Source: Polytrichum commune
Taxonomy: Eukaryota; Streptophyta; Polytrichopsida; Polytrichales; Polytrichaceae
DNA: 64,000 nucleotides
Direction of reading: 5' to 3'
Assembly: GCA_950295325.1 (NCBI GenBank)
Contig: OX485807.1
Coordinates: 47,398,440-47,462,439, forward strand
The translations under genes were made by a program, and so were the position numbers. The first letter of the stretch is position 1; every line of letters begins with the position of its first letter. This document shows positions 1 to 64,000 of this stretch, one piece after another. The notes beneath the pieces were generated by a model that saw only the letters and a program-made list of their open reading frames with translations, did not search any database and was not told the origin of the DNA.

Positions 1-528
1 AACGATCAACAATATGACTATGAACAATAACATCTCAACCACAATGTACTTGCCGTTTGCCATGATGAAGATACACCAATGCTCCAAAATACTTTATAAC
101 TTCTGCACTATGGAATAGAAAAGAAGTAGAAAAATGTAAACTACTTGTATATACTTTGTTTTAAAGAAGTCAATAACTACTCTCTTTATTTATTATTGAT
201 CATAATTCAACACTCTTTTAACAATATAAAAGGTAAAAGTGACCAATGATGAAAAACCATGACGAGTCCGATAATTTTGATGCTCTTGGATGAGCAATCA
301 CTTATGAACTAGACAATCAATGAGAAAAGAGTGGATGATGAACTGCATAAACAATGTGTTAGTCACCTACTCGAGCTGGTTATTGGTCACAACTGACCAA
401 ATCGTGAACATGATCTTGAAATTATGGATGATATCCTGCCTAAATGGATGAAAGATTGTGATGAGTTCTCATAGTCCTTGGATGAGCGTTTGGGTATGTG
501 CCACATGGTACACCTGGTTCTGATAATT

Positions 529-690
529 TATACCCTTGTACGTACCCGTATTGATACCCGTTTATACCCGGCATCGATACCCGACATGAGTCTCGATACC
601 TGGAACTAACCTGGATACCCGTGCGTATCGGTATTCATAAAATGTGGGGTGAATCTAGATACCCGGAGTGGACCTGGATACCCGAACACC
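529..690. repeat. Cluster of GATACCCG octamers
   Basis: Five exact GATACCCG copies start at 553, 576, 614, 658 and 677, with near copies (TATACCCG, GTACCCG, GATACCTG) between them. Spacing is irregular, so this is a motif cluster rather than a strict tandem repeat. Bases 1-528 upstream are AT-rich and show no gene. Confidence 0.6.
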
Positions 691-964
691 ATTTCATGCA
701 AGCTTAACCGCCAGCCACCACAACAACCGCCACCGAAGCCCCTGTCGCGGGCCATTCCACCACTTCGAAATGTCATCTTTCAATTCGGATAGTGACGTAG
801 AGTCGAACCTTATGAATTCTAATCTCGCAGAAAGCTACGAACGAATCGATGGATTTGAGAAATTCGCAGACGGAGGTATAAGTCCATGATGCAGCTGATG
901 AGAGCTAGCTAGTGGCGGTTGCTCATGCGATGCTGATGGCGTTGTGGTGTTCAATGAGTCGTAG

Positions 965-1790
965 CATGCAATCTTACCGAGCTTGCGACTTCATAGACTC
1001 AGAGCTAAGGAAGCTCGCGGAACTGTAAGTTGGTGAAGGAGAATGATTGGAGGTATGGTTGACGAATATGAGTGCGTGAGATGAATTACGTTGTGGCGGT
1101 GGTGGTATTGGATTCTGTTGCAGGAAGCGTTGGTTAATGATGTGGGGCTCGTGGAAGAGGTGTTAAAGTTGCGGACGGGGAAGAGATGGTTGCATGTGAC
1201 TCTACTGACTTCACATAGAGCTATCGAAGCTTATGGACCTGTAATTTAGTGGAAGAATATGAGTGGAGGAATGGTCGATGATCAGTGCGTGCAATGAAAT
1301 TACATTGCGGCGGTGGTATTTAAATATGTTGCGGCAAGTCGAGATTGATGGTGTGGAGCTCAGGGGACAGGTGTTAAGGGTTGCGATCGAGGCATTGGTC
1401 ACACGCGATCTAGGGAGATGACGTGAATGAGAGATGCTTCACCCTTGATCAAAGCCGACCAAGGCCGCAAAATTCGAATGTAATAAACCCGAGGCGGCTT
1501 ACGGAGCATGGCTGAGGGACAAGGCCTGCCTCCTCATGTCGGAGGTGGTCTCTCTAACTGAGTTTGGTACTTCATAGAGAGCTATAGAATCTCAGGGATT
1601 TGCGAGTTGGTGGAGGAGAATGAGTGGTGGTATGGTCAATGATCAGTGCTTGCGATAAAAGTACTTGGTGCGGTGGTTTTTGTTGTGGCAATTGCTGCTT
1701 GATGGTGTGGAGCTTGGGGGAGAGGTGTTAGGGTTTGCGATCGAGGCAATGGTTGCACCGGCGTCGGAGGGGCTGTCGAGGCGGTACGAG
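965..1790. repeat. Three diverged tandem units next to the coiled-coil gene start
   Basis: Three related units begin near 985, 1211 and 1570, each opening with an ACTTCATAGA-like stretch. Each then shows a GGAG(G)A(G)AATGA motif, a GGTATGGT(C/T)-like motif, a GCGGTGGT tract and a GATGGTGTGGAGCT-like stretch. Units 2 and 3 share a terminal GCGATCGAGGCA just upstream of the presumed start codon at 1749. Only unit 3 leads into an open coding exon, so units 1 and 2 look like decayed copies of the 5' end of the gene. Confidence 0.55.
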
Positions 1791-4700
1791 GAATTGAAGG
1801 AGTCGGTGCGGGCGCTTCGTGCGCAGGTACGCAACGGCAATGCGCTGTCGTCCAGTTCCTGCACGGCTTCCGCGGTGGTTGGATCGATCGCCCCTGCTGC
1901 TGCGGCGGATGCGGGGTGTGCGAGTACCGGGACGAGCTGCTCTCGTGCCGTCACTCCGAGGCTAAATTTCGGGGGTGTTGATCCCCAAATTGGTGCCCCA
2001 GATGAGAGCTTCTCCATGCAACACTTGCGGCTTCAGTTCCACATCGAGATGCAGGTACCAGACAACGCAGATGTCTCAGAGCACCAGTACTACAACCATA
2101 GTTCTTTTATAAGAACATATTGAAAACGTCCGTTTGGAACGTTTTTGTACGCCAATGTTTAGGAATGTTCTTGCGACGGAATTTGCATGCTTGTTTTTCG
2201 TCAACACAACCCCAACACAACAAGCACGTCATAGTCACAATTCCGCAAACGATTTCTAAACATTTTGCGTCACTTTTACAATATCAATTTGTTCTTTTCT
2301 GTTCTTTACACAGCTAATCAATGATATCAGTGACAACGTTTGCACTTCCAGGGTCAATCGGTAGTCTTGCAGCCTCTAATTGTGCGACAACCTACTTATA
2401 AGCCATATAGCGACTTGAATGATGTTGCTATTATGGATACATGTGGACGCCAACGTTTACCTTAGACATATTAGAGTTGTCAGGAAAGTCCTTCAAAGAG
2501 GGACCAGACTAAAATTTGGTGCCCTTCGATGCCCCTTTGAAAGACTTTCTATCAAGAGCTCATAAGAGTTTCTTGTGTCGGAACCTAATTTTGAAAAATG
2601 CGTGAAACTCCTCGGACCTACTCTTTTAATGCGTATGGTAGGTCTCATCAATGCTTGCACGGGATCAGTAGGAGTTGCAGTCATGTTTGTCAATGTCGTG
2701 AGTTGAGTTGGATCGCCGTGTGCAGGAGAAGAAGGAAGAAATCAAGAAATTGCAAGCACAGCAGAGGGGGAAAGCGCAGCAGATAGAGAATCTGGAGAAC
2801 GACCATAGGGCTCGGAGGAAAAAGCTGGAGGCCCGAATTGAGCGCCAAACTGAGAAAATATGCACCTTAGAGGCGCAGCTTTCCAACAGGATAAATGTCA
2901 ATCAACAGGCGAGCTGCATTTCCCATGGCTGAAGGTTCTGGTTTTCATTCTTTAATGCCCCCTTAAACCCCTTCATTGTGGAGGAGTGTTACGGAAGAAT
3001 GTGGTGCTCATGGTACGCGCGGCTGTAAGTGAGCGAATGAGGACGAATGGCTGTTTTGTTGTTGTCTCTGAACGTGCATGCAGGAGCTGCAAGCACAAGC
3101 GTACGCATTTGCTGCAAAGCTCCGGCAATTTGAAGACGAGAAGTGTGAGGAACTGGAGGAGCTTAAACGCCAGTACGAGGCTACCCGAGCCGCCACTGAG
3201 ACAATGCATCGCGCTGAGACGAGTCAAGTAAGTCCAGTTTCGTATCCATCAGATTCGGCAGAAATCCAGTGGTAAAGAGATAACTCCAATGTTGCCACTA
3301 ACGTGAATCATGGTGTTGCTTCAACTTGAGTCGGTCTAAGTCTATATGTCAATCCGATACGAGCATCACGCCTCCTTCAAAGGTGAACACCTTGAACAAG
3401 CGCGGACAAGCTGACCCGCACCTCTCTCTCCGCCAAGGATAAACCCCTAGTTTCTCACTCGATTGGTAGAAAATACCTGGAAAATACCTGGTTCACGTGG
3501 ATATATACCTGCACAATGATTGGGTGCACCGACGAAAAGCAATACTAGGCAGGTCACCCCATCTGAGCACTATTCCGGTCTTAGACGGCTCCATCTCAGA
3601 GTTCCCATGGGATCCGAGTTCGGATTAAGGCGTTCGGTTTGAGGCACCCTAATTGAGTTGTATCTCCACACTACTAGAATCCAGTGGATTAAATGTCATA
3701 TTCGTTTGTCATTTTTGTGACATTCTTAGTTTCCAATGAGAGAAAGTGTCATATTTGTGACATTATTGTGCTCAATAAGTTGACATTAACACAGTCAAAA
3801 TGCATTAGAGCCACCTTAACAAATAGGATTAAGAGATAATGCAGACCAAGCATAAGTGACTTCTTTCTTAGTTTTTCTTTTGAACTTAGACTATATAAGA
3901 CCAGAGGGAATATTTATGAAATTTTCAGATGGAAGCAGCCGTTTCCATATACACCACCATACATGTAACAGTTTTGTATGGGCAGGCTCGAATGGCCGAA
4001 GGTGGTAACCTGAAGAGAGCAGAAAACGCAGAAGCAGCAGTCAAGGATCTTGTTGACAAAATAAAGGGTCTAGAAGTGGAGCTTGCGAATCTGAAAAAGC
4101 AAATGGCTCATACTCAAGAATCAGTAGCGAAGAAGGCAAGTTTTTCTCTCCTTTTCGGTTTTACAAATGAATACGTATTTTGTCTTGTTTTGTGGTAACA
4201 CACACTTAATATATCCTATTGCTCTTAATAAACTTTCTCACCTGATGGATATTTCCAGCTAAGTCTTCTGTTAATCAATTGGATCTTCTGGTCGGGAGTT
4301 GGTTATTTTGCATAGAACAGTTTCCGTGTTTGGTAAGTTTTCGGTGCATAATTGGAGTCGATGTGGAGGGAAGAACATTTTATTTTGGTTCAATGAGGGC
4401 CAAACTCATTTTAACCCTAAACCTCCACGCTGATTTCAACCATGCACCAAAAACTTACCAAACATGGAAAGTGTTGTATGCAAAATAATCAAGCCCTGAC
4501 CATAAAGGCCCGTTGAATCAAAGGATAGTTCAAATGTCTTTCGAGAATTCAGTAAATTCTCAAGCAGCATATGAGGGTTTAAGATGTGTGAAAGCAGGAT
4601 GAAGAATGGAACTTAAAAATGGACGAGCTGAAAGCTTCGTATGAGGACCGACTACAAGAGTGCAGTAAGATTTCAGTCACTAGACTAATGAACTTGACGA

Positions 4701-5420
4701 GTTACACATTTTTCAATGCATGAAGAAACCGTCGGATAGCAGGCCAGGTTTGATATTAGTTACACATAAATCTGGTCGCAGGATTGCAAGTAGTGGCAAA
4801 AGAGAAGGAGAAAGAAAGAGTGAGAGAGGACCTGACAACGCAACACGCCCTTGAAATGCAAAGCTACAAGATGCAGAAGGTAAATCATATAAACAATAAT
4901 CCATGACATCAAAATATTTGCTCCACTAGTACTTCAAAACTTGGGTAAACCCTATGATGAAAACCTCTTCCATTTTAATGACCTGATCTTCTTGAATACT
5001 GATTCCTGGCTTCTCTGAGTCAGAGTGACTTACTGATGCCTACAAAACCACAAGCCCAATCCCAGAAGTGCCTATCCGATTAGGCAGTTCTTGTTAAAAT
5101 AAAAAGTTCTGGTAGGAAACTTATGATTCATCAAAGATTCTAATCAATGTGGACATGACACGGGACCCAACTGATTGTGTGGGCAACATTGGCTTATAGA
5201 TATGGGTCAAACTGCTATAGAAATCCAGGGGATTTCATTGGTGGATCTCTCACATCTGCTTCTATTCTGTCCATATGTCATTGTGTAGGCAAGAGAGATG
5301 GAATGTGTCGCTGTACGTGTACGAGCGGCGGTGGAAAGCAAGGATGCAACCATTGCGATGCTCGAAGAAGAGCTAGTAAAACAGCGTGAACAAGCCACTG
5401 CTTTGCTGGACATGTCCTGA
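1749..5420 (+). CDS. Seven-exon coiled-coil protein, function unknown
   Basis: Predicted exons are 1749-1826, 2726-about 2900, 3084-3227, 3986-4135, 4598-4664, 4782-4879 and 5289-5420 (TGA). The start ATG opens a 26-codon exon ending CAG before GTACGC. All but exon 2 have clear AG acceptors and phase-consistent ends; the donor of exon 2 is not resolved. The exon after 3986 ends AAG before GCAAGT, a GC-AG type donor. Almost every exon is charged heptad-type sequence rich in E, K, Q, R and L, so the product (roughly 280-290 residues) should be almost entirely coiled coil, with no catalytic motif seen. The last exon (REMECVAVRVRAAVESKD) faintly recalls the C-terminal ends of basal-body/centrosomal coiled-coil proteins such as CEP131, but coiled coils look alike and I do not assign it. 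It is isolated, with repeats upstream and intergenic DNA downstream. Confidence 0.6.
3522..3649 (-). rRNA. Degenerate 5S rRNA-like sequence (pseudogene)
   Basis: Read on the minus strand this 128-nt stretch follows the order of plant 5S rRNA: a closing GGGTGC/GCACCC terminal stem, a block with CGGATCCCAT followed by GGAACTC, and later GGGGTGACCTGCC in place of the family's GGATGGGTGACCTCC. The internal control region is diverged, so it is probably not transcribed as a functional 5S gene. It lies inside an intron of the coiled-coil gene, in antisense. It could also be the 5S-derived head of a SINE; I see no obvious poly(A) tail. Confidence 0.55.
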
Positions 5421-6160
5421 CCTATGCATAAGTAACTAGAAGGAAATTATCAACTGAGTGTTTGCTACCGAAGACGTGTGAGCTGACAGAAAGGAAGATG
5501 CAAACAAACACACATTTACCTTCTCAAGCTGAGAGTGACTCTAAGTTAGATATATGGAAAACGGTGAAAGTAAGCTGATTCAGCCAGAAAGAGTGGCTTG
5601 AAATTTGTGCAATATTTTTCAGAGATGTAGTAGAGGAAATGGTGAGGAATGCAAGTTGTTTCATGATTTTATTCCATGTAAATAATTAGTTACATTTCCC
5701 TAAAGAGGCAAGTAAGTCAAACCCCTTACTTGTAAAGCAGAGTCTCCCTAATTTGGGCATCAAAGTATCCTGCTTTGCATACAAATGCACACAAAATGGT
5801 CAACTCAATGGCACCCAAAAGTGATCACAAGTGGTGTGAAACAACACCTATCCAACCAATCATTGCATCCCGCCTATCAATGCATCCTTTCGGGCCAACA
5901 CTTTTAATTAGCCATTTTGGGTTCACACAATAATTATTCTACCCCTAGTCTAGTGCACCAGTAGTGGTCATTCATTGTTTTCGCCTTTTCTACATTAAGA
6001 ATTAAGATGATGGAGGGTGCTTTGAAGATTTGTAGAGGTCTTTTATATTGCACAACCATTGTCCAAAGTATGAATTGACAAGTTGCCTCCAAAATCAGTA
6101 ATTCATACATTTTTTAAATCTTTAAACTAGGATATCATACATGTGTTACTATTTGTTGCA
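5421..6160. other. Intergenic stretch, nothing recognised
   Basis: Downstream of the coiled-coil gene. It would contain that gene's 3' UTR. I see no ORF with coding character, no terminal inverted repeats and no RNA gene. Confidence 0.4.
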
Positions 6161-6660
6161 TAGGCCCTCCCATTTGTGTTAAGTGATTGAACCTAGAATG
6201 GTGTTTATATTTTGAGCAAGTTGTTTAATCTCACTATATAAACACGTGACATCTATTTAGTGTTTGTTCTTATGAACAAGCCTCATCATATACCGCACAA
6301 ATATAGGTTCAATGAATTGAAGAAGAGTAACCACATAAGGCCTACACACCCTTAACTCATTAAGTCACAATGCAAAAGGACCCTTGGATCACACATGTTC
6401 ATTATTTTTTAGGTTAATGTGGTACAAAACTTTGATCACCAACAAACACATGAAGAGGGTTGTCATTAATTTAAGCACATTGTCTAATCCCATTGTGACA
6501 TGTGTATTTTGACCTTTGTTCTCAACAACAAGCCTTGCCATTATACCACTCAAATATAGGTGCCATCCAATGAACAAGAGTGATCATATAAGGCCAAGAA
6601 ACCTTAACTAATCAAGCCACAAAAGGATCCTTGGATCACAATTTCTAGTCCACCCTACCA
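6161..6660. repeat. Two-copy diverged direct repeat of a dispersed family
   Basis: Copy 1 (about 6200-6400) and copy 2 (about 6445-6640) share the order: TTTAATC-CA block, TGTTCT-A-AACAAGCC, CCACTCAAATATAGG-like stretch, ACATAAGGCC-like stretch, CTTAACT, then GGA(C/T)CCTTGGATCACA. A third, weaker relative occurs at about 60660-60830, which shares the TTTGT-(ACA)-CCACTCAAATATAGG block. It looks like an old noncoding mobile repeat. Confidence 0.5.
6418..6460. repeat. Short relic of the MFS transporter last exon
   Basis: The segment TGATCACCAACAAACACA and its flanks match the MFS last exon (about 7880-7925), with about 25 of 27 positions identical in the best part. It lies about 1.4 kb downstream of the intact gene end and sits between the two copies of the 6.2-6.6 kb repeat. 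It is too short to be coding and appears to be a third, older remnant of 3'-exon duplication. Confidence 0.55.
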
Positions 6661-7485
6661 CCTATTGGGGTGGGGGGTATCTGACCAAACCAATTACAGT
6701 GCAATTTCAACCAATCATGTGGGAACCTGGGGTCTTTCCTTTGGGGGCAATATGTGTAGGCCAAGCTATTTGTGATGCCCATTCATGGGGTTCACCTTTG
6801 ATAAGAGGTGTGCACCTTCAAGGGTCCTCTAATTCCCGTGGTACCCATTCTGGTATTACATATAGAGAGTTACACCAACTTGAAGATGAAGCCACACCAT
6901 AGTGGTTAGGCTACGCATATCTAATACCAATTGGATAAGAAGAGACACATTTTCACCTGTAATGGATGATCTTGCCATGACGTGACCACTATATATGAAA
7001 ATGCACATGTGTCGCAATGCCATCGGTTGATAATGTCTACTTTTGCCACTACCACAACTTGGCAGATCGGGTGCCTACTTCGGTCCATGTGGCATGGCTC
7101 CTCACATCCATTAGAGCATGATCACACACTACACACCAAACAACTAACACATAGAAATGCTAAATTTTAGAAAGGAGTAGTCTCATCATTGTGTCTCACG
7201 TGTTCACTATGTATGAGCTTCATAAAACTGTGGGTTCCATGTTCAAAAAAGTAATCTTACAATACAGAGGGCTTTACATAGAAATAGCTGAAGTTAAGAT
7301 ATTATTTGATCAAAGAATATGAAGCATTGATAATTGATTCTTTTATAAAGAGTTGAAAACTAGATCATACCCAATCTATTCCGAACTGGAAGGGTTTTCC
7401 GGTGCGATTAAGCCTGACGCGGGGGTCCAGCCGGCACTCTTCCGTTCCGGGGCGTTGTATGGAGAACCAGTGAATGGGCTCAAAC
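6661..7485. other. Intergenic stretch without a supported gene
   Basis: Only short, unrelated open frames occur. A GC-richer patch near 7390-7460 does not fold into a tRNA that I can support. Confidence 0.35.
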
Positions 7486-7498
7486 CTAGTTCATAATA

Positions 7499-7790
7499 AT
7501 CCATGCTGGTGGCACATCAAAGTCATCTCTCTCTCTCTCCTCAGATCGCGCTCCTCGGATCGCGCCTGGTCCCTGTCTTTTGGGTATGTGCGGTACAAAA
7601 TGCTGATCGCCAACAAACACACGTAAAAAGGGGCATGCGATGAGCACGAGAAGGCCCTTGCTGAGGGCCGCCGCATTGTGCAGCTGGTCGCGTGCCAAAT
7701 GATTTGAACTCGAGTTGTAACCAAACAACAGTTTGTGCCAAAATCTCGACGAGAGGCGCAGTTCCTGACGAAGCTCCTCGCATCCATTAC
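7499..7790 (-). pseudogene. Partial tandem copy of the MFS transporter last exon
   Basis: This segment repeats the final part of the adjacent transporter exon (about 7797-8066) in the same orientation. It includes the region for LLVLIACPF, the final transmembrane segment and the ISILYRTYPKDRD tail. Small insertions and deletions break the frame: pieces of the tail are read in three different frames. It has no upstream exons, so it is a 3'-truncated duplicate and not a second gene. The order is relic (6.4 kb), partial copy, intact gene. The break at about 7790/7797 falls at the stop codon of the intact gene. Confidence 0.8.
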
Positions 7791-7795
7791 TTAAT

Positions 7796-10700
7796 TCACG
7801 CTGGTGGCAACATCGAAGTCATCTCTCTTTCTTTCCTCTCTGTCTCCTCGGATCGTGCCCGGTCCCTGTCTTTTGGGTATGTGCGGTACAGGATGCTGAT
7901 CACCAACAAACACACGAAGAAGGGGCACGCGATGAGCACGAGGAGGCCCTTGCCGAGGGCTGCTGCATTGTTCAGCTTATTCGAAGTTGAACTCGAGCTG
8001 TAACCAAACAACCGTTGCGCCAAAATCCCGACGAGTGGTGCAGCTCCTGACGCGAGCGACTTCTCGATCATCTGGTCGACCGAGTACACGGTCGTGTGCA
8101 GCCTTGTCGGGACGATTTCTGCGAAGATCGGCCAGTTGGTCGCGGGCGAGTTCCACGACATGAGGAAGCCCATGGCGAAGAGCACGAGGGCGTATGCGTA
8201 TGTGAAGGCTGGGTTCTTTGGTAGGCCGAGGAGGAGGATCGCGGAGAGTGGGATGCCAACGAACGTGGAGAATTGGGAGCACAGGATGCGTCCTGTGTTT
8301 GGGAGGCGCGTCGCGGCCACGTCGCCGAGGCGGCCGCCGAAGAGGGACCCCGCCATGTTGCCGACCGAGAGGAGGCCCACAAGGAGCGCCGCGCGCAGGT
8401 GGCCGAACCCGAGCAGCTCCAGCCACAGGGTGGTGAACGACATGGCCTGCCATGGCACTTGGCCCGCAAGGCCCTGCCCTACAATAACTTGGAATGTCGG
8501 AACCTGCAATCGAATGAAGAATGTAGCGATCAGTTTCATCGTCTTTCTTTCTGTCTTTCTTTGCATCCCAGTTTGTCATGTTGATACTGATGATTTTTCT
8601 CACCCACGCACAACATTATCAAATGGAAACCTGGAGTTTCATCTGTAGTCTAGTTGCAATAAGAACTAAGTAGTGATGTAAGGAGCATTGCCTCATGCTG
8701 GAGTGAGCGCCCAACATATTGAACCGCGGTAGCAGCGAGGTAAGTATTGGGTATTGGGTGCTCACTACAACCAAGTATGACAGGACAACACGGGTCCATT
8801 ACCGGACGTGGTGGTTAGACCATGGCAAGGTCACCATTAATTACGGACGGTAATGTGACTCCTTGTATCTCTATTTCGATCGTATTGTGTTATGTTTATT
8901 TTGATGATTCTCTCACCAACCCACAGAATCATCAACGAGGTAGAATTAGGAGAAGTGCAAGGATTATGAAGACAAGGGGATATACAGATTGCAGGAGCTT
9001 CAGACTGAGCTCGAGGACAAACCTTCTGTATGTGGTAGTATTTGCATCTTCTGAATGTGGAAATTCTAATCTGGACCCCATAATGAAGGGTCACGCGCAC
9101 CCTTTTCAGCGCAATGTTGAAGATATGTGGGAGTAAATATAGGAGAAGAAACTTGCCTTCAACACTTTTTTGGTGCCTCTCCAGAGCTCCCTAAATTGAC
9201 CTTCCTTTTGCGGAGCAGGAGTTGAGGTTGGCGCTGCAGATTTGTTGATTTCTAAGACCAAACTCTCATCACTGCAAAAAAAATCCCAAGAATGTCATGC
9301 TCAATGGCGCCAATGTTCCCTACGGAGACCCCTGAGTTTTACATAGAATGGGAGAACTTCATTTATTCAGCAGGTACCAGCTTATTCTGTTCTGTAATTA
9401 CCCATATTCTTGCTTGGAAGTAAACGACATCAAATTTGATATCCATACATAAATACATTTGTGTGATTGATACTGCCCTATAATTTCCCTTTCCAAGAGG
9501 AACTAAGCCTAAGTATCAATGAGATATGGAGTCTCATATATATATATATCACATAGTACTTCAATTTTAGCTGGCACCCTGTTGGGACATTTGCACTGCA
9601 GTACCTCTTTGACAGGTTGGACTTTCTCCTCACAACAGGACTTTGATGAAGTAAATTTCGTAAAAATATGTCAACCCAAATCAGACCTTTAGTATTTCAT
9701 AGAACTTCTTGCTGTGACATCATGCATTACAGCACCAAATACTAAACTTACTACTGAATTGTTGTTAGTGGCAATCACAGATCAGAACAACAATCTTCGT
9801 AAGATTGACCAAGTGACATACCAAACTAGTCGACAATGTCAAATAACTTCGGAGGAGAGCAAGCCCAATGCAAGAGCTCTTACCGACCCTTGAAATCAAA
9901 CCTCAAAGAAAACATCCTACCACCTCAGCTTTGCATCACAGATCCAAAAACTGGAGTACTCAAATTGACAGAAAATATCCAACTAAACCTGTCCAGAGTG
10001 ACATCACCATCTACTTACAGAAACAATTTATTCCTTTGGAGCAGGAGAGCAAATATTTAGTATTTTACTGACCTTACGAGTGTGCCGGCTGAGATTGGAG
10101 GGGGTTTGACATCTTGTGCAAATGTGTAAATGGCAGCAGCGAGCAGCAAGCTGACGATGGCGACGGCGTAGAACGCAAACCGCCAGCCGGGTAGAGATCC
10201 GACCTTATAGCCTGCCAGCAGTGTTGCAAAAACACCGCCTGTCAGAGTTCCGAACTGACCAGCTGCGTGGAGCCACCCAAACCCTAACCCTCGTGCATTT
10301 TCTTTGTGGGAGTCGGCCACCAAGGATTGAATTGCAGGCACCACCATCGCCAATCCAATGCCATTGAACACCTTCACAATGGCCATCTGCACCACACTCG
10401 ACAAAAAGCATCGTTGGCACATGAATGATACCTCTAGCTAGTCGAGCTAAATCGTATTCAAGACTGTTGAATGAGTAACCTCTGCAGCAGTATATTTGCA
10501 ACATGTCACATGACAACGCTAGTCGAGTTTCACATTCAAAGAGTGTTGATCGATGACGAACATTTGCAGAATAATTACAAGAGGGTCAGCTTATAAGGTA
10601 CTAAAAAAATGTCAATTTCACGTAACAACGCTTTTCGAGCTTCATATTCAAGAATGCTGATGAACATTTCAAAAATCCCAATGTCACATGACAACAACGC

Positions 10701-12612
10701 TACTCGAGCTAATCCATATTCAAGACTGTTTATGATGATGAACATTTGCAGCATACGTACAACGTTACTCGAGCTTCATATTCAACAACGCTAATTGAGC
10801 TAATTCACATTGAAGACTACTGTTGGTGAAGATGAACATTTAATCAATTTGCAGGATATAAATTTCAAGAGAGTTTGGTCATGGAGTGCCTAATTACTTA
10901 GTAGCTTAATCAATTACCTGCCAGTAGGCAGTACAAGCGCCCACCGCGGCAGTGGCCACTGCCCATGCGACAGCGCCGATGGTAATGATGAGGATGCGGT
11001 TGTGTCTGATCGCCAGGAATGCTGCCAGAGGAGATGCAAGTGCTTGCACAAAGGACCGGATCATTGTCAGTGTGCCCAGTGCCGCTGGTGTCACTCCGAA
11101 CGCCTTGCCTACCTGCAGCCACAAAATTGGCAATTCAATTCCAGCTGGACGTTACATGTCACCTTGTTCACCATGTTGCACAGAACTAATTAGGTTAAGT
11201 TAGTAGGAGCTGATCAAACTCCATGATTTTCTCTCAAAGTCCAAATGTAGACATTGCAAGTGCCCAAGAGAATTATCTTCTTGTGCACCGCACTTGGAGC
11301 TATTCAAATCCAGCTGGACGTTATAGACATGCATGTCACCTTGTGCACCATTTTGCACAAATCTAATTGAATTAAGTTAGTAGGAGCTGATCAAACTCCA
11401 TGATTTTCCCTCAAAGTCCAAATTTAGACAACTAACTTCTTGTGCACCGAACTTGGAGCAGTGAACTAGTAGCTCCATGGATTGGACCTTCAATTTCCAT
11501 GATAACTGAATGTCTCCCACAAATTTCTGCAACCTTGCAGGTTCCTGACTAGCCATAGCTGCAACAGAATTAGCCATTCAATTCTGGCTGGACGTTATAA
11601 AGATTCATGCTACCTTGCGCACCATTTTGCACAAAACCAATCAAGTTAGTGGGAGCCGATCTGGAAAACTCCATGCTTTTCTATCCCTGAACGCCCCAAT
11701 ATTAGAAGTTGGAAGCCCAAGAAAATCTAACTTCTTGTGCACCGAACTTGTTGCTCCATGAATTGCACCTTTGCAGGAAGACTCAATTTCGACGACAAAC
11801 TTCTGCAACCTTGCAGGTTCATCATGAGGATCACCTGGAAGAAGGCAGAAATTGGCAGCACTTTCGTGCCCACCACCATAGCGACTAAGAGATTAGTTTC
11901 GACGCTGCCATAGCTGAGTATCACAATGAGTCTGCAATAGCTCAAATGTCTCACTCACTCACTCACTCACTCACTCACTCATCACTCGGCCAACACTGGG
12001 CGGCCTGGAGTGCAGAGTGAAGCATCGAAGCTACCTGGAGTTAAACAAATTCTCAAGTGACTCCAGCCACTCGGACAGGACACAATTTGTGCTCTGAAAT
12101 TGGAGGAGCTCAAATTCTTTGAAGTTTGATGCTGCAAAATCTGCCAAATAATTTCTACCCTGAGCTTTACATTCTTGCAGGTAAGTCAGTCTGAATGGAC
12201 AGAACTCAGAATGTGCCAATTACATAACCAAATTAGCACCAGACACTCAACCTAATCATACTGTCCATAGACATTCCAAAATCTGCAATATTACTCTGTC
12301 CTGAATCTCTCGCAACCTGCACTTTAAGTCTAAACTTAGGGGAAAATAGCCCCAGTTAATATATGTGTGTATGTGTGTGCGCGCGTGTGTGTGCGAGGAT
12401 TAGGCTGAGACCTGATCGTAGACAGCCGGCAGGAGGGCCTCATCCGCTCGCTCCAGCACGGCGGCCAAGTTGACAAGCACCAAGGTGAGTACTCTTCTTC
12501 TTCTAATGTTTCTCGTTTTCGATCTAATTCTTGCATTTGGTCTGCCATTGCTGGCCTTAATTTCTAATTCTGTGCCAATTCCAGTACTAGCCGAATCTGC
12601 TTCGACGACCAT
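7796..12612 (-). CDS. Plant major facilitator superfamily transporter, 510 aa
   Basis: Exons (minus strand): 12612-12412, 11112-10918, 10386-10073, 9271-9157 and 8503-7796, summing to 1533 nt. The start ATG at 12612 opens MVVEADSAST. The chain has the order typical of the plant MFS family that includes Arabidopsis UNE2: LVNLAAVLERADEALLPAVY in TM1, a long N-half with VFNGIGLAMVVPAIQSL, a charged central loop (exon 4), then PTFQVIVGQG and the C-half with a GRLGD motif. About 12 membrane segments are expected. The substrate is unknown; members are membrane transporters. Intron 4 starts AAG/GCAAGT, a GC-AG intron, supported by the family-conserved junction K-VPTFQ. Intron 1 has a weak GTCTCA donor. 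The gene appears intact. Its introns hold repeated sequence and its last exon has been tandemly copied downstream. Confidence 0.85.
10430..10860. repeat. Diverged 80-90 bp tandem units in an MFS intron
   Basis: About five units share AACGCTA-TCGAGCT, a CATATTCAA-GA block and GATGAACATTTGCAG. They fill intron 2 of the MFS gene. The repeated TTTGCAG on the plus strand is not in the gene's sense direction. Confidence 0.55.
11130..11800. repeat. Three diverged direct repeats in MFS intron 1
   Basis: Units start near 11135, 11300 and 11575. Each carries TTC-(A)-CTGGACGTTA, ACC-T-TTGCACA, AAGTTAGT-GGAGC-GATC, CTCCATG-TTTTC, and CTTCTTGTGCACCG-ACTTG. A CTGCAACCTTGCAGGTTC element recurs at about 11525 and 11805. 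All are noncoding. Confidence 0.6.
11951..11981. repeat. (TCAC)n microsatellite
   Basis: About seven uninterrupted TCAC units, in intron 1 of the MFS gene. Confidence 0.9.
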
Positions 12613-13950
12613 GGTTGTGCAGGCAGTAGTCACAGGATGGATACTTGAATTAAGTCAACCCTCAATTCCCATGACTCGTGATTCAAACTGCAGAACTAGC
12701 CAACCACTTGTTGAAAACTCAACCCAAAATTCGTAACCTTTGGAATGTGAAGATGAATGCTCCCAAATCTAAGACAGAGTAGACAGTATGATTCCCTCTC
12801 AGCCCTTCCTTCATTAAGGGTTGCTCCAGCTTGGAATTCCACCTGCAGAGGATATTACTAGACCAGCTCTGGCAGCGTCTTCCGTTGATTCTTGCCACCG
12901 AAATCCTCTAGTTCTGATTCTGTGAAGTTTCAAACTTGCAGAGACTTTTGACCACAGATATTTACACGTTAACTTACACATGTAGAGATTAGAGAGCGGC
13001 ACAACCAAACATGAGAGACTCGAGCGGGTTGTGGAGATTCCTGGAGTACTTAATTAACTGCAGCAGTAACTAAAGTTGCAGGTCATGATCTCCTAACGTA
13101 CAGCTAGAACGCCTCGGATCCAGTCACTAGAAGAAATAATCTTGTCCATTTCAACCGTCCATTGCGAGATGCCTATTGTAACCCCAGGCTTAAAAAAAAA
13201 GTTTGAATAAATATTGTTAAGTTTGATTGACACGTGTGAGTCTGAGAACCGCAACAGCGCAACCAAAAAACAGAATCTCATTGGCGATCGAAGATTCGAA
13301 TCCCCCACCCAGTTGTCGCAATGGACAAGTCGCAACAGACATACATACGGTTACAATGGACAAGGTTGCTTGCAATTAGCGTAGTTTTAATGTCTTTCTT
13401 TTCTTGTGGTTGTGCGGCAATTGTATTATATGTGTCATGGAAGACAATTTGTCAATCACAATTTGTGCTTATGATCATAATTTGGTATTATCTTTTAGAG
13501 AATTAGGTTACCAACTTACCCTCATGGATATTGTGGAGAAATTTGACTTTTGTATTGGGAATAGATTATTTGGAGGGATTGGGAACAAACATTCGCTCTC
13601 TCCCCGCTCATGTTCCAGTTCTCTCTCTTCTTCAGGTTTTGGTGACCATAACATTACTTAGCAAGTTGAGCATGCTCTAAGGGGCCCCAAATATCTCATC
13701 ATTTCTATTGGAATATTAATCATGCTCTCATTCCCCGCTTGTTATTCTCAGAATCTGTAGTGTTGGCAAAGAATGTTCATTTTAAGTAAGATGAGTGATC
13801 CTCTCATATGAGTAGTTGTGTAAATCAAACTTGCCAACCTAGCCATATAAGCAAGTCACCACCTATCCCATAATGGGGTTGGGCCCTTAGACTTCTAACC
13901 TTGGGAAGCTTAGGGGGGTGGACTCTTCATACCATGTACAAACTAACGTG
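12613..13950. promoter_or_regulatory. Upstream region of the MFS gene; no clear core promoter
   Basis: This is where the MFS promoter and 5' UTR should lie, transcribed to the left. I do not see a convincing TATA box at a fixed distance. An 85-codon open frame at about 13404 has no recognisable content. A tRNA-like TTCGAATCC at 13294 has no matching stem. Confidence 0.3.
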
Positions 13951-13984
13951 AGTGTAAAAAGGGGTATTACTTGAGACATTAATG

Positions 13985-14425
13985 AACATCTATATACAAT
14001 GAGCAACGTGGTGGTGGGGATAATCATGACACATGTCCAACTACCTTTCCCAAATAAAGAGGGCCACATGCCAAAACAACTAAACCAAAACAAGCATGTG
14101 ACAAAAGAAACAGGAAACAAAATTATGTGGAAAGGTGAGGCACTCAAAGTGCAAAAGGTGACTTGCAGGGTGGGGGAACTACAGGGAGGTGGCAAGCATG
14201 GAGCTAAGGTGGCAACATGGTATTGGCAATTGGACAAAAGTAGGATATTTTAGCAAAATAAAAGAAAAGAAAAATCATTTGTGTTATGTTAAAGTGGGGG
14301 CATGGTGGTGGACTTTGGGGGGCTTATGAGCATGAGAATGGGCATACATGTATATGGCTGGTACACACGCGCATTAGGCATGTTGTTGCATGGGTGCATA
14401 GGTGTGTGAGGACCGGGCTTGGGCT
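13985..14425. repeat. Dispersed noncoding repeat, copy 1
   Basis: Homologous in order to 24305-24725: GTGGTGGTGGGGAT, GACACATGT-CAACTA, CATGTGACAAAA, GGAAACAAA, ATGCAAAAGGTG-like, GGGGCATGGAGCTAAGGTGG, CAACATG, then a GCATGGGCA-rich tail with a repeated GGGTGCAT motif. Both copies are in the same orientation. I see no coding sequence and no clear LTR ends. Confidence 0.65.
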
Positions 14426-15967
14426 TATTTGTGATATTCATTTATTCATATGCACGGACATGCAATGGCCCGCGTGGCCCGCGTCCAAGCTAGTAGTATA
14501 CATAAGAGAGAGGTATTGTTTATGTGATATTTAAATAAAGTTGGACCAAGTCCTAGTCCAAAATTTGAACATCCTCAATTGTATTGTAGGATCCTATGGT
14601 AGAATTGTATGGTAGAATCCTCCTATAGAATATGCAGAGAAGATCTAAATGATAATATTCTAGCAGTTGTTTTGAAATATTTTCAATATCTATCATTTGA
14701 TTATTATATGGATTTTCCATCAAGACATATGCATTTTTTCCCCCCATTATATTCTAATATCGAAACATTAAAGTCACCACTAGAGGTTCACATATCTCCC
14801 ATAAAATTTAGGTATATTGGAAATTGAATCAACAAATGAGTCCATAAAATTGAGGCAACCAAAAAGTCAAGATTTTTTGAAAACATCTCTAGAGTTACGT
14901 AAATATGAGTCACTCTCATGTTGCTTTGAGAAAATTTCAATCAACAAGTGCCAAACTACTACAAGCAAGTTGCAAATTGGCCACACTCCTTGCCAAACAA
15001 GGGAACACCGGCATGTGCTTGTGTGACGAAGGCAATATACACAAGATTCAACCTAAATATGATGGGAGCTCAATACATTTGAAAAATAAATCTTCACATG
15101 TTTGTGGGTCCACATAACACTCCATGTGCACCAAACAATGTTCATGTGGAGGTATTGGTTGGAACCTGGACGCATGTTAGCATAAGGTGACCAACAAGTA
15201 GAGGTCGATTAAATGACAGAGCAAACCAAATTCATTTGAAGTTTATGCCCCAAATTAAATCTCTTTTAATGAGTTTGTGGGGTTTCGTGTTTAGAGAGGT
15301 TGCGTTTGGAGGTGAAGCACTTCATAATGTAGAGCTCAACTACCTCCACTTGTTTCTAGGGTTGACTATATCGTAATGACTTAGAGCGTCATCCAAATTA
15401 AGATGACTAAATTACCTAATCTTCTTGCTGATAGCTTATTATCTTTCTTCCAACTTTCATAAATGACTTCTTTTACTTGTCAATGGTGTCTTGTTCTTCT
15501 TATCACAACCTTTGAGTCATTTTTCAGAAGTTCCTCTACCTTAAGTTATTGTTGATGGAACTTCTTAATATTAACCGTCAATTACTCATTAGGATCTTTG
15601 TCAAAGTGACTTTTCTATTCCGTGGTATCTCGTCAAGTTGTCATTCTTTAGCCTTAAGTGTTAAGGTTGTATCAATCTCTCTTCGCAAGTAATGATCTTC
15701 TTCATGTGCCACGGTTGTCTCCTCTTTTCTTCTTTGGAGTTCCTTTGTAGTGATAGAAGTCTTCCTCTATTAAACTGCTAGATTTCTCTCAATTTGTGTT
15801 GAAATTTCTCTTTTAGCTCAAGTGTTACTTTCCACCTCTTTGTAACCTTAAGTAACCTTCCTTGTCATTGTAGATCCAATAACTCTCTAACCAATGTCAT
15901 TGCCGTATGGCTCTAGTAGGTTAAGTGTCTCTTGTCGTGGTAGAACCAAGTAGCTCTAGTAAACTAA
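14426..15967. other. AT-rich intergenic DNA, nothing recognised
   Basis: Only short open frames occur. From about 15420 it becomes repetitive, with recurring TCTTCTTG, AAGTGTTAAGG and CCTTAAGT words, leading into the AAGTA-rich minisatellite. Confidence 0.4.
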
Positions 15968-16464
15968 GGGCCACTTCACACATGAGCCAAGGGCCGTGAC
16001 CATGAAATTGTGAGAGCCTAAAAGAAAGCGTCCAAAGGCCGTCCCGAGACACCTCCAAATTCATGTAGTGTGGTCACGGATCCCCAAGTGTAGTGTGAAG
16101 CCATATGTGACCGGACCCTCAACCAGGTGCTATTTCAATGAATTTCTATCCATGCGGGTCCCACACATGATAAAATAGAATAAATCAACAAGGGTGAGCA
16201 TTCGGAGTGCCAAGGTCTCCCGGTTTTGTGTTAAGCCTACCTTCAAGAGGTGGTTTTTGAAAATAATCCAAGTGACCATGAAACATGATCCATTTGATGC
16301 CATGTAGGAATCCATGTGGACTTTAGATCCATCTTGCATTCACATACTCCATTGGTCCCTCAAGTGTATGTGAAAATAACTTGGATTGGCTCCGCCTTTT
16401 CCACCAATGAGAGTGCTTGAAGTGTAATGGTCATGGGCATTCACTCTTGTGTGTGAAGTGGCCC
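15968..16464. mobile_element. PIF/Harbinger-type MITE, 497 bp
   Basis: It begins GGGCCACTTCACACA and ends with the exact inverse, TGTGTGAAGTGGCCC. It is flanked on both sides by TAA (15965-15967 and 16465-16467), the TWA target duplication of PIF/Harbinger elements. No transposase is inside. It interrupts a repeat-rich region: the flanking text (AGTAGCTCTAGTAAACTAAG) recurs immediately after the element. Confidence 0.85.
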
Positions 16465-16529
16465 TAAGTATCTCTTTGTTGTTGTAGAAACAAGTAGCTC
16501 TAGTAAACTAAGTCTCTTGTTGTTGAAGA

Positions 16530-16800
16530 ACCAAGTAAGCCTTTTGAGTAGCTCTTTTGTAAGTGACCAAGTAATCAAGTAACCAAGTAGTTAGATAGCC
16601 AAGTAACCAGGAAATCATTTTGAATAACTCTTTTAAAAATAACCAAGTAACTAAGTAAGCAAGTAGCCAAGTAATCCAAGTAATCCAAGTAAATCCTTTA
16701 TAAGCAACCAAGGAGCTCTTTCAAATGGCTCTTTAATAAGTAGCCAATTAACCAAGTAGTCCAAGTAACTCTTTCATAAGTAACCAAGTAACCAAGTACC
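16530..16800. repeat. ACCAAGTA-type minisatellite
   Basis: A degenerate 8-9 bp unit (ACCAAGTA, GCCAAGTA, TCCAAGTA) is repeated more than 15 times, interrupted by CTCTTTTATAAG-like spacers. The open minus-strand frame through it (repeated W-I-T-W, L-L) is a product of the repeat and not a gene. Confidence 0.8.
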
Positions 16801-17312
16801 TCAATGATCAATTCTCACACTCCTAATGATTCTTAATCCGAAATTTATCTCTTTTGATTCTTTTACTACCCTCTTATTTGTTGCTTCCCGTTGTTGGAGT
16901 TGCTTTCCGACAAGACGTAGGTAGCAATCAATTTAATAACCATCAAGTTGTTGTTGGATATTCTTTTATCATGTAGGGAGGATTTCCTCTCCACATGCAT
17001 GACAATACCTTTAGTGACCTTCCACTTCCTTAACCTTCTTATTTCTTGAAGAGGCATCCTTGCGACATTCCTTCTAAACTTAACATTTTCTATCCATTCT
17101 TCATTACTCTTTATGAGGTAGTTTCCTTCTCACTGTAACTTTCAACACAATGTAGTTATTGCGGACTTACAACTATAATAGTTACAGTCTACTTTTAGTA
17201 CAACCACATTAGTGTCTATAGATCGCTCGAGAACTTATAGCAATAGCATCATGTAAAATAATAATATCAATATTGATAGAAGTCTCATTATGCTTTATCT
17301 TTTATATATATA

Positions 17313-18018
17313 CAGAAACCTCCCGCTTAAGTATGCACCCATTTAAGTACGCATCCTGGTAAAGTACGCATTTTTTGGCAAAAAATTTAGGGTTCAAGAT
17401 TTCTTAGTTGAACATGTCGTGAATCATCATTTGGCATAAGTTTTGAAGTTTTTGGCGTTTGGCTTTGAGGTCGACTGCTCGGATCTTGCTCTGAAATGAT
17501 TCAAATAATTTCTTAAGGCCATCAAAATTTTCCTCTGCTTCTGCTTGAACTTCAAGGCAAAGTAGCTAATCCTCGATGTCAAGAACCTGCTTATAAAAAG
17601 AATCAAAACCCTAGAATATAACTCCGTTTTCTAAACCGACATTTAGTTCCTGAGTGTTAACATCGCCTTCACTAACGATGTACTCTCGGGCTAGAGCCCT
17701 TTTACTCAGAGTATTCGTTTTGCTAAGCTTCAAGATGATTTCGCAACGTTGATGCTCATTGAGACACTTTCTATTTGGTTTCTTCGACATTATAGCGAAA
17801 CACAAGCGATTTGGGAAACCTTAAACCCTAAAGTACACACCTACCGGCTATAGTGAAACACAAGTGATAGCGATTTGGGAAACCCTAAATCCTAAAGTAC
17901 GCACCTACCAACTATAGCGAAACACAAGCAATTTGGAAAACCCTAAAGTACGCACCTACCAGCTAAGTACGCACAAACTGCGCATGTTCAAGTTGCGTAC
18001 TTAAGTGGGAGGTTATTG
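17313..18018. mobile_element. Small pogo/Tc1-mariner-like element, 706 bp
   Basis: Ends are CAGAAACCTCCCGCTTAAGT and, inverted, CAATAACCTCCCACTTAAGT, flanked by TA on each side (17311-17312 and 18019-18020). It contains a transposase DNA-binding-domain fragment on the minus strand. Near the right end are about three tandem copies of a 55-60 bp unit (17791-17965) with GCGAAACACAAG, TTTGG-AAACCCTAAA and GTACGCACCTACC. The right-end repeat may hold transposase binding sites; that is inference. Confidence 0.8.
17611..17790 (-). pseudogene. Pogo/Tigger-like transposase N-terminal helix-turn-helix fragment
   Basis: From the ATG at 17790 the frame reads MSKKPNRKCLNEHQRCEI, then a KRALAREYIVSEGDV segment. 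This is the pattern of the CENP-B/pogo N-terminal DNA-binding domain (basic start, E-K-x-I-I helix, S-x-x-A-L-A-x-x-Y-x-V). The DDE catalytic part is missing and the frame stops after about 60 codons, so this is a relic in a non-autonomous element. Confidence 0.6.
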
Positions 18019-19324
18019 TATAATGTAAATGTATCGACCTCATAACTATGCCGATTCCATTTGGAAAACCATTCACAACTCGGGGGGGGGGGGGGGTCAC
18101 TGGCGAAAACTGTGGAAACAACATGCGATTAAAAATAAGCTCTAATTTATTCATTATAGATAAATTTTGCAAAAAACTTACATATAATGTAAGGGGTTTT
18201 AAAATAATGGAACATGTTTACATGTAAAATACCATCACATATAATGGCCTCTTTTATCTAGTCAGTACATGTAAAATAATGTCAAAACAATTACTAGGGG
18301 TAGCGGGTCTAAGGTAGGGTCTGTGCTAGTAAATGAAAAGAGGTAATTTTTTGTTGAAAAAGCTTGGATGGATGACTTCACATGTTGGCTAGCTGTCAAT
18401 ATAAGTAAAATAGGGTATTCTTAAATGATTCCCCCCAAAAAATATAATTATTGATAGGGTGTATTAAAATACAATCATTTACCTTTATTATGAAAATTAT
18501 CATACCTTATAATATTTTTTACAAGGTAAATAGCCCCTCGATAAATAAGTCATGAGAGCACATGTATGCATTAACATAAGAGAGAGTGATCATGTGACCC
18601 CCCCCCCCAGGTTCATAGCTCTAGAAGGGATGTGGGTCCTTTTCCACGCGAAAAAGACAGAAATATGACAGTGTTTGGCAGGCATCACATGTGTCAGGGA
18701 CCAGGCTGTCCATTTCGGTTTTTGTTGAGACTGTGTCATCCTGGACGCGTGCTATTTTGGCCGAAATGTGTGTGGAAAGTGTGTCCACATTTAGGCCTCC
18801 CCACTCTGTGGAAAGTTTGTGCTCAAGGGATGTGTATAGACAAGGGGGTTGATTATCACGAGTTTAATAGAGGTTCATAAAGAGTATGATAAGTCAAATC
18901 CACTTCTCAAAAATCATTATGAAGTAAGCCTTGTGCACTCCCATAAATTCTCTTTTCAAAAAGGACCTCCATCCCGGTGCTAATTAAGGAGGTTGAAGGA
19001 ACGATGTGGTCTTTGAAAACATTAAGGGTCAAAGTGAGGCTCTATAGCAAAAGAACATGAAAACTGTCCTTTGGTTCCACCTCATCCGCTTTCTATCAAA
19101 AGCCTTACTTTGTAAGTGTATAGCCTTTCGAGGTTTTAATATCATGGCCGTGCATGGCTACGATATTCCCCACATGTTTTTAATCTACAACACCATCCGG
19201 TCATGTGGAGTCATGTGAGGGAATCTCCATATACAATAGTGCATGACTTATTATTTTATTAAAAAAAATTGTGTGGTCTTGGCTCCATCCTATATCGCCT
19301 ACCCCCTGAGGTACATGGACCTTA
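18019..19324. other. Intergenic DNA with long homopolymers
   Basis: It holds a run of 15 G at 18082-18096 and 11 C at 18598-18608. An 82-codon open frame at 18632-18880 has no recognisable motif. No element ends were found. Confidence 0.4.
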
Positions 19325-19858
19325 GGGCCGGTTTACACTACGGTGGAGAAGGCCTCCGGTCGGTCAAGAATGCTTGGCCAAGACATGGTTATATGAGGCA
19401 AATGGTGGATGTGCCGGAGAAGAATTAAAGGCAATAAAATATTTCTTAAGGAGTCTTGACCGGTTGAAGTCTAAACACCTAGAGGAGAAGTTTAGCGGAG
19501 AAGTCCACCGGAGAAGTCCACTGGTGAAGAGAATTTCACCTAATGGTGAAGATTTTTTGTGATAAAAAACCATAATTCTCTACATTCACATTGTATCAAA
19601 AGATTTTAACAAGAATTGTGTTCATAAGAATTGTGTAATATAATGTTCAATTTTATTCAAAAGATAATGAAAATTGCCAAATTGCCAATTGTCAAGTTTG
19701 GTCCATGTAGGAAATAAATGTCTCCTTGGGTGTTTAAGAATGAAGAGGGGAAAACCCATACACATTGGACAAAGCACTACTCTTTCGTATTATTTAAAAC
19801 ACGCTCTCCTCTTAATCATCCTAATTAATTTCTCTCTTCTTATATTTGATCTTCAATC

Positions 19859-21238
19859 ATGGATAATCGAAGAAGAGAGATTTTGTGCTCTCTTATGATC
19901 TTTATGGTTTTGAAGTATTTTATCGTTTCAACTATGGCGATACAAAAAACCATCATGTATCACCATAATGCTTCAATTATGATGATGGCATATTTTTTGT
20001 TTGGGAGTAAGGAGAGGGTGGTGTGGAAATTTAAACGGCCAAGTGGATATGTGTCACAATTTCTTCTTGGATCATATAATGCAAAAATGTTCAAAGATTG
20101 TGTACGGGTGAATAAGCCTATTTTTTTTATTTGTGTCATTTGCTTGGACCCATGTTGAGCAAGAAAGATACAAAATTAAGACTTTGTATTCCAATAGAGT
20201 GTAGAATTTCTTTGACATTGCATCGATTGGCAACCGGTGATACTTTGCATACACTTGCCGATTTGTATGGTATTTCAAAGTCAAGTGCTTTAATCATAGT
20301 GAGAGAAGTATGTGAGGGTATTAAAAGTGTTTTGAGGCCTTTGGTTTTTCCTAAATCAACATTGTCAATAATGAAGCAAATAGCTTTAAAGTTTGAGAAT
20401 TTACATGGAATTCTATACATTTTAGGGGCAATAGATGGGATCCATACATTTTAGTCACATTCCAATCATAGCTCCTAGTATAGATCATGCTTCATATTAT
20501 TGTAGAAAGGGATTTTATTCGGTTTTACTTCAAGGTGTAGTGGATTCTCAATGCAAATTTTGGAATTATGATTTTGGGTGGGCCGGTAGTATATATGATT
20601 GGGTTCTATTTCAAAAACCAGAAATTGAAAAGAGAACTATGAGTGAAACATTTTTACCATTTAAGCTTATTGAAGATGCTGCATATCCTATGCGCCCATG
20701 GTTCTATACACCATTCAAAGGAGAGAAGACCGGTCTTTCAAGGAAGAAACAATATTGGAATTTTATTCAATCAAACATAAGAATGGCAGTGGAGCGTGCA
20801 TTTGGAATGTTAAAGGGGAGGTGGAGGATTCTACTTAAGAAGATTGACATGTCACTACGTAGCATTCTGGATATGGTAACCGCTTGCCTTTGTCTTCATA
20901 ATTTATGCCTAATTCATGCTGATGAGTTTGACATGAATTGGGCAAGAAGTGCTGAATAAAAGTTGAAGAAAACATCTCTACAAAATTTTGGTGATTTTAG
21001 AGATGTGGATTTGTTCCATATGTTAGAATCCGGCATTAGTGAGATGAGGAACATACAAAGAGAAGTAGTACAAATAAAATTCAATGACATTAATACAAGT
21101 GAGATGGACATAGCTTTTAAGCTTGAAGAAAATGTTGTTGAAACAAGAGAAGATAGAGATAAGAGGACAAAAATTATGTTGAAAGAAACAACTCAATTTC
21201 ACTTGATGCTATATGTATTTATTATAAATAGCAGTTGA
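19859..21238 (+). pseudogene. Harbinger DDE transposase, frameshifted
   Basis: Three frame-shifted blocks give one transposase: 19859-about 20145 (N-terminal region with KRPSGYVSQFLLGSYN), about 20150-20450 (GPMLSKKDTKLRLCIP through GAIDGIH) and about 20452-20959 (SHIPIIAPSIDH to the TAA). The catalytic residues of DDE_Tnp_4 are visible: D in GAIDGIH, D in GSIYDW, and E in MAVERAFGMLKGRWRIL. The first frameshift lies at a run of eight T near 20120-20127; the second is at about 20445-20455, right after the first catalytic D. The frame continues past the TAA at 20957 to 21238, so that stop may also be secondary. Confidence 0.88.
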
Positions 21239-21765
21239 AAAGAAAAACTAAGGTAGTATTTCCAGAAGATGTTAGCATAGAAAATGATGATATATAGAGC
21301 TTCTCAATAAGGCGATCCATTTGCTGATCCATCTTTTGAAGTAATTCATTAGTTCTAGCAAAGTGATCTAACATTGCTACACCGTTATCTACCATTTTAC
21401 CAAAGTAATGCAAAGTTTGGCCCTGAAACTTGTTCTTCTTTGAGGCAGATAATGGTTCGGATTGAAGGATACTAACCGGTTGTAAAATATCGTCATTAGC
21501 ATTTGCTGAATTTTCTTGTCCTCCTACACTAGTATTGTCCATTGTAGTAGCACTAATGTGTTTTATAACGGAACCGGCATGATGCCACCAATGATCAATT
21601 GAATCATAAAACTTACACTCGTACCGGTCATTCCCTAAAATCGAATTGGCAAGTTTGTCCTCCTTATATTACTTGAAAACCGTCTCGAATTTCTTTCGAC
21701 ATGCCTCGGCCGTGCGTGAAAATCCTGGAATTGCCACTATCATCCGTGCTTGAAGTCGAACCCAT
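21222..21765 (-). pseudogene. Harbinger Myb-like accessory protein, truncated
   Basis: The minus strand reads RTAEACRKKFETVFK, an in-frame TAA, then YKEDKLANSILG, ECKFYDSIDHWWH, and a C-terminal coil ending MDQQMDRLIEKL. This is the C-terminal two thirds of the trihelix/Myb-like protein that accompanies Harbinger transposases and helps bind the ends. The N-terminal part that should hold the first helices is replaced by a short MGSTSSTDDSGN start in another frame. It is convergent with, and overlaps the end of, the transposase frame. Confidence 0.7.
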
Positions 21766-22007
21766 GTATCAACACCTAATCAATATCAACAATGTCATTA
21801 ATACCTTACATGCTCATGTACACGAAAACATGATAAAGTGCCCAAAAAATAAGCTCCAAGCCTTCAAAATGACTTTGAAAAAATTACTTCAGCATGTAGA
21901 GCTAAAGTGAGAAGTGTATAAATCAAGCCTCCTAAAACGAGGAATTCTATTTATAGATTCCGAAATTACCTAGAATGATCTTTTGCCAGTGCCGAAAATA
22001 AAGGAAA

Positions 22008-23561
22008 GTGTGCAGGCGAGCGCACAAAAAGGTAAGCATTGCCACCATCTTCCATCACTCACAGTCTTGCATCATCATCATGTTGCGTCAAAGACCATTC
22101 CAAATCTCGTACTTGTTGGAGTTTGGTTTGGAGATCTCCGGGCGCGAGCCGGGTACTTCCAAAATCGTGTCGGTCATGTGCATGTTTTGCGCAACTTCAA
22201 GAGGGAGGCTCGTTCCGATGCCAAACGCAGGCGAACAGACAACATCCATTACTACAAAGGTCCACCATTCCGCCCGGAGAACTATCGAGATTACAATAAC
22301 CAACAACATGCTATTCAATGGGAGTTCTACCAACTCCTGGACGAAAAGGAGAAGAAGGAGTTCTTCAACAAGGCCAAAACCACCACCATGGACTGCTTCA
22401 TCAACAAATGCACAGATCAACTCGAGTTTGTTGTCTCATCATCGATTGTGGACAAAATCATCGGAGACATGTTCTTCCAGGTGGACGGCGACGATGGCAG
22501 TGTCATCGACGACATCGGTATAACTAGAAACCAGGCGATGAATTTGTTTGTGAAGCAGAATGATGGCTCGTTCAAGGTCATTATCAAGAACGTAAAGAGA
22601 TTCACCCTGGCATTGCAGCATGTGTCGGTCGGCCTGTCGTTTCGGCAAACGGCAGCGGTTATAGAATCAACACAAGGACGCGTTCACGAACGCGCAACTG
22701 GTGGGTTTGAACGACCACATGGTTAGCAAATTTGTTCGCGTTGGTGTCGCTGTCAATCTGCAGATTATTTCAGACATCATCAGCCGTGATCGCGTGTGGG
22801 TGTTTTCGTTGGCCGCCGACTCCTCCACGCACCGCTTTGTCTCCTATTTCGACATCCGCATTCGACTATGTGTGAGTGATGTACTCTACAACATGCACCT
22901 TGTGGTTGTCCCTTTTTACGATCGACACACTGCTGAGAACATCGCCGACATGTTGTGCAAAATCCTAGACGCCATGTACCTTCGTTGGCGGGATTTGATG
23001 GAGGCGTTGGATCATGACACGAGAATCCATGTGCTGAAGGAGATCGGCCTTTTCGCCCTGAAACTTGTGGATGGTATTTCGCAGGTGCAGGCTGAACGAG
23101 ATTCGGACAACAACGCGGCACTCAAGGTTGCTCCTCTGGTCATGCCTAGTGAGCTTGTCTTGATGCGCTCAAACCGATTCAACAAACTGGTACTCGATCC
23201 ATACCGCCTGCACATTGCAAAATTTTGGACAGTGGAGCAGATCGATCAAATTGAGCGTGATCATAAGGATCTCCTAAAAACATTCATCGAGGAGTTGGCA
23301 ACCAAGGCATTGATCGAGAAGCATGACGTGAAGACCATGTTCAACGACGCTTGGAATGACCTACCTGGGTGGTTTTTGCATTTGCGGGATTTCTGCGGTG
23401 GCCTTGGGTCCGCATTTGCGAACACAACATCGGTGGAGTCAGACTTCAGCATTCTCAAATGGGAGAAGGACGACTTTCATCAATTAATGACTAATTTGAC
23501 ATTGGAGGGCATCTTTCAGACGAAGCAAAGTGATATGTTGGGACACATTCCTACGGAATGA
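22008..23561 (+). pseudogene. hAT-like transposase-derived gene carried inside the Harbinger element
   Basis: A BED-finger-like start is split over frames (VMCMFC near 22170, then REARSDAKRRRTDN from 22209). It is followed by PENYRDYNNQQHAIQWEFY, a long middle, and VFSLAADSSTHRFVSYFDIR. The end, TTSVESDFSILKWEKDDF, resembles the hAT C-terminal dimerisation region. At least two frameshifts are present, near 22200 and 22675, and there is no clear ATG. The gene lies wholly between the Myb-like gene and the right Harbinger end. A weak inverted pair CCGAAAATAA (21990) and TTATTTTCGG (23632) flanks it, but I find no 8-bp target duplication. It is therefore either a nested hAT relic with eroded ends or a captured gene. 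Confidence 0.7.
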
Positions 23562-24304
23562 GTAAAAATATTGATTTTAAGTGTTTTTAATCGTAGTGCC
23601 GTGATTGGATTTTTCTCAGTGCCGATTGTAGCTTATTTTCGGTAAATTCGGCATATGCCGAGCTTTATGAGGCCTGGTATAAATACAATTCCAAGAGGAT
23701 TAGGGCACAAGGAGAAGGTGGGGATGGATGGCTAGCCCGAGTGGCTTGGAGTTGGGCCTCTTGAGGTCGGACAAGAAACTCCTCCTCCGGAGAAGCCCAA
23801 CTCCAAAAAGTGCCGCCATGTAGGCGGCCATGTCATTTTATCATCCATGAGAAAAGTTCATCACCATTGTTTTCTTCACCTAGTGTAAACACCCACCGGT
23901 CAAGAGTTGCATTTTCGACCAATCACAATTGAGAAACGCCCTTTTTTTCATGACCGGTGGACTTCTCCACCGTAGTGTAAACCGGCCCTTATTTGGTTAT
24001 TTATCTTAATTGGACACATGTATTTGAGTGGTGTGTGGTTAGGTCAGATTTTAGAACAAAATTCAACACGACGACTATGTGCCCATGTTAGATTCAATAG
24101 TCAACACAAGTGGGAGACCTAGGCATTCAATTCAAAAATCAGCACACATGATGCACTTCTAATAGTCATAACTAAACCAACGGAAATCCAATTTTCAATA
24201 TAATTTATAATGCTAATACTTCATCATAGATTTGCTAATGCAATGTAAACTTTGTTGCATAACTATGATTGGTAGAAATTGGAGAATATACATATACATA
24301 TACA

Positions 24305-24725
24305 TACATACATACATACACAATGGAGTTCGTGGTGGTGGGGATCCTATGAAAGATGGACACATGTTCAACTAGCTTTCCAAAGAAAAAGGGCATGTTA
24401 AAAAGTCTTCCCCATAACAAACATGTGACAAAAAGGAAGAGGAAACAAATGTGGAATAGTGGGGGACTACAAATGCAAAAGGTGGGCATGGTGGGGAAAA
24501 GTAGGGGGATATGTGATGGGGCATGGAGCTAAGGTGGCAACATGACAGAGTAGGACAATTTAATAAAAAAAAGAAAAAAAAGGCTCCATATGGCAAGCTG
24601 GTGGTGGGTCATGGGGGTTTATAAGGATGAACATTAATTGAGCATGGGCATTGGCATGAATATACATGCATATGGTGAGTACGCACGGGCATGGGCATAT
24701 GGGTGCATGGGCATATGAGGTTGGG
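24305..24725. repeat. Dispersed noncoding repeat, copy 2
   Basis: Second copy of the family at 13985-14425, same orientation. It is preceded by (CATA)n at about 24290-24320, whereas copy 1 is preceded by a short CTATATACA at the same place. Confidence 0.65.
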
Positions 24726-24784
24726 TGCATTCATGATATTAATCCATATGCGTGGGTGCAACATGCCATGATGGGTTGAAGCTA

Positions 24785-25128
24785 CACTAGATATTGTATT
24801 TAGTGTCATATGGTGTTTTATGTCACTATGGTTACTTTTCTAACAACACTTCTTATGAATAAGTTTACAGATACTATCATCCCAACTCACTTTTGATATA
24901 TTCTACATCCCAACATTTATGTGATGAAGAATTGTCATGAATGATTGAAATTTGGATGAAAATTCACTTAGTGAGTGAAAATAATTGGAACATTGTAAGT
25001 CTATGGTGCCCAATTTTTTTAAAAAGGAATGAAAAATAATGTTAGGGTTACATTTAGTGTTAGGGCGGTTTACAATTAGGATTGAGCTAGACAATTAGAA
25101 TTGGTGACACTAAATACAATACTTAGTC
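24785..25128. mobile_element. TA-flanked MITE (family A), 344 bp, uninterrupted copy
   Basis: The left end CACTAGATATTGTATTTAG and the inverted right end GACTAAGTATTGTATTTAG are flanked by TA (24783-24784 and 25129-25130). TA duplications point to the Tc1/mariner superfamily. It has no coding sequence. It is the empty-site reference for the composite element at 29913-32714, which has the same internal order of sequence plus three insertions. Confidence 0.85.
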
Positions 25129-26204
25129 TAGTTGTTTTACCAACCGAATGACACCCACATAACTTACTTCACCCCCTATCCCCTGCGCTGAGCTTCATGG
25201 ACGAAGGGAACGGTATTGGGAACGATAAAGAGCGCTCTTGAGAACTTTGTCTCTCTTGTTAACTCAACTTAGGGTTCATTTCCTTCGAATGCGTTGCTTC
25301 GATGTCGTGAAGATTGTCTCCTCTTTCGATGTGGAAAACACGTAGGGAAATAGTACACATCACACGCGACGAAGAAGTTGACATTGTAAGCTACAGAACA
25401 TGAACAAGGTGTGAAATCTCGCTCTCTTTCCCTCAGGATTAGGGTTCATATCGCCAGCTAGGGTCGTCATTGTGTGTGTCCGTCTTTGTGGGTCGCCATG
25501 AGTTTTCTAAAAATCGATCCAGATTTGCCAACGGAATTGTCGCTTCTTAAAATTCGTACGAGTGGGAGATAGTACATAGTGCAATGTAATTTCATTATAT
25601 TCAGGAGAGTCACATGCTTGTTTAAGCAGGTACCTGTTCAGGCTATTTGCAATCTTCTGTAAAAATCTCCATGTACTCTTCCTACTGCAAAGGATTTGAA
25701 CTGGACTTGTACATAACTGTCTTGAATTATAAAAAATATGGGAATCTCTTCAGAGCATTTGCTATTATATTCAATATAGTGCATTTGACTAGATTTTGCT
25801 GGAACTGTGTGTGCAATTGGATACATTTACTGGCTAGAGAATTTTTTCTTGTGGTTGCTGTCTCCAATTCTGAATAGGGCATTTGTTGATAGGCCTTGCA
25901 GGATTGAAGTGTCCTTGTAACAGACGATACTGTCCATCGCAGGAAATATATCCACATCAGCTTCAGGCCTTACTGACTTGAATGTATGGAGTTAGCTAAA
26001 TCACATGCCTTGCTTAAAGTGTACATGTGATTCAGGGCTCAGGATTTTAGCAATTGAAGTATTGTTTTCAGTGGGCAGGGTTGACTGGTAAGATAATTCT
26101 AGCTGTGGAGCACAATTAGAAATTGAAGTAGTATAGTGCACTAGGGTTTTGTTTAGGTCCTGCAACCCATCTCTTGTGCGAGGATTCTGGTCGGACAGGC
26201 GACG
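25129..26204 (+). promoter_or_regulatory. Probable promoter and 5' UTR of the PDRG1-like gene
   Basis: The segment 25381-25470 (AAGCTACAG, AAGGTGTGAA, CTCTCTTTCC, TAGGGTT) is repeated at 26725-26820, downstream of the gene. Pyrimidine-rich CTCTCTTTCCCT and TAGGGTTCAT words are typical of plant housekeeping 5' ends. An intron acceptor TTTGTTTAG at about 26156 would allow a 5' UTR intron. I cannot place the transcription start. Confidence 0.35.
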
Positions 26205-26666
26205 ATGGAAAACGACGTGCAAATGTTGCAGCGGACGCTTGCCGAGGTAGAGGAGGTTGCGGAAAAACTACTGCTTGCGCGGCACGAGCTGGTGGAGTGC
26301 GACAAAGCTCGAAACGGAAGACGGGAGGCGATGACAGCATTGCGGAAGCAGGCGAGGACGACAGGTGCGAGTCTGTTGATCGAAGAGATAGGACCGGATG
26401 CCAAGTGCCGCGTGTGTGGTGACCATGATGGGAGCTCGCCTGTGTGGGTGATGTCGCCTGGAGCGGATCTATTCATTCGGCGTCCCTTTCACGGCGTCCA
26501 CCGTCAGTTGGAGAAGGAGCAGGTTGATCTGGAGGCGAAGGTTAAGAAGCTGCAAGGATTTGTGAAGGAGAAGACTCTGGAGCTCTCAGACTCTGGAGCT
26601 CTCGCTGACCGCTTTGGTCCCGAACTACTGAAGGCTTTCGTAACCCTAAAGGATGGTTCTAGCTGA
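26205..26666 (+). CDS. PDRG1: PDRG1-like protein (p53 and DNA damage-regulated protein 1 family), 153 aa
   Basis: A single open exon from ATG at 26205. The family signature is clear: AEVEEVAEKLLLARHELVE, RNGRREAMTALRK, a C-R-V-C-G pair (C68 and C71) before VWVMSPGADLF, IRRPFH, and LEAKVKKLQGFVKEKTLEL. The last part (GALADRFGPELLKAFVTL) also fits the plant members. The fold is prefoldin-like, with two coiled-coil helices around a small middle part. Animal PDRG1 belongs to the R2TP/prefoldin-like chaperone assembly; the same role here is inference. Length is normal for the family and no break is seen. The absence of coding introns is notable, because plant homologues often have them, and could mean a retrocopy. 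No poly(A) tract or target duplication was found to prove that. Confidence 0.88.
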   Translation: MENDVQMLQRTLAEVEEVAEKLLLARHELVECDKARNGRREAMTALRKQARTTGASLLIEEIGPDAKCRVCGDHDGSSPVWVMSPGADLFIRRPFHGVHRQLEKEQVDLEAKVKKLQGFVKEKTLELSDSGALADRFGPELLKAFVTLKDGSS

Positions 26667-29600
26667 ATCTCATTCTATTAATTACAATGGTTTATCCTGG
26701 TTGCATATTGCAAGCGATTGGAATGTCATAGTGCAAGCTACAGGACAGGAAGAAGGTGTGAAGTTGCACTCTCTTTCCTTTAGGGTTTAGGGTTTACATC
26801 CCCACTTAGGGTGACCCGTTAACGACATTCTGACAAGCCTGCACTCTCCACAACCATGCCTCTGGGATCGTATGTGCCAAGAATTGAGAGGCACGAGACA
26901 CTAACAACAAGGCTGTAAATAAGTGTTCTATCAAATTGGTGCATAAAGATGATGGTAGCCATCTAAGTTTTGTGGGGGTAAGAGACGGCATCCCTTGGAG
27001 CATCGCGTGTTGAGGACGATTGTGGATGCTGAGGACTCTCTGCTGGTTGTGCACGTCTTCCACTATCAACAATCAAAAGATTGATTGAGGATGGAGCTAT
27101 GGAGGAATCCTTAAGAATAGCCAAGATGTTGAGGAAGAGGATTTAGAGCTGCCCAGACGATTCCTGTCCAAATTGCAGCGATCAAAAGCCAGAAAGGTTA
27201 CAGGGTGGAGATTCCAGAGGTCCAAAGAGAGTTTGTTTCTTGCGAGTAGTAACGGAGCAGACTGTGGCTACCACATTTCATGCGTGTGGGTTTCTTTGTG
27301 AATATAATATAGTGCCTGTCTTGCACCTGTCTAGCCTTTTCTGGGAATTTGTTGTTGAACTGGTCCCGTGCAGCACAAGGAAACCTGACTACAACCCACC
27401 ACTTCATCTTAAAATGTAAGTTGACAGATGTTTGAATGTTTGAGATGTTTAACGTTATGTTAGTGTTGGAACATACCTTTTGGGGTTTAATGTACTTTCA
27501 GTGCTAACCTAATATGTAACTCCTGATTCATTCAACATTGATTCAATTCACCATTTAATATTTTATGTCGTGCAGCTACAAATATAGATCAAAAATCGTA
27601 GGTCAATGATGACTAGAAGTGTCAAAACATTTCTTACTGTCTACATTTTCTTCTTGTTGTGTCTGGCCTGTACTTCCATTTCTCAATTTGTTGCAAAGTG
27701 TATCATTGTTTGGGCACACAGTTTATGTAATAGGTCTGTCTGGTCTAACATAACCCCCATGGGTTTCCTCACTATCCGCAGGAGTCTAGGTGCCTCAAAT
27801 TAGACTCCATGTGATGAACAAAAGTTACCTAGTTAAATTCTTATTATGCAATCTTGTTACCAGATGCATGGCCAGAGATCTCAACTTCAACTTTTATGCT
27901 TTGCAATTGCAACTAGTTTTGTGGATGACAAGAGTTAGCGAACTTGTTAGTTCAAATTTATGTGACCAAGTTAGCCAAACCTTAGAATCATCAATTTGTG
28001 CCAACTACTCAGCAGGATTCATGAAGACTGCTGCTGCAATCATTCATGGGAATTTCATGGTGCAGTTCTAAAGGCATCCTTGTCTGTAAGTTTCAGTCAT
28101 AGTGGCCATCAATAGATTTTGAGCACAGTCCATAGGAGTTCCCTATGCTTGTGCAAGGTTGGTAACATTGCAATGGAGAGATTCTCTAAATGTGGTGTTT
28201 TAATGATCTGTAAGGGAATGCTTAGTCCAACCTAGAGCATGCTGTGCAACAAACAGTATGTTTACTTCTAGGTCAAGATCCCTTAGATGGAATTATATTT
28301 GGTGACATTTAGTTTTTGACATAGATCAATGCAAATCTGTTGAACAGATGCAGTATGGGCGGTTATATGAGGAATCTGGTGATTGACAACGTAGGCACAC
28401 TCAAGCGAGTAGGAAACAATGGCGTGAGAGGAGATTGATGAAGGGAGACTGAAAGCCTTGTATCCAGTAAGGCAAGAACAAACTCCTATCAATTTTGATT
28501 TATTGCCGAACCCAGACATTTTACTAGTATTACATTGGAAAGAACAAATTTCCAGCTGGTACAAAAGGCTGGAAACCTAATGCCCTCATAATATACCAAT
28601 AGTGGAGGACTGATGCCCAGTGCTGCTCTTGGCCTAAGTTAAACGACTAACTTAGTCCAATTGGAACATACACTGGAGTGCATAAATCCTTTAATCACAC
28701 CCTTTGCAGAAATTTGAAGCACATTTACACATAGATCGCAATAACAGGACTAAATGATCAATTTTCTTACACATTTCTTAACATGTCTTGGTTTCTGGCC
28801 AATGGTGCCCTTCCAGAAATTATTTGAAAGTTTAGGACCAGAAGTGATTTTTGTTGCTGAACAACCAAATGGCAGTTTCCAGACAACATCAACCGAGTGA
28901 TTGCATCTCTTAAATCATACAGTTACGCAGTCCGTGCAATAGGATGCCCAATCTTGACTACATTCATCACAAAGCTGCTACATCAATATACACAAGGCTG
29001 CGCACAAAACCACTGAAACTGAAGCGGCAAGTGATGCAGGAATTACCAACAACATGAGTAGCATAATCACAGCCAAGCCCCTAACATTCTGAACAGTAAT
29101 TACCGATGCCATTCTTCATTAACAAGTTATTTCCTTGGTGGGGAGTAGAGATCTCTGTGTAATTAATATTCCAGCACGTCCTTCCCTCTTCACTACGACA
29201 GTGCGATGAGCTCAAAAGGAATGCCATGAGATGCAATGACGAGTCTTGTCAATGTGGTAGATAGATAAATGGATACAATAAACGTTGGCTGAACAAAACA
29301 GGAATTCCAACAATGAGTTCCAAACTTGCTGTTGCCTCATGGCATTGTGTGGTCTCTATCTCATGTAGGTACCAAGGTGGTATTTGTTTGTAGGTACTAT
29401 TTGTAATAGGACCAAGGACATTTCTAGATTTTACATTTTTGTGAGAGTAGAGATTCAAGCAAATCTGACCCTTTTTGGAAGTCCAAATTTCATTGATGAT
29501 AGCATCCTCAACCGTACTGCATAATAAATTAAAAGGATTGTTTTTGTGCTCAAGAGATCTCCCAGAAGGAACCAATTAAATGAGAAAATTTGTCTATAAA

Positions 29601-29912
29601 CTCCATATCGTATTGATGACCCAACCATACATAATGACCTGCATACTTATTCATCTTCCACTCTATGCAAAGGATGGAATTGCAAGAATTTGAAATAAGT
29701 AATATCATTTGGTTCAGTTTAAAATACAAGTAGGAAGATTTTGATGGGAAGAATCATATAGCAAAAAATCGTGTGCACTTGATGCTGAAATTTAGAAGGT
29801 GCTTAACCTAATTAGTTTCCATTAATATCCATTACATTTTCAAATCATGTTAAAGTTTACATTTCATGCTGTTCTCATCCACGTCTAAATTTGCATGCAA
29901 ATACAAATACTA
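26667..29912. other. Long intergenic stretch without a supported gene
   Basis: It starts with the repeat of the PDRG1 5' sequence at 26725-26820. A region at about 26930-27090 (HLSFVGVRDGIPWS in one frame, VLRTIVDAEDSLLVVHVF in another) looks like a decayed coding exon of unknown origin. An open minus-strand frame of 108 codons at 29249-29575 has no recognisable motif. No RNA genes or element ends were found. Confidence 0.35.
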
Positions 29913-29979
29913 CAATAAATTTTGTATCTAGTGTCACATGATTTTTTATGTCACTATGGTAACCTTTTCGATGACACTA

Positions 29980-30300
29980 CACTAAAAAGGATATTTAGTG
30001 TTTGATTATATTTAATGTTGTTACCACCTTACCTTGTTCAACGCTAGTTTTCAATTCCTTGACAATTAGTGTTAGATATATATGTGCTGCTACCTTCTCT
30101 ACTGCCACCTCCCTTCCTATGAAGCATGGATTTCATATCCTTACTAACACTAAATTCAAACATGTAACTTCCACATATTATCATAGTTGATATTTAATGT
30201 TTGAGTTTACATTTAATGTTACTTACTTTTCAGAGGGTTATTGACATTTAGTGTATGTGTTTGTATTTAGTGTATCAAACACTAAATATCCTTTTTAATG
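29980..30300. mobile_element. TA-flanked MITE (family B), 321 bp
   Basis: The 27-bp inverted ends have one mismatch: CACTAAAAAGGATATTTAG at the left, and CATTAAAAAGGATATTTAG read inward from the right. Flanking TA is at 29978-29979 and 30301-30302. Removing it restores the family A sequence found at 24785-25128. It has no ORF and is a Tc1/mariner-type MITE. Confidence 0.88.
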
Positions 30301-30589
30301 TAGTTGTGAATAAGTTTACAAGTGTTGTCATTCCAACATACTTTTTGTTCATCCACTGCCCAAAACCCTACCTGCTCTGCGGAGCTGTTGATGGGATTCT
30401 TAAGCTACAAGTGTGAAATAAAGAGGTGGTCCCACAATACAATTTGGTATATTCTCCATCCTAACATTTTTGTAATGAAATATTGTCATGGATGATTGAT
30501 TGAATGAAAAATCACTTAGTAACTGACATTAATTGCAACATGTAAAATCTATAATACTCAAAAAATTTCATATAGAGAATGACAACTAA

Positions 30590-31554
30590 GGGCCGGTTTA
30601 TACTATGGACCATGAAGTCGGACCATGGAAGAGGGCATTTTTCAATGGTCTGAGTTCATGGTCCAACTTCCACGGTCCAACTTCTTAAAAAAACAGTTTT
30701 GAAAGCCTTGGGCCCCTCACTAGGTGTAAACCGAATGTGGACCAAGAAGAATGATCATTGCACCAAAAAGTGAATGTGCTGATTTTTTTAATATATGCCC
30801 AAAAAGGACATTTTTGGAAAAAAATTCAAGTTTGCTCATTCTCTTGTCTTCTCTTGGGCTTTACTTGTGTTCACTTCTTGTTAAATGTGTTGAAGATTTG
30901 GCTTGCAAATCTTCTCACAACAAGTTCTACAAAAAAAAAGTGAGCGATTTAATTTGTAATTTACACTCACATGTTCAATGTGATTTACGTGTGACATGTA
31001 CCTTATGTTGTACATTGAGCATTGTTTCCAACCTACTTCACCATGTGTACTCAAATTCTTGAGTTCTAGATGTCCCACATTGTTTGATGAAACATGTGGG
31101 AGCAAGTTTAAGGGGTAGGGCATGGAAGAAACGGTATGGCTCATGGGCTATGATATGATCTAGGCATATAGAGGGCGGACTAGGTTCATTAAATCATATG
31201 GATGCCAAAAAGTGTGCCTTGTGTGAGCCTTACCTAGTGGGAAGAGTTGTATGTAAAGCCCCCCCCAAAAAATACATTAAAAAAAGAGAGGTTATAATGA
31301 CATTTCTTTGCCATGGGCCCTTGCTTTTTCCTACTAGACCACCTCTCTTGTCTCTCTCATCGCAAAACCCATTGGACCATGTCAATGTATTAATTAGGCC
31401 TTAAAATATGTCTTTTGGGGACCTCGAACTCCATGGTCACTCTGCCATTTTTTCCTTGGTGTAAACCGAAGTGGTCCCGGAACGAGTTTAGCAGCCAATC
31501 AACGCTCTTACAACACCTTGGGAGGACTTCTTGGTCCATAGTGTAAACCAACCC
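30590..31554. mobile_element. Non-autonomous Harbinger element, 965 bp
   Basis: It begins GGGCCGGTTTATACTATGG and ends with the inverse of GGGTTGGTTTACACTATGG. The target duplication is TAA (30587-30589 and 31555-31557). The first 17 bases differ by one from the autonomous-type element at 19325. The open frames inside (for example 30751-31062) show no transposase motif. It is inserted in MITE family A. Confidence 0.88.
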
Positions 31555-31589
31555 TAATATGAGGTTTACATTTAGTATTAGTGACACTA

Positions 31590-32642
31590 CACCCTAACCT
31601 TGATAATGTCACACCCTCCGTTTCACCAAAAAGTGTGATATAAACAAGGTGTGACATACTTGATAATGTCACATTTTGTGCATAATGTGATATTATCAAA
31701 AAATATGTAGAAAATCAAAATATAATTACAATTTAAAAAAAAATAACAAATACGAGACTTCAATGTTTTTGAATGTAAAATCTAATTCAAAATTGTGAAT
31801 AACAACAAGAGCACATCATAATGTGTCATTGAGATCAGGTAAAGACCTCTCACTAGAGACAAAGAAGCTTCTAATGTCACATTGTTTTGTTGATGTTAAA
31901 TGTGCAACACCAATTCTAATGAGTTTGTCATGGATTTTTTCCATTTCTAACAACTCATGAGTGCTGAAAATCTGAGAACCTTGGCTAGCCATAAAATTCA
32001 AAACATCTTTAGCATATTTTTGTGCATCGCTTAGCTTCACTACTTTAGACTCATCATCACTGCTATCAACAATCAATGGGTCCACTTCCATGGAATCAAG
32101 AACTTGTTCGCCATCTTGCACTAATTGCACAAGCTCCTCAGTAGAAAATTCCACCTCAAAATCATCTTCACCTTCCATGTTTATGTACTCCAAAGGACAA
32201 AGCTTTTCTACAGGCTTGCCTTCAACATCCAAACCCAAATTTAATGCGGCGATGAGTCTACCCAGTTCCAAAGTTGCTTCCTCCATTTTGAACTTCATAC
32301 GTTCATCAAGATTGTTTATATCTGCATTCCACTCTGCAGGCAATATGGCGGACTTTCTCCAACAATTTCTAATGGTTTGATCATCTAATTCAAGATTCAA
32401 GCGGAAGCAGGTGAAGATGCCGACGTCATCCATAGAATTTGTTGTCCATCTGGCCTTTTTTCATCCATGTTACTTGTTATTATCACACTTACACTACAAA
32501 TTTTGAAAAAAAAAAGTGACATTATCAAGGGTGATAGTGATAATAACGAGGGAGTTTTACACTATGGAAATCGGTTTCAAACTTTTAGGTGACAATATCA
32601 AGGTGTTCTATTACCAAGTGTGATATTATCAAGGTTAGGGTG
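31590..32642. mobile_element. Internally deleted pogo-like transposon, 1053 bp
   Basis: The ends CACCCTAACCTTGATAAT match inversely and are flanked by TA (31588-31589 and 32643-32644). It carries only the C-terminal part of a pogo/Tigger transposase on the minus strand. Terminal motifs (TTGATAAT-TCAC) recur inside both ends as subterminal repeats at about 31658, 31690, 32520 and 32605. Confidence 0.88.
31816..32433 (-). pseudogene. C-terminal fragment of a pogo/Tigger (CENP-B-type) transposase
   Basis: A 205-codon open frame on the minus strand begins DDVGIFTCFRLNLELDDQTI and then NCWRKSAILP, the conserved N-C-W-(R/K)-x-(S/T)-G/A-I-L-P segment that follows the DDE domain in pogo and Tigger transposases. 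The rest is acidic and helical (EELVQLVQDGEQVLD). The DNA-binding domain and catalytic DDE are absent, because the element is internally deleted. The remaining frame is uninterrupted to its stop, which suggests recent loss or selection on the tail. The first possibility is more likely. Confidence 0.75.
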
Positions 32643-32716
32643 TACACGGGCGGTTTACAACGAGTATTGAGCAAGACAAATAAAAAATTGGTATACTAAA
32701 TGCAATATTTAGTGTA

Positions 32717-33661
32717 GTCATCCACTTTCCAAAATAACAAGTCATTTGCTTCTCAAAACAAGATGGAACATAACATTATTAAGTAGTTTGCATTTGTTCA
32801 TGTGGGCATCGAGAATCTAGTCATGAAATGCTGCAGCTAGTGTAGATTCAATCTGAATTTGCACTTGCTGTGTCAGGCATGGGTACATTCTTAGAGCCCA
32901 CCTGAACAAACACACACTACTTAAATATTGTTATGAATGATCTCACGGGGTCCAAATATGCTTAAAAAGAATGACCATAGTACTATATACATTCATGGGT
33001 CTATTTTGTAGCTTATAATTTGTGTGTGGGGGGTGGAGGGGGTGGAGGAGGGTTGACATTTTGAATTTCGTTTGCATGTTATATTACACGTACTAATAAC
33101 ATGATTCCGTGTTGAAAGTGTGGGAGATGGCCCTAAAAGACTAGGCAACAACATATATATATAAGTACCAACCTATCACATAGATTGAAGTCGGTATGCG
33201 ATTTGATTCCAAATCCGTTGACTTTGAAATAATCGGTAAGACATGTCACTCGGTGACATGGCTGACTCCAGCTCTTCCTTCTCCTTCCTCGCGCCTTCCT
33301 CACTCAACACGCTCAAATCGGTATAGCGAGTACACTCACAAATATAAGGAATTCTCATCGCCACTTCAAACATCAATCTCAGCATCCCATTGAACTATCA
33401 GACAACTTAGGCTGCACTTCAACATCACCATTGCAGTTGAAATAGACCTCCAGCATCCATACCATACACCACTTGCAAATCGGTTGCAATCTGAATTATC
33501 ACTCAAGTATTCAAAAACTGGTTGCCCTTGCATCCTTGTCGAGGTTCTTGAATATCCTCACTGAGATCGATCTCCTTCGAGTTTCTGCACAGGAGGCGTG
33601 CGCACAGATTGTGTGTACGCAGCGTTAAGTTTGGTCTTGTGTGAAGATTTTTTTAGGAAAG
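32717..33661 (+). promoter_or_regulatory. Upstream region of the AG-peptide gene
   Basis: It includes the promoter and 5' UTR of the gene starting at 33662. A G-rich GTGGGGGGTGGAGGGGGTGGAGG tract lies near 33025 and TATATATATA at about 33150. The TATA run lies about 500 bp before the ATG, so its role as a core promoter is only a guess. Confidence 0.3.
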
Positions 33662-33961
33662 ATGGCGGCATTGGCTGTTCAGAAACTGAACAACGTGATG
33701 TCAAGGAGAGGGTTGGCTGTGGTGATGATGCTGATTCTTGTGTTGCTGCCTGCGGTGTTTGCACGAAGTTCAGTTCCAGCTCCAGCTCCTGCACCTGCTG
33801 CAACTTCACCTTCGCCCTCTTCTTTAAATCTTGCGCCCGGTCCAGCTGGTGGCCCTGCGCCTGCGCCATATTCGGCAGCCAGCCCCGCGTTGATGCCATC
33901 CCTTGCGGCGGCAGCGTCCGTGGTGAGCATGCTTGTATACATGGGTGTGGCAGCTTTGTGA
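33662..33961 (+). CDS. Short classical arabinogalactan protein / AG peptide, 99 aa
   Basis: The ATG at 33662 opens a signal peptide with hydrophobic core GLAVVMMLILVLLPAVFA and probable cleavage after A35. Residues 36-80 are rich in Pro, Ala and Ser with AP, SP and PA pairs (SVPAPAPAPAATSPSPS, then GPAPAPYSAASPALMPS). These are the proline-hydroxylation and arabinogalactan attachment sites of the family. The last 19 residues (LAAAASVVSMLVYMGVAAL) form a hydrophobic tail expected for GPI anchoring. The product should be a secreted, heavily glycosylated cell-surface proteoglycan. A long 3' UTR is possible; an AATAAA sits at about 34394. Several other open frames overlap in other frames and are shadows of its low-complexity codons. 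Confidence 0.85.
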   Translation: MAALAVQKLNNVMSRRGLAVVMMLILVLLPAVFARSSVPAPAPAPAATSPSPSSLNLAPGPAGGPAPAPYSAASPALMPSLAAAASVVSMLVYMGVAAL

Positions 33962-36576
33962 AATCTGTAATTAGGATCGTAGAGGAGCAGATTATTGCGC
34001 AAGCATTTTCCGAATAAATGTGGATATGCCAAAACCTGGATTGGACATGGACTTTTTAGGAGTGGGATTCTGTGATCGAAGTGTCTTCCAGTTGATCATT
34101 GAGCAACTGCAATGGATTTCATCCAGGGATGTTAAAAAGGCATCAACCACCAGGAACTTGAAGAAATCCAGTTTGGGTGTAGCAGAAAATGTATATATAG
34201 ATGAAATAGACTCCTTCCCTGGAATTGACAGACGACGTAGATCACCAAAAGAGGCTCAGGGCATAGATGATGATATATATACGTATACGTTGAGTCTAAG
34301 TTCTTCGACATCAGCAATTGTCTGGTTTTCCTGCGTTTAGCAATGGCTGGATCCATATTCTTTGGGATACTTTCGAGTACTGTACTCGGCAATAAAATTG
34401 AGACACATGTTTTTGTTCCTTAGTGGCAAAGATTTATTCAATCCACTCTCGGGTTGCACCTGTGGATGCATTTTACAGTTCTTGTCGCACTTTCCCTATT
34501 TGTCGAGTAACGACCGGAACCATGTGTCAATCTGTCCATGTATTCCGTCTCAACAAATGAAGTGCTGGCTGAAATTGTCACCTATCTGAGGGTTGTAGGT
34601 TTTGACTTATTTGTTGTCTTCATGCTGACCTTTCTCAAATATTTAAACGAAGAAACAAGGTCTGACTGGAATTGATGGCTTATCCTCCAATTTTGATTTT
34701 GGCTTCTGCCAGTGTATCTTGCCTTGTCAAGCTTCAAGTCCTTCACATAGTAGACACAGCCACAATCAGTCAAATATCCTCTAGGATCCTGGAGTTTTCA
34801 CACTCTTACTTGCTCAAAAATACAACGAAACAAGTATAGACTTGCAGATGCTCCAATGGTCCAATATGAGAGACTTGCCAATGGATGTCTCCTGTATATC
34901 CCCCTTTCATGTTGAGCTTACAGGTAAATCCGGCAGCACATGACCCTGCACATAGGAAATCTCCCTAAGTTAGTGCAGCAACAGATAATGCATTCCTAAT
35001 CTCAATTTCCTGACTCTTTCGCTAGTTCCACATCAAAGATATTATATTAGTTCTCTACTCATTTGTTAAATGAGACTCAACTGCATTGAAGTCGATAGAA
35101 TTATTGTGAATGGTCAATTCCCTTGTATGGATCAAAATCCTGTGGATTTTGGTGTTGATAAAGATCACTGAGAATCTTGTTATACCAACAACATCGATTG
35201 GGCTTTCATTGGTTTTTCTTGTGTTGCAGTGGACAATTTGGTGCTTCACAAGGCAGGGCACGTCGAGATAAGGAAACAACAACATACAAGAAAATTGCCT
35301 GATGGGCAGGACACTCAATATGTACGTTTTGCGAGATGCACTTACGGAAGGTTTACCAACTTTAAGATGGTGATACATCGAAGAATTGCTCCTGTCAAAG
35401 CTTGTAGCTGTTGTATACAATGTTATTTCAGAACAGTCAACAGTGAAACTTATTTACCCATTGACACAATATGACTAACAATCACACACACTATTCACAG
35501 GTTGATATTTGCATTGCTCAGGCTTAATTCATCAGAACTTCTTTATTGACATTCTTTGCTCACATACACTCACAGGTTTCTTGCACAGACACACTCGCAC
35601 TCGCAGTCATCTTGCATACAACTACTGCCCACGAGCAAAGTTGCTTCGTCTTATTCATCCTCTTCACTGCCACTGATGTGGAAGAGGAAACTTCTATCAC
35701 TAATAAATCTAACTACTCTTGACTAATCAAGTGACTAATCTTGAACAACGTAATCAATGCGAAACGTACTGACTCCAATAGTAGCTAGGGTGCTTCTAGG
35801 ACTATGTGCATCAGACATTTATAGTTTTATCTACAATTTAGATTCTATTATAACAGCTAAGGTAGCAAAGTAAACTGAACGCATCATACTCTGTACAAGA
35901 TGTCATGGTCAGGTAATTGGTATCATCTTCCAATATAAGCTGCTAGCGAAGTAAACCGAAAGCCTCTACATCTATACAAGAACTCATAGTCAATTTGGTA
36001 TCATCTTCCAATACCCTAAGGTTCACTTAGCCTACACAACTACAATTGCAAGATTCACTGGAGTGAAGATATCACTTCCATTTCCAGCTAAAACATTGCT
36101 GTACATCGATTTCCATAAGAGGAATTTATGACCTAATTTCTTAAACGTCTTCACGTTGCTTCCATTTCCCAGGTGTTCTTCTAGGATCATGGAATCATTG
36201 AGGAAGCACCGGATTTCAGCTGCTGGTGGGAAAAAGTGCAGGCACTTGCAGAAACCGCAACTGCACAACTCCATGTCGTGGAATTGTGTTCGCATCTCGA
36301 TCGCTTTACCTTAAAATTGAGCAGAATCTCATTTTAGCGACTAAAATTCGTTCGCCAGCATTTGTCACAACCCTCGGGACAGTACACTTTTCATTGCGCT
36401 CGCATTCAAGCAGCGCATTGCACTTAATCTTGTTAAGTTGCTACTGGAGCCCTGTGGAATGTCGCACAGGTCAGAGAAAATCGACGGTAGACTCCCACCT
36501 CCTGATAGCCGCTGAATTCACCCTGAAATGGTCCTCCTCATTTCTCTCGAAAGAACTTCGACGATCCGTTACGAAA
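33962..36576. other. 3' UTR and intergenic DNA, no supported gene
   Basis: Probable 3' UTR of the AG-peptide gene to about 34410. An AG acceptor at about 35229 followed by an 80-codon frame may be an isolated exon, but nothing in it is recognisable. Short open frames at 36032-36295 and 36226-36597 overlap in antisense and lack motifs. Confidence 0.35.
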
Positions 36577-36860
36577 TTAAATCCACATTTGCTGTAGTGC
36601 AAGCACCGGTGCTAGAACAATAAACTGGAATGCTATCAGAGCATGTAGCTTTTCGTAATCAAATTTGTCACTTCTAGTGTTAGGGTTAACACCTCCGCTC
36701 CTCCTTGGCGCCGAAGTGACTCTGAAATGGCCCTCACTTTTCCTCTCAAAGGATCTGAGAATGCATCTCACGAAACCCATGTGCTGTAATGCAAACACCG
36801 GTGCTAGAACGATACAATGGACTGTGATCAGAGCATGTAGGATTTCGAAGTCTTTATCAC
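36515..36860. repeat. Tandem duplication at the 3' end of the orphan ORF
   Basis: Two units of about 140 alignable bases contain CTGAAATGG-CCTC, TTTCTCTC-AAGGA-like, CTGTA(G/A)TGCAA, CACCGGTGCTAGAAC and ATCAGAGCATGTAG. They produce the repeated LHALI and VLAPV segments. Confidence 0.75.
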
Positions 36861-37596
36861 TTGGAAACTTAGCACTCGCGTTGGCCACTTGTTGCCCGCC
36901 ATTGCTAACCTCCTGGACAAGGAGACAAAGGAGAGCACTGAGCACATTATAAAATCCTCTGATGACTGCAATTGCACTCATGCGCCATTGCGGGAACATC
37001 AACTTGCTAATGTTGCTGGGTTTCTGTTCAACGTTCGATGATCCATTGTGCTGTAGTCCAGCATTACGTATTGAGATCTCCTTCGATGCTGTTACACTCT
37101 TGGTTGCGTGAGCGTGTAGGGCAGTGGCCGGTGCAACGTTGCAGATTGGAGCGTCTATTAACCTGCTGCCGATTGCCTCAGATTTCCGATCTTGGATAGA
37201 GTGAGCATTGCCAGAAGTACCTCCCATCCTCGACGCCGTCTCTATCACTTTGACTTCACTGTCAACGTTGGCCACAATTGCAGAAGGCATCCCGCAGCCA
37301 GAGCTAGTTTGTTGTGTGTGATCTTCAGCTTCAGCTTCACTTTCTCCACTGGAGCATGACCCGAACATGACATACACTTTTCTGCACTTTTTCTTGATGT
37401 GAAAACGCCAGGAACTGATGACGTGCTTGCTAGTTCCTCTCCCGTCGAAGGTGTGAAGAGTCACGTGGCCATGTCCATTTCCTGATGGAGTTGCACTGGA
37501 TGTACTGTTCTTTGGTAAGAAGAGACTTGGTTCTGCCATGGAAATTGGCGATGAGCAATTACTATTGGATTCAGGAAAGGGGCCGAGACGAAGCAT
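36577..37596 (-). CDS. Unrecognised 339-codon ORF with a repeated hydrophobic C-terminal module
   Basis: A single long open frame from ATG at 37596 (a second Met, MAEPSLFLPKN, at 37539 is an alternative start). The first half is Ser/Gly-rich with a basic patch SWRFHIKKKCRKVYVMFG and an acidic GESEAEAEDH. The C-terminal third carries a module twice: EILHALITVHCIVLAPVFAL and EKLHALIAFQFIVLAPVLAL, each probably membrane-embedded or amphipathic. At DNA level this is a tandem duplication of about 190-200 bp (36521-36660 and 36721-36860). The second module stops at a TAA although the frame stays open beyond it for about 30 codons, so the protein may once have been longer. I do not recognise the family. 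The frame is far longer than chance in this composition, but a single-exon orphan gene needs transcript support. Confidence 0.45.
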   Translation of the reverse strand: MLRLGPFPESNSNCSSPISMAEPSLFLPKNSTSSATPSGNGHGHVTLHTFDGRGTSKHVISSWRFHIKKKCRKVYVMFGSCSSGESEAEAEDHTQQTSSGCGMPSAIVANVDSEVKVIETASRMGGTSGNAHSIQDRKSEAIGSRLIDAPICNVAPATALHAHATKSVTASKEISIRNAGLQHNGSSNVEQKPSNISKLMFPQWRMSAIAVIRGFYNVLSALLCLLVQEVSNGGQQVANASAKFPSDKDFEILHALITVHCIVLAPVFALQHMGFVRCILRSFERKSEGHFRVTSAPRRSGGVNPNTRSDKFDYEKLHALIAFQFIVLAPVLALQQMWI

Positions 37597-38462
37597 AGAA
37601 TGCAGAGACCTCGCAAATTATGGAGCTGAGCAAAATATTGAGGACAAAGCTAGGCGCTAGGCGCTACACTAACAACTTTCTTTCTGTCCCTTGAATCCAA
37701 TACTAATCAACAGGCAAGCGTAGTAGCTAGGTGGAGTTTCGTATCACAGCCGATTTGATCTTATGTTGTGCACTAGCAGAGTAGGCACCAGGAATTTCCT
37801 TGAAGTCGTGATCCTGATTCCTGGCGTATAGGTCGATGCTCTCTTGAGCGTGGGAAGTGGGAGGAAACTACGCGGCTTACTTCGTTTGGTACTTGGATCG
37901 AAGTTCCTTTCCCTGCAGTGATGCCGCATCGCCCTCAACCCTAAATTTGAATTGCTTTCAAAAACATAGAGTACAAAATTGCAGACAAAACAATAGAATA
38001 CAAAATTGCAGACTAACCATGAATAATTGTGCCAAGCACTGATATTGTGCTTTGAGGTTACAATATCTAACGTCGGTCAATTGATCTGCACAAGTGACAA
38101 GACATGTGACCCTAATTCGGACTCTGACTCCTTCCTGGCAGCTACCTACAGACAGCTCTACCAGCTATTTCTCATTGGATTGGACGAGAATTTGTGCTCG
38201 AAATTCTAACACCATGATAATCATGCGTCATTGAGTGATGATAAAGATATTATATTCATTTTAAACTTTGGCGAGTGTAATAATAGAAACTGCATTTGTC
38301 ACCACAAGGTTCCGCATAGGAATCCGCTGTAAAACCGAATCAGTCCACCAAATTCAATTGTTAAATGTGATGATTCTTGGATTCCCGAATCCCGTTGAAC
38401 TCTGTCTGTAACTTGCTTGTCTAAACGAGGACAACCTTTTTAAGGTCTGTTCTTTACTTCAG
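37597..38462. other. Left flank of the MULE and upstream region of the orphan ORF
   Basis: It contains the presumed promoter of the 36.6-37.6 kb ORF. A small tandem CAAAATTGCAGAC repeat is near 37973-38010. No gene is supported. Confidence 0.35.
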
Positions 38463-38471
38463 GTTTCTTTG
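38463..38471. other. MULE target-site duplication, left copy
   Basis: GTTTCTTTG, identical to 51768-51776. A 9-bp duplication is typical of Mutator-like elements and fixes both ends of the transposon. Confidence 0.92.
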
Positions 38472-38520
38472 GGAAGACGATATTTACCCCCCTACGAGCT
38501 TTTGTAGGGGGGCTCTGACA
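38472..38520. repeat. MULE left TIR with an internal hairpin
   Basis: The terminal inverted repeat pairs with 51718-51767. Inside it CCCCCCTAC and GTAGGGGGG form a perfect 9-bp stem around an 8-nt GAGCTTTT loop. The right copy keeps the hairpin except for one extra base. Confidence 0.9.
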
Positions 38521-38859
38521 GGTCAGGGCGCAAAACTTTGCGCTGCCCAGATGGCGGTATGACCGGTTTGACCGGTGAAGACGACGACGACGGATGAGGA
38601 GCTGGATGAGGAGCTGGATGAGGAGCTGGATGAGGACAGAGGATGAAAATGGCGCTCGAGGCAGGGGCACACACCTGTGAAGGTCGCGCGTTCTGTGTAC
38701 GTCGAGAGTGGGGGAGTGCTCATGTAGTTCAGTGTCATTCAACGATGTCACATCTAAGCGTGTACTGCATGGGTTGTGATGATTGCAACAGATCGTTGTA
38801 GTGATTGCAACAGATTCGGCGAGGTGATTGCGAAGCGACGTCGCCGCCAAGGATTGGAT

Positions 38860-39160
38860 TGCCTCATCAGGGTTGATGGTTCATTGATTAGGGTTGACTG
38901 GTGATGTGTTTGTAGGGCGTTTGGGTTTGTTACGGCCATAGAGTCCATCGAATGTGGTGAAGAAACGCAGATTTCCAAGGTTTAGTGGTGATTGGGTTGT
39001 TTGTAGGGCGTTTGGGTTTGTTGCGGCCATAGAGTCCATCGAATGTGGTGAAGAATCGTTGGTCGCCAGGGTTTAGTGGTGATTTAGGGGTTTGTAGGGC
39101 GTTTAAGGGTTTAGGCCACCGAATGTGGTGAAGAAACGCCGGTCGCCGGTATCGCTGTGA
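38860..39160. repeat. 91-bp subterminal tandem repeats of the MULE
   Basis: The motif GTTTGTAGGGCGTTTGGG starts at 38908 and 38999, and in altered form (GTTTAAGGG) at 39090, exactly 91 bp apart each time. The motif GAATGTGGTGAAGAA follows in every unit. The stretch 39140-39250 continues with shorter GAAGAATCGT and GCTGGTTG repeats. Confidence 0.8.
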
Positions 39161-39269
39161 AGAAATGCTGGTTGCTGTGAAGAATCGTGAAGAATCGTGA
39201 AGAATGATCGCTGGTCGCCGGTTTCGCTGTGAATGCTGGTTGTTGTGAAGAACCTTGTTGATTTCTTCA

Positions 39270-39738
39270 ATCTGTAGACATGTACTATACTAACATATAA
39301 CTGGTTTTCTCAACTGAGTTTAGCATTCTGAGCCAATTCCGCCTTGGCTCCGCAGTGAAGGATGCTAATTTATGTACATTTAATTTGAAAAACTGGAACT
39401 TCAACTTGTTACCATCCCAACTATTGTTATTGTATGTCCTAACCGATTCATTTCATGCTTTTGTCCCACTTTCATTTTCATCTTGCCAGTAATGGACTTC
39501 CTTTCATGTCGTTCAAACCGACAGTATTGCCGAACTCTGAGCTTATTGATGTCATTGACGATATTGTAGCAGCCACGGTGTTTTCATTATCTGTAGACAG
39601 GTACTATACTAACATATAACTACTTTTCTCAACTGAGTTTAGCATTATGAGCCAATTCCGCCTTGGCTCCGCAGTGAAGGATGCTAATTTATGTACATTT
39701 AATTTGAAAAACTGGAACTTCAACTTGTTACCATCCCA
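39270..39738. repeat. Nearly identical 150-bp direct repeats
   Basis: 39270-39419 and 39589-39738 match at about 146 of 150 positions, 319 bp apart. They contain CTCAACTGAGTTTAGCATT and CCGCCTTGGCTCCGCAGTG. They lie in the noncoding left arm of the MULE and are young compared with other repeats in the element. Confidence 0.88.
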
Positions 39739-40346
39739 GGTGTCTCGCAAGGATTTCCGAAGAGAATAATTTAACCTCTTCGGAACTGACGTTTCAAGTT
39801 TGTGAGGGACTCTCGTTCAAGTTTTATAAACCAGGGTTTAGGGTAATGCCATGTAATGAAGGACTGTAAGCTCATACTCAATTTCTGCATGGGCTTATCA
39901 CATGTGAGGGGTTTTAACAAACTCTCATTTCCAATTAATTGTATTCATTTGCTACCCATGAATATTTTCTTCCAACATTTAAAAGTTTGTGGCATTTTCT
40001 CCTAAACCGATATCCGCCCTTTTTGCTGTTCAATTTTGGTGGAGAACCATGCTCCTTTAAGAATTTATAAGTTAAGGGTTTAGGGGTTTACATGTGTATG
40101 TTTTGTTGATTTGCAGCCATTTGCACATATATTGCTGTTGTTGTTCCTGCTGACTACTAAAACCACCTCATCACAGACCTTCTGTCAACAGGTTCACAGG
40201 TACACTACTTTGTTGTGAATAAACTCCATTTTGCAAGTTGGTAGGTACTTTAAATTATTCGTTGTGTGGATCCTTAAGGTTCCCTGGGATTACTTGCTCT
40301 ATTTCCTGAATTCTGTGTAGTTCAGTTGTTATTGCAGGGGTTTTCT

Positions 40347-43300
40347 ATGGCGTCCAACAAATCTCCCCAGATTTCAACCAATGTGCAGCGACAACCACCA
40401 CCATTGACGACTGCCATGATTGTTCCTGAAGTACTCCACCACAACTTCCACGCATTGGAGGATGAAGACATGATCAGGTGGTTGGGGAGAGAGATATTTG
40501 TGGACACCTGCATCAATGGGCTTCTCGGTTGGCAAGACAAGGTAAGTGTTTGTATTTATTTGATTGCACCTTCCTCTTATCATAACATGCTATACATTTC
40601 TGTGGATGTCATTGGGCCAGCAGGACAGTGGCATAGTCATGTCCTTCTGATGTGTTTTTTGGATTTAAAAGAACATCAACATGTTGCAGGTGTTCGGGGG
40701 GGAGGATGGGAAATCACGCATTTTCAGGAGCACTATGACCCATAATCGAAAACAATGCGTTGCTCTTTACTTGGAGGAGGAGTACGAACAACTAGTTCTG
40801 GAGTGTTATTGGACTGCCCGTGCGCGAGTTAAGGGGCCCAACAACAGGTACAGATTCTCTTGTATACATTGTCAGGAATCACATAAAGATAAGAATACTA
40901 CGTCCTACCACAGGATGTTCAAACTCTGTAGAGTTTATGAAGGTACGAAGCCCCTCAAGATGTACCCCACTTGGGACAAAAGCGAACAGGGTGAGAAGTG
41001 TAGGATTGGTTTAAAGTTTGGAAAACGAAACTCTCCCCCAGTGTCCAGCACCCCATCCCCGGCCACACGTCCACCACCTCTCGACCTTGACGAAGAGGGT
41101 GCGTCCATCGAGTGCACTGATGCAGTTTCTGGAGCGGAAACTTCTCCGCCTCACAGCATGCGTGTCGGCCGATCACAATCCCAGCGGCCATCCCGAAAAC
41201 GCCCTCTTCCAGTACATTTTGCGGATCAGCCTCTTCCTCTTCCAAGGAAGTACATCAACAATCCATCGAAGAGCGTCAACACCGCAACGAAACCACCTAT
41301 CTAGCCCAGCAGACTGCCAGTGCCGTCCGAGGAACATCCGCAGGAGCTGATTCATCCCACGGAGTCCAAACCTCTTTCTGCCGCATCTGATCCCGGTTCA
41401 CCCAGCTCCAGCTGTCCCCTGCAGGAAGTAGAATTTAAGGTAGTTAGACACAATGATGTTCTTCCATGTGCCACAACACTGCCCATGTCCCGGCAGGACG
41501 TTGAACGCCAAGCCTGGGCTGAGGCCAGAACACTATTCCCACCAAAAGACCTTACTGTGAGTCCCCCACCTCATATGGACATAAATTGTCTATACATACT
41601 CATCGCAGAAACTGATGACCAGTGGGCGCCTAAGCACCTCCTTAATGATCCTGTGGAATGCATGCAATATCTGCACGCGCAATTGGAGGATGGGACTCTT
41701 GGCCAACGCATTGGGAATGCTTTTGGGCAGTGGTTCCTCTACGGCAACGACACTGTAGGTCCTTCACGTTCTTTCTGACATTAATTCATTTGATTATCTG
41801 TCTTTCTTCTTTGTCTGCTAGTAAATGAACATTCAGGTCCTTGCCTGCACAGTGCATTTATTTTCTGAGTTCTAATTGACTGTTTTATACACATTACATT
41901 GATTTTGATGTTGTGGTTAACTGTGTTCTGCACGCATCGTGTCTGCAGATTACTCGGACACCTGCAGAAGACGATGCTCTCCAAGAAAGAATGAAAGCCC
42001 AGGTGAAATGTTTTAAGTCAAATTCTGATGTCCATAAGTATCAGGAGTTTAAAGGACTTAAAAACTATCTCAATTACCGTATTGCTTGCACAACATACGA
42101 GGCCCAGCTTGCAGCATCAGCTAGCATGGTAGACGAAATGCGTAGGAAACATGTAGATGCCCACCTTTTGAAATTGACCTTGCTGAAAAGGCACGACAGG
42201 AGTCACAAAAGTGGCATTGGTCCCCCATCTATCAGATTTTCAAGAAATGGCCCCTCCCCAATTTCGTTGCTGCGCCTTGGGACCATACACAGTCAGAATG
42301 GGTAGAGTTGTCGGCTGTTCTATTGGAGAACATGAAATCTGAACCGCTGTCGCTCGAAGCCCAATGTCCTCATATATTGAGAGCTTTGTTATATCTAGTT
42401 AGAACATTCTGAGGTAACAAACGCCCGCTTGCGCATCCCACCAAAGGATTGGATTTGCAATACATGCTAGAGCTTGTAAGAGGCAAAGAATACTCCGTTG
42501 CTTTGTCCATGATTGTGCAGGGTCTACCGCATGAGGGCTGGCCTACATTCCCTGGCATACAGGACGCGGAGGACACTTTCAGTGACCTCCACTCCGACAC
42601 GGTTGCTCTGCTCGGCTACAATCCTTCCAAGCAGGTGGCGGTGGTGGAGAAAATTCAGGCATTCCTAGGGAGGATAGCACACCGGGCCGTAGCTGATATG
42701 GTGCGCATGCACCGTGACGAGCAACTCGCACAATTGTGGTACCAAAGTGACACAACCGAGCATGTACGGGAAAAATGCGAAGATGTAAGTCAACTTTTCT
42801 TTTATATACCAGTTGAATACATATTCTGCAATATCCTTCTCTTGTGTAAAGTAAGCTGTGTGTTGCAACTGTTATTTGATGTCCTACATGCAGGGAAATT
42901 ACTGAGGGGTTAGGTCAGCTATGTTTTGCAAGTGTTTGTTTGATGTCCTACATGCTGGGAATGTGTCGGTATTATGTCAAGTAAGTTCTGCAAGTGTTCT
43001 TGAATGTCCTGCACTTATACAGTCCACTTGTGTTCTGACCAGGCTTCTTTTTATGATGTCATCCAGGTTGTGTTCTTTTCCTTGCTTTTTCGCGAAGATA
43101 TAGACATTGGGTCAGCTATGATTGGCGACCTCCTCAAAAAAAACAAAAGCGTTCAAATGCAGGTTGCAGAGGTGCAAAAAGGATTCGTTCGGTTGAGGGA
43201 GACACAGTTACGTTTATTTTATTGTGGGTTGGGTTTGTAGGAGCCAACTAGTGACATTGCAGCCGACGTGCCGTGTGCTCGTTTACTGTTGGGTGAATTT

Positions 43301-44891
43301 CCAGGATGTAGGCGATCGCCCAACTCATGTGGCTTTGTGGCGGACGTACAGGAGGCATTAAGTTTGGATAGCTTGGACAGTATCCCGTTGCCGTCGCAAC
43401 GTTCGCTTGAAGGACTTGACGGAATCAGCACGCAAGACCTTGGTATGTCCCAGCTGAACATCGGGCATTATTCACCTGTCAGGATGTCCCCTCCACCTCC
43501 GTTGTCCCCGCAGGAGCTTCTATGCAGCATGCACTCCGATAACCCGTGTACTCCAACATCACTTCGCGAAGGACATGGCCAAGGACCATGGTTATCAAGA
43601 ACCCTGGCATTGACGCCTCGGATTGTATTGAATTTAGACAATAGACTTGCAGCACATACCTCGAAGGACATCAGCGTGTCTGCCATGGAGTCCAAGGATT
43701 GCGAGGGGACTGACACTGGAAACGAGGTTGCATCCAAGGCTGTGTAGAAGTGTCCAGTACGCCCAACAACTGTGGACGTGTCATTCGATGATGTTTTGGC
43801 AAGAACAACTCACAAGTCCGATGGACGGTGAGTGTTCTTCTTTGTATATCTTACAGTACACCATCAACTTCTTGTTTTTTGTAATGTGTTAAGGGGCTAA
43901 CTCAAACATTGATGTCATGCAGGTTGGAACAACTTGTGAACACTATCTGTAAAGACGCAGGTGCGACTGGCATTCAAGGTTTTCATTTTATGTTCCGTGG
44001 TGAATACTTTAATTTAGGGTGGGCCGGTGATGTGCTGCCCCTAACTCAAAGTTATGGGCAGTTATCTAACCACATGATGGACTGGATTAGGGCTTGGTTC
44101 AATCCCCAAATCCAGGACATCAAATGCCATGTGTGCAGTCCTTATTTGATTGGACTGCTCACTTCGCATGTGCGTACCGCAAGCTCTAGTGGTATAGAGT
44201 TATACGCAGAATTTGTTCAGAACAAATACACTGCCCTTCCAGCGTTGGATATAACAACACTGATTCTGCCTTACAGCTGCAGGAAGCACTGGACTGTGTA
44301 CGCCATAGGAGAGCAAGGTTTCTTTCACTTTGACTCATTGCCTGGATCGGGTCTGCACTATGATGTGACTATACGCACATGTATTGCCAAGATGTGGGCA
44401 GCGAGGACTGGCTGCACAATGCATTCTGACAGATGGTTGCAGACACAATCATCGCACGCCTGGATACAACCATCTGTACCACACCAGAATTCGGGGTGGG
44501 CGTGTGGTTTTTATGTATGGAAGAACATCATGGAGTTTGCAATGGCCATGAGGCATAGACCCGCGTCGTTGTGTGAGGTTAGTGATGAACCCATACAGGT
44601 AGGTTTGGAACTGAATGACATCAGCCATAATGCAATGTGATTGTTACATGGTTATAAGATTGATACAAAATATTTGTGATGCAGGGATTTGAGCTGCGTT
44701 ATAGTCGGAGCGATGCCATACGTACAAGGACAATCATTCGTGACGCGTTAGCGGGTGTCATTGAAGCGGGAAGTCGTGGAAAGACTGAGTGGAATGTGGA
44801 GGTTGTCATGGCCTCGAATGAAGAACAACCCATAAAGGCAAGATATCAGTGCAGACATAGCTACAGACGAAGGAAGAAGGCGGACACTTAG
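40347..44891 (+). pseudogene. MULE-borne C48 (Ulp1-like) cysteine protease gene, six exons, with stops
   Basis: Exons 40347-40541, 40690-41754, 41949-42784, 43067-43827, 43923-44598 and 44685-44891 join in consistent phase to about 1246 codons. Exon 5 holds the peptidase: His in KHWTVYAI, Asp in FHFDSLPG, and Gln plus Cys in HQNSGWACGFYVW, so the catalytic residues look intact. Exons 1-4 are long, MULE-specific and proline/serine rich in part. Breaks in an otherwise continuous frame are TAG at 41302, a one-base loss near 42160, TGA at 42410, TAG at 43238 and TAG at 43745. Ulp1 proteins remove SUMO; the role in Kaonashi elements is not known to me. It is convergent with the transposase gene, with a kinesin fragment between them. 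Confidence 0.85.
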
Positions 44892-45284
44892 TTTGGGTTT
44901 AGGCTTCATAGTGTATAGACTATCTATATGTTAACATAGGGCTTGACCACCGTAGTTAATACGAAGGTAGTACTTGTGTTTATGCAATATGGATTGCATA
45001 TTTTGGCAGTCTCATTTATAAAGTTCATTTTCATACAATCGATGGTGTCGATTAACATGTGAGTCAGTTCAAGGTCAGTGTGTAACTTGGCTGCATTGGG
45101 CTCATTTTGTATATTCAAGAATGACACATTCATTATCACCTGCAGGTGGAAATTGACACCAGTGTCTGCAGGTACAATTGAAGTAATGTTAGTTGAATCT
45201 GAATAACATGCAAAGAACATTGAGTTGGACATGGAATATAACATGCACTGGAACACGAAGAACACTGCCCAGATTACTACAAAC

Positions 45285-45700
45285 TGATGTGAAGTGCCAA
45301 AACATGGCATTATCTATTATGTTATTTGCAGGACGTATGAGTTCAAGCGAAGGACACGAAGGACATGATCCAATTCCAGGGGCAACTCAATTCCAACTTC
45401 ATCATCAGACCAACTTTGTGCGGTTGGTGGATGTTGGAGAGGCGAATCGCTTTGCTGCCAGCACAAAACTCAATACTGAAGCATCACGTAGTCATGCCAT
45501 GCTTCTGGTGGGTACAAGTAGCTTTTCATGGTTGACTTGCACAATTAGCCGATTGTTGTTTCTACAAGCTCATCCAGTGTACTGCAGCAATCATAAATTC
45601 ATGCATGAAATAGCGTCAATTATGTCAAAATGATGTGAAGTGCCAAAGTATGGCATTATTTATTATGTTAGGTGCAGGACACATGAGTTCAAGCGAAGGA
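45285..45700. repeat. 70-bp direct repeats flanking a captured fragment
   Basis: 45285-45354 and 45631-45700 match at about 63 of 70 positions (TGATGTGAAGTGCCAAA, GAGTTCAAGCGAAGGA). They bracket 276 bp that contains the kinesin-derived piece, in the gap between the convergent MULE genes. Confidence 0.85.
45415..45507 (+). pseudogene. Captured kinesin motor-domain fragment
   Basis: The frame reads VGEANRFAAS, then TKLNTEASRSHAMLL, ending at a GTGGGT donor-like site. This is the kinesin switch I region (family pattern N-x-x-S-S-R-S-H), in the form seen in plant armadillo-type kinesins, where GEAxR-x-AAxTK-LN leads into it. S-S-R-S-H has become A-S-R-S-H. Only about 31 codons are present, with no P-loop or switch II, so it cannot be a motor. 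It lies in the same strand as the protease gene and between 70-bp direct repeats. Fragment capture of host exons is well known for Pack-MULEs; the donor gene is not in the window. Confidence 0.72.
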
Positions 45701-48303
45701 CATGAAAGTGACATATTTGTGATGAAGAACATCATAACCACTAGCTGATTTGTAAACATGGTTTTTTCCTACGCGACGCAATCTCCAGGAAACTTTTATG
45801 ACGCTTGAGGGAGTTGTCGCCCGTCATCTCAGGAAACGAGGAGGTGGTCGGGTCAACTTGCATAGTGGCGACCCCCCGAGCAATCAGTCGGGTTTGTTTT
45901 CCGCGAATGTGTCGTAAATCTGCGAGTAAGTAGTCATGGAGTGCTGGATACTCATCTGCCGTCTTTGTTAGGTCGATGTATATGTCATGCGCCTTTGACC
46001 TCGGCCCACATTGCGACAAACGCTCCTGGGAAACGCAGATTGGGTTTCCGGCATCGCCTCCCTGCATGTCCCCAGTGAGGCCCCTAATGTCACCTGGATC
46101 CTGAGTATCAATAATAATTGGGTCTTCACACCCACCGCCTATGTGTCCTTCATCATCACTAATGTGAATAATGGTGTCATGCAGGTCAGCGAACCTGGAC
46201 AGAACAGGTGGTTGGGTGGATGGCGACTCAAGAGGATAAGGTTCTTTAGCAGGTTTGGCAAAACATTCTGGCAGCCGAGTTTCACGGTCTATGCCATATT
46301 TGCTGCCAGCCTCGCGGAAGATGTGACCGTCATCGACAGTAGGGTGCAGCATTTTGAAGACCTTCAATGTATGTTTGCAGATCATGCCCTCGCGTGCAAT
46401 AGGGCATGAACATTGTGCCCATTCAGAATCAGGAGAGTGAATGGTCCACACCTTTGGACGGTTGTTGATGGATCCAACATAAGCAACATTCTCGTCCAGG
46501 CAAATTCAGACGTTCGTATCAGGTATAGCATTGGCCCTGATGATTGCTGAAACAACAATACCCTCCTGTTTTGTGTTTCGTATAAATCCAAATGCTTTGC
46601 ACTGCACACCGTACCAATAATGTGTAAGAACGTCTCCCATGAGATGATATATTAGCCAATCCATACGCCTTCCCACAAATCTGTCCTTTGAGGAATTTAG
46701 AATAGTTTTCAAATTCCCATGATATGATTCGATTGCAGAATTGGTGTTTTGACCAGCATGAGGAATGCGACGCGCTCCAACACACCACATTGCGATGTTG
46801 TCCCTCCATAACTTATTCATGTACCTCATGAAGGACACAGCCCGCGGCCTGGTGTATGTTATCATGTCGAGTTGTTGGACAACCCAGGTGACAGGGTCAT
46901 CCCAAACAGAGCATCCTTTACCGTACATTATGTCTCCCAGCATTTGAAGGACAATTGCCCTTTCTGTAACATCAGGTATCTTCTTCACTGCGTTCTCCGC
47001 CCAATTTTTCCAGACATGCCATAGACATAAAAAAATCTTCACCTCTGGCCATACAATGCTGTCCACAAAGAACACCAATGTCAGCCATATGATTGGCATT
47101 AAACATATGAAAGACATACATGAGAGCAGGAACATATGCAGCAAGGAATGGAGACCATGATTACCTCAATGTGTTGATTTCAGCCTGTGCATTGTCAAGA
47201 ATGATTGAAGAAGGAGTCCAATCGGATTTCAGGCATTGAATTTTTTGGTGCAGGGCCTGAAGAACAGGGTGCAATTCTTGTTCGCGAGAGCGGGATATTA
47301 CAAAGAACGCAACAGGTCTGCCATTTCTCCATTCATCAAATGCCATGATTGTGTACAAAGGATACTGAAAACCCAACATGTGATACCAATTACTTGTTTT
47401 CGCAATTAATATGATATGCAAAGACATTATGCGACCTGAAGGACATGGAAAGAGATGGAAGGACATGAAATGTAAATGAAGGACAGAGTGTGGTGGCTTA
47501 CCCTAGTTTGGCTTGTCCCAAATGTAGCATCAATAGACAAAGCACTTTTGTGTCCAAATTTTATCATCATCTGCAGTTGCCACTCAGATTGGAGGCCGAG
47601 AGTGAAAGGGGATTCGTCTTGTACCTGTGAATTAATGTCAAGCAAGGAGTGCTCCTGATAATAGAACACATTTTCAGGATTTTCCATGACCCACATATGC
47701 GCACTAATTGGGTCAGAGGGATGTTTTGCCCATAGCTCCTCAGCCCGCTTCCGACAAATGTTCCTCACATCTACCGACAACAGGAAGGTATCACGGGTGA
47801 CAGTACCGTTGGCAATGGCCAACTCTCGGACCTCTTTTATGTGTTGTTGCATGATCTGAGCAGGTGATAGACCAAATGCATGCTGTTCAGCTATTCTCAT
47901 TTTCAGTTCTTCTGAAAGTCCAGCCCCTAATGCATACCTGGTCCCTTGCACCATTGTGCCATGGCACAACTCCCCCTGGGCATTCAAGTGTTCCGTGTTC
48001 TCATATATCAAAATACACAAAGCAGGATCAAGGTATGGTTTCTTGGCAAGAAATGCCCGTTGACACCCACGCTTGATTGAGTTCCCCGCCACTGTTTTTC
48101 CTATGCGCTGGACCTTTGGCACAGCTGGTTTGTTCACAGGAAAAGAGTCGTACTCAGGTATGACCTTCTTACCTCGTTTTTTCGGTTGTGTATGTGAATT
48201 AATCTTCCTTTTTGTCTGTGTGGATTTCAGCAGTACTTGCATGTCCTTCGGCTTAATTGCTGTTTTGTCTTCAGGACCAAAGTGGCATCTGTGCCTGATA
48301 GGC

Positions 48304-50451
48304 TGTGAGGCCAAACCCCCCACCCTTAAGCGTCCGTAGTCCGAGTAGTGGGTTTGGGCTCACATTCCTCCGCGGTATTGGATTTGGACTTGGATGAGTC
48401 CATAGTGCAATGTTCACCCTTCAAGTGGTCTTGGATTTAACTGGAATTTCACTTTTAACAACTCAATGTACGATTTCAATACGTATGTGGAGAATGCACA
48501 AGTTAACTATGTTATTTTAACCTCCTTATGCTCGGGTGCTATTTTGTCTTTGTTTGCTTCTAACGTCCATCCGGCTGCTTTAGCTACACAAGCCCTTAAG
48601 GATATCCCTCTCCTAAATGGAGTCCGTGCCGTTGACTCTATACTACCACTTGAACTATCACTTGTGTATTCCGTATCGCTACTATAAGAGGTCTCACTTG
48701 GTGTCTCCATACCGTACATAAGCCTTTAAGTATTAAGAAATACTTATGTGACTTATGTCAATCTCTCCCTCGCACCTTTGGTCTTTGCTTCCTTTGTCTT
48801 GCCATCGCGAGAGTGCTCCACATTCTCCATTAAGTTGTGCACGTGGTTTATTTTTAAAGAGAGGATGCAAGTGTTAAAAAAAACACTATTCTCTATAGTC
48901 AATCTCAAATACATTTACTTGTGGAAGCCACACATAACACTAACTAGCATAATGTAACTAACTACTTGTCTATGAGCTAATTAGGTAGGCTATCTACTAA
49001 GCTCCTTCATGAACCCATCTCTTTACTTTCTAATTACATAAACCTAGCTCCTTCATAAACCCAGCTCCTTCATAAACCCAGCTTCTTAGCTTCTAACTAA
49101 ACAAACCCAGCTCCTTCATAAACCCAGCTCCTTCATGAACCCAGCTCCTTAGCTTCTAACTAAACAAACCCAGGTCCTTCATAAACCCAGCTCTTTACTT
49201 TCTAACTAAACAAACCCAGCTCCTTCATGAACCCACAACTTTGTAGTTGTAATCCCCAACTACCTCACTAATTATTCAAGCCCTTAACTAATCTTCCTAC
49301 CTAATTTCCCTAATTCTACTAACAACCCCTTTCTAATCACACAATTCTTCTCTAATCCTAAAATCCTAAAATCCTAGAGAGGAGAGGGGGAGAGAGAATT
49401 TCCTAACTTCACTAAGACTAACTAATCCACACAAGTATATTTTTGCACTCATCACAACATCAAGTGCTCAACTCTTAAACATGGAACTTGCAACCACGTG
49501 TATTCAAAACATGAACTTTAAGTACCACAAATTGGAATCATGAATTAACTTTAAAATCCTTCACGTCAACACTAATTCTACCAAGAGGTCAAGCCCTCTT
49601 CAAGGCTAACAAGCCTTGGCTCTCAAACTAAAAACTAAGCACACACATGTGCTCCAATATGGCTTCCCACACCCACACTTATAACTCGTGGGGTGCCTTG
49701 GAGCACAAAGGAAAGAGAGGATGAGTGAGGGAAGAATGAGGGATTATATAGTAAGCTTGAGGGGGTGAGCACCCTCAAGGCTCACGATAAGCCCTTGAGA
49801 TTTCCTCCTACTTAGTATGCGCCAATCCTATCTTCTAAGTCTTCCTCCCTCAAATGATCAACAAGGATCCTAATTCGAACATTTAACTAGCCTTGGCTTT
49901 CTACCTACCACACTTTACCAAACTTGGGATGCTTCAACCCAAACTTAGCCTCCTTCGCTTTCCGCCGCCATAACTTTCTCCCCTTACTTTCCCAAATCGT
50001 CGCTCACCACTTAATTCAAACCACGATGCTTAACTCGTGATTTGATTGGTGCTTTGAGAATTTGCTTATCCTCCACCTTGCATTCTTCCTTGGGCCTTCC
50101 CCATTAAGTGGCCATGATGAGGTGGTCCACTTGTGCGCTCCATGTGATCCTCCATTCATCCCAATTCGAATGCACTTGCCTCTTGAGTCACTTTGGTTGT
50201 CTCCATCCATTTGTACTAGCCTACTCACTAACTACTCAATCCAAGTTCTCCTTACCTATCCTCATTCACTCAAATCCTTCCGAAGGTAAAAACACAATAA
50301 CAACTCACATCCTAGCCTCTTACAACATGGTACTTCTAAGACTAACATTTCACTCTTTTTATATTTTTGTGAAGTAACATGCTACTTCAAAGTGCATCAA
50401 CTAACGTTTCAAGGGTCTAAGACTAAATGTGGGCACCCTTTTGGGCTCACA
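48304..50451. mobile_element. Solo-LTR-like insertion, 2148 bp, in transposase intron 1
   Basis: It begins TGTGAG and ends CTCACA, the TG...CA with short inverted ends expected of an LTR. It is flanked by a perfect 5-bp duplication, TAGGC at 48299-48303 and 50452-50456. No reverse transcriptase, integrase or primer binding site is inside, and the two ends are not longer repeats of each other. A single LTR left by recombination is therefore the simplest reading. The insertion ends nine bases before the transposase exon 2. Confidence 0.82.
48990..49240. repeat. AGCTCCTTCATAAACCC minisatellite in the LTR
   Basis: The 17-18 bp unit recurs about eight times, alternating with AGCTTCTAACTAAACAAACCC, as a higher-order array. 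Confidence 0.8.
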
Positions 50452-51717
50452 TAGGCCCAATGAGTACGTCAAGAAAATGCATCAGTGGCGAATTTTGACT
50501 AAGCAGTGAAGGTGAGGAGTATTCAAACTTAATGTAACTGTTGCTTTCAATGAAGCGTGCATGCTATTTGAATTGCCAAAACACTAATACAACATTCTAT
50601 TGAATTACAGTCTTCAATGAAACCAATCTTGACATTGTTGAATTGTTGAATTGTCAAACAGATATGATTGTAGTAAGCCCTACCACTGATTTGCTATACC
50701 ACAAATAAGATGACAACAACCTGAAGGACATGGCAGTGACAAACCTCACAAGCAAAGCCGGACTGTTTGCACGCGGTTTCCTCAATGAATTAGGCCCATT
50801 AACCCTTAGGGTTTCTTTGGTGAATTTGCAGGGATAGAGAGGATCGTGTTGCTCTCCTTGTATGAAATCTGCAAGCCTATCCCAGAATATCACTGCCACC
50901 TTGGAAGTCTTGTATTTTCCCTTCCCATTTGTCACCAAATCTGTCCAGAGCAAATCTTGCATGCAGAATTCACCAAGGGGAGGTGTTTGAACTCTACTTC
51001 TCAATTCCTTGATTAGGTTAGCCTGTTTGGCTTCAAATGCAGCAGGATCACTTTCCTGTGATTGCTGGTCTGGTTGCAAAACTGACTGAAGTCCATCATC
51101 ATCTGCCATTGCACAAAGATCATTGATTGGTAGGTCATCCATTTGGGCCTTTACTAGAAGAGGTGTGGATATAAGAATGGAACTTGCTGATTGTCACCAA
51201 ACCCTAAAATATGTGGCCCTCATCCCTACACTAAAACCCTTGTTGTGGTGGCACCATATGTCTCCATGAGCACCCCACGCCTTATAATGTTGGAGGTGGT
51301 TAATGAGTTGGCTGTGAGTACGCCTCTAAATGCTAAACATGCAACAGAAAAGAGCTCATCAAGCATCAGAGGACATAAACTGTGGTGTGTCCATAGCACA
51401 ACTCACGCGGGCGATACTAACCAGAAAGGACATGAAATACAAAGTGGACCATTACATACCAGATCTGAGATCCGAAAAACCCGGAAGTACATGGTCTGCA
51501 GGACATGATTGGATCTGAATGACATGAGTGGATCTGAGGGACATGGTTTACGTCTTGCATGCATGACACGAAGCCTAAGTAACACGCGTGTATGTCGCAG
51601 GTCGTGCGGGCTTTCTGTCTTCCACGTCGACAGAGGTGGACGAAACGGCATTGGATGATTACTGCTGACGTCATCCAACGGGCAGGGGATGTCTTCGTGG
51701 CCGGGCAGACTCTGGAG

Positions 51718-51767
51718 TGTCAGAGCCCCCCCTACAAAAGCTCGTAGGGGGGTAAATATCGTCTGCC
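51718..51767. repeat. MULE right TIR
   Basis: Inverse of 38472-38520 with one substitution and one extra base. It is followed at once by the GTTTCTTTG duplication. Confidence 0.9.
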
Positions 51768-51776
51768 GTTTCTTTG
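51768..51776. other. MULE target-site duplication, right copy
   Basis: GTTTCTTTG, identical to 38463-38471. Confidence 0.92.
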
Positions 51777-53640
51777 ACCAGCTTGCAGTAATCGTCTTAC
51801 TTACTCTTGCATCCGGCAATCGCATCTTGATTCCAGGAGTTCCGTTCTAGGGGAAGGATTCGAAGTAGGGAGGATCGAAGAGGGGAGGATGTTCATTCAT
51901 GTTTGTTCCACAAGGCAGCTGCTGAATCCACGTAGTTTTATGCAAATTGAGACTATGAGTCGGTATATTAGGATCTGCAAGGCTCTGAAGTGGATAGGTC
52001 AACAGATAGATAGATAGAAACTCCAGTCCCTTTTTTTTTAGCAAGGGGCCGGCGTGAATAAAGTGTCCGTTCGTAATGTCAATGACCCGATGCCCACTGG
52101 ACAAGGGGACATTGGGGCAATACTACTCTCCCCTTTCGAGGATGGGCACGATAGGTCAACACAACAGGAACCTAGAAGTCGCGATAGTAATCTTTTGATG
52201 AATCGAAGTCCAGTAGGATTGAATATCCCCCTTCGCCTGTTCCGCCCTCTCATGTTCACCTGCAGGTAATACCCTCAAGGACTGCAGGGGTTTAACTCCA
52301 TTTTTACAGGAGTGTAGAAAACGCTGAGGTGGCTCGCCTTGCTCTTAACTTAATTACCGGAGGGCCGAGCATCCAGAGCATCCTGCACACCTAGGCATCT
52401 TTGTCTTCGGTTCAACTCGCAAGGGATCAGGAGGCAATGATCGAGGCGCGGCTTGCTGGGCATTGAATATGAAGACGCTCTGTGACAGAATCGCAAGTTT
52501 TATCGATCTGTAGATCTGAGAAAGGAAATATGTCCATAGCCACGGGAGAATTGAGATTGCTGCTCAGTTTGAAATGTCATTTGAATTTTGTCTTCCATAA
52601 ATTTGTTCGATGGCGATTGTTGTGAGATCAATGATGTCCAGCCACGCTCTACTGATAATCTTTCCTCCTTTTGGTCACATTGAAACAATTCTATTCAACA
52701 TTGACTGGAATTCTTGTATGCCAACGGCAATGATATCAAGTACCACTTTAGTGCTTGTTAAGTCAAGATTTACTCCGAGAAGTAAAGAGTGGTAGAAATG
52801 AGAATGTCAAGAAAACACTCATCGTCGTATTCACTAAGGTATTTGAGAATAGCAGATGTAAGAGAAATTTCTACTTGAGAAATATTATACAACATATCGA
52901 CCGGTTCTGGAGCTCATTCCGCGGATTGGGATTACATGTAAAGCAGTAGGAACTGTGAACCTGGCTACAACGTATGATAACCTGCAATACCTTGAAGACG
53001 GGAATCGTCTTCAGAAGTGAAGGGCAAAGAGAATCCATCGCAAGGCTATTTTGTTTCCGAGTACAATAATGATCATACTCATGAAATTAATATCCAGCCA
53101 TAGCTAATTTCTAAATTCTGGAATCCTCATGTCGAAGATCTAAACTCACAGTATCATTTGCAATGTCATCAACTGATCCTCAGAACACGTCGTAGCACCG
53201 CACTCTTTAGCCATTAGGAAGGATACCTGTTTTGGAGGGTCAAGGCAATGAACGGGGAGAACCGACCGCTGGTTACATATGAACCGGTCGAGGTTGAGAA
53301 ATAACCGGTTGAAGTTCAAGACTTCAGGAAAATTACCCATCATTTAAGAAGAATCTATGGAATATACCTCAAATAAATAAAGAAAATTTGAAAGATCGTA
53401 ACATGTAACCGGTTGGACTTGGAATCACTAGGATTTTGACCGATTGTGCACAAAAATCTCCCTGGACACTTGATCAAGGTCCAAGACTATGGTGACCTTG
53501 TTGTTTGCACTTGATGATGAAGGATTACATAAGATTGAACTGGAGGGAATTATTATACATGAGCATACCCCTCATTCATCCAACATAAAAGCCTTGGAAT
53601 AGCATGTAGCGCGGAGGTTATTTTTTAAAGTTGATTCGAA
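51777..53640. other. Right flank of the MULE, no supported gene
   Basis: Short open frames only. A GC-richer block at 52040-52270 has overlapping open frames on both strands without motifs. At 53260-53310 an AACCGGT(C/T)GA motif recurs several times. Nothing is assigned. Confidence 0.35.
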
Positions 53641-53659
53641 ACAGGAATTAGCTTCAAAG

Positions 53660-54965
53660 ACCCCTAACTAGGATGAGTGTCGCGCACCTCTCCATGAGGA
53701 GTGCCCGAAACACCATGGGCACAAGGGGGACCCCGGAGTGACACCCGGGACTTGTGGCGCCGTTGGTGAGAGGCCCAAGTGATCCTAGTGTGGGTGAGGC
53801 CCCGGGCGTTGGGAACGCCTCCCACCCACGGAGACTAGGAGGCATGAGGATAGGGCCATGAGCTATGCTTAGCTTATGGCGTGGTGATTCTAGAATGCTC
53901 AAGAACACCTCAATCGGAGGTGTGAGCTAGGAGTTATGGCCATTTGAGTGGGGCAGCAGTGCCTGGGAGTGATTCCCGGGACTGCCAAGGTTCAAATAGG
54001 CATAACTTCCTCAAGACTTGCCTGAATGGGGCAAGTGAGGAGTCCATCGGCATCTACGTGAAGCGTAGATGAAGATGGAGTGGTTGGTTGTTAGCATCAA
54101 ACATCATACAAGGAAGTTATGATGGTCTGAAGTAGCTGGGGGCTTCTAGGCCCAGCGGCTAAAGGAAAATGTCTACTTGGCCCCAACTCTTGGTAGAGAG
54201 ACAAGAGGTTTCTTGACGGTGGGGTAGGGGCCCCGCGTAGAGTCCTAGAGGCTTATATGGGTGAGGTGGTGTGGCCTCACCCACCCGAGGCTCAACGGCA
54301 CGGCCTCCATGGGCATTGGCCCAATGTGAGGCCATAGTTGCCTAGTACGCTTCGGGTTGTTGTAGTGTTGCTCCGGCAACGCGATGATCAACATAGGATT
54401 GGACTTCCATGGATGGAAGTCCACATCTAAGAAATGGGTTACCGATTAAGGGGTGAGTCCCGAAAGCAAAGTAGGAGGGTTGGTTCCCTCCTATGAACTA
54501 TAAGGTCCGGGGTAGGAGGAGCTAACCATTAGCATGGTGGAATGCGAAGGGTTAGCGCTCGTAACCTTTGCTAGAAATGAAAAGAAGCAAGATTGCTAAG
54601 GGGGCTAGCAAGGGTTGTGACAGTGAGTTTCCATGTAGGTTGCTCACCAAATTCTAGTGGGAATGAGGACAATTGCATATGGAATGTGGTGGGTGGTGTT
54701 CATATGTGCCAACCAACTATTGCTATTTGAAGCATTTAATGTTTGTAAGTGTCAACCAACTAATGCTATATCAAGTATTTAGAGGTCTAGCTACCCAAGG
54801 CCGTGGCCCTCCGCATTCTATTAGGCCACTAGAATGTGGTTGGTTAGTTACTTTTGCTTATCTACATGAGATCACCTCCAACCCATTATTATCTAGAATC
54901 TAGTGGGTGAGCGGCCTACTTGGTGCACTAAAGGTCCTATGGAGCCCCGGGGTTTCTTTTTTTAA
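53660..54965. repeat. GC-rich noncoding block, probable retroelement remnant
   Basis: Base composition changes sharply to GC-rich, with phrases such as GGGACCCCGGAGTGACACCC and GGTGAGGTGGTGTGGCCTCACCCACC. Similar GGAATTAGCTTCAAAGA words lie just before (53644) and after (54976), so the block seems to sit in a small local tandem repeat. I could not find LTR ends, coding motifs or a clean target duplication. Confidence 0.4.
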
Positions 54966-55595
54966 TTGATTTGACAACGGAATTAGCTTCAAAGATCTCA
55001 AATTTTAGTGTACTTGAGGTCATATGCAACCCAATTGTTATTTTCGTTAGTAATTCCGACACCAAAATCAGCTTTAAAGACACCAAATTAGTTTAGTCAA
55101 GGTCATTTTAGGTGAATCAACAACAAACTTACATGTTAGGGGGTCAAGTTTCTATGCTAGCCCATCAATTTTCACACTACACTATTACAGCCGGAGATGC
55201 AGATGGTGCCAGTAGTGGAAGGTGTGATCAGCCCTTCAGTCCCATTAGCCTTGTGAAAATCAATTTCATTTCATTCAAAGACTATATATGGAACCTGGAA
55301 AGCATGTGCTTGAAATTCGAATCTCAAATGACAACCAATCACCAGTGACGAAGAATAGATGGAACTCTTATAATTATCTATATATGTATTTATATATAAC
55401 TCTGTCAACAGGGGAATCCTATGTAACTGATTATCGGTACACAACTCTGTCTGCAACGTTGAATGTGTTGAGTCTGTCGGTACCTATGCTCGTCTGCATG
55501 CGTGCAATTCAAAAAGGTCTGTATTGGCAGACATGTATAAATGATCGTGGTATAGGAGGAGGACAACGGCCACTAGAATCTTTCATTTGTTGTTT
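54966..55595. other. Intergenic stretch before the tandem array
   Basis: It holds diverged repeats of the AGCTT-AAAGA word and the start of a 155-codon open frame (55288-55755). That frame runs into the tandem array and has no recognisable domain. Confidence 0.35.
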
Positions 55596-55599
55596 TGAA

Positions 55600-56690
55600 G
55601 GGAGGCGCTCTGATGAAGATAGGTGCGTAGGTTGTGCGCACAATCACAAGGAAGATCTGTGCAATTATCGGTCTAGAATTAAGCAGAAATTTGCACAGAA
55701 ATTTAACTCTGACAAATTCATGTTATGCCTCTACATTCAGCAAATGAACACCTGAACTTATGAAGTCCTACTTTCTTGTTAGTGTTTAATTAAGAAGGTG
55801 CGCACTACTGAAGTTCGCTGCGTAGGTTGTGCAAACAATGACGAGGTAGAGATTCTCTAAAATTTTCTTGTAGAATTGAGCAGAAATCTACACAGGACTT
55901 TAATTTTGAGAGTTCATGTTAGGTCGAGTCTACAATATTTAGCAAATCAGAACTTGAAACTTTTACTACATCCTACTTTTTTATGAGTTTTTTAGGAAGG
56001 TGCGGGTGAAGGTCGGTAAGTTATGCAAACAATCACAAGGCAGAGATCCTCTAACATCTGCTGTGTAGAAAATGAAAACTGCACGGAAATTTAACTGTGA
56101 GAATTCATCTTCTGCATCTACATTCCGCAAGCGAACGCTTGAACTTACTAAGTCCTAGTGTTTAAAGAAGTTCTACTGAAGTTTAGAGAGGTAGGATATG
56201 CAAACATCCGCATTGATTTTCTTTGCAATTTGTTGTATAGATAGCACAAATCTGCACAGGACTTTAATTGTGAGAATTCATGTTAACGGGAAGGTGGCCA
56301 TATTTCACGGCTCTGGATGGTATCAGGAGGTCCCTCGATACCAACCAGAAGCACCATACTCTCCATCGACAATCTGGCATATCTTACGCACCCTCTTGAC
56401 ATGACATCCTGTATCCAAGCTAAGAAATGGTATCCTGCATTGCAGTTATTTGAAAGCAAACGAACACTAAATGTTACTTACTGGTGAGTGTTTAACACTT
56501 TTCAGGGAGGCGCTGTGAAGTTAGGTACGTAGGTAATGCAAACAATCACAAGGGAATATTTCTTCAATTTGAGACGTAGAAAGCAGAAATCTGCACAGAT
56601 TTTAATTGAAAGAGTTCGTGATTTGCCGAGTTTAAGTCTAAAACATTTATACTTGAACTTACATAGTCCTACTTTTTTGTGAAACTCGAA
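55600..56690. repeat. Array of about five diverged units of 180-230 bp
   Basis: Units begin near 55600, 55796, 55995, 56170 and 56505. Each carries GTA-GTT-TGC-AACAATCAC-AGG, a GAATTGAGCAGAAAT-TGCACAG-like block, TTTAA-T-TGA, then CTTGAACTTA-AGTCCTACTTT. They are only moderately similar, so the array is old. Unit 1 overlaps an open frame (RRSDEDRCVGCAHNHKEDL); the others are closed by stops, so coding use is doubtful. Unit 4 is interrupted or shortened and followed by unrelated sequence (56290-56490). Confidence 0.7.
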
Positions 56691-57974
56691 TCTACTTCTG
56701 TGGAACAGGTTATATCCCTTGAGCATACACTTCTCCCATTTGGAGGATCTCTGGTGAACGAAACCCCGTTTTTTCAGCGTGAACGAAATCCGATAGCTCG
56801 GTCAGTATCGATTTCAAGCTTCTAATGGAAATGAGAAACTACAAATCATGAGCTCCAATATGTCCGAAATTTCACGCAGACTTTCGCAATCTTAGGTGCG
56901 AGCTGTTCTGGTAGTTTGATGCAGTCATACTATAGGGTCGCTCTAGTGCTGGAAACTTCGAGGAGAATTTTTGGGAGCCTTTAAACTTACTCAAATGCAA
57001 CCTCAACGTTGCGAGAACGGCTGTTTGAGCTTTCTTTGCACGAGGCTAACTTGGTTTCAGATGTCTGCACAAATACCAATTGATCGAAGGAGGCTTTAAA
57101 AAAGAGAGTAGACGGGGCACCTCGTATTTCTGATTAGAGGAGAATCATGGTATGGTCTAATTTATGCGCAAGTTTTGCTGGTAGTATGTTTTTCTGATCA
57201 TTTACTACGTCATTGCAGGAAACTCTTGGGTCGAAATCAGAGGATTCTGGACATGCAACCGACATCAAAGCCGGCTTTTCAGTTTGTGGATTACCCCTAT
57301 CTACAAAAACACCAGTTGGAAACAGTCATGCTCAAAGGAAGGGAGCAGTCATTAGGATGGCTTGCTCTCCACAAATCGTCTCTTGAAGCTCCGCCTTCTT
57401 AAGCTCAGCAACAGAAATTTGGCGTGGAGGCGCTCATACTCTACATATTGCAGGAGTGATTAAAGAATGGAGGGATTTCATTCTATGTTGGACGTGCCTG
57501 CTGGTCGTGAATAACCGTCCTCTGAGGCCTCCTTACGGCCTGAACCTTGTCTGGTACACTCGAGGCTTTCCGTTTGCTTTGTAGATACTTCTGTAGCCTT
57601 TGCCGCAGCCATGTTAGCGCATGTGAGTTGGAATTAGTTCACCACACACTCTTGATGTCAATAACTCTCCCTGTCCAGCATGTAGCATCAAACTTGCCTG
57701 CATTCACATCGCCGTGCACAGACGTTGTGATATATTTCCTTCCATTTCTTTCTTACCAGGGAAGCAGTAGGATAGAGCAACAAATTTAGGCATCAAAGAC
57801 AAATTATAGCGGCCATGCACTTTCCAGTGCGCTCTGAGGAAGATCTCACTCGGGCGCATCAGCTGATGAGGAATCCATGGACTATCCCATCCGTTTGTAT
57901 TATGGGGCTGGCGTGCCAATTGTGAGTTCCTGAAGTTTGGTGCAACAACTATAGCCCGAGCCTACGTTCTGTTA
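56691..57974. other. Upstream region of the membrane-protein ORF
   Basis: A possible exon at about 57217-57402 (RKLLGRNQRIL to LEAPPS, then TAA) follows a good acceptor (TCATTGCAG) but is unrecognised. It could belong to a decayed or small gene. No other features were found. Confidence 0.3.
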
Positions 57975-58901
57975 ATGGTAACAATAATCGGCGTGCTTCT
58001 GATGCCGTTGACACTGACTTTCAGTGTCTGGGAGGATGTGGCACTTCACTATGTCGGCTCTTTCACCGACGCTCTCGCTCTCCATCGGAAGAAATGGAAG
58101 AGGTGGGGGAGAAAAACGTCACAGATAGGCATCAAAGCATTCATCTGCTTCCTCCAGACGTGGGGCAACTTGGTAGTTCAACAACTTGCCCTGCTCTTGA
58201 TTACCTACTACACAGCGCCGACCAAAGCATTCTGGGCGTACCTCTGCCTCGTAGTCTTCGGTTTCGTCTTACAATGGCTTGGGGATACAGAATTGGATAT
58301 ATCCAAAGCCTGGTGCCTGTGCCTTGCGACCACGTTCGGATTATACCACCTTGTGTACCTGTCAAACCTCTGGGGCATGGGATTCAAAGGTTGCCACCCA
58401 ATCACCAGAGTTGCCTTCTTGACCACAACGTACTACATCAAAGCGGCTGATGATGACCTCTTAAGCCCTGTCTGTGATGAATTTGCAAAGCTCATGCCAC
58501 ATGCTATTGAAGATACAAACACAAAAATCGAGCTTCAATGCCCGGTACCTTACCCTCTGAACCTCATTTTCAGCTCCTCTTCAACGGTTCATCTAAAATG
58601 GATGCAAGGGGGAGGCGGATCAGGGACCCTGGAAGTCGATCACAAATTCTTAACAAAAGTGTTTTGTATTACAATCCCCTCCATAGAAACCGATTACCAA
58701 TTCCGGCTACTGTGTTGTGAGTTCGGGTGTGCTAGGGTTTTCAGGTTCATGAGGGGCGTGGCAAGTGCGAATGAAGTTTTCATGAAAAATGTCGACGACA
58801 TCTCGCATTGTTACAGCCTTCGAGAGACCATCACATTCGTGGCCAATCCTCACAATGAGCTGATCAGAAAGGACTCAGACGAGGAGAACTGGTGCTGTTG
58901 A
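57975..58901 (+). CDS. Unrecognised membrane-protein ORF, 308 aa
   Basis: The ATG at 57975 opens MVTIIGVLLMPLTLTFSVW, a hydrophobic segment. A basic stretch RKKWKRWGRK follows, then segments around LALLLITYYTAPTKAFWAYL, LCLVVFGFVLQWL and AWCLCLATTFGLYHLVYL, giving three or four likely membrane helices in residues 1-140. The C-terminal half is soluble in character and Cys-containing (LLCCEFGCARVFRFMRG), ending DSDEENWCC. It is a single uninterrupted frame with normal amino-acid composition, so probably real, but I do not recognise the family. Upstream exons are possible. There is no operon-like neighbour. Confidence 0.5.
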   Translation: MVTIIGVLLMPLTLTFSVWEDVALHYVGSFTDALALHRKKWKRWGRKTSQIGIKAFICFLQTWGNLVVQQLALLLITYYTAPTKAFWAYLCLVVFGFVLQWLGDTELDISKAWCLCLATTFGLYHLVYLSNLWGMGFKGCHPITRVAFLTTTYYIKAADDDLLSPVCDEFAKLMPHAIEDTNTKIELQCPVPYPLNLIFSSSSTVHLKWMQGGGGSGTLEVDHKFLTKVFCITIPSIETDYQFRLLCCEFGCARVFRFMRGVASANEVFMKNVDDISHCYSLRETITFVANPHNELIRKDSDEENWCC

Positions 58902-61368
58902 TATCAGGTGAGTTCAAGTATCTTGATGATAAATGCTTTCGCGGATTAAATCAGGAAAGTGCGAAAACAAGTCAAAGAACCTCAAGCTTTGAGAAATCGT
59001 GGGAGGTCAACAGTTACTTGAACCACAAGTACGTCAAATAACTAGAGCATTTAGAGAAGAAAACAATTCTTTGCTTACTCTCAATATTGCGTGTGCAACG
59101 TATGCTTTAACCCCGATTATCATGTGTAGTTTCATTGATTTGTAGGTCTGCAAAAGTAGGCTGTCGCCTATCTACATGCAGAGAGCCTCATACGATCGCA
59201 GATTGATGCGCACTGAGCAATGTGATTGAATTATCATTGACAACACTGATAGCTATCAATGTCGTTTGCATGCAACGAGACTTTGCTAATTTTGTGGATT
59301 TCCAGAATCGTTTCGTCTAAGCAACATTTACTGGGCCTTGCAGGCGTGGTAAATACTTCAATGTTCGCAAGTCAGGGTCAGCTCGGAGAAGGGAAAAATG
59401 GTCTGGAAGAAGCTCAACATTGAGCAAACCACAGATATCTCCAAGTTATTGACATAACATAAACGATCACCTATCCAAGAGTGATCAGAACTCATCACAA
59501 TTTGTCATCCATGGAGCGACCTTCAAGGAAGCTACCATAAGTTCATGTTGATGACGACATCGATCCCTACGTGTATTGGAATGACCCATGGTTCATGCAA
59601 ATAAAATATGGTCGTGAGCTTATAGGCTTGCCATACTTGGAGGGAAACAAGATGATCAAGTGCGATGTTCTCTCAGGCATCCGGAGCAACACCCCATTGT
59701 AGGCCAGGTGATCGACAACATTGTGTCGGCGCGCATCGAGTTGTGCCCTGCCAACCTCAAATATGAGGCATCTTGGCTAATATTTAGCTACCAAATTTGT
59801 GTATAAAATTAGAATGACTTAGTGCATTGATTTCATGTTCGATCAATGTTGGTTGCCCAAATCCAGTCTCCCAGTTTTCCCTTCTCGTCTTATTCGCATT
59901 CGGTATTCAACCATAATAGATGTTTTAAGGTCTAGTAGGGTTTCTAGGTACACCAATATATTATCAACCACCTTAAGTTTGCAATCTCTCTCTTCAAAGA
60001 GTTGTGATTCCCTCTGCAATCGTAATTTCTACACGAGATACATACAACCTACGGTTTCTTTCAGGTCAGAGTAAGTCTTCCACAAGTGAAAGTTCATCAA
60101 AGGAATGACAATAGATACTTATATACTGAGATTTGTTGTAACAAAATTTGTTTATTTTTATATGATGGTTGTTCTTATTTGATCCTAGATAGAGTTGGTA
60201 GTAGAAGGTTCATTGAACTATTGTCACCTTGACTTTTGTAATTTTGATATTGGTTGTTGGTTTAATGTAATGTATCATGATGTTTCAAAGTTACGATCCA
60301 TGCTTGTCACTAAGACTTTAAATTTCCTTTCAGTAAGATTAAGCTAAGATTATGGTGGGTTCATTGTAGCACACGATGACACATGACAATATCGCTTAAT
60401 TTACAGCCCATCTCAAATCATGCTTATGAATATTTTTGCTTGTATTTTATGAGCCCTACAAACCCATACATTACACAACCCTTAATATTGTGGGCACTTC
60501 CAACTCCGCTAAAATTTGGGGCCATTGGGTTGGCTCAAGAACTGTCCCATCCGATTATTGATTGCAAATTGCAAGAGTGTCAATTGTAAGTTTTAATTTC
60601 TAATTTGAGATGCTATTTAAGTTTTGGGAGGTCAAAGTGAAGGGTTTTTTTTCTCGTTGAATGATCACACATGCCCTCCCCATTTGTGCTGAGTTATTTT
60701 GAATCTAGTCTAATGATTGACATATGTTAAGGCCAAAATTTTCAATCTCGTCGTAATTGTATTCTTTTTTTTGGCGGCCTTTCATAATTACAAGTTTTGT
60801 CACACACCACTCAAATATAGGTGTATTTGTAGCTAGCCTTAGATGTGTAGCTCCTTTTTCTTCTTTTCACATTGGTTTTCTTGAAGTTGGAGTTTTGTGT
60901 GTCCACAAGAACCCATATTACTATTTCTCAACCCATGCTAAATCTTCAAGTTAAAATTAGTGTCGGTCACAATCATTGTTTGTCTAGGAAAGTGACCTAG
61001 GTAACTATTCTATTTTATGTGTGTGTGTGTGTGTGTTTTTTGGAACTAACAAGGTGTCAATCGGAAGTCTCAGGAACCAAGAAGAGGGGAAGACATGGGA
61101 TCTTGGACCACATCTTTCCATCCTGACCAACCAATGAAGATGGCCAACATTACTTGTTCTCACATGAATTTTCCACCCACAATAATAGGATGATTTACTA
61201 TAGCACCATAACCATGTTTGAGATTAAGTAACAATTTGCAAGCAATAGATTTCTTCTGTGGAATTTTTCATTCTGCAAGGTAATCTTAATTATTAAACAA
61301 TAACAAAAGCCCTAAGGCTTCTCAACATTGACATTCTAAAATTCTAAGAGCTGGTCCAAAATTGTATT
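58902..61368. other. Intergenic DNA with a decayed coding fragment
   Basis: A frame at 59541-59702 (VDDDIDPYVYWNDPWFMQ, YLEGNKMIKCDVL) reads like coding sequence but is cut by a TAA before and a TAG after, and is unrecognised. A relative of the 6.2 kb repeat is at about 60660-60830. A (TG)n microsatellite is at 61019-61036. Confidence 0.35.
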
Positions 61369-61639
61369 CACTACAACAAAACACGTCTTTTACAACTAGG
61401 TTTTTTAAGTCCTACGAGTGAGAAAATCCAGACTTTACTGACGTGAAAAACGACCAGTTGCTTCAGACAAGCAGTAAAGTCTGGTCATAGTCATGTCGGA
61501 CAAGACGTTCCCAATGGACACGTTCCCAATGGCAGTGAGGTTTGGGGTGCTCCGCGTGCTTCACTTCATAAAGTCATGTCCTACTTCACTATGCCTCGTC
61601 AATATAAGCAACATAATACACGTCACCATATAACTCCCT

Positions 61640-62070
61640 TTAGTAATCTCGGACAAGTCATGTAGGTGTGTACTAACTTTTGCACTTCACTACACAAAGT
61701 TATATATGTGAAATGAAAAAAGATCTTCATATCACTCCCTCTAGTAATCTCGGACAATAACGAAGGAGATCCATAACTTTACGTAGTAAGTGCGTGTGAC
61801 TTATTATAGTAAACAAATCCGCCAATGATATAGAATTCTCACTTTATGGCGTAATATCCAGTGGAGTAAAGTAATCATGTAGGGGTGTACTAACATTCGC
61901 ACTTCACTACACAAAGTCATCTTACGGGTAATGAATTGAATTCTCCACGTCACTGCCCTTAGTAATCACGGACAGTAACGCATGACATCCATAACTCGGT
62001 ATAGTAAGTGCATATGACTGGTTTTAGTAAACATCTTCGGCAATAGCATATATTTCTCACTGTTTGGCGG
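61640..62070. repeat. CACTA subterminal direct repeats, about 217-bp period
   Basis: Units at about 61655-61850 and 61872-62068 share GTCATGTAGG-GTGTACTAAC, TTCGCACTTCACTACACAAAGT-like, TAGTAATC-CGGACA-TAACG and GATCCATAACT. The TAGTAATC-CGGACA word occurs three times, including one at about 61641. Confidence 0.7.
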
Positions 62071-62618
62071 ATGGACCTACTTTACTATGTGTAGTAACTT
62101 TTGTATCAACCATTTTTATTTGGCTTACTTTGTGGAGTCATATGGTTGTCATATGTCATTATTGCTACTAACTGATAGTGAACTTTATATGGCTTTGCAA
62201 AGTGACATGTTCTGGATACATATGACTGTACTTACTACAACTAGTAACATGAGGTCAACTCATCACAGTTAGATGTTAATGGCATGCACAAAATAATTTG
62301 CTTAGTTATACTAACAATACTATGTTGAGTCATCTAATGGATGGTCGTTTCACTTTGAGATGCAAGTTGATTCTATAAACAAACATTCATTTACGACATA
62401 CAGTAAAGTGCATAATACATTCCTCCACCAAGTGCAGTCACACAAACATGGTTCCAATGTTTTACTATCAAATTCATAAGGGTACAAATAGTATGTCATT
62501 CATGTTCCACATTTCACTACTAGCAATGATAAATACTACACTCCGAGGTTCTATAAGTCTGAATATCAATATTGTTCTACATGTCCACACTACACTCACG
62601 CAGGTGCATACAACCTAA

Positions 62619-63135
62619 GGGCATCTGTAGTGGATCTAGGTAAAGCTCACTGCAAACCAAAACCTATCTTTTGACTGACCTAAAATTAGAAACTGAAATT
62701 ACCATCATTAGAAGCACACCTAAATAAACGTGAGATATTTCTCAAGAAGAAAGAGTTGTAAAAATTTGACGTAGGTGAAATCCCTCATTGAAAACACCAC
62801 ATTTTCAAAATTTAGAGGGAGTGCACCAAATCTTGCTTTAAAATGGAAAGATCCTCCCACACTCCCTCTAAATGTCAAAAATTTGGAGGGAGTGTGGGAG
62901 GATCTTTCCATTTTAAAGCAAGATTTGGTGCACTCCCTCTAAATTTTGAAAATGTGGTGTTTTCAATGAGGGATTTCACCTACGTCAAATTTTTACAACT
63001 CTTTCTTCTTGAGAAATATCTCACGTTTATTTAGGTGTGCTTCTAATGATGGTAATTTCAGTTTCTAATTTTAGGTCAGTCAAAAGATAGGTTTTGGTTT
63101 GCAGTGAGCTTTACCTAGATCCACTACAGATGCCC
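62619..63135. mobile_element. 517-bp near-perfect palindromic (fold-back) MITE
   Basis: The left arm beginning GGGCATCTGTAGTGGATC is repeated inverted almost without change to the right end. The centre is near 62877, with only a small asymmetric core. TAA flanks both ends (62616-62618 and 63136-63138), as for PIF/Harbinger. The two predicted 63-residue peptides on opposite strands (62720-62911 and 62843-63034) are nearly the same only because of the palindrome and are not genes. It is inserted within a CACTA-associated coding exon. Confidence 0.92.
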
Positions 63136-63690
63136 TAACACAATCATTTGGCCAAAGAACATAGTGGCCTTTTGCGTTGCCGATTGTAGTGATTGGAGGG
63201 TCGTCTTCAGAGAGGGGAATACATAGGGGATAGTCATCTTTATATGTCTCCGTAAATGTGAGAGATATGTAGCCACCGCCAATCACCTTATTGTGCAACA
63301 TCCCACCTGCTAGGTTCTTTATAATACCCTTTCCAATGAATGTCGTTTTCAAGTCTTCTTCTTCATGACCACAAATATGAACCACATCCCCCGCATTCTG
63401 CAAAAGTGCAACAACCACGTGTTAGTGTTTGAATTACATTAGGGCAAGGTTATGAATTCAACAACAAAATATCGTTGCATGTTTCCTAGCAAGTGCGTAC
63501 CAATTCGAGGCCGGTTTTGGTCTTCTTTGAAGCCTTGGTGGCAAGGGGAGGTTTATCCACTCGACGTTTGTCCACCACCTGTTTGTTATTTAATGAGCTA
63601 CTTCTCAGTTTCTCTACAACGTCGCATTTCTTTAAAATTGGCAGAGCCTCCAATGTCAACTTCTCGCCTTCAGTCAGTCGTGCATGCTTC
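63136..63690 (-). pseudogene. CACTA-associated protein fragment (DUF8039-like), interrupted
   Basis: Two exons: 63690-63501 (EALPILKKCDVVEKLRSSLN to KKTKTGLEL) and 63397-63136 (NAGDVVHICGHEEEDLK through IGNAKGHYVLWPNDCV), joined in phase 0 with GTACGC donor and TTTTGCAG acceptor. The final segment matches the pattern of a domain common in plant CACTA-type and related proteins (T-(I/V)-G-x-A-x-G-x-(Y/F)-V-x-W-P). I name it DUF8039-like from memory of that pattern only. The second exon is cut by the palindromic MITE, after which the frame continues briefly into MITE sequence. Upstream exons lie beyond 63690 or outside the window. Confidence 0.5.
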
Positions 63691-64000
63691 TATTTAGGGA
63701 CACCATCTTTTTTGGCATCCCCACCATACGCATTGATGCCTTGGCTGCTCGATAGCGCCCGAACTGGTCGAATTACACTATTGGAAATCTCATTTACCTG
63801 TGAATGTCGACTTCCATTGCGACTTTACAATAATATTAATGTATTGGTATTACTTGGAGTGTTCCTGAATTCCACTTTAAACCTGACTAACTAAGAATGT
63901 TAGAGCAAGTGCACCGGTTGATGTATCTATACCAATAAACATCTACTATGAATGAAAATTGGATACGTTGATGCAAAATTTGTTGAGATGGTCCCACCCA
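63691..64000. other. Window end, interior of the probable CACTA element
   Basis: No supported exon. The open plus-strand frames over 63452-63894 are antisense shadows of the CACTA-associated exon. Confidence 0.3.

Follow-up and report, generated by a model that had tools for sequence, protein, structure and literature searches.

In the Kaonashi (KI/KIU) Mutator-like elements (MULEs) of Arabidopsis, which are non-TIR MULEs, a ULP domain is encoded in the orientation opposite to that of the transposase gene (PMC2528002), and a review treats the Kaonashi genes as VANC genes that include a Ulp1 domain, whose function in these MULEs it gives as unknown (PMC13317346). VANC proteins contain DUF1985 and DUF287 and are encoded in the Arabidopsis VANDAL elements by a gene of their own, in addition to the transposase gene. 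Introns and the region upstream of the transposase gene contain short words that vary between related families, the word sites of VANC21 being found in the introns of VANC21 and VANB21 and upstream of VANA21 (PMC5735166). The TIRs of VANDALs are described as degenerate (PMC10398659). TIR-bearing MULEs of melon and grapevine carry a ULP sequence downstream of the transposase gene, in both orientations and with a scattered, non-monophyletic distribution (PMC2528002). The mosquito MULE Muta1, a 3.2-kb element with long TIRs and many nonautonomous derivatives, combines 8-9-bp duplications with a palindromic terminal motif and repeated short subterminal units, and the available part of its description mentions no second gene (PMC5225508). 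Among the titles and abstract beginnings listed by literature searches, mostly outside subscription journals, there was no report of such elements in bryophytes.

The 13,296-bp element at positions 38472 to 51767 of the 64,000-nucleotide stretch of Polytrichum commune DNA analyzed here (the window) is a TIR-bearing MULE, a dead copy from a family that moved recently, and couples a MULE transposase with a convergent C48 protein. Its designation as "Kaonashi-type" in the earlier note is apt for the convergent C48/ULP gene (the ULP domain is in reverse orientation to the transposase in 75 of 75 pairs among the matches listed) but not for the non-TIR nature of Kaonashi elements, given the clear TIRs found here, nor for DUF1985. 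That domain was not found in a Pfam scan of the second protein of one sibling, and a genome search for it returned 0 matches in a run that had no positive control and whose controls were also silent. The resemblance to VANDAL/VANC includes the separate second gene and words that vary between related families and are positioned as in the VANC21 case, but it is seen here in elements of a non-seed streptophyte with clear rather than degenerate TIRs, with a second protein in which DUF1985 was not found and with words that are mostly dispersed, with some small clusters, whereas VANC targets are often tandem repeats. Anti-silencing has been shown for VANDAL/VANC, whereas for the present family we infer it. 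The melon and grapevine elements share the TIRs and the downstream ULP sequence but differ from the present family in that its listed pairs are all convergent and apparently co-inherited. The palindromic terminal motif is not new among MULEs, being known from the description of Muta1 (PMC5225508); what is new is the long joint inheritance of the transposase and C48 genes, as judged from their distances, and the dispersed words that differ between clades.

Ends, siblings and decay of the window copy

The left TIR (38472-38520, + strand) contains the internal palindrome CCCCCCTACGAGCTTTTGTAGGGGGG, and the right TIR (51718-51767, - strand) differs from it, over 50 columns, by a single mismatch, at position 3, and an additional G, so that the arms measure 49 and 50 bp. 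The same 9-mer, GTTTCTTTG, flanks the element on both sides as a target-site duplication (38463-38471 and 51768-51776); 8 or 10 bases do not fit. A search of the 408-Mb genome for the palindromic TIR core, CCCCCTACN8GTAGGGGG, gave 25 places, versus 0 for the reversed control pattern, and, judged by coordinates, these places are the ends of 13 elements, one of which has a single exact core. Ten of these elements were read completely (the window copy and nine of its 12 siblings, leaving out C4_437, C5_455, and C5_811), the other three being deduced from positions. A transposase match lies inside all 13 and a C48 match inside 12, among the matches listed, so the TIR alignment proposed in the earlier note did tie the copies to these genes, with the exception of one lone imperfect TIR match (C5:46624967) that has no gene nearby among the matches listed. 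Perfect 9- or 10-bp target duplications were seen in 7 of the 10 elements read (one of them a run of G and therefore weak), duplications matching at 8 of 9 bases in two, and an imperfect one with a 3-base indel in the remaining one. A chance origin of the ends and the duplication has a negligible probability and was ruled out, both by the 25 core places against none for the control and by the sibling ends, which are alike and accompanied by their own duplications; the end comparison and the nine siblings thus bear out the originally proposed extent, TIRs, and exact 9-bp duplication. In the more distant clades, a search of the initial 4 kb of 7 loci, which did find the palindrome in the C1_701 control, detected none with a CCCCCTAC or GTAGGGGG core and a stem of 9 or more. 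In C5_209, the core is present within this stretch with a stem of 8 (C5:20932851), and the other loci may end before the element ends.

The window copy is dead because it carries a nested solo LTR, a transposase stop codon, and a frameshift and stop codons in the C48 gene. The solo LTR (TG...CA; 48304-50451, 2,148 bp), flanked by the 5-bp duplication TAGGC (48299-48303 and 50452-50456), lies within the first intron of the transposase gene, at a distance of 15 bp from the 3' splice site; without it and its duplication, the element would measure 11,143 bp. The transposase stop codon (TGA, 46506-46508) is replaced by CTC in all nine siblings. In the sibling reading frame, the second gene is interrupted by stop codons at 41302-41304 (TAG), 42410-42412 (TGA), 43238-43240 (TAG), and 43745-43747 (TAG) and by a 1-base deletion near position 42173. 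The description of the element as almost complete therefore applies to its structure but not to its coding capacity. Three siblings located on three chromosomes are 99.5-99.6% identical, which indicates that the family moved recently, and both gene models are uninterrupted in three of the nine siblings, as had been hoped.

The transposase and C48 genes

The transposase gene, on the - strand, comprises exons 1 (50745-51109), 2 (47502-48288), and 3 (47165-47364) and exon 4 (45741-47058), which contains a SWIM-like zinc motif and the stop codon mentioned above. The DDE residues, which we take from motif to be Asp at 47531-47529 (exon 2), Asp at 47196-47194 (exon 3), and Glu at 46730-46728 (exon 4), belong to a family protein of about 875-890 residues. 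The MULE domain PF10551 was recognized in the C1_512 sibling protein (8.4e-16, 58.7 bits, with a cut-off of 27.6) and in the window exon (3.2e-6, 27.9 bits); NCBIfam gave no match for three window exons. The Pfam SWIM domain scored 14.1 bits in the window exon (cut-off, 19.6) and was unlisted for the sibling protein, although the C-x-C...C-x-H pattern is visible.

The second gene, on the + strand and modeled from the sequence with the help of the siblings, consists of exon 1 (40347-40541), exon 2 (40690-41754), which encodes a zinc-finger-like C-x2-C-x12-H-x5-C motif, exon 3 (41949-42784), exon 4 (43067-43827), exon 5 (43923-44598), which corresponds to the C48 catalytic domain, and an uncertain exon 6 (44685-44891) whose preceding donor is not GT in 9 siblings. 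The family protein has approximately 1,200 residues, with the zinc-finger-like motif near its N terminus (the three loci with a stop codon in this stretch, L076, L077, and L078, were omitted from the comparison) and the C48 domain at its C terminus. The PF02902 scores are 21.5 bits for the window exon and 21.1 bits for a sibling protein (cut-off, 20.7), and the profile matches Ulp1-like and SENP8 structures (PDB 6dg4, 1.4e-5; PDB 1xt9, 5.2e-5). As previously reported, the coupling of a DDE transposase with a convergent C48 protease is confirmed by the two domains in opposed genes, and the window exon retains all four catalytic residues, His (44287-44289), Asp (44332-44334), Gln (44485-44487), and Cys (44503-44505), the codons being computed from alignment residue numbers. 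The residues are conserved in 25 (His), 25 (Asp), 24 (Gln), and 24 (Cys) of 25 rows; four of the 20 C48 exons fetched, which have internal stop codons and were omitted from the residue alignment, are included in this count and in the Mantel test below and hold both altered residues. Since dN/dS between two sibling clades is 0.13 for the transposase and 0.16 for the C48 exon (exon 4 values of the C3_365 pairs were excluded for a frame slip), both genes are under constraint.

Elements of this type, said in the earlier note to be rarely seen whole, proved not to be rare in this genome: among the matches listed, a convergent C48 gene lies within 12 kb of 61 of the best 73 transposase matches (all with 54% identity or more). 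The survey scored 150 of 438 transposase candidates and listed 150 transposase and 123 C48 matches, dropping the second pieces of split C48 matches; 75 of the 150 had a C48 match within 12 kb, always convergent and at a median distance of 2.7 kb, and the other 75 had none within that distance among the matches listed. Transposase and C48 distances match closely over 25 pairs (Mantel r, 0.965) and, without the five most distant, over 20 pairs (r, 0.876), with 0 of 2,000 permutations as high in either case, which indicates that the pair is old and co-inherited. These data bear on the possibility of ordinary Kaonashi-type transduplication, in which a MULE would recently have captured a host Ulp gene fragment that plays no role. 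Repeated ULP capture by angiosperm MULEs has been proposed (PMC2528002), but in the present family the joint inheritance extends to C48 genes only 22-24% identical to that of the window, the catalytic residues are kept, and the C48 exon shows the low dN/dS given above. Recent capture was accordingly rejected as the main reading, and we regard it as quite improbable.

Dispersed words and their possible role

Short words of 8-9 bp, different in different clades, are dispersed through the elements of the family; that of the window copy is TGTCCTTCA. The ATGTCCTTC motif occurs in 9 copies in the window element, versus 0 in the remaining 50.7 kb of the window: in second-gene intron 1 (40639-40647, +) and exon 4 (43568-43576 and 43663-43671, both -), between the genes (45358-45366 and 45695-45703, both -), and in transposase intron 2 (47438-47446 and 47458-47466, both -), exon 2 (48241-48249, +), and intron 1 (50723-50731, -). 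Across 9 loci, the main 9-mer of the clade is present in 5-16 copies, versus 0-1 for each of these eight 9-mers in the 50.7-kb control. With copies required to be at least 60 bp apart, the top 9-mer reaches 8-14 copies in 8 of 9 loci, versus no more than 4-5 in 40 order-1 Markov resamples per locus, and 3-5 copies in five 10-kb control pieces. The repetition of a short family-linked word in noncoding DNA was found for GTCCTTCA in C1_512 (12 noncoding versus 2 coding copies; p 0.006) and in C1_512, the window copy, and C3_365 pooled (22 versus 10; p 0.007) and is weaker in the window copy alone, where 5 noncoding and 4 coding copies are hardly a concentration. A prediction on clade words, fixed beforehand for three further elements, was borne out clearly in one of them and more loosely in the other two. 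Some sharing of words between clades is also seen: TGTCCTTCA is common to the window and C1_701 clades, and the words of one clade have a few copies in others (TGTTCTGCA, 5 in C3_365; TGTTCTTCA, 7 in C1_512; TGTCCTTCA, 4 in C4_424).

The reading that we favor, with a probability of roughly 0.47, combines TIR-mediated transposition with anti-silencing by a word-reading, VANC-like second protein that contains the C48 domain. The transposase would cut and paste the element via its TIRs, with the internal palindrome as its probable (predicted) binding site. The second protein would act as VANC does in VANDAL elements, its DNA-binding part recognizing the copies of the family word that are scattered over introns, the region between the genes, and elsewhere in the element, and so relieving host silencing of family members, and the C48 domain is predicted to cut SUMO or another ubiquitin-like tag off chromatin or silencing proteins at the word sites. 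Protein and word would change along the tree, so that distant clades each protect themselves; by analogy with VANDALs, the clade-specific words suggest a home-made escape from host silencing.

Two other explanations of the words have to be weighed against word-guided anti-silencing. The words could serve as accessory sites bound by the transposase, or by an accessory transposition factor encoded by the second gene, with the C48 domain trimming or protecting the transposition complex and no anti-silencing involved. Enrichment of the words in the elements is as expected from this explanation, as is their following of the transposase tree, with which the C48 gene co-varies, and Muta1 has subterminal tandem repeats together with its terminal motif (PMC5225508). 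However, the words occur throughout the element, central introns and intergenic stretch included, instead of clustering at the ends, and the TIRs already contain a conserved palindrome that is predicted to suit transposase binding, so we consider accessory sites unlikely, if still a serious contender. Signals acting at the RNA level (in splicing or transcript stability of the element genes), with the C48 gene kept for an unrelated benefit, seem more doubtful. Many word sites are intronic, and the gene-sense orientation is strong for GTCCTTCA in the window clade (4 of 5 in the window copy; 5/5, 7/7, 10/11, and three times 11/12 in six siblings) and complete for TGTCCTTCA in C1_701 (10/10). This bias is weaker in other loci (9/16, 4/9, and 7/10), and the mixed orientation in C5_319 and C2_678 argues against such signals, as do the sites located in the intergenic stretch and in the region upstream of the transposase gene, the distance of 42-416 bp between the gene-sense intron sites of C1_512 and the downstream intron end, and the difference in words among clades within one genome. 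The view that the words are nothing but a splice signal is thus disfavored.

More tentatively, and at about one chance in three in our estimation, sequence-specific transposon anti-silencing may be an old trait of streptophyte MULEs and not an Arabidopsis oddity, present here in a TIR lineage of a non-seed plant with a zinc-finger protein and a long-kept C48 domain, whose clades would have drifted, together with the protein, to at least four words (TGTCCTTCA/AGTCATTCA, TGTTCTKCA, TGTAGTGCA, and CATGTTAC). If the anti-silencing reading is true, such systems extend far beyond angiosperms and offer natural protein-word pairs for studying the evolution of specificity. The many copies, clade-differing words, uninterrupted siblings, and a related C48-less family open the question of the Ulp1 domain to testing, namely, which part of the protein recognizes the word and what the protease contributes. 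In that related family (C1_288), which has no detectable C48 domain, the zinc motif is only weakly matched (27% over 88 residues, with an E value near 0.01), and CATGTTACA is barely above expectation (5 copies versus 4 in resampled sequence). A different word, CATGTTAC, is present in 12 copies.

Element ends, sibling copies and decay of the window copy

The 13,296-bp element that the earlier note had described at 38472-51767, bounded by 49/50-bp TIRs and a perfect 9-bp duplication and carrying two genes in convergent orientation, was found with all these features in place. Its TIR includes the palindrome CCCCCCTACGAGCTTTTGTAGGGGGG, and the left TIR, used as a query against the plant's own 408-Mb genome (seven large contigs make up ~406 Mb of that), gave 25 matches. 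For LOB domains, which belong to a streptophyte family, 13 matches were obtained, several of them probably parts of a single gene; so low a number points to a non-seed plant. An exact match to the core CCCCCTACN8GTAGGGGG is present at 25 genome places (0 for the reversed pattern, used as a control), which by position are the ends of 13 elements, the window element included; the TIR match at C5:46624967 lacks the exact core and has no listed gene nearby. The genome-wide TIR search proposed earlier accordingly yielded 12 siblings. The concern that TIR copies might have no association with these genes is answered by a transposase match inside 13 of the 13 elements and a listed C48 match in 12. 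In the 13th (C5:8114263-8181164), where two subfamily TIR ends lie 67 kb apart, a transposase fragment is the only listed match between them; this may be an element that nested insertions have enlarged. Allowing a core loop of 2 to 12 bases gave 69 genome places (control, 0), and 43 of the 50 listed ones lie no more than 25 kb from any of 60 transposase matches used for comparison. The left noncoding part of the window element contains tandem repeats (38592-39205) with 12-bp, 22-bp, 91-bp and 10-bp units.

Nine of the 12 siblings, named here by chromosome and position, were read at full length. Their ends agree with those of the window element, and each has its own duplication, which is perfect in C1_512, C6_129, C2_872 (a run of G), C3_392, C2_363 and C7_113 (10 bp), matches at 8 of 9 positions in C2_502 and C2_588, and is imperfect in C3_365. 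The 99.5-99.6% mutual identity of C1_512, C6_129 and C2_872 over ~12 kb, on three chromosomes, shows that the family has moved recently. The window copy, which shares 66-76% identity with its siblings, is dead. Its transposase is interrupted by a TGA at 46506-46508 (CTC in 9 of 9 siblings). Compared with the same nine, its second gene lacks one base near 42173, and in the sibling reading frame this gene has stops at 41302, 42410, 43238 and 43745. Intron 1 of the transposase gene holds a 2,148-bp TG...CA insert (48304-50451) with a 5-bp duplication, TAGGC, that is missing from all nine siblings. For a 591-bp piece of this insert, 40 genome matches were scored (1,351 candidates), all 100% identical after rounding and several of them paired ~9-10 kb apart, so the insert is interpreted as a solo LTR belonging to a retrotransposon that is young and abundant.

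The convergent gene pair

Four minus-strand exons make up the transposase model and six plus-strand exons that of the second gene, the last of the six being uncertain because the preceding donor is non-GT in siblings. Among these predicted models, that of the transposase is free of internal stops in 5 of 9 siblings, and both are uninterrupted in C1_512, C6_129 and C3_392, which makes these three candidates for the intact member that had been sought. In C1_512, the transposase contains a MULE domain (8.4e-16) and the second protein a C48 domain near its C-terminus (21.1 bits, with a cut-off of 20.7). Searched against solved structures, a profile of 17 C48 exons matched the Ulp1-like SUMO protease 6dg4 (1.4e-5) and SENP8 1xt9 (5.2e-5). 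The His, Asp, Gln and Cys residues are invariant in these 17 aligned exons, a set that excludes four with internal stops; in the full set of 25, His and Asp are each retained in 25, and Gln and Cys in 24. All 10 aligned copies, several being close relatives, retain the four residues of the exon 2 motif C-x2-C-x12-H-x5-C in the second gene.

Sequence comparisons indicate that the gene pair is old. A C48 match within 12 kb is listed for 75 of the 150 transposase matches scored (438 candidates) and not for the other 75, and all 75 listed pairs are convergent; for the 73 highest-ranked transposase matches, the split is 61 to 12. Transposase and C48 distance matrices for 25 elements with both exons are correlated (r 0.965, or 0.876 minus the five most distant elements), and 0 of 2000 permutations reached the observed r in either set. 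The main groups of the two trees agree, with many weak forks (starred inner branches, 4 of 22 for the transposase and 10 of 22 for C48). A comparison of C3_365 with C1_512 gives dN/dS values of 0.134 (transposase) and 0.163 (C48 exon).

Two copies of a related family, C1_288 (L034 + L029), were read and share 98.7-99.6% identity over two long pieces. They have open frames convergent with their own transposase, but neither translated search nor the profile built here found a C48 domain in them. The zinc stretch matched weakly (27% over 88 residues, E ~0.01), so the homology of this second gene to that of the window's family is likely rather than certain. Gain or loss of the C48 part between MULE families would parallel the VANC genes (encoding anti-silencing proteins of Arabidopsis VANDAL elements), described with and without Ulp1 (PMC13317346).

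Dispersed words

Short words are dispersed through these elements. The window element has nine copies of ATGTCCTTC (6 noncoding, 3 coding), which is absent from the remaining 50.7 kb of the window. In seven elements of its subfamily, GTCCTTCA has 5-12 noncoding copies, versus 0.14-0.34 expected from order-1 Markov resampling, and 2-5 coding ones. Other MULE loci have different words of similar shape: TGTCCTTCA (10) and AGTCATTCA (8) in C1_701, TGTTCTGCA (9) in C2_678, TGTTCTGCA (16) and AGTTCTGCA (13) in C5_319, TGTTCTTCA (10) and TGTTCTGCA (8) in C4_424, and TGTAGTGCA (10) in C1_196, the last four loci being 10-kb stretches whose boundaries are not element ends. C1_288 repeats CATGTTAC 12 times, in place of TGTCCTTCA. 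The words partly overlap between clades, and each of the eight tabulated 9-mers has 0 or 1 copy in the 50.7-kb control. Besides its own words, C1_701 (L027 + L031) has 12 copies of AAACCCTA, which we take to be telobox-like.

For three further elements, it was predicted beforehand that the top dispersed 9-mer would have the shape WGTNNTNCA, stand well above resampled sequence and be the clade's own variant. C3_707 bore this out with TGTTCTTCA (7 spaced copies versus ≤5 resampled; 10 in total), and C7_640 did so with a shared first place and a narrow margin (AGTCCTTCA, 7 versus 5 resampled), its top 8-mer being GTCCTTCA (11). C5_209 agreed in substance: its top 9-mer, ATGTCATTC (9), corresponds to the word with a one-base offset, followed by CGTCATTCA (8) and, among those with 7, AGTCATTCA and TGTCATTCA (resampled, 5); its top 8-mer is GTCATTCA (17).

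Possible function and classification

VANC21 is reported to bind YAGTATTAY, such features being located in the VANC21 and VANB21 introns and upstream of VANA21; VANC6 targets have other words (AGTTGTCC and AGTTGTAC), and protein and target are described as co-evolving (Hosaka et al. 2017, PMC5735166). Because the layout of the words in the present elements is similar to the VANC21 case, we think that the second protein may be an anti-silencing factor that recognizes the word, and that the window element would work like VANC; the binding partner, methylation effect and protease substrate of the second protein are all inferred. This reading is weakest on two counts: within the window's clade the words are biased towards gene-sense orientation, and it may be the transposase, rather than the second protein, that reads them.

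Of the label “Kaonashi-type” (after Arabidopsis MULEs with an Ulp1 domain) in the earlier note, the MULE with a convergent C48 gene holds, whereas Kaonashi MULEs are described as non-TIR (PMC2528002) and the window element has TIRs. DUF1985 was undetected in the second protein of one sibling and in a genome search that had no working positive control. With TIRs present and DUF1985 undetected, the element is filed under neither Kaonashi nor VANC. TIR-MULEs bearing ULP have been described from melon and grapevine (PMC2528002), so the kind is already known and the window element is a variant of it.

Elsewhere in the window, a 298-codon open frame (22665-23561) looks transposon-like by eye and has no Pfam match. 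The open frame at 20435-20959 contains a DDE_Tnp_4 transposase domain (1.1e-25) and is presumably Harbinger-type.
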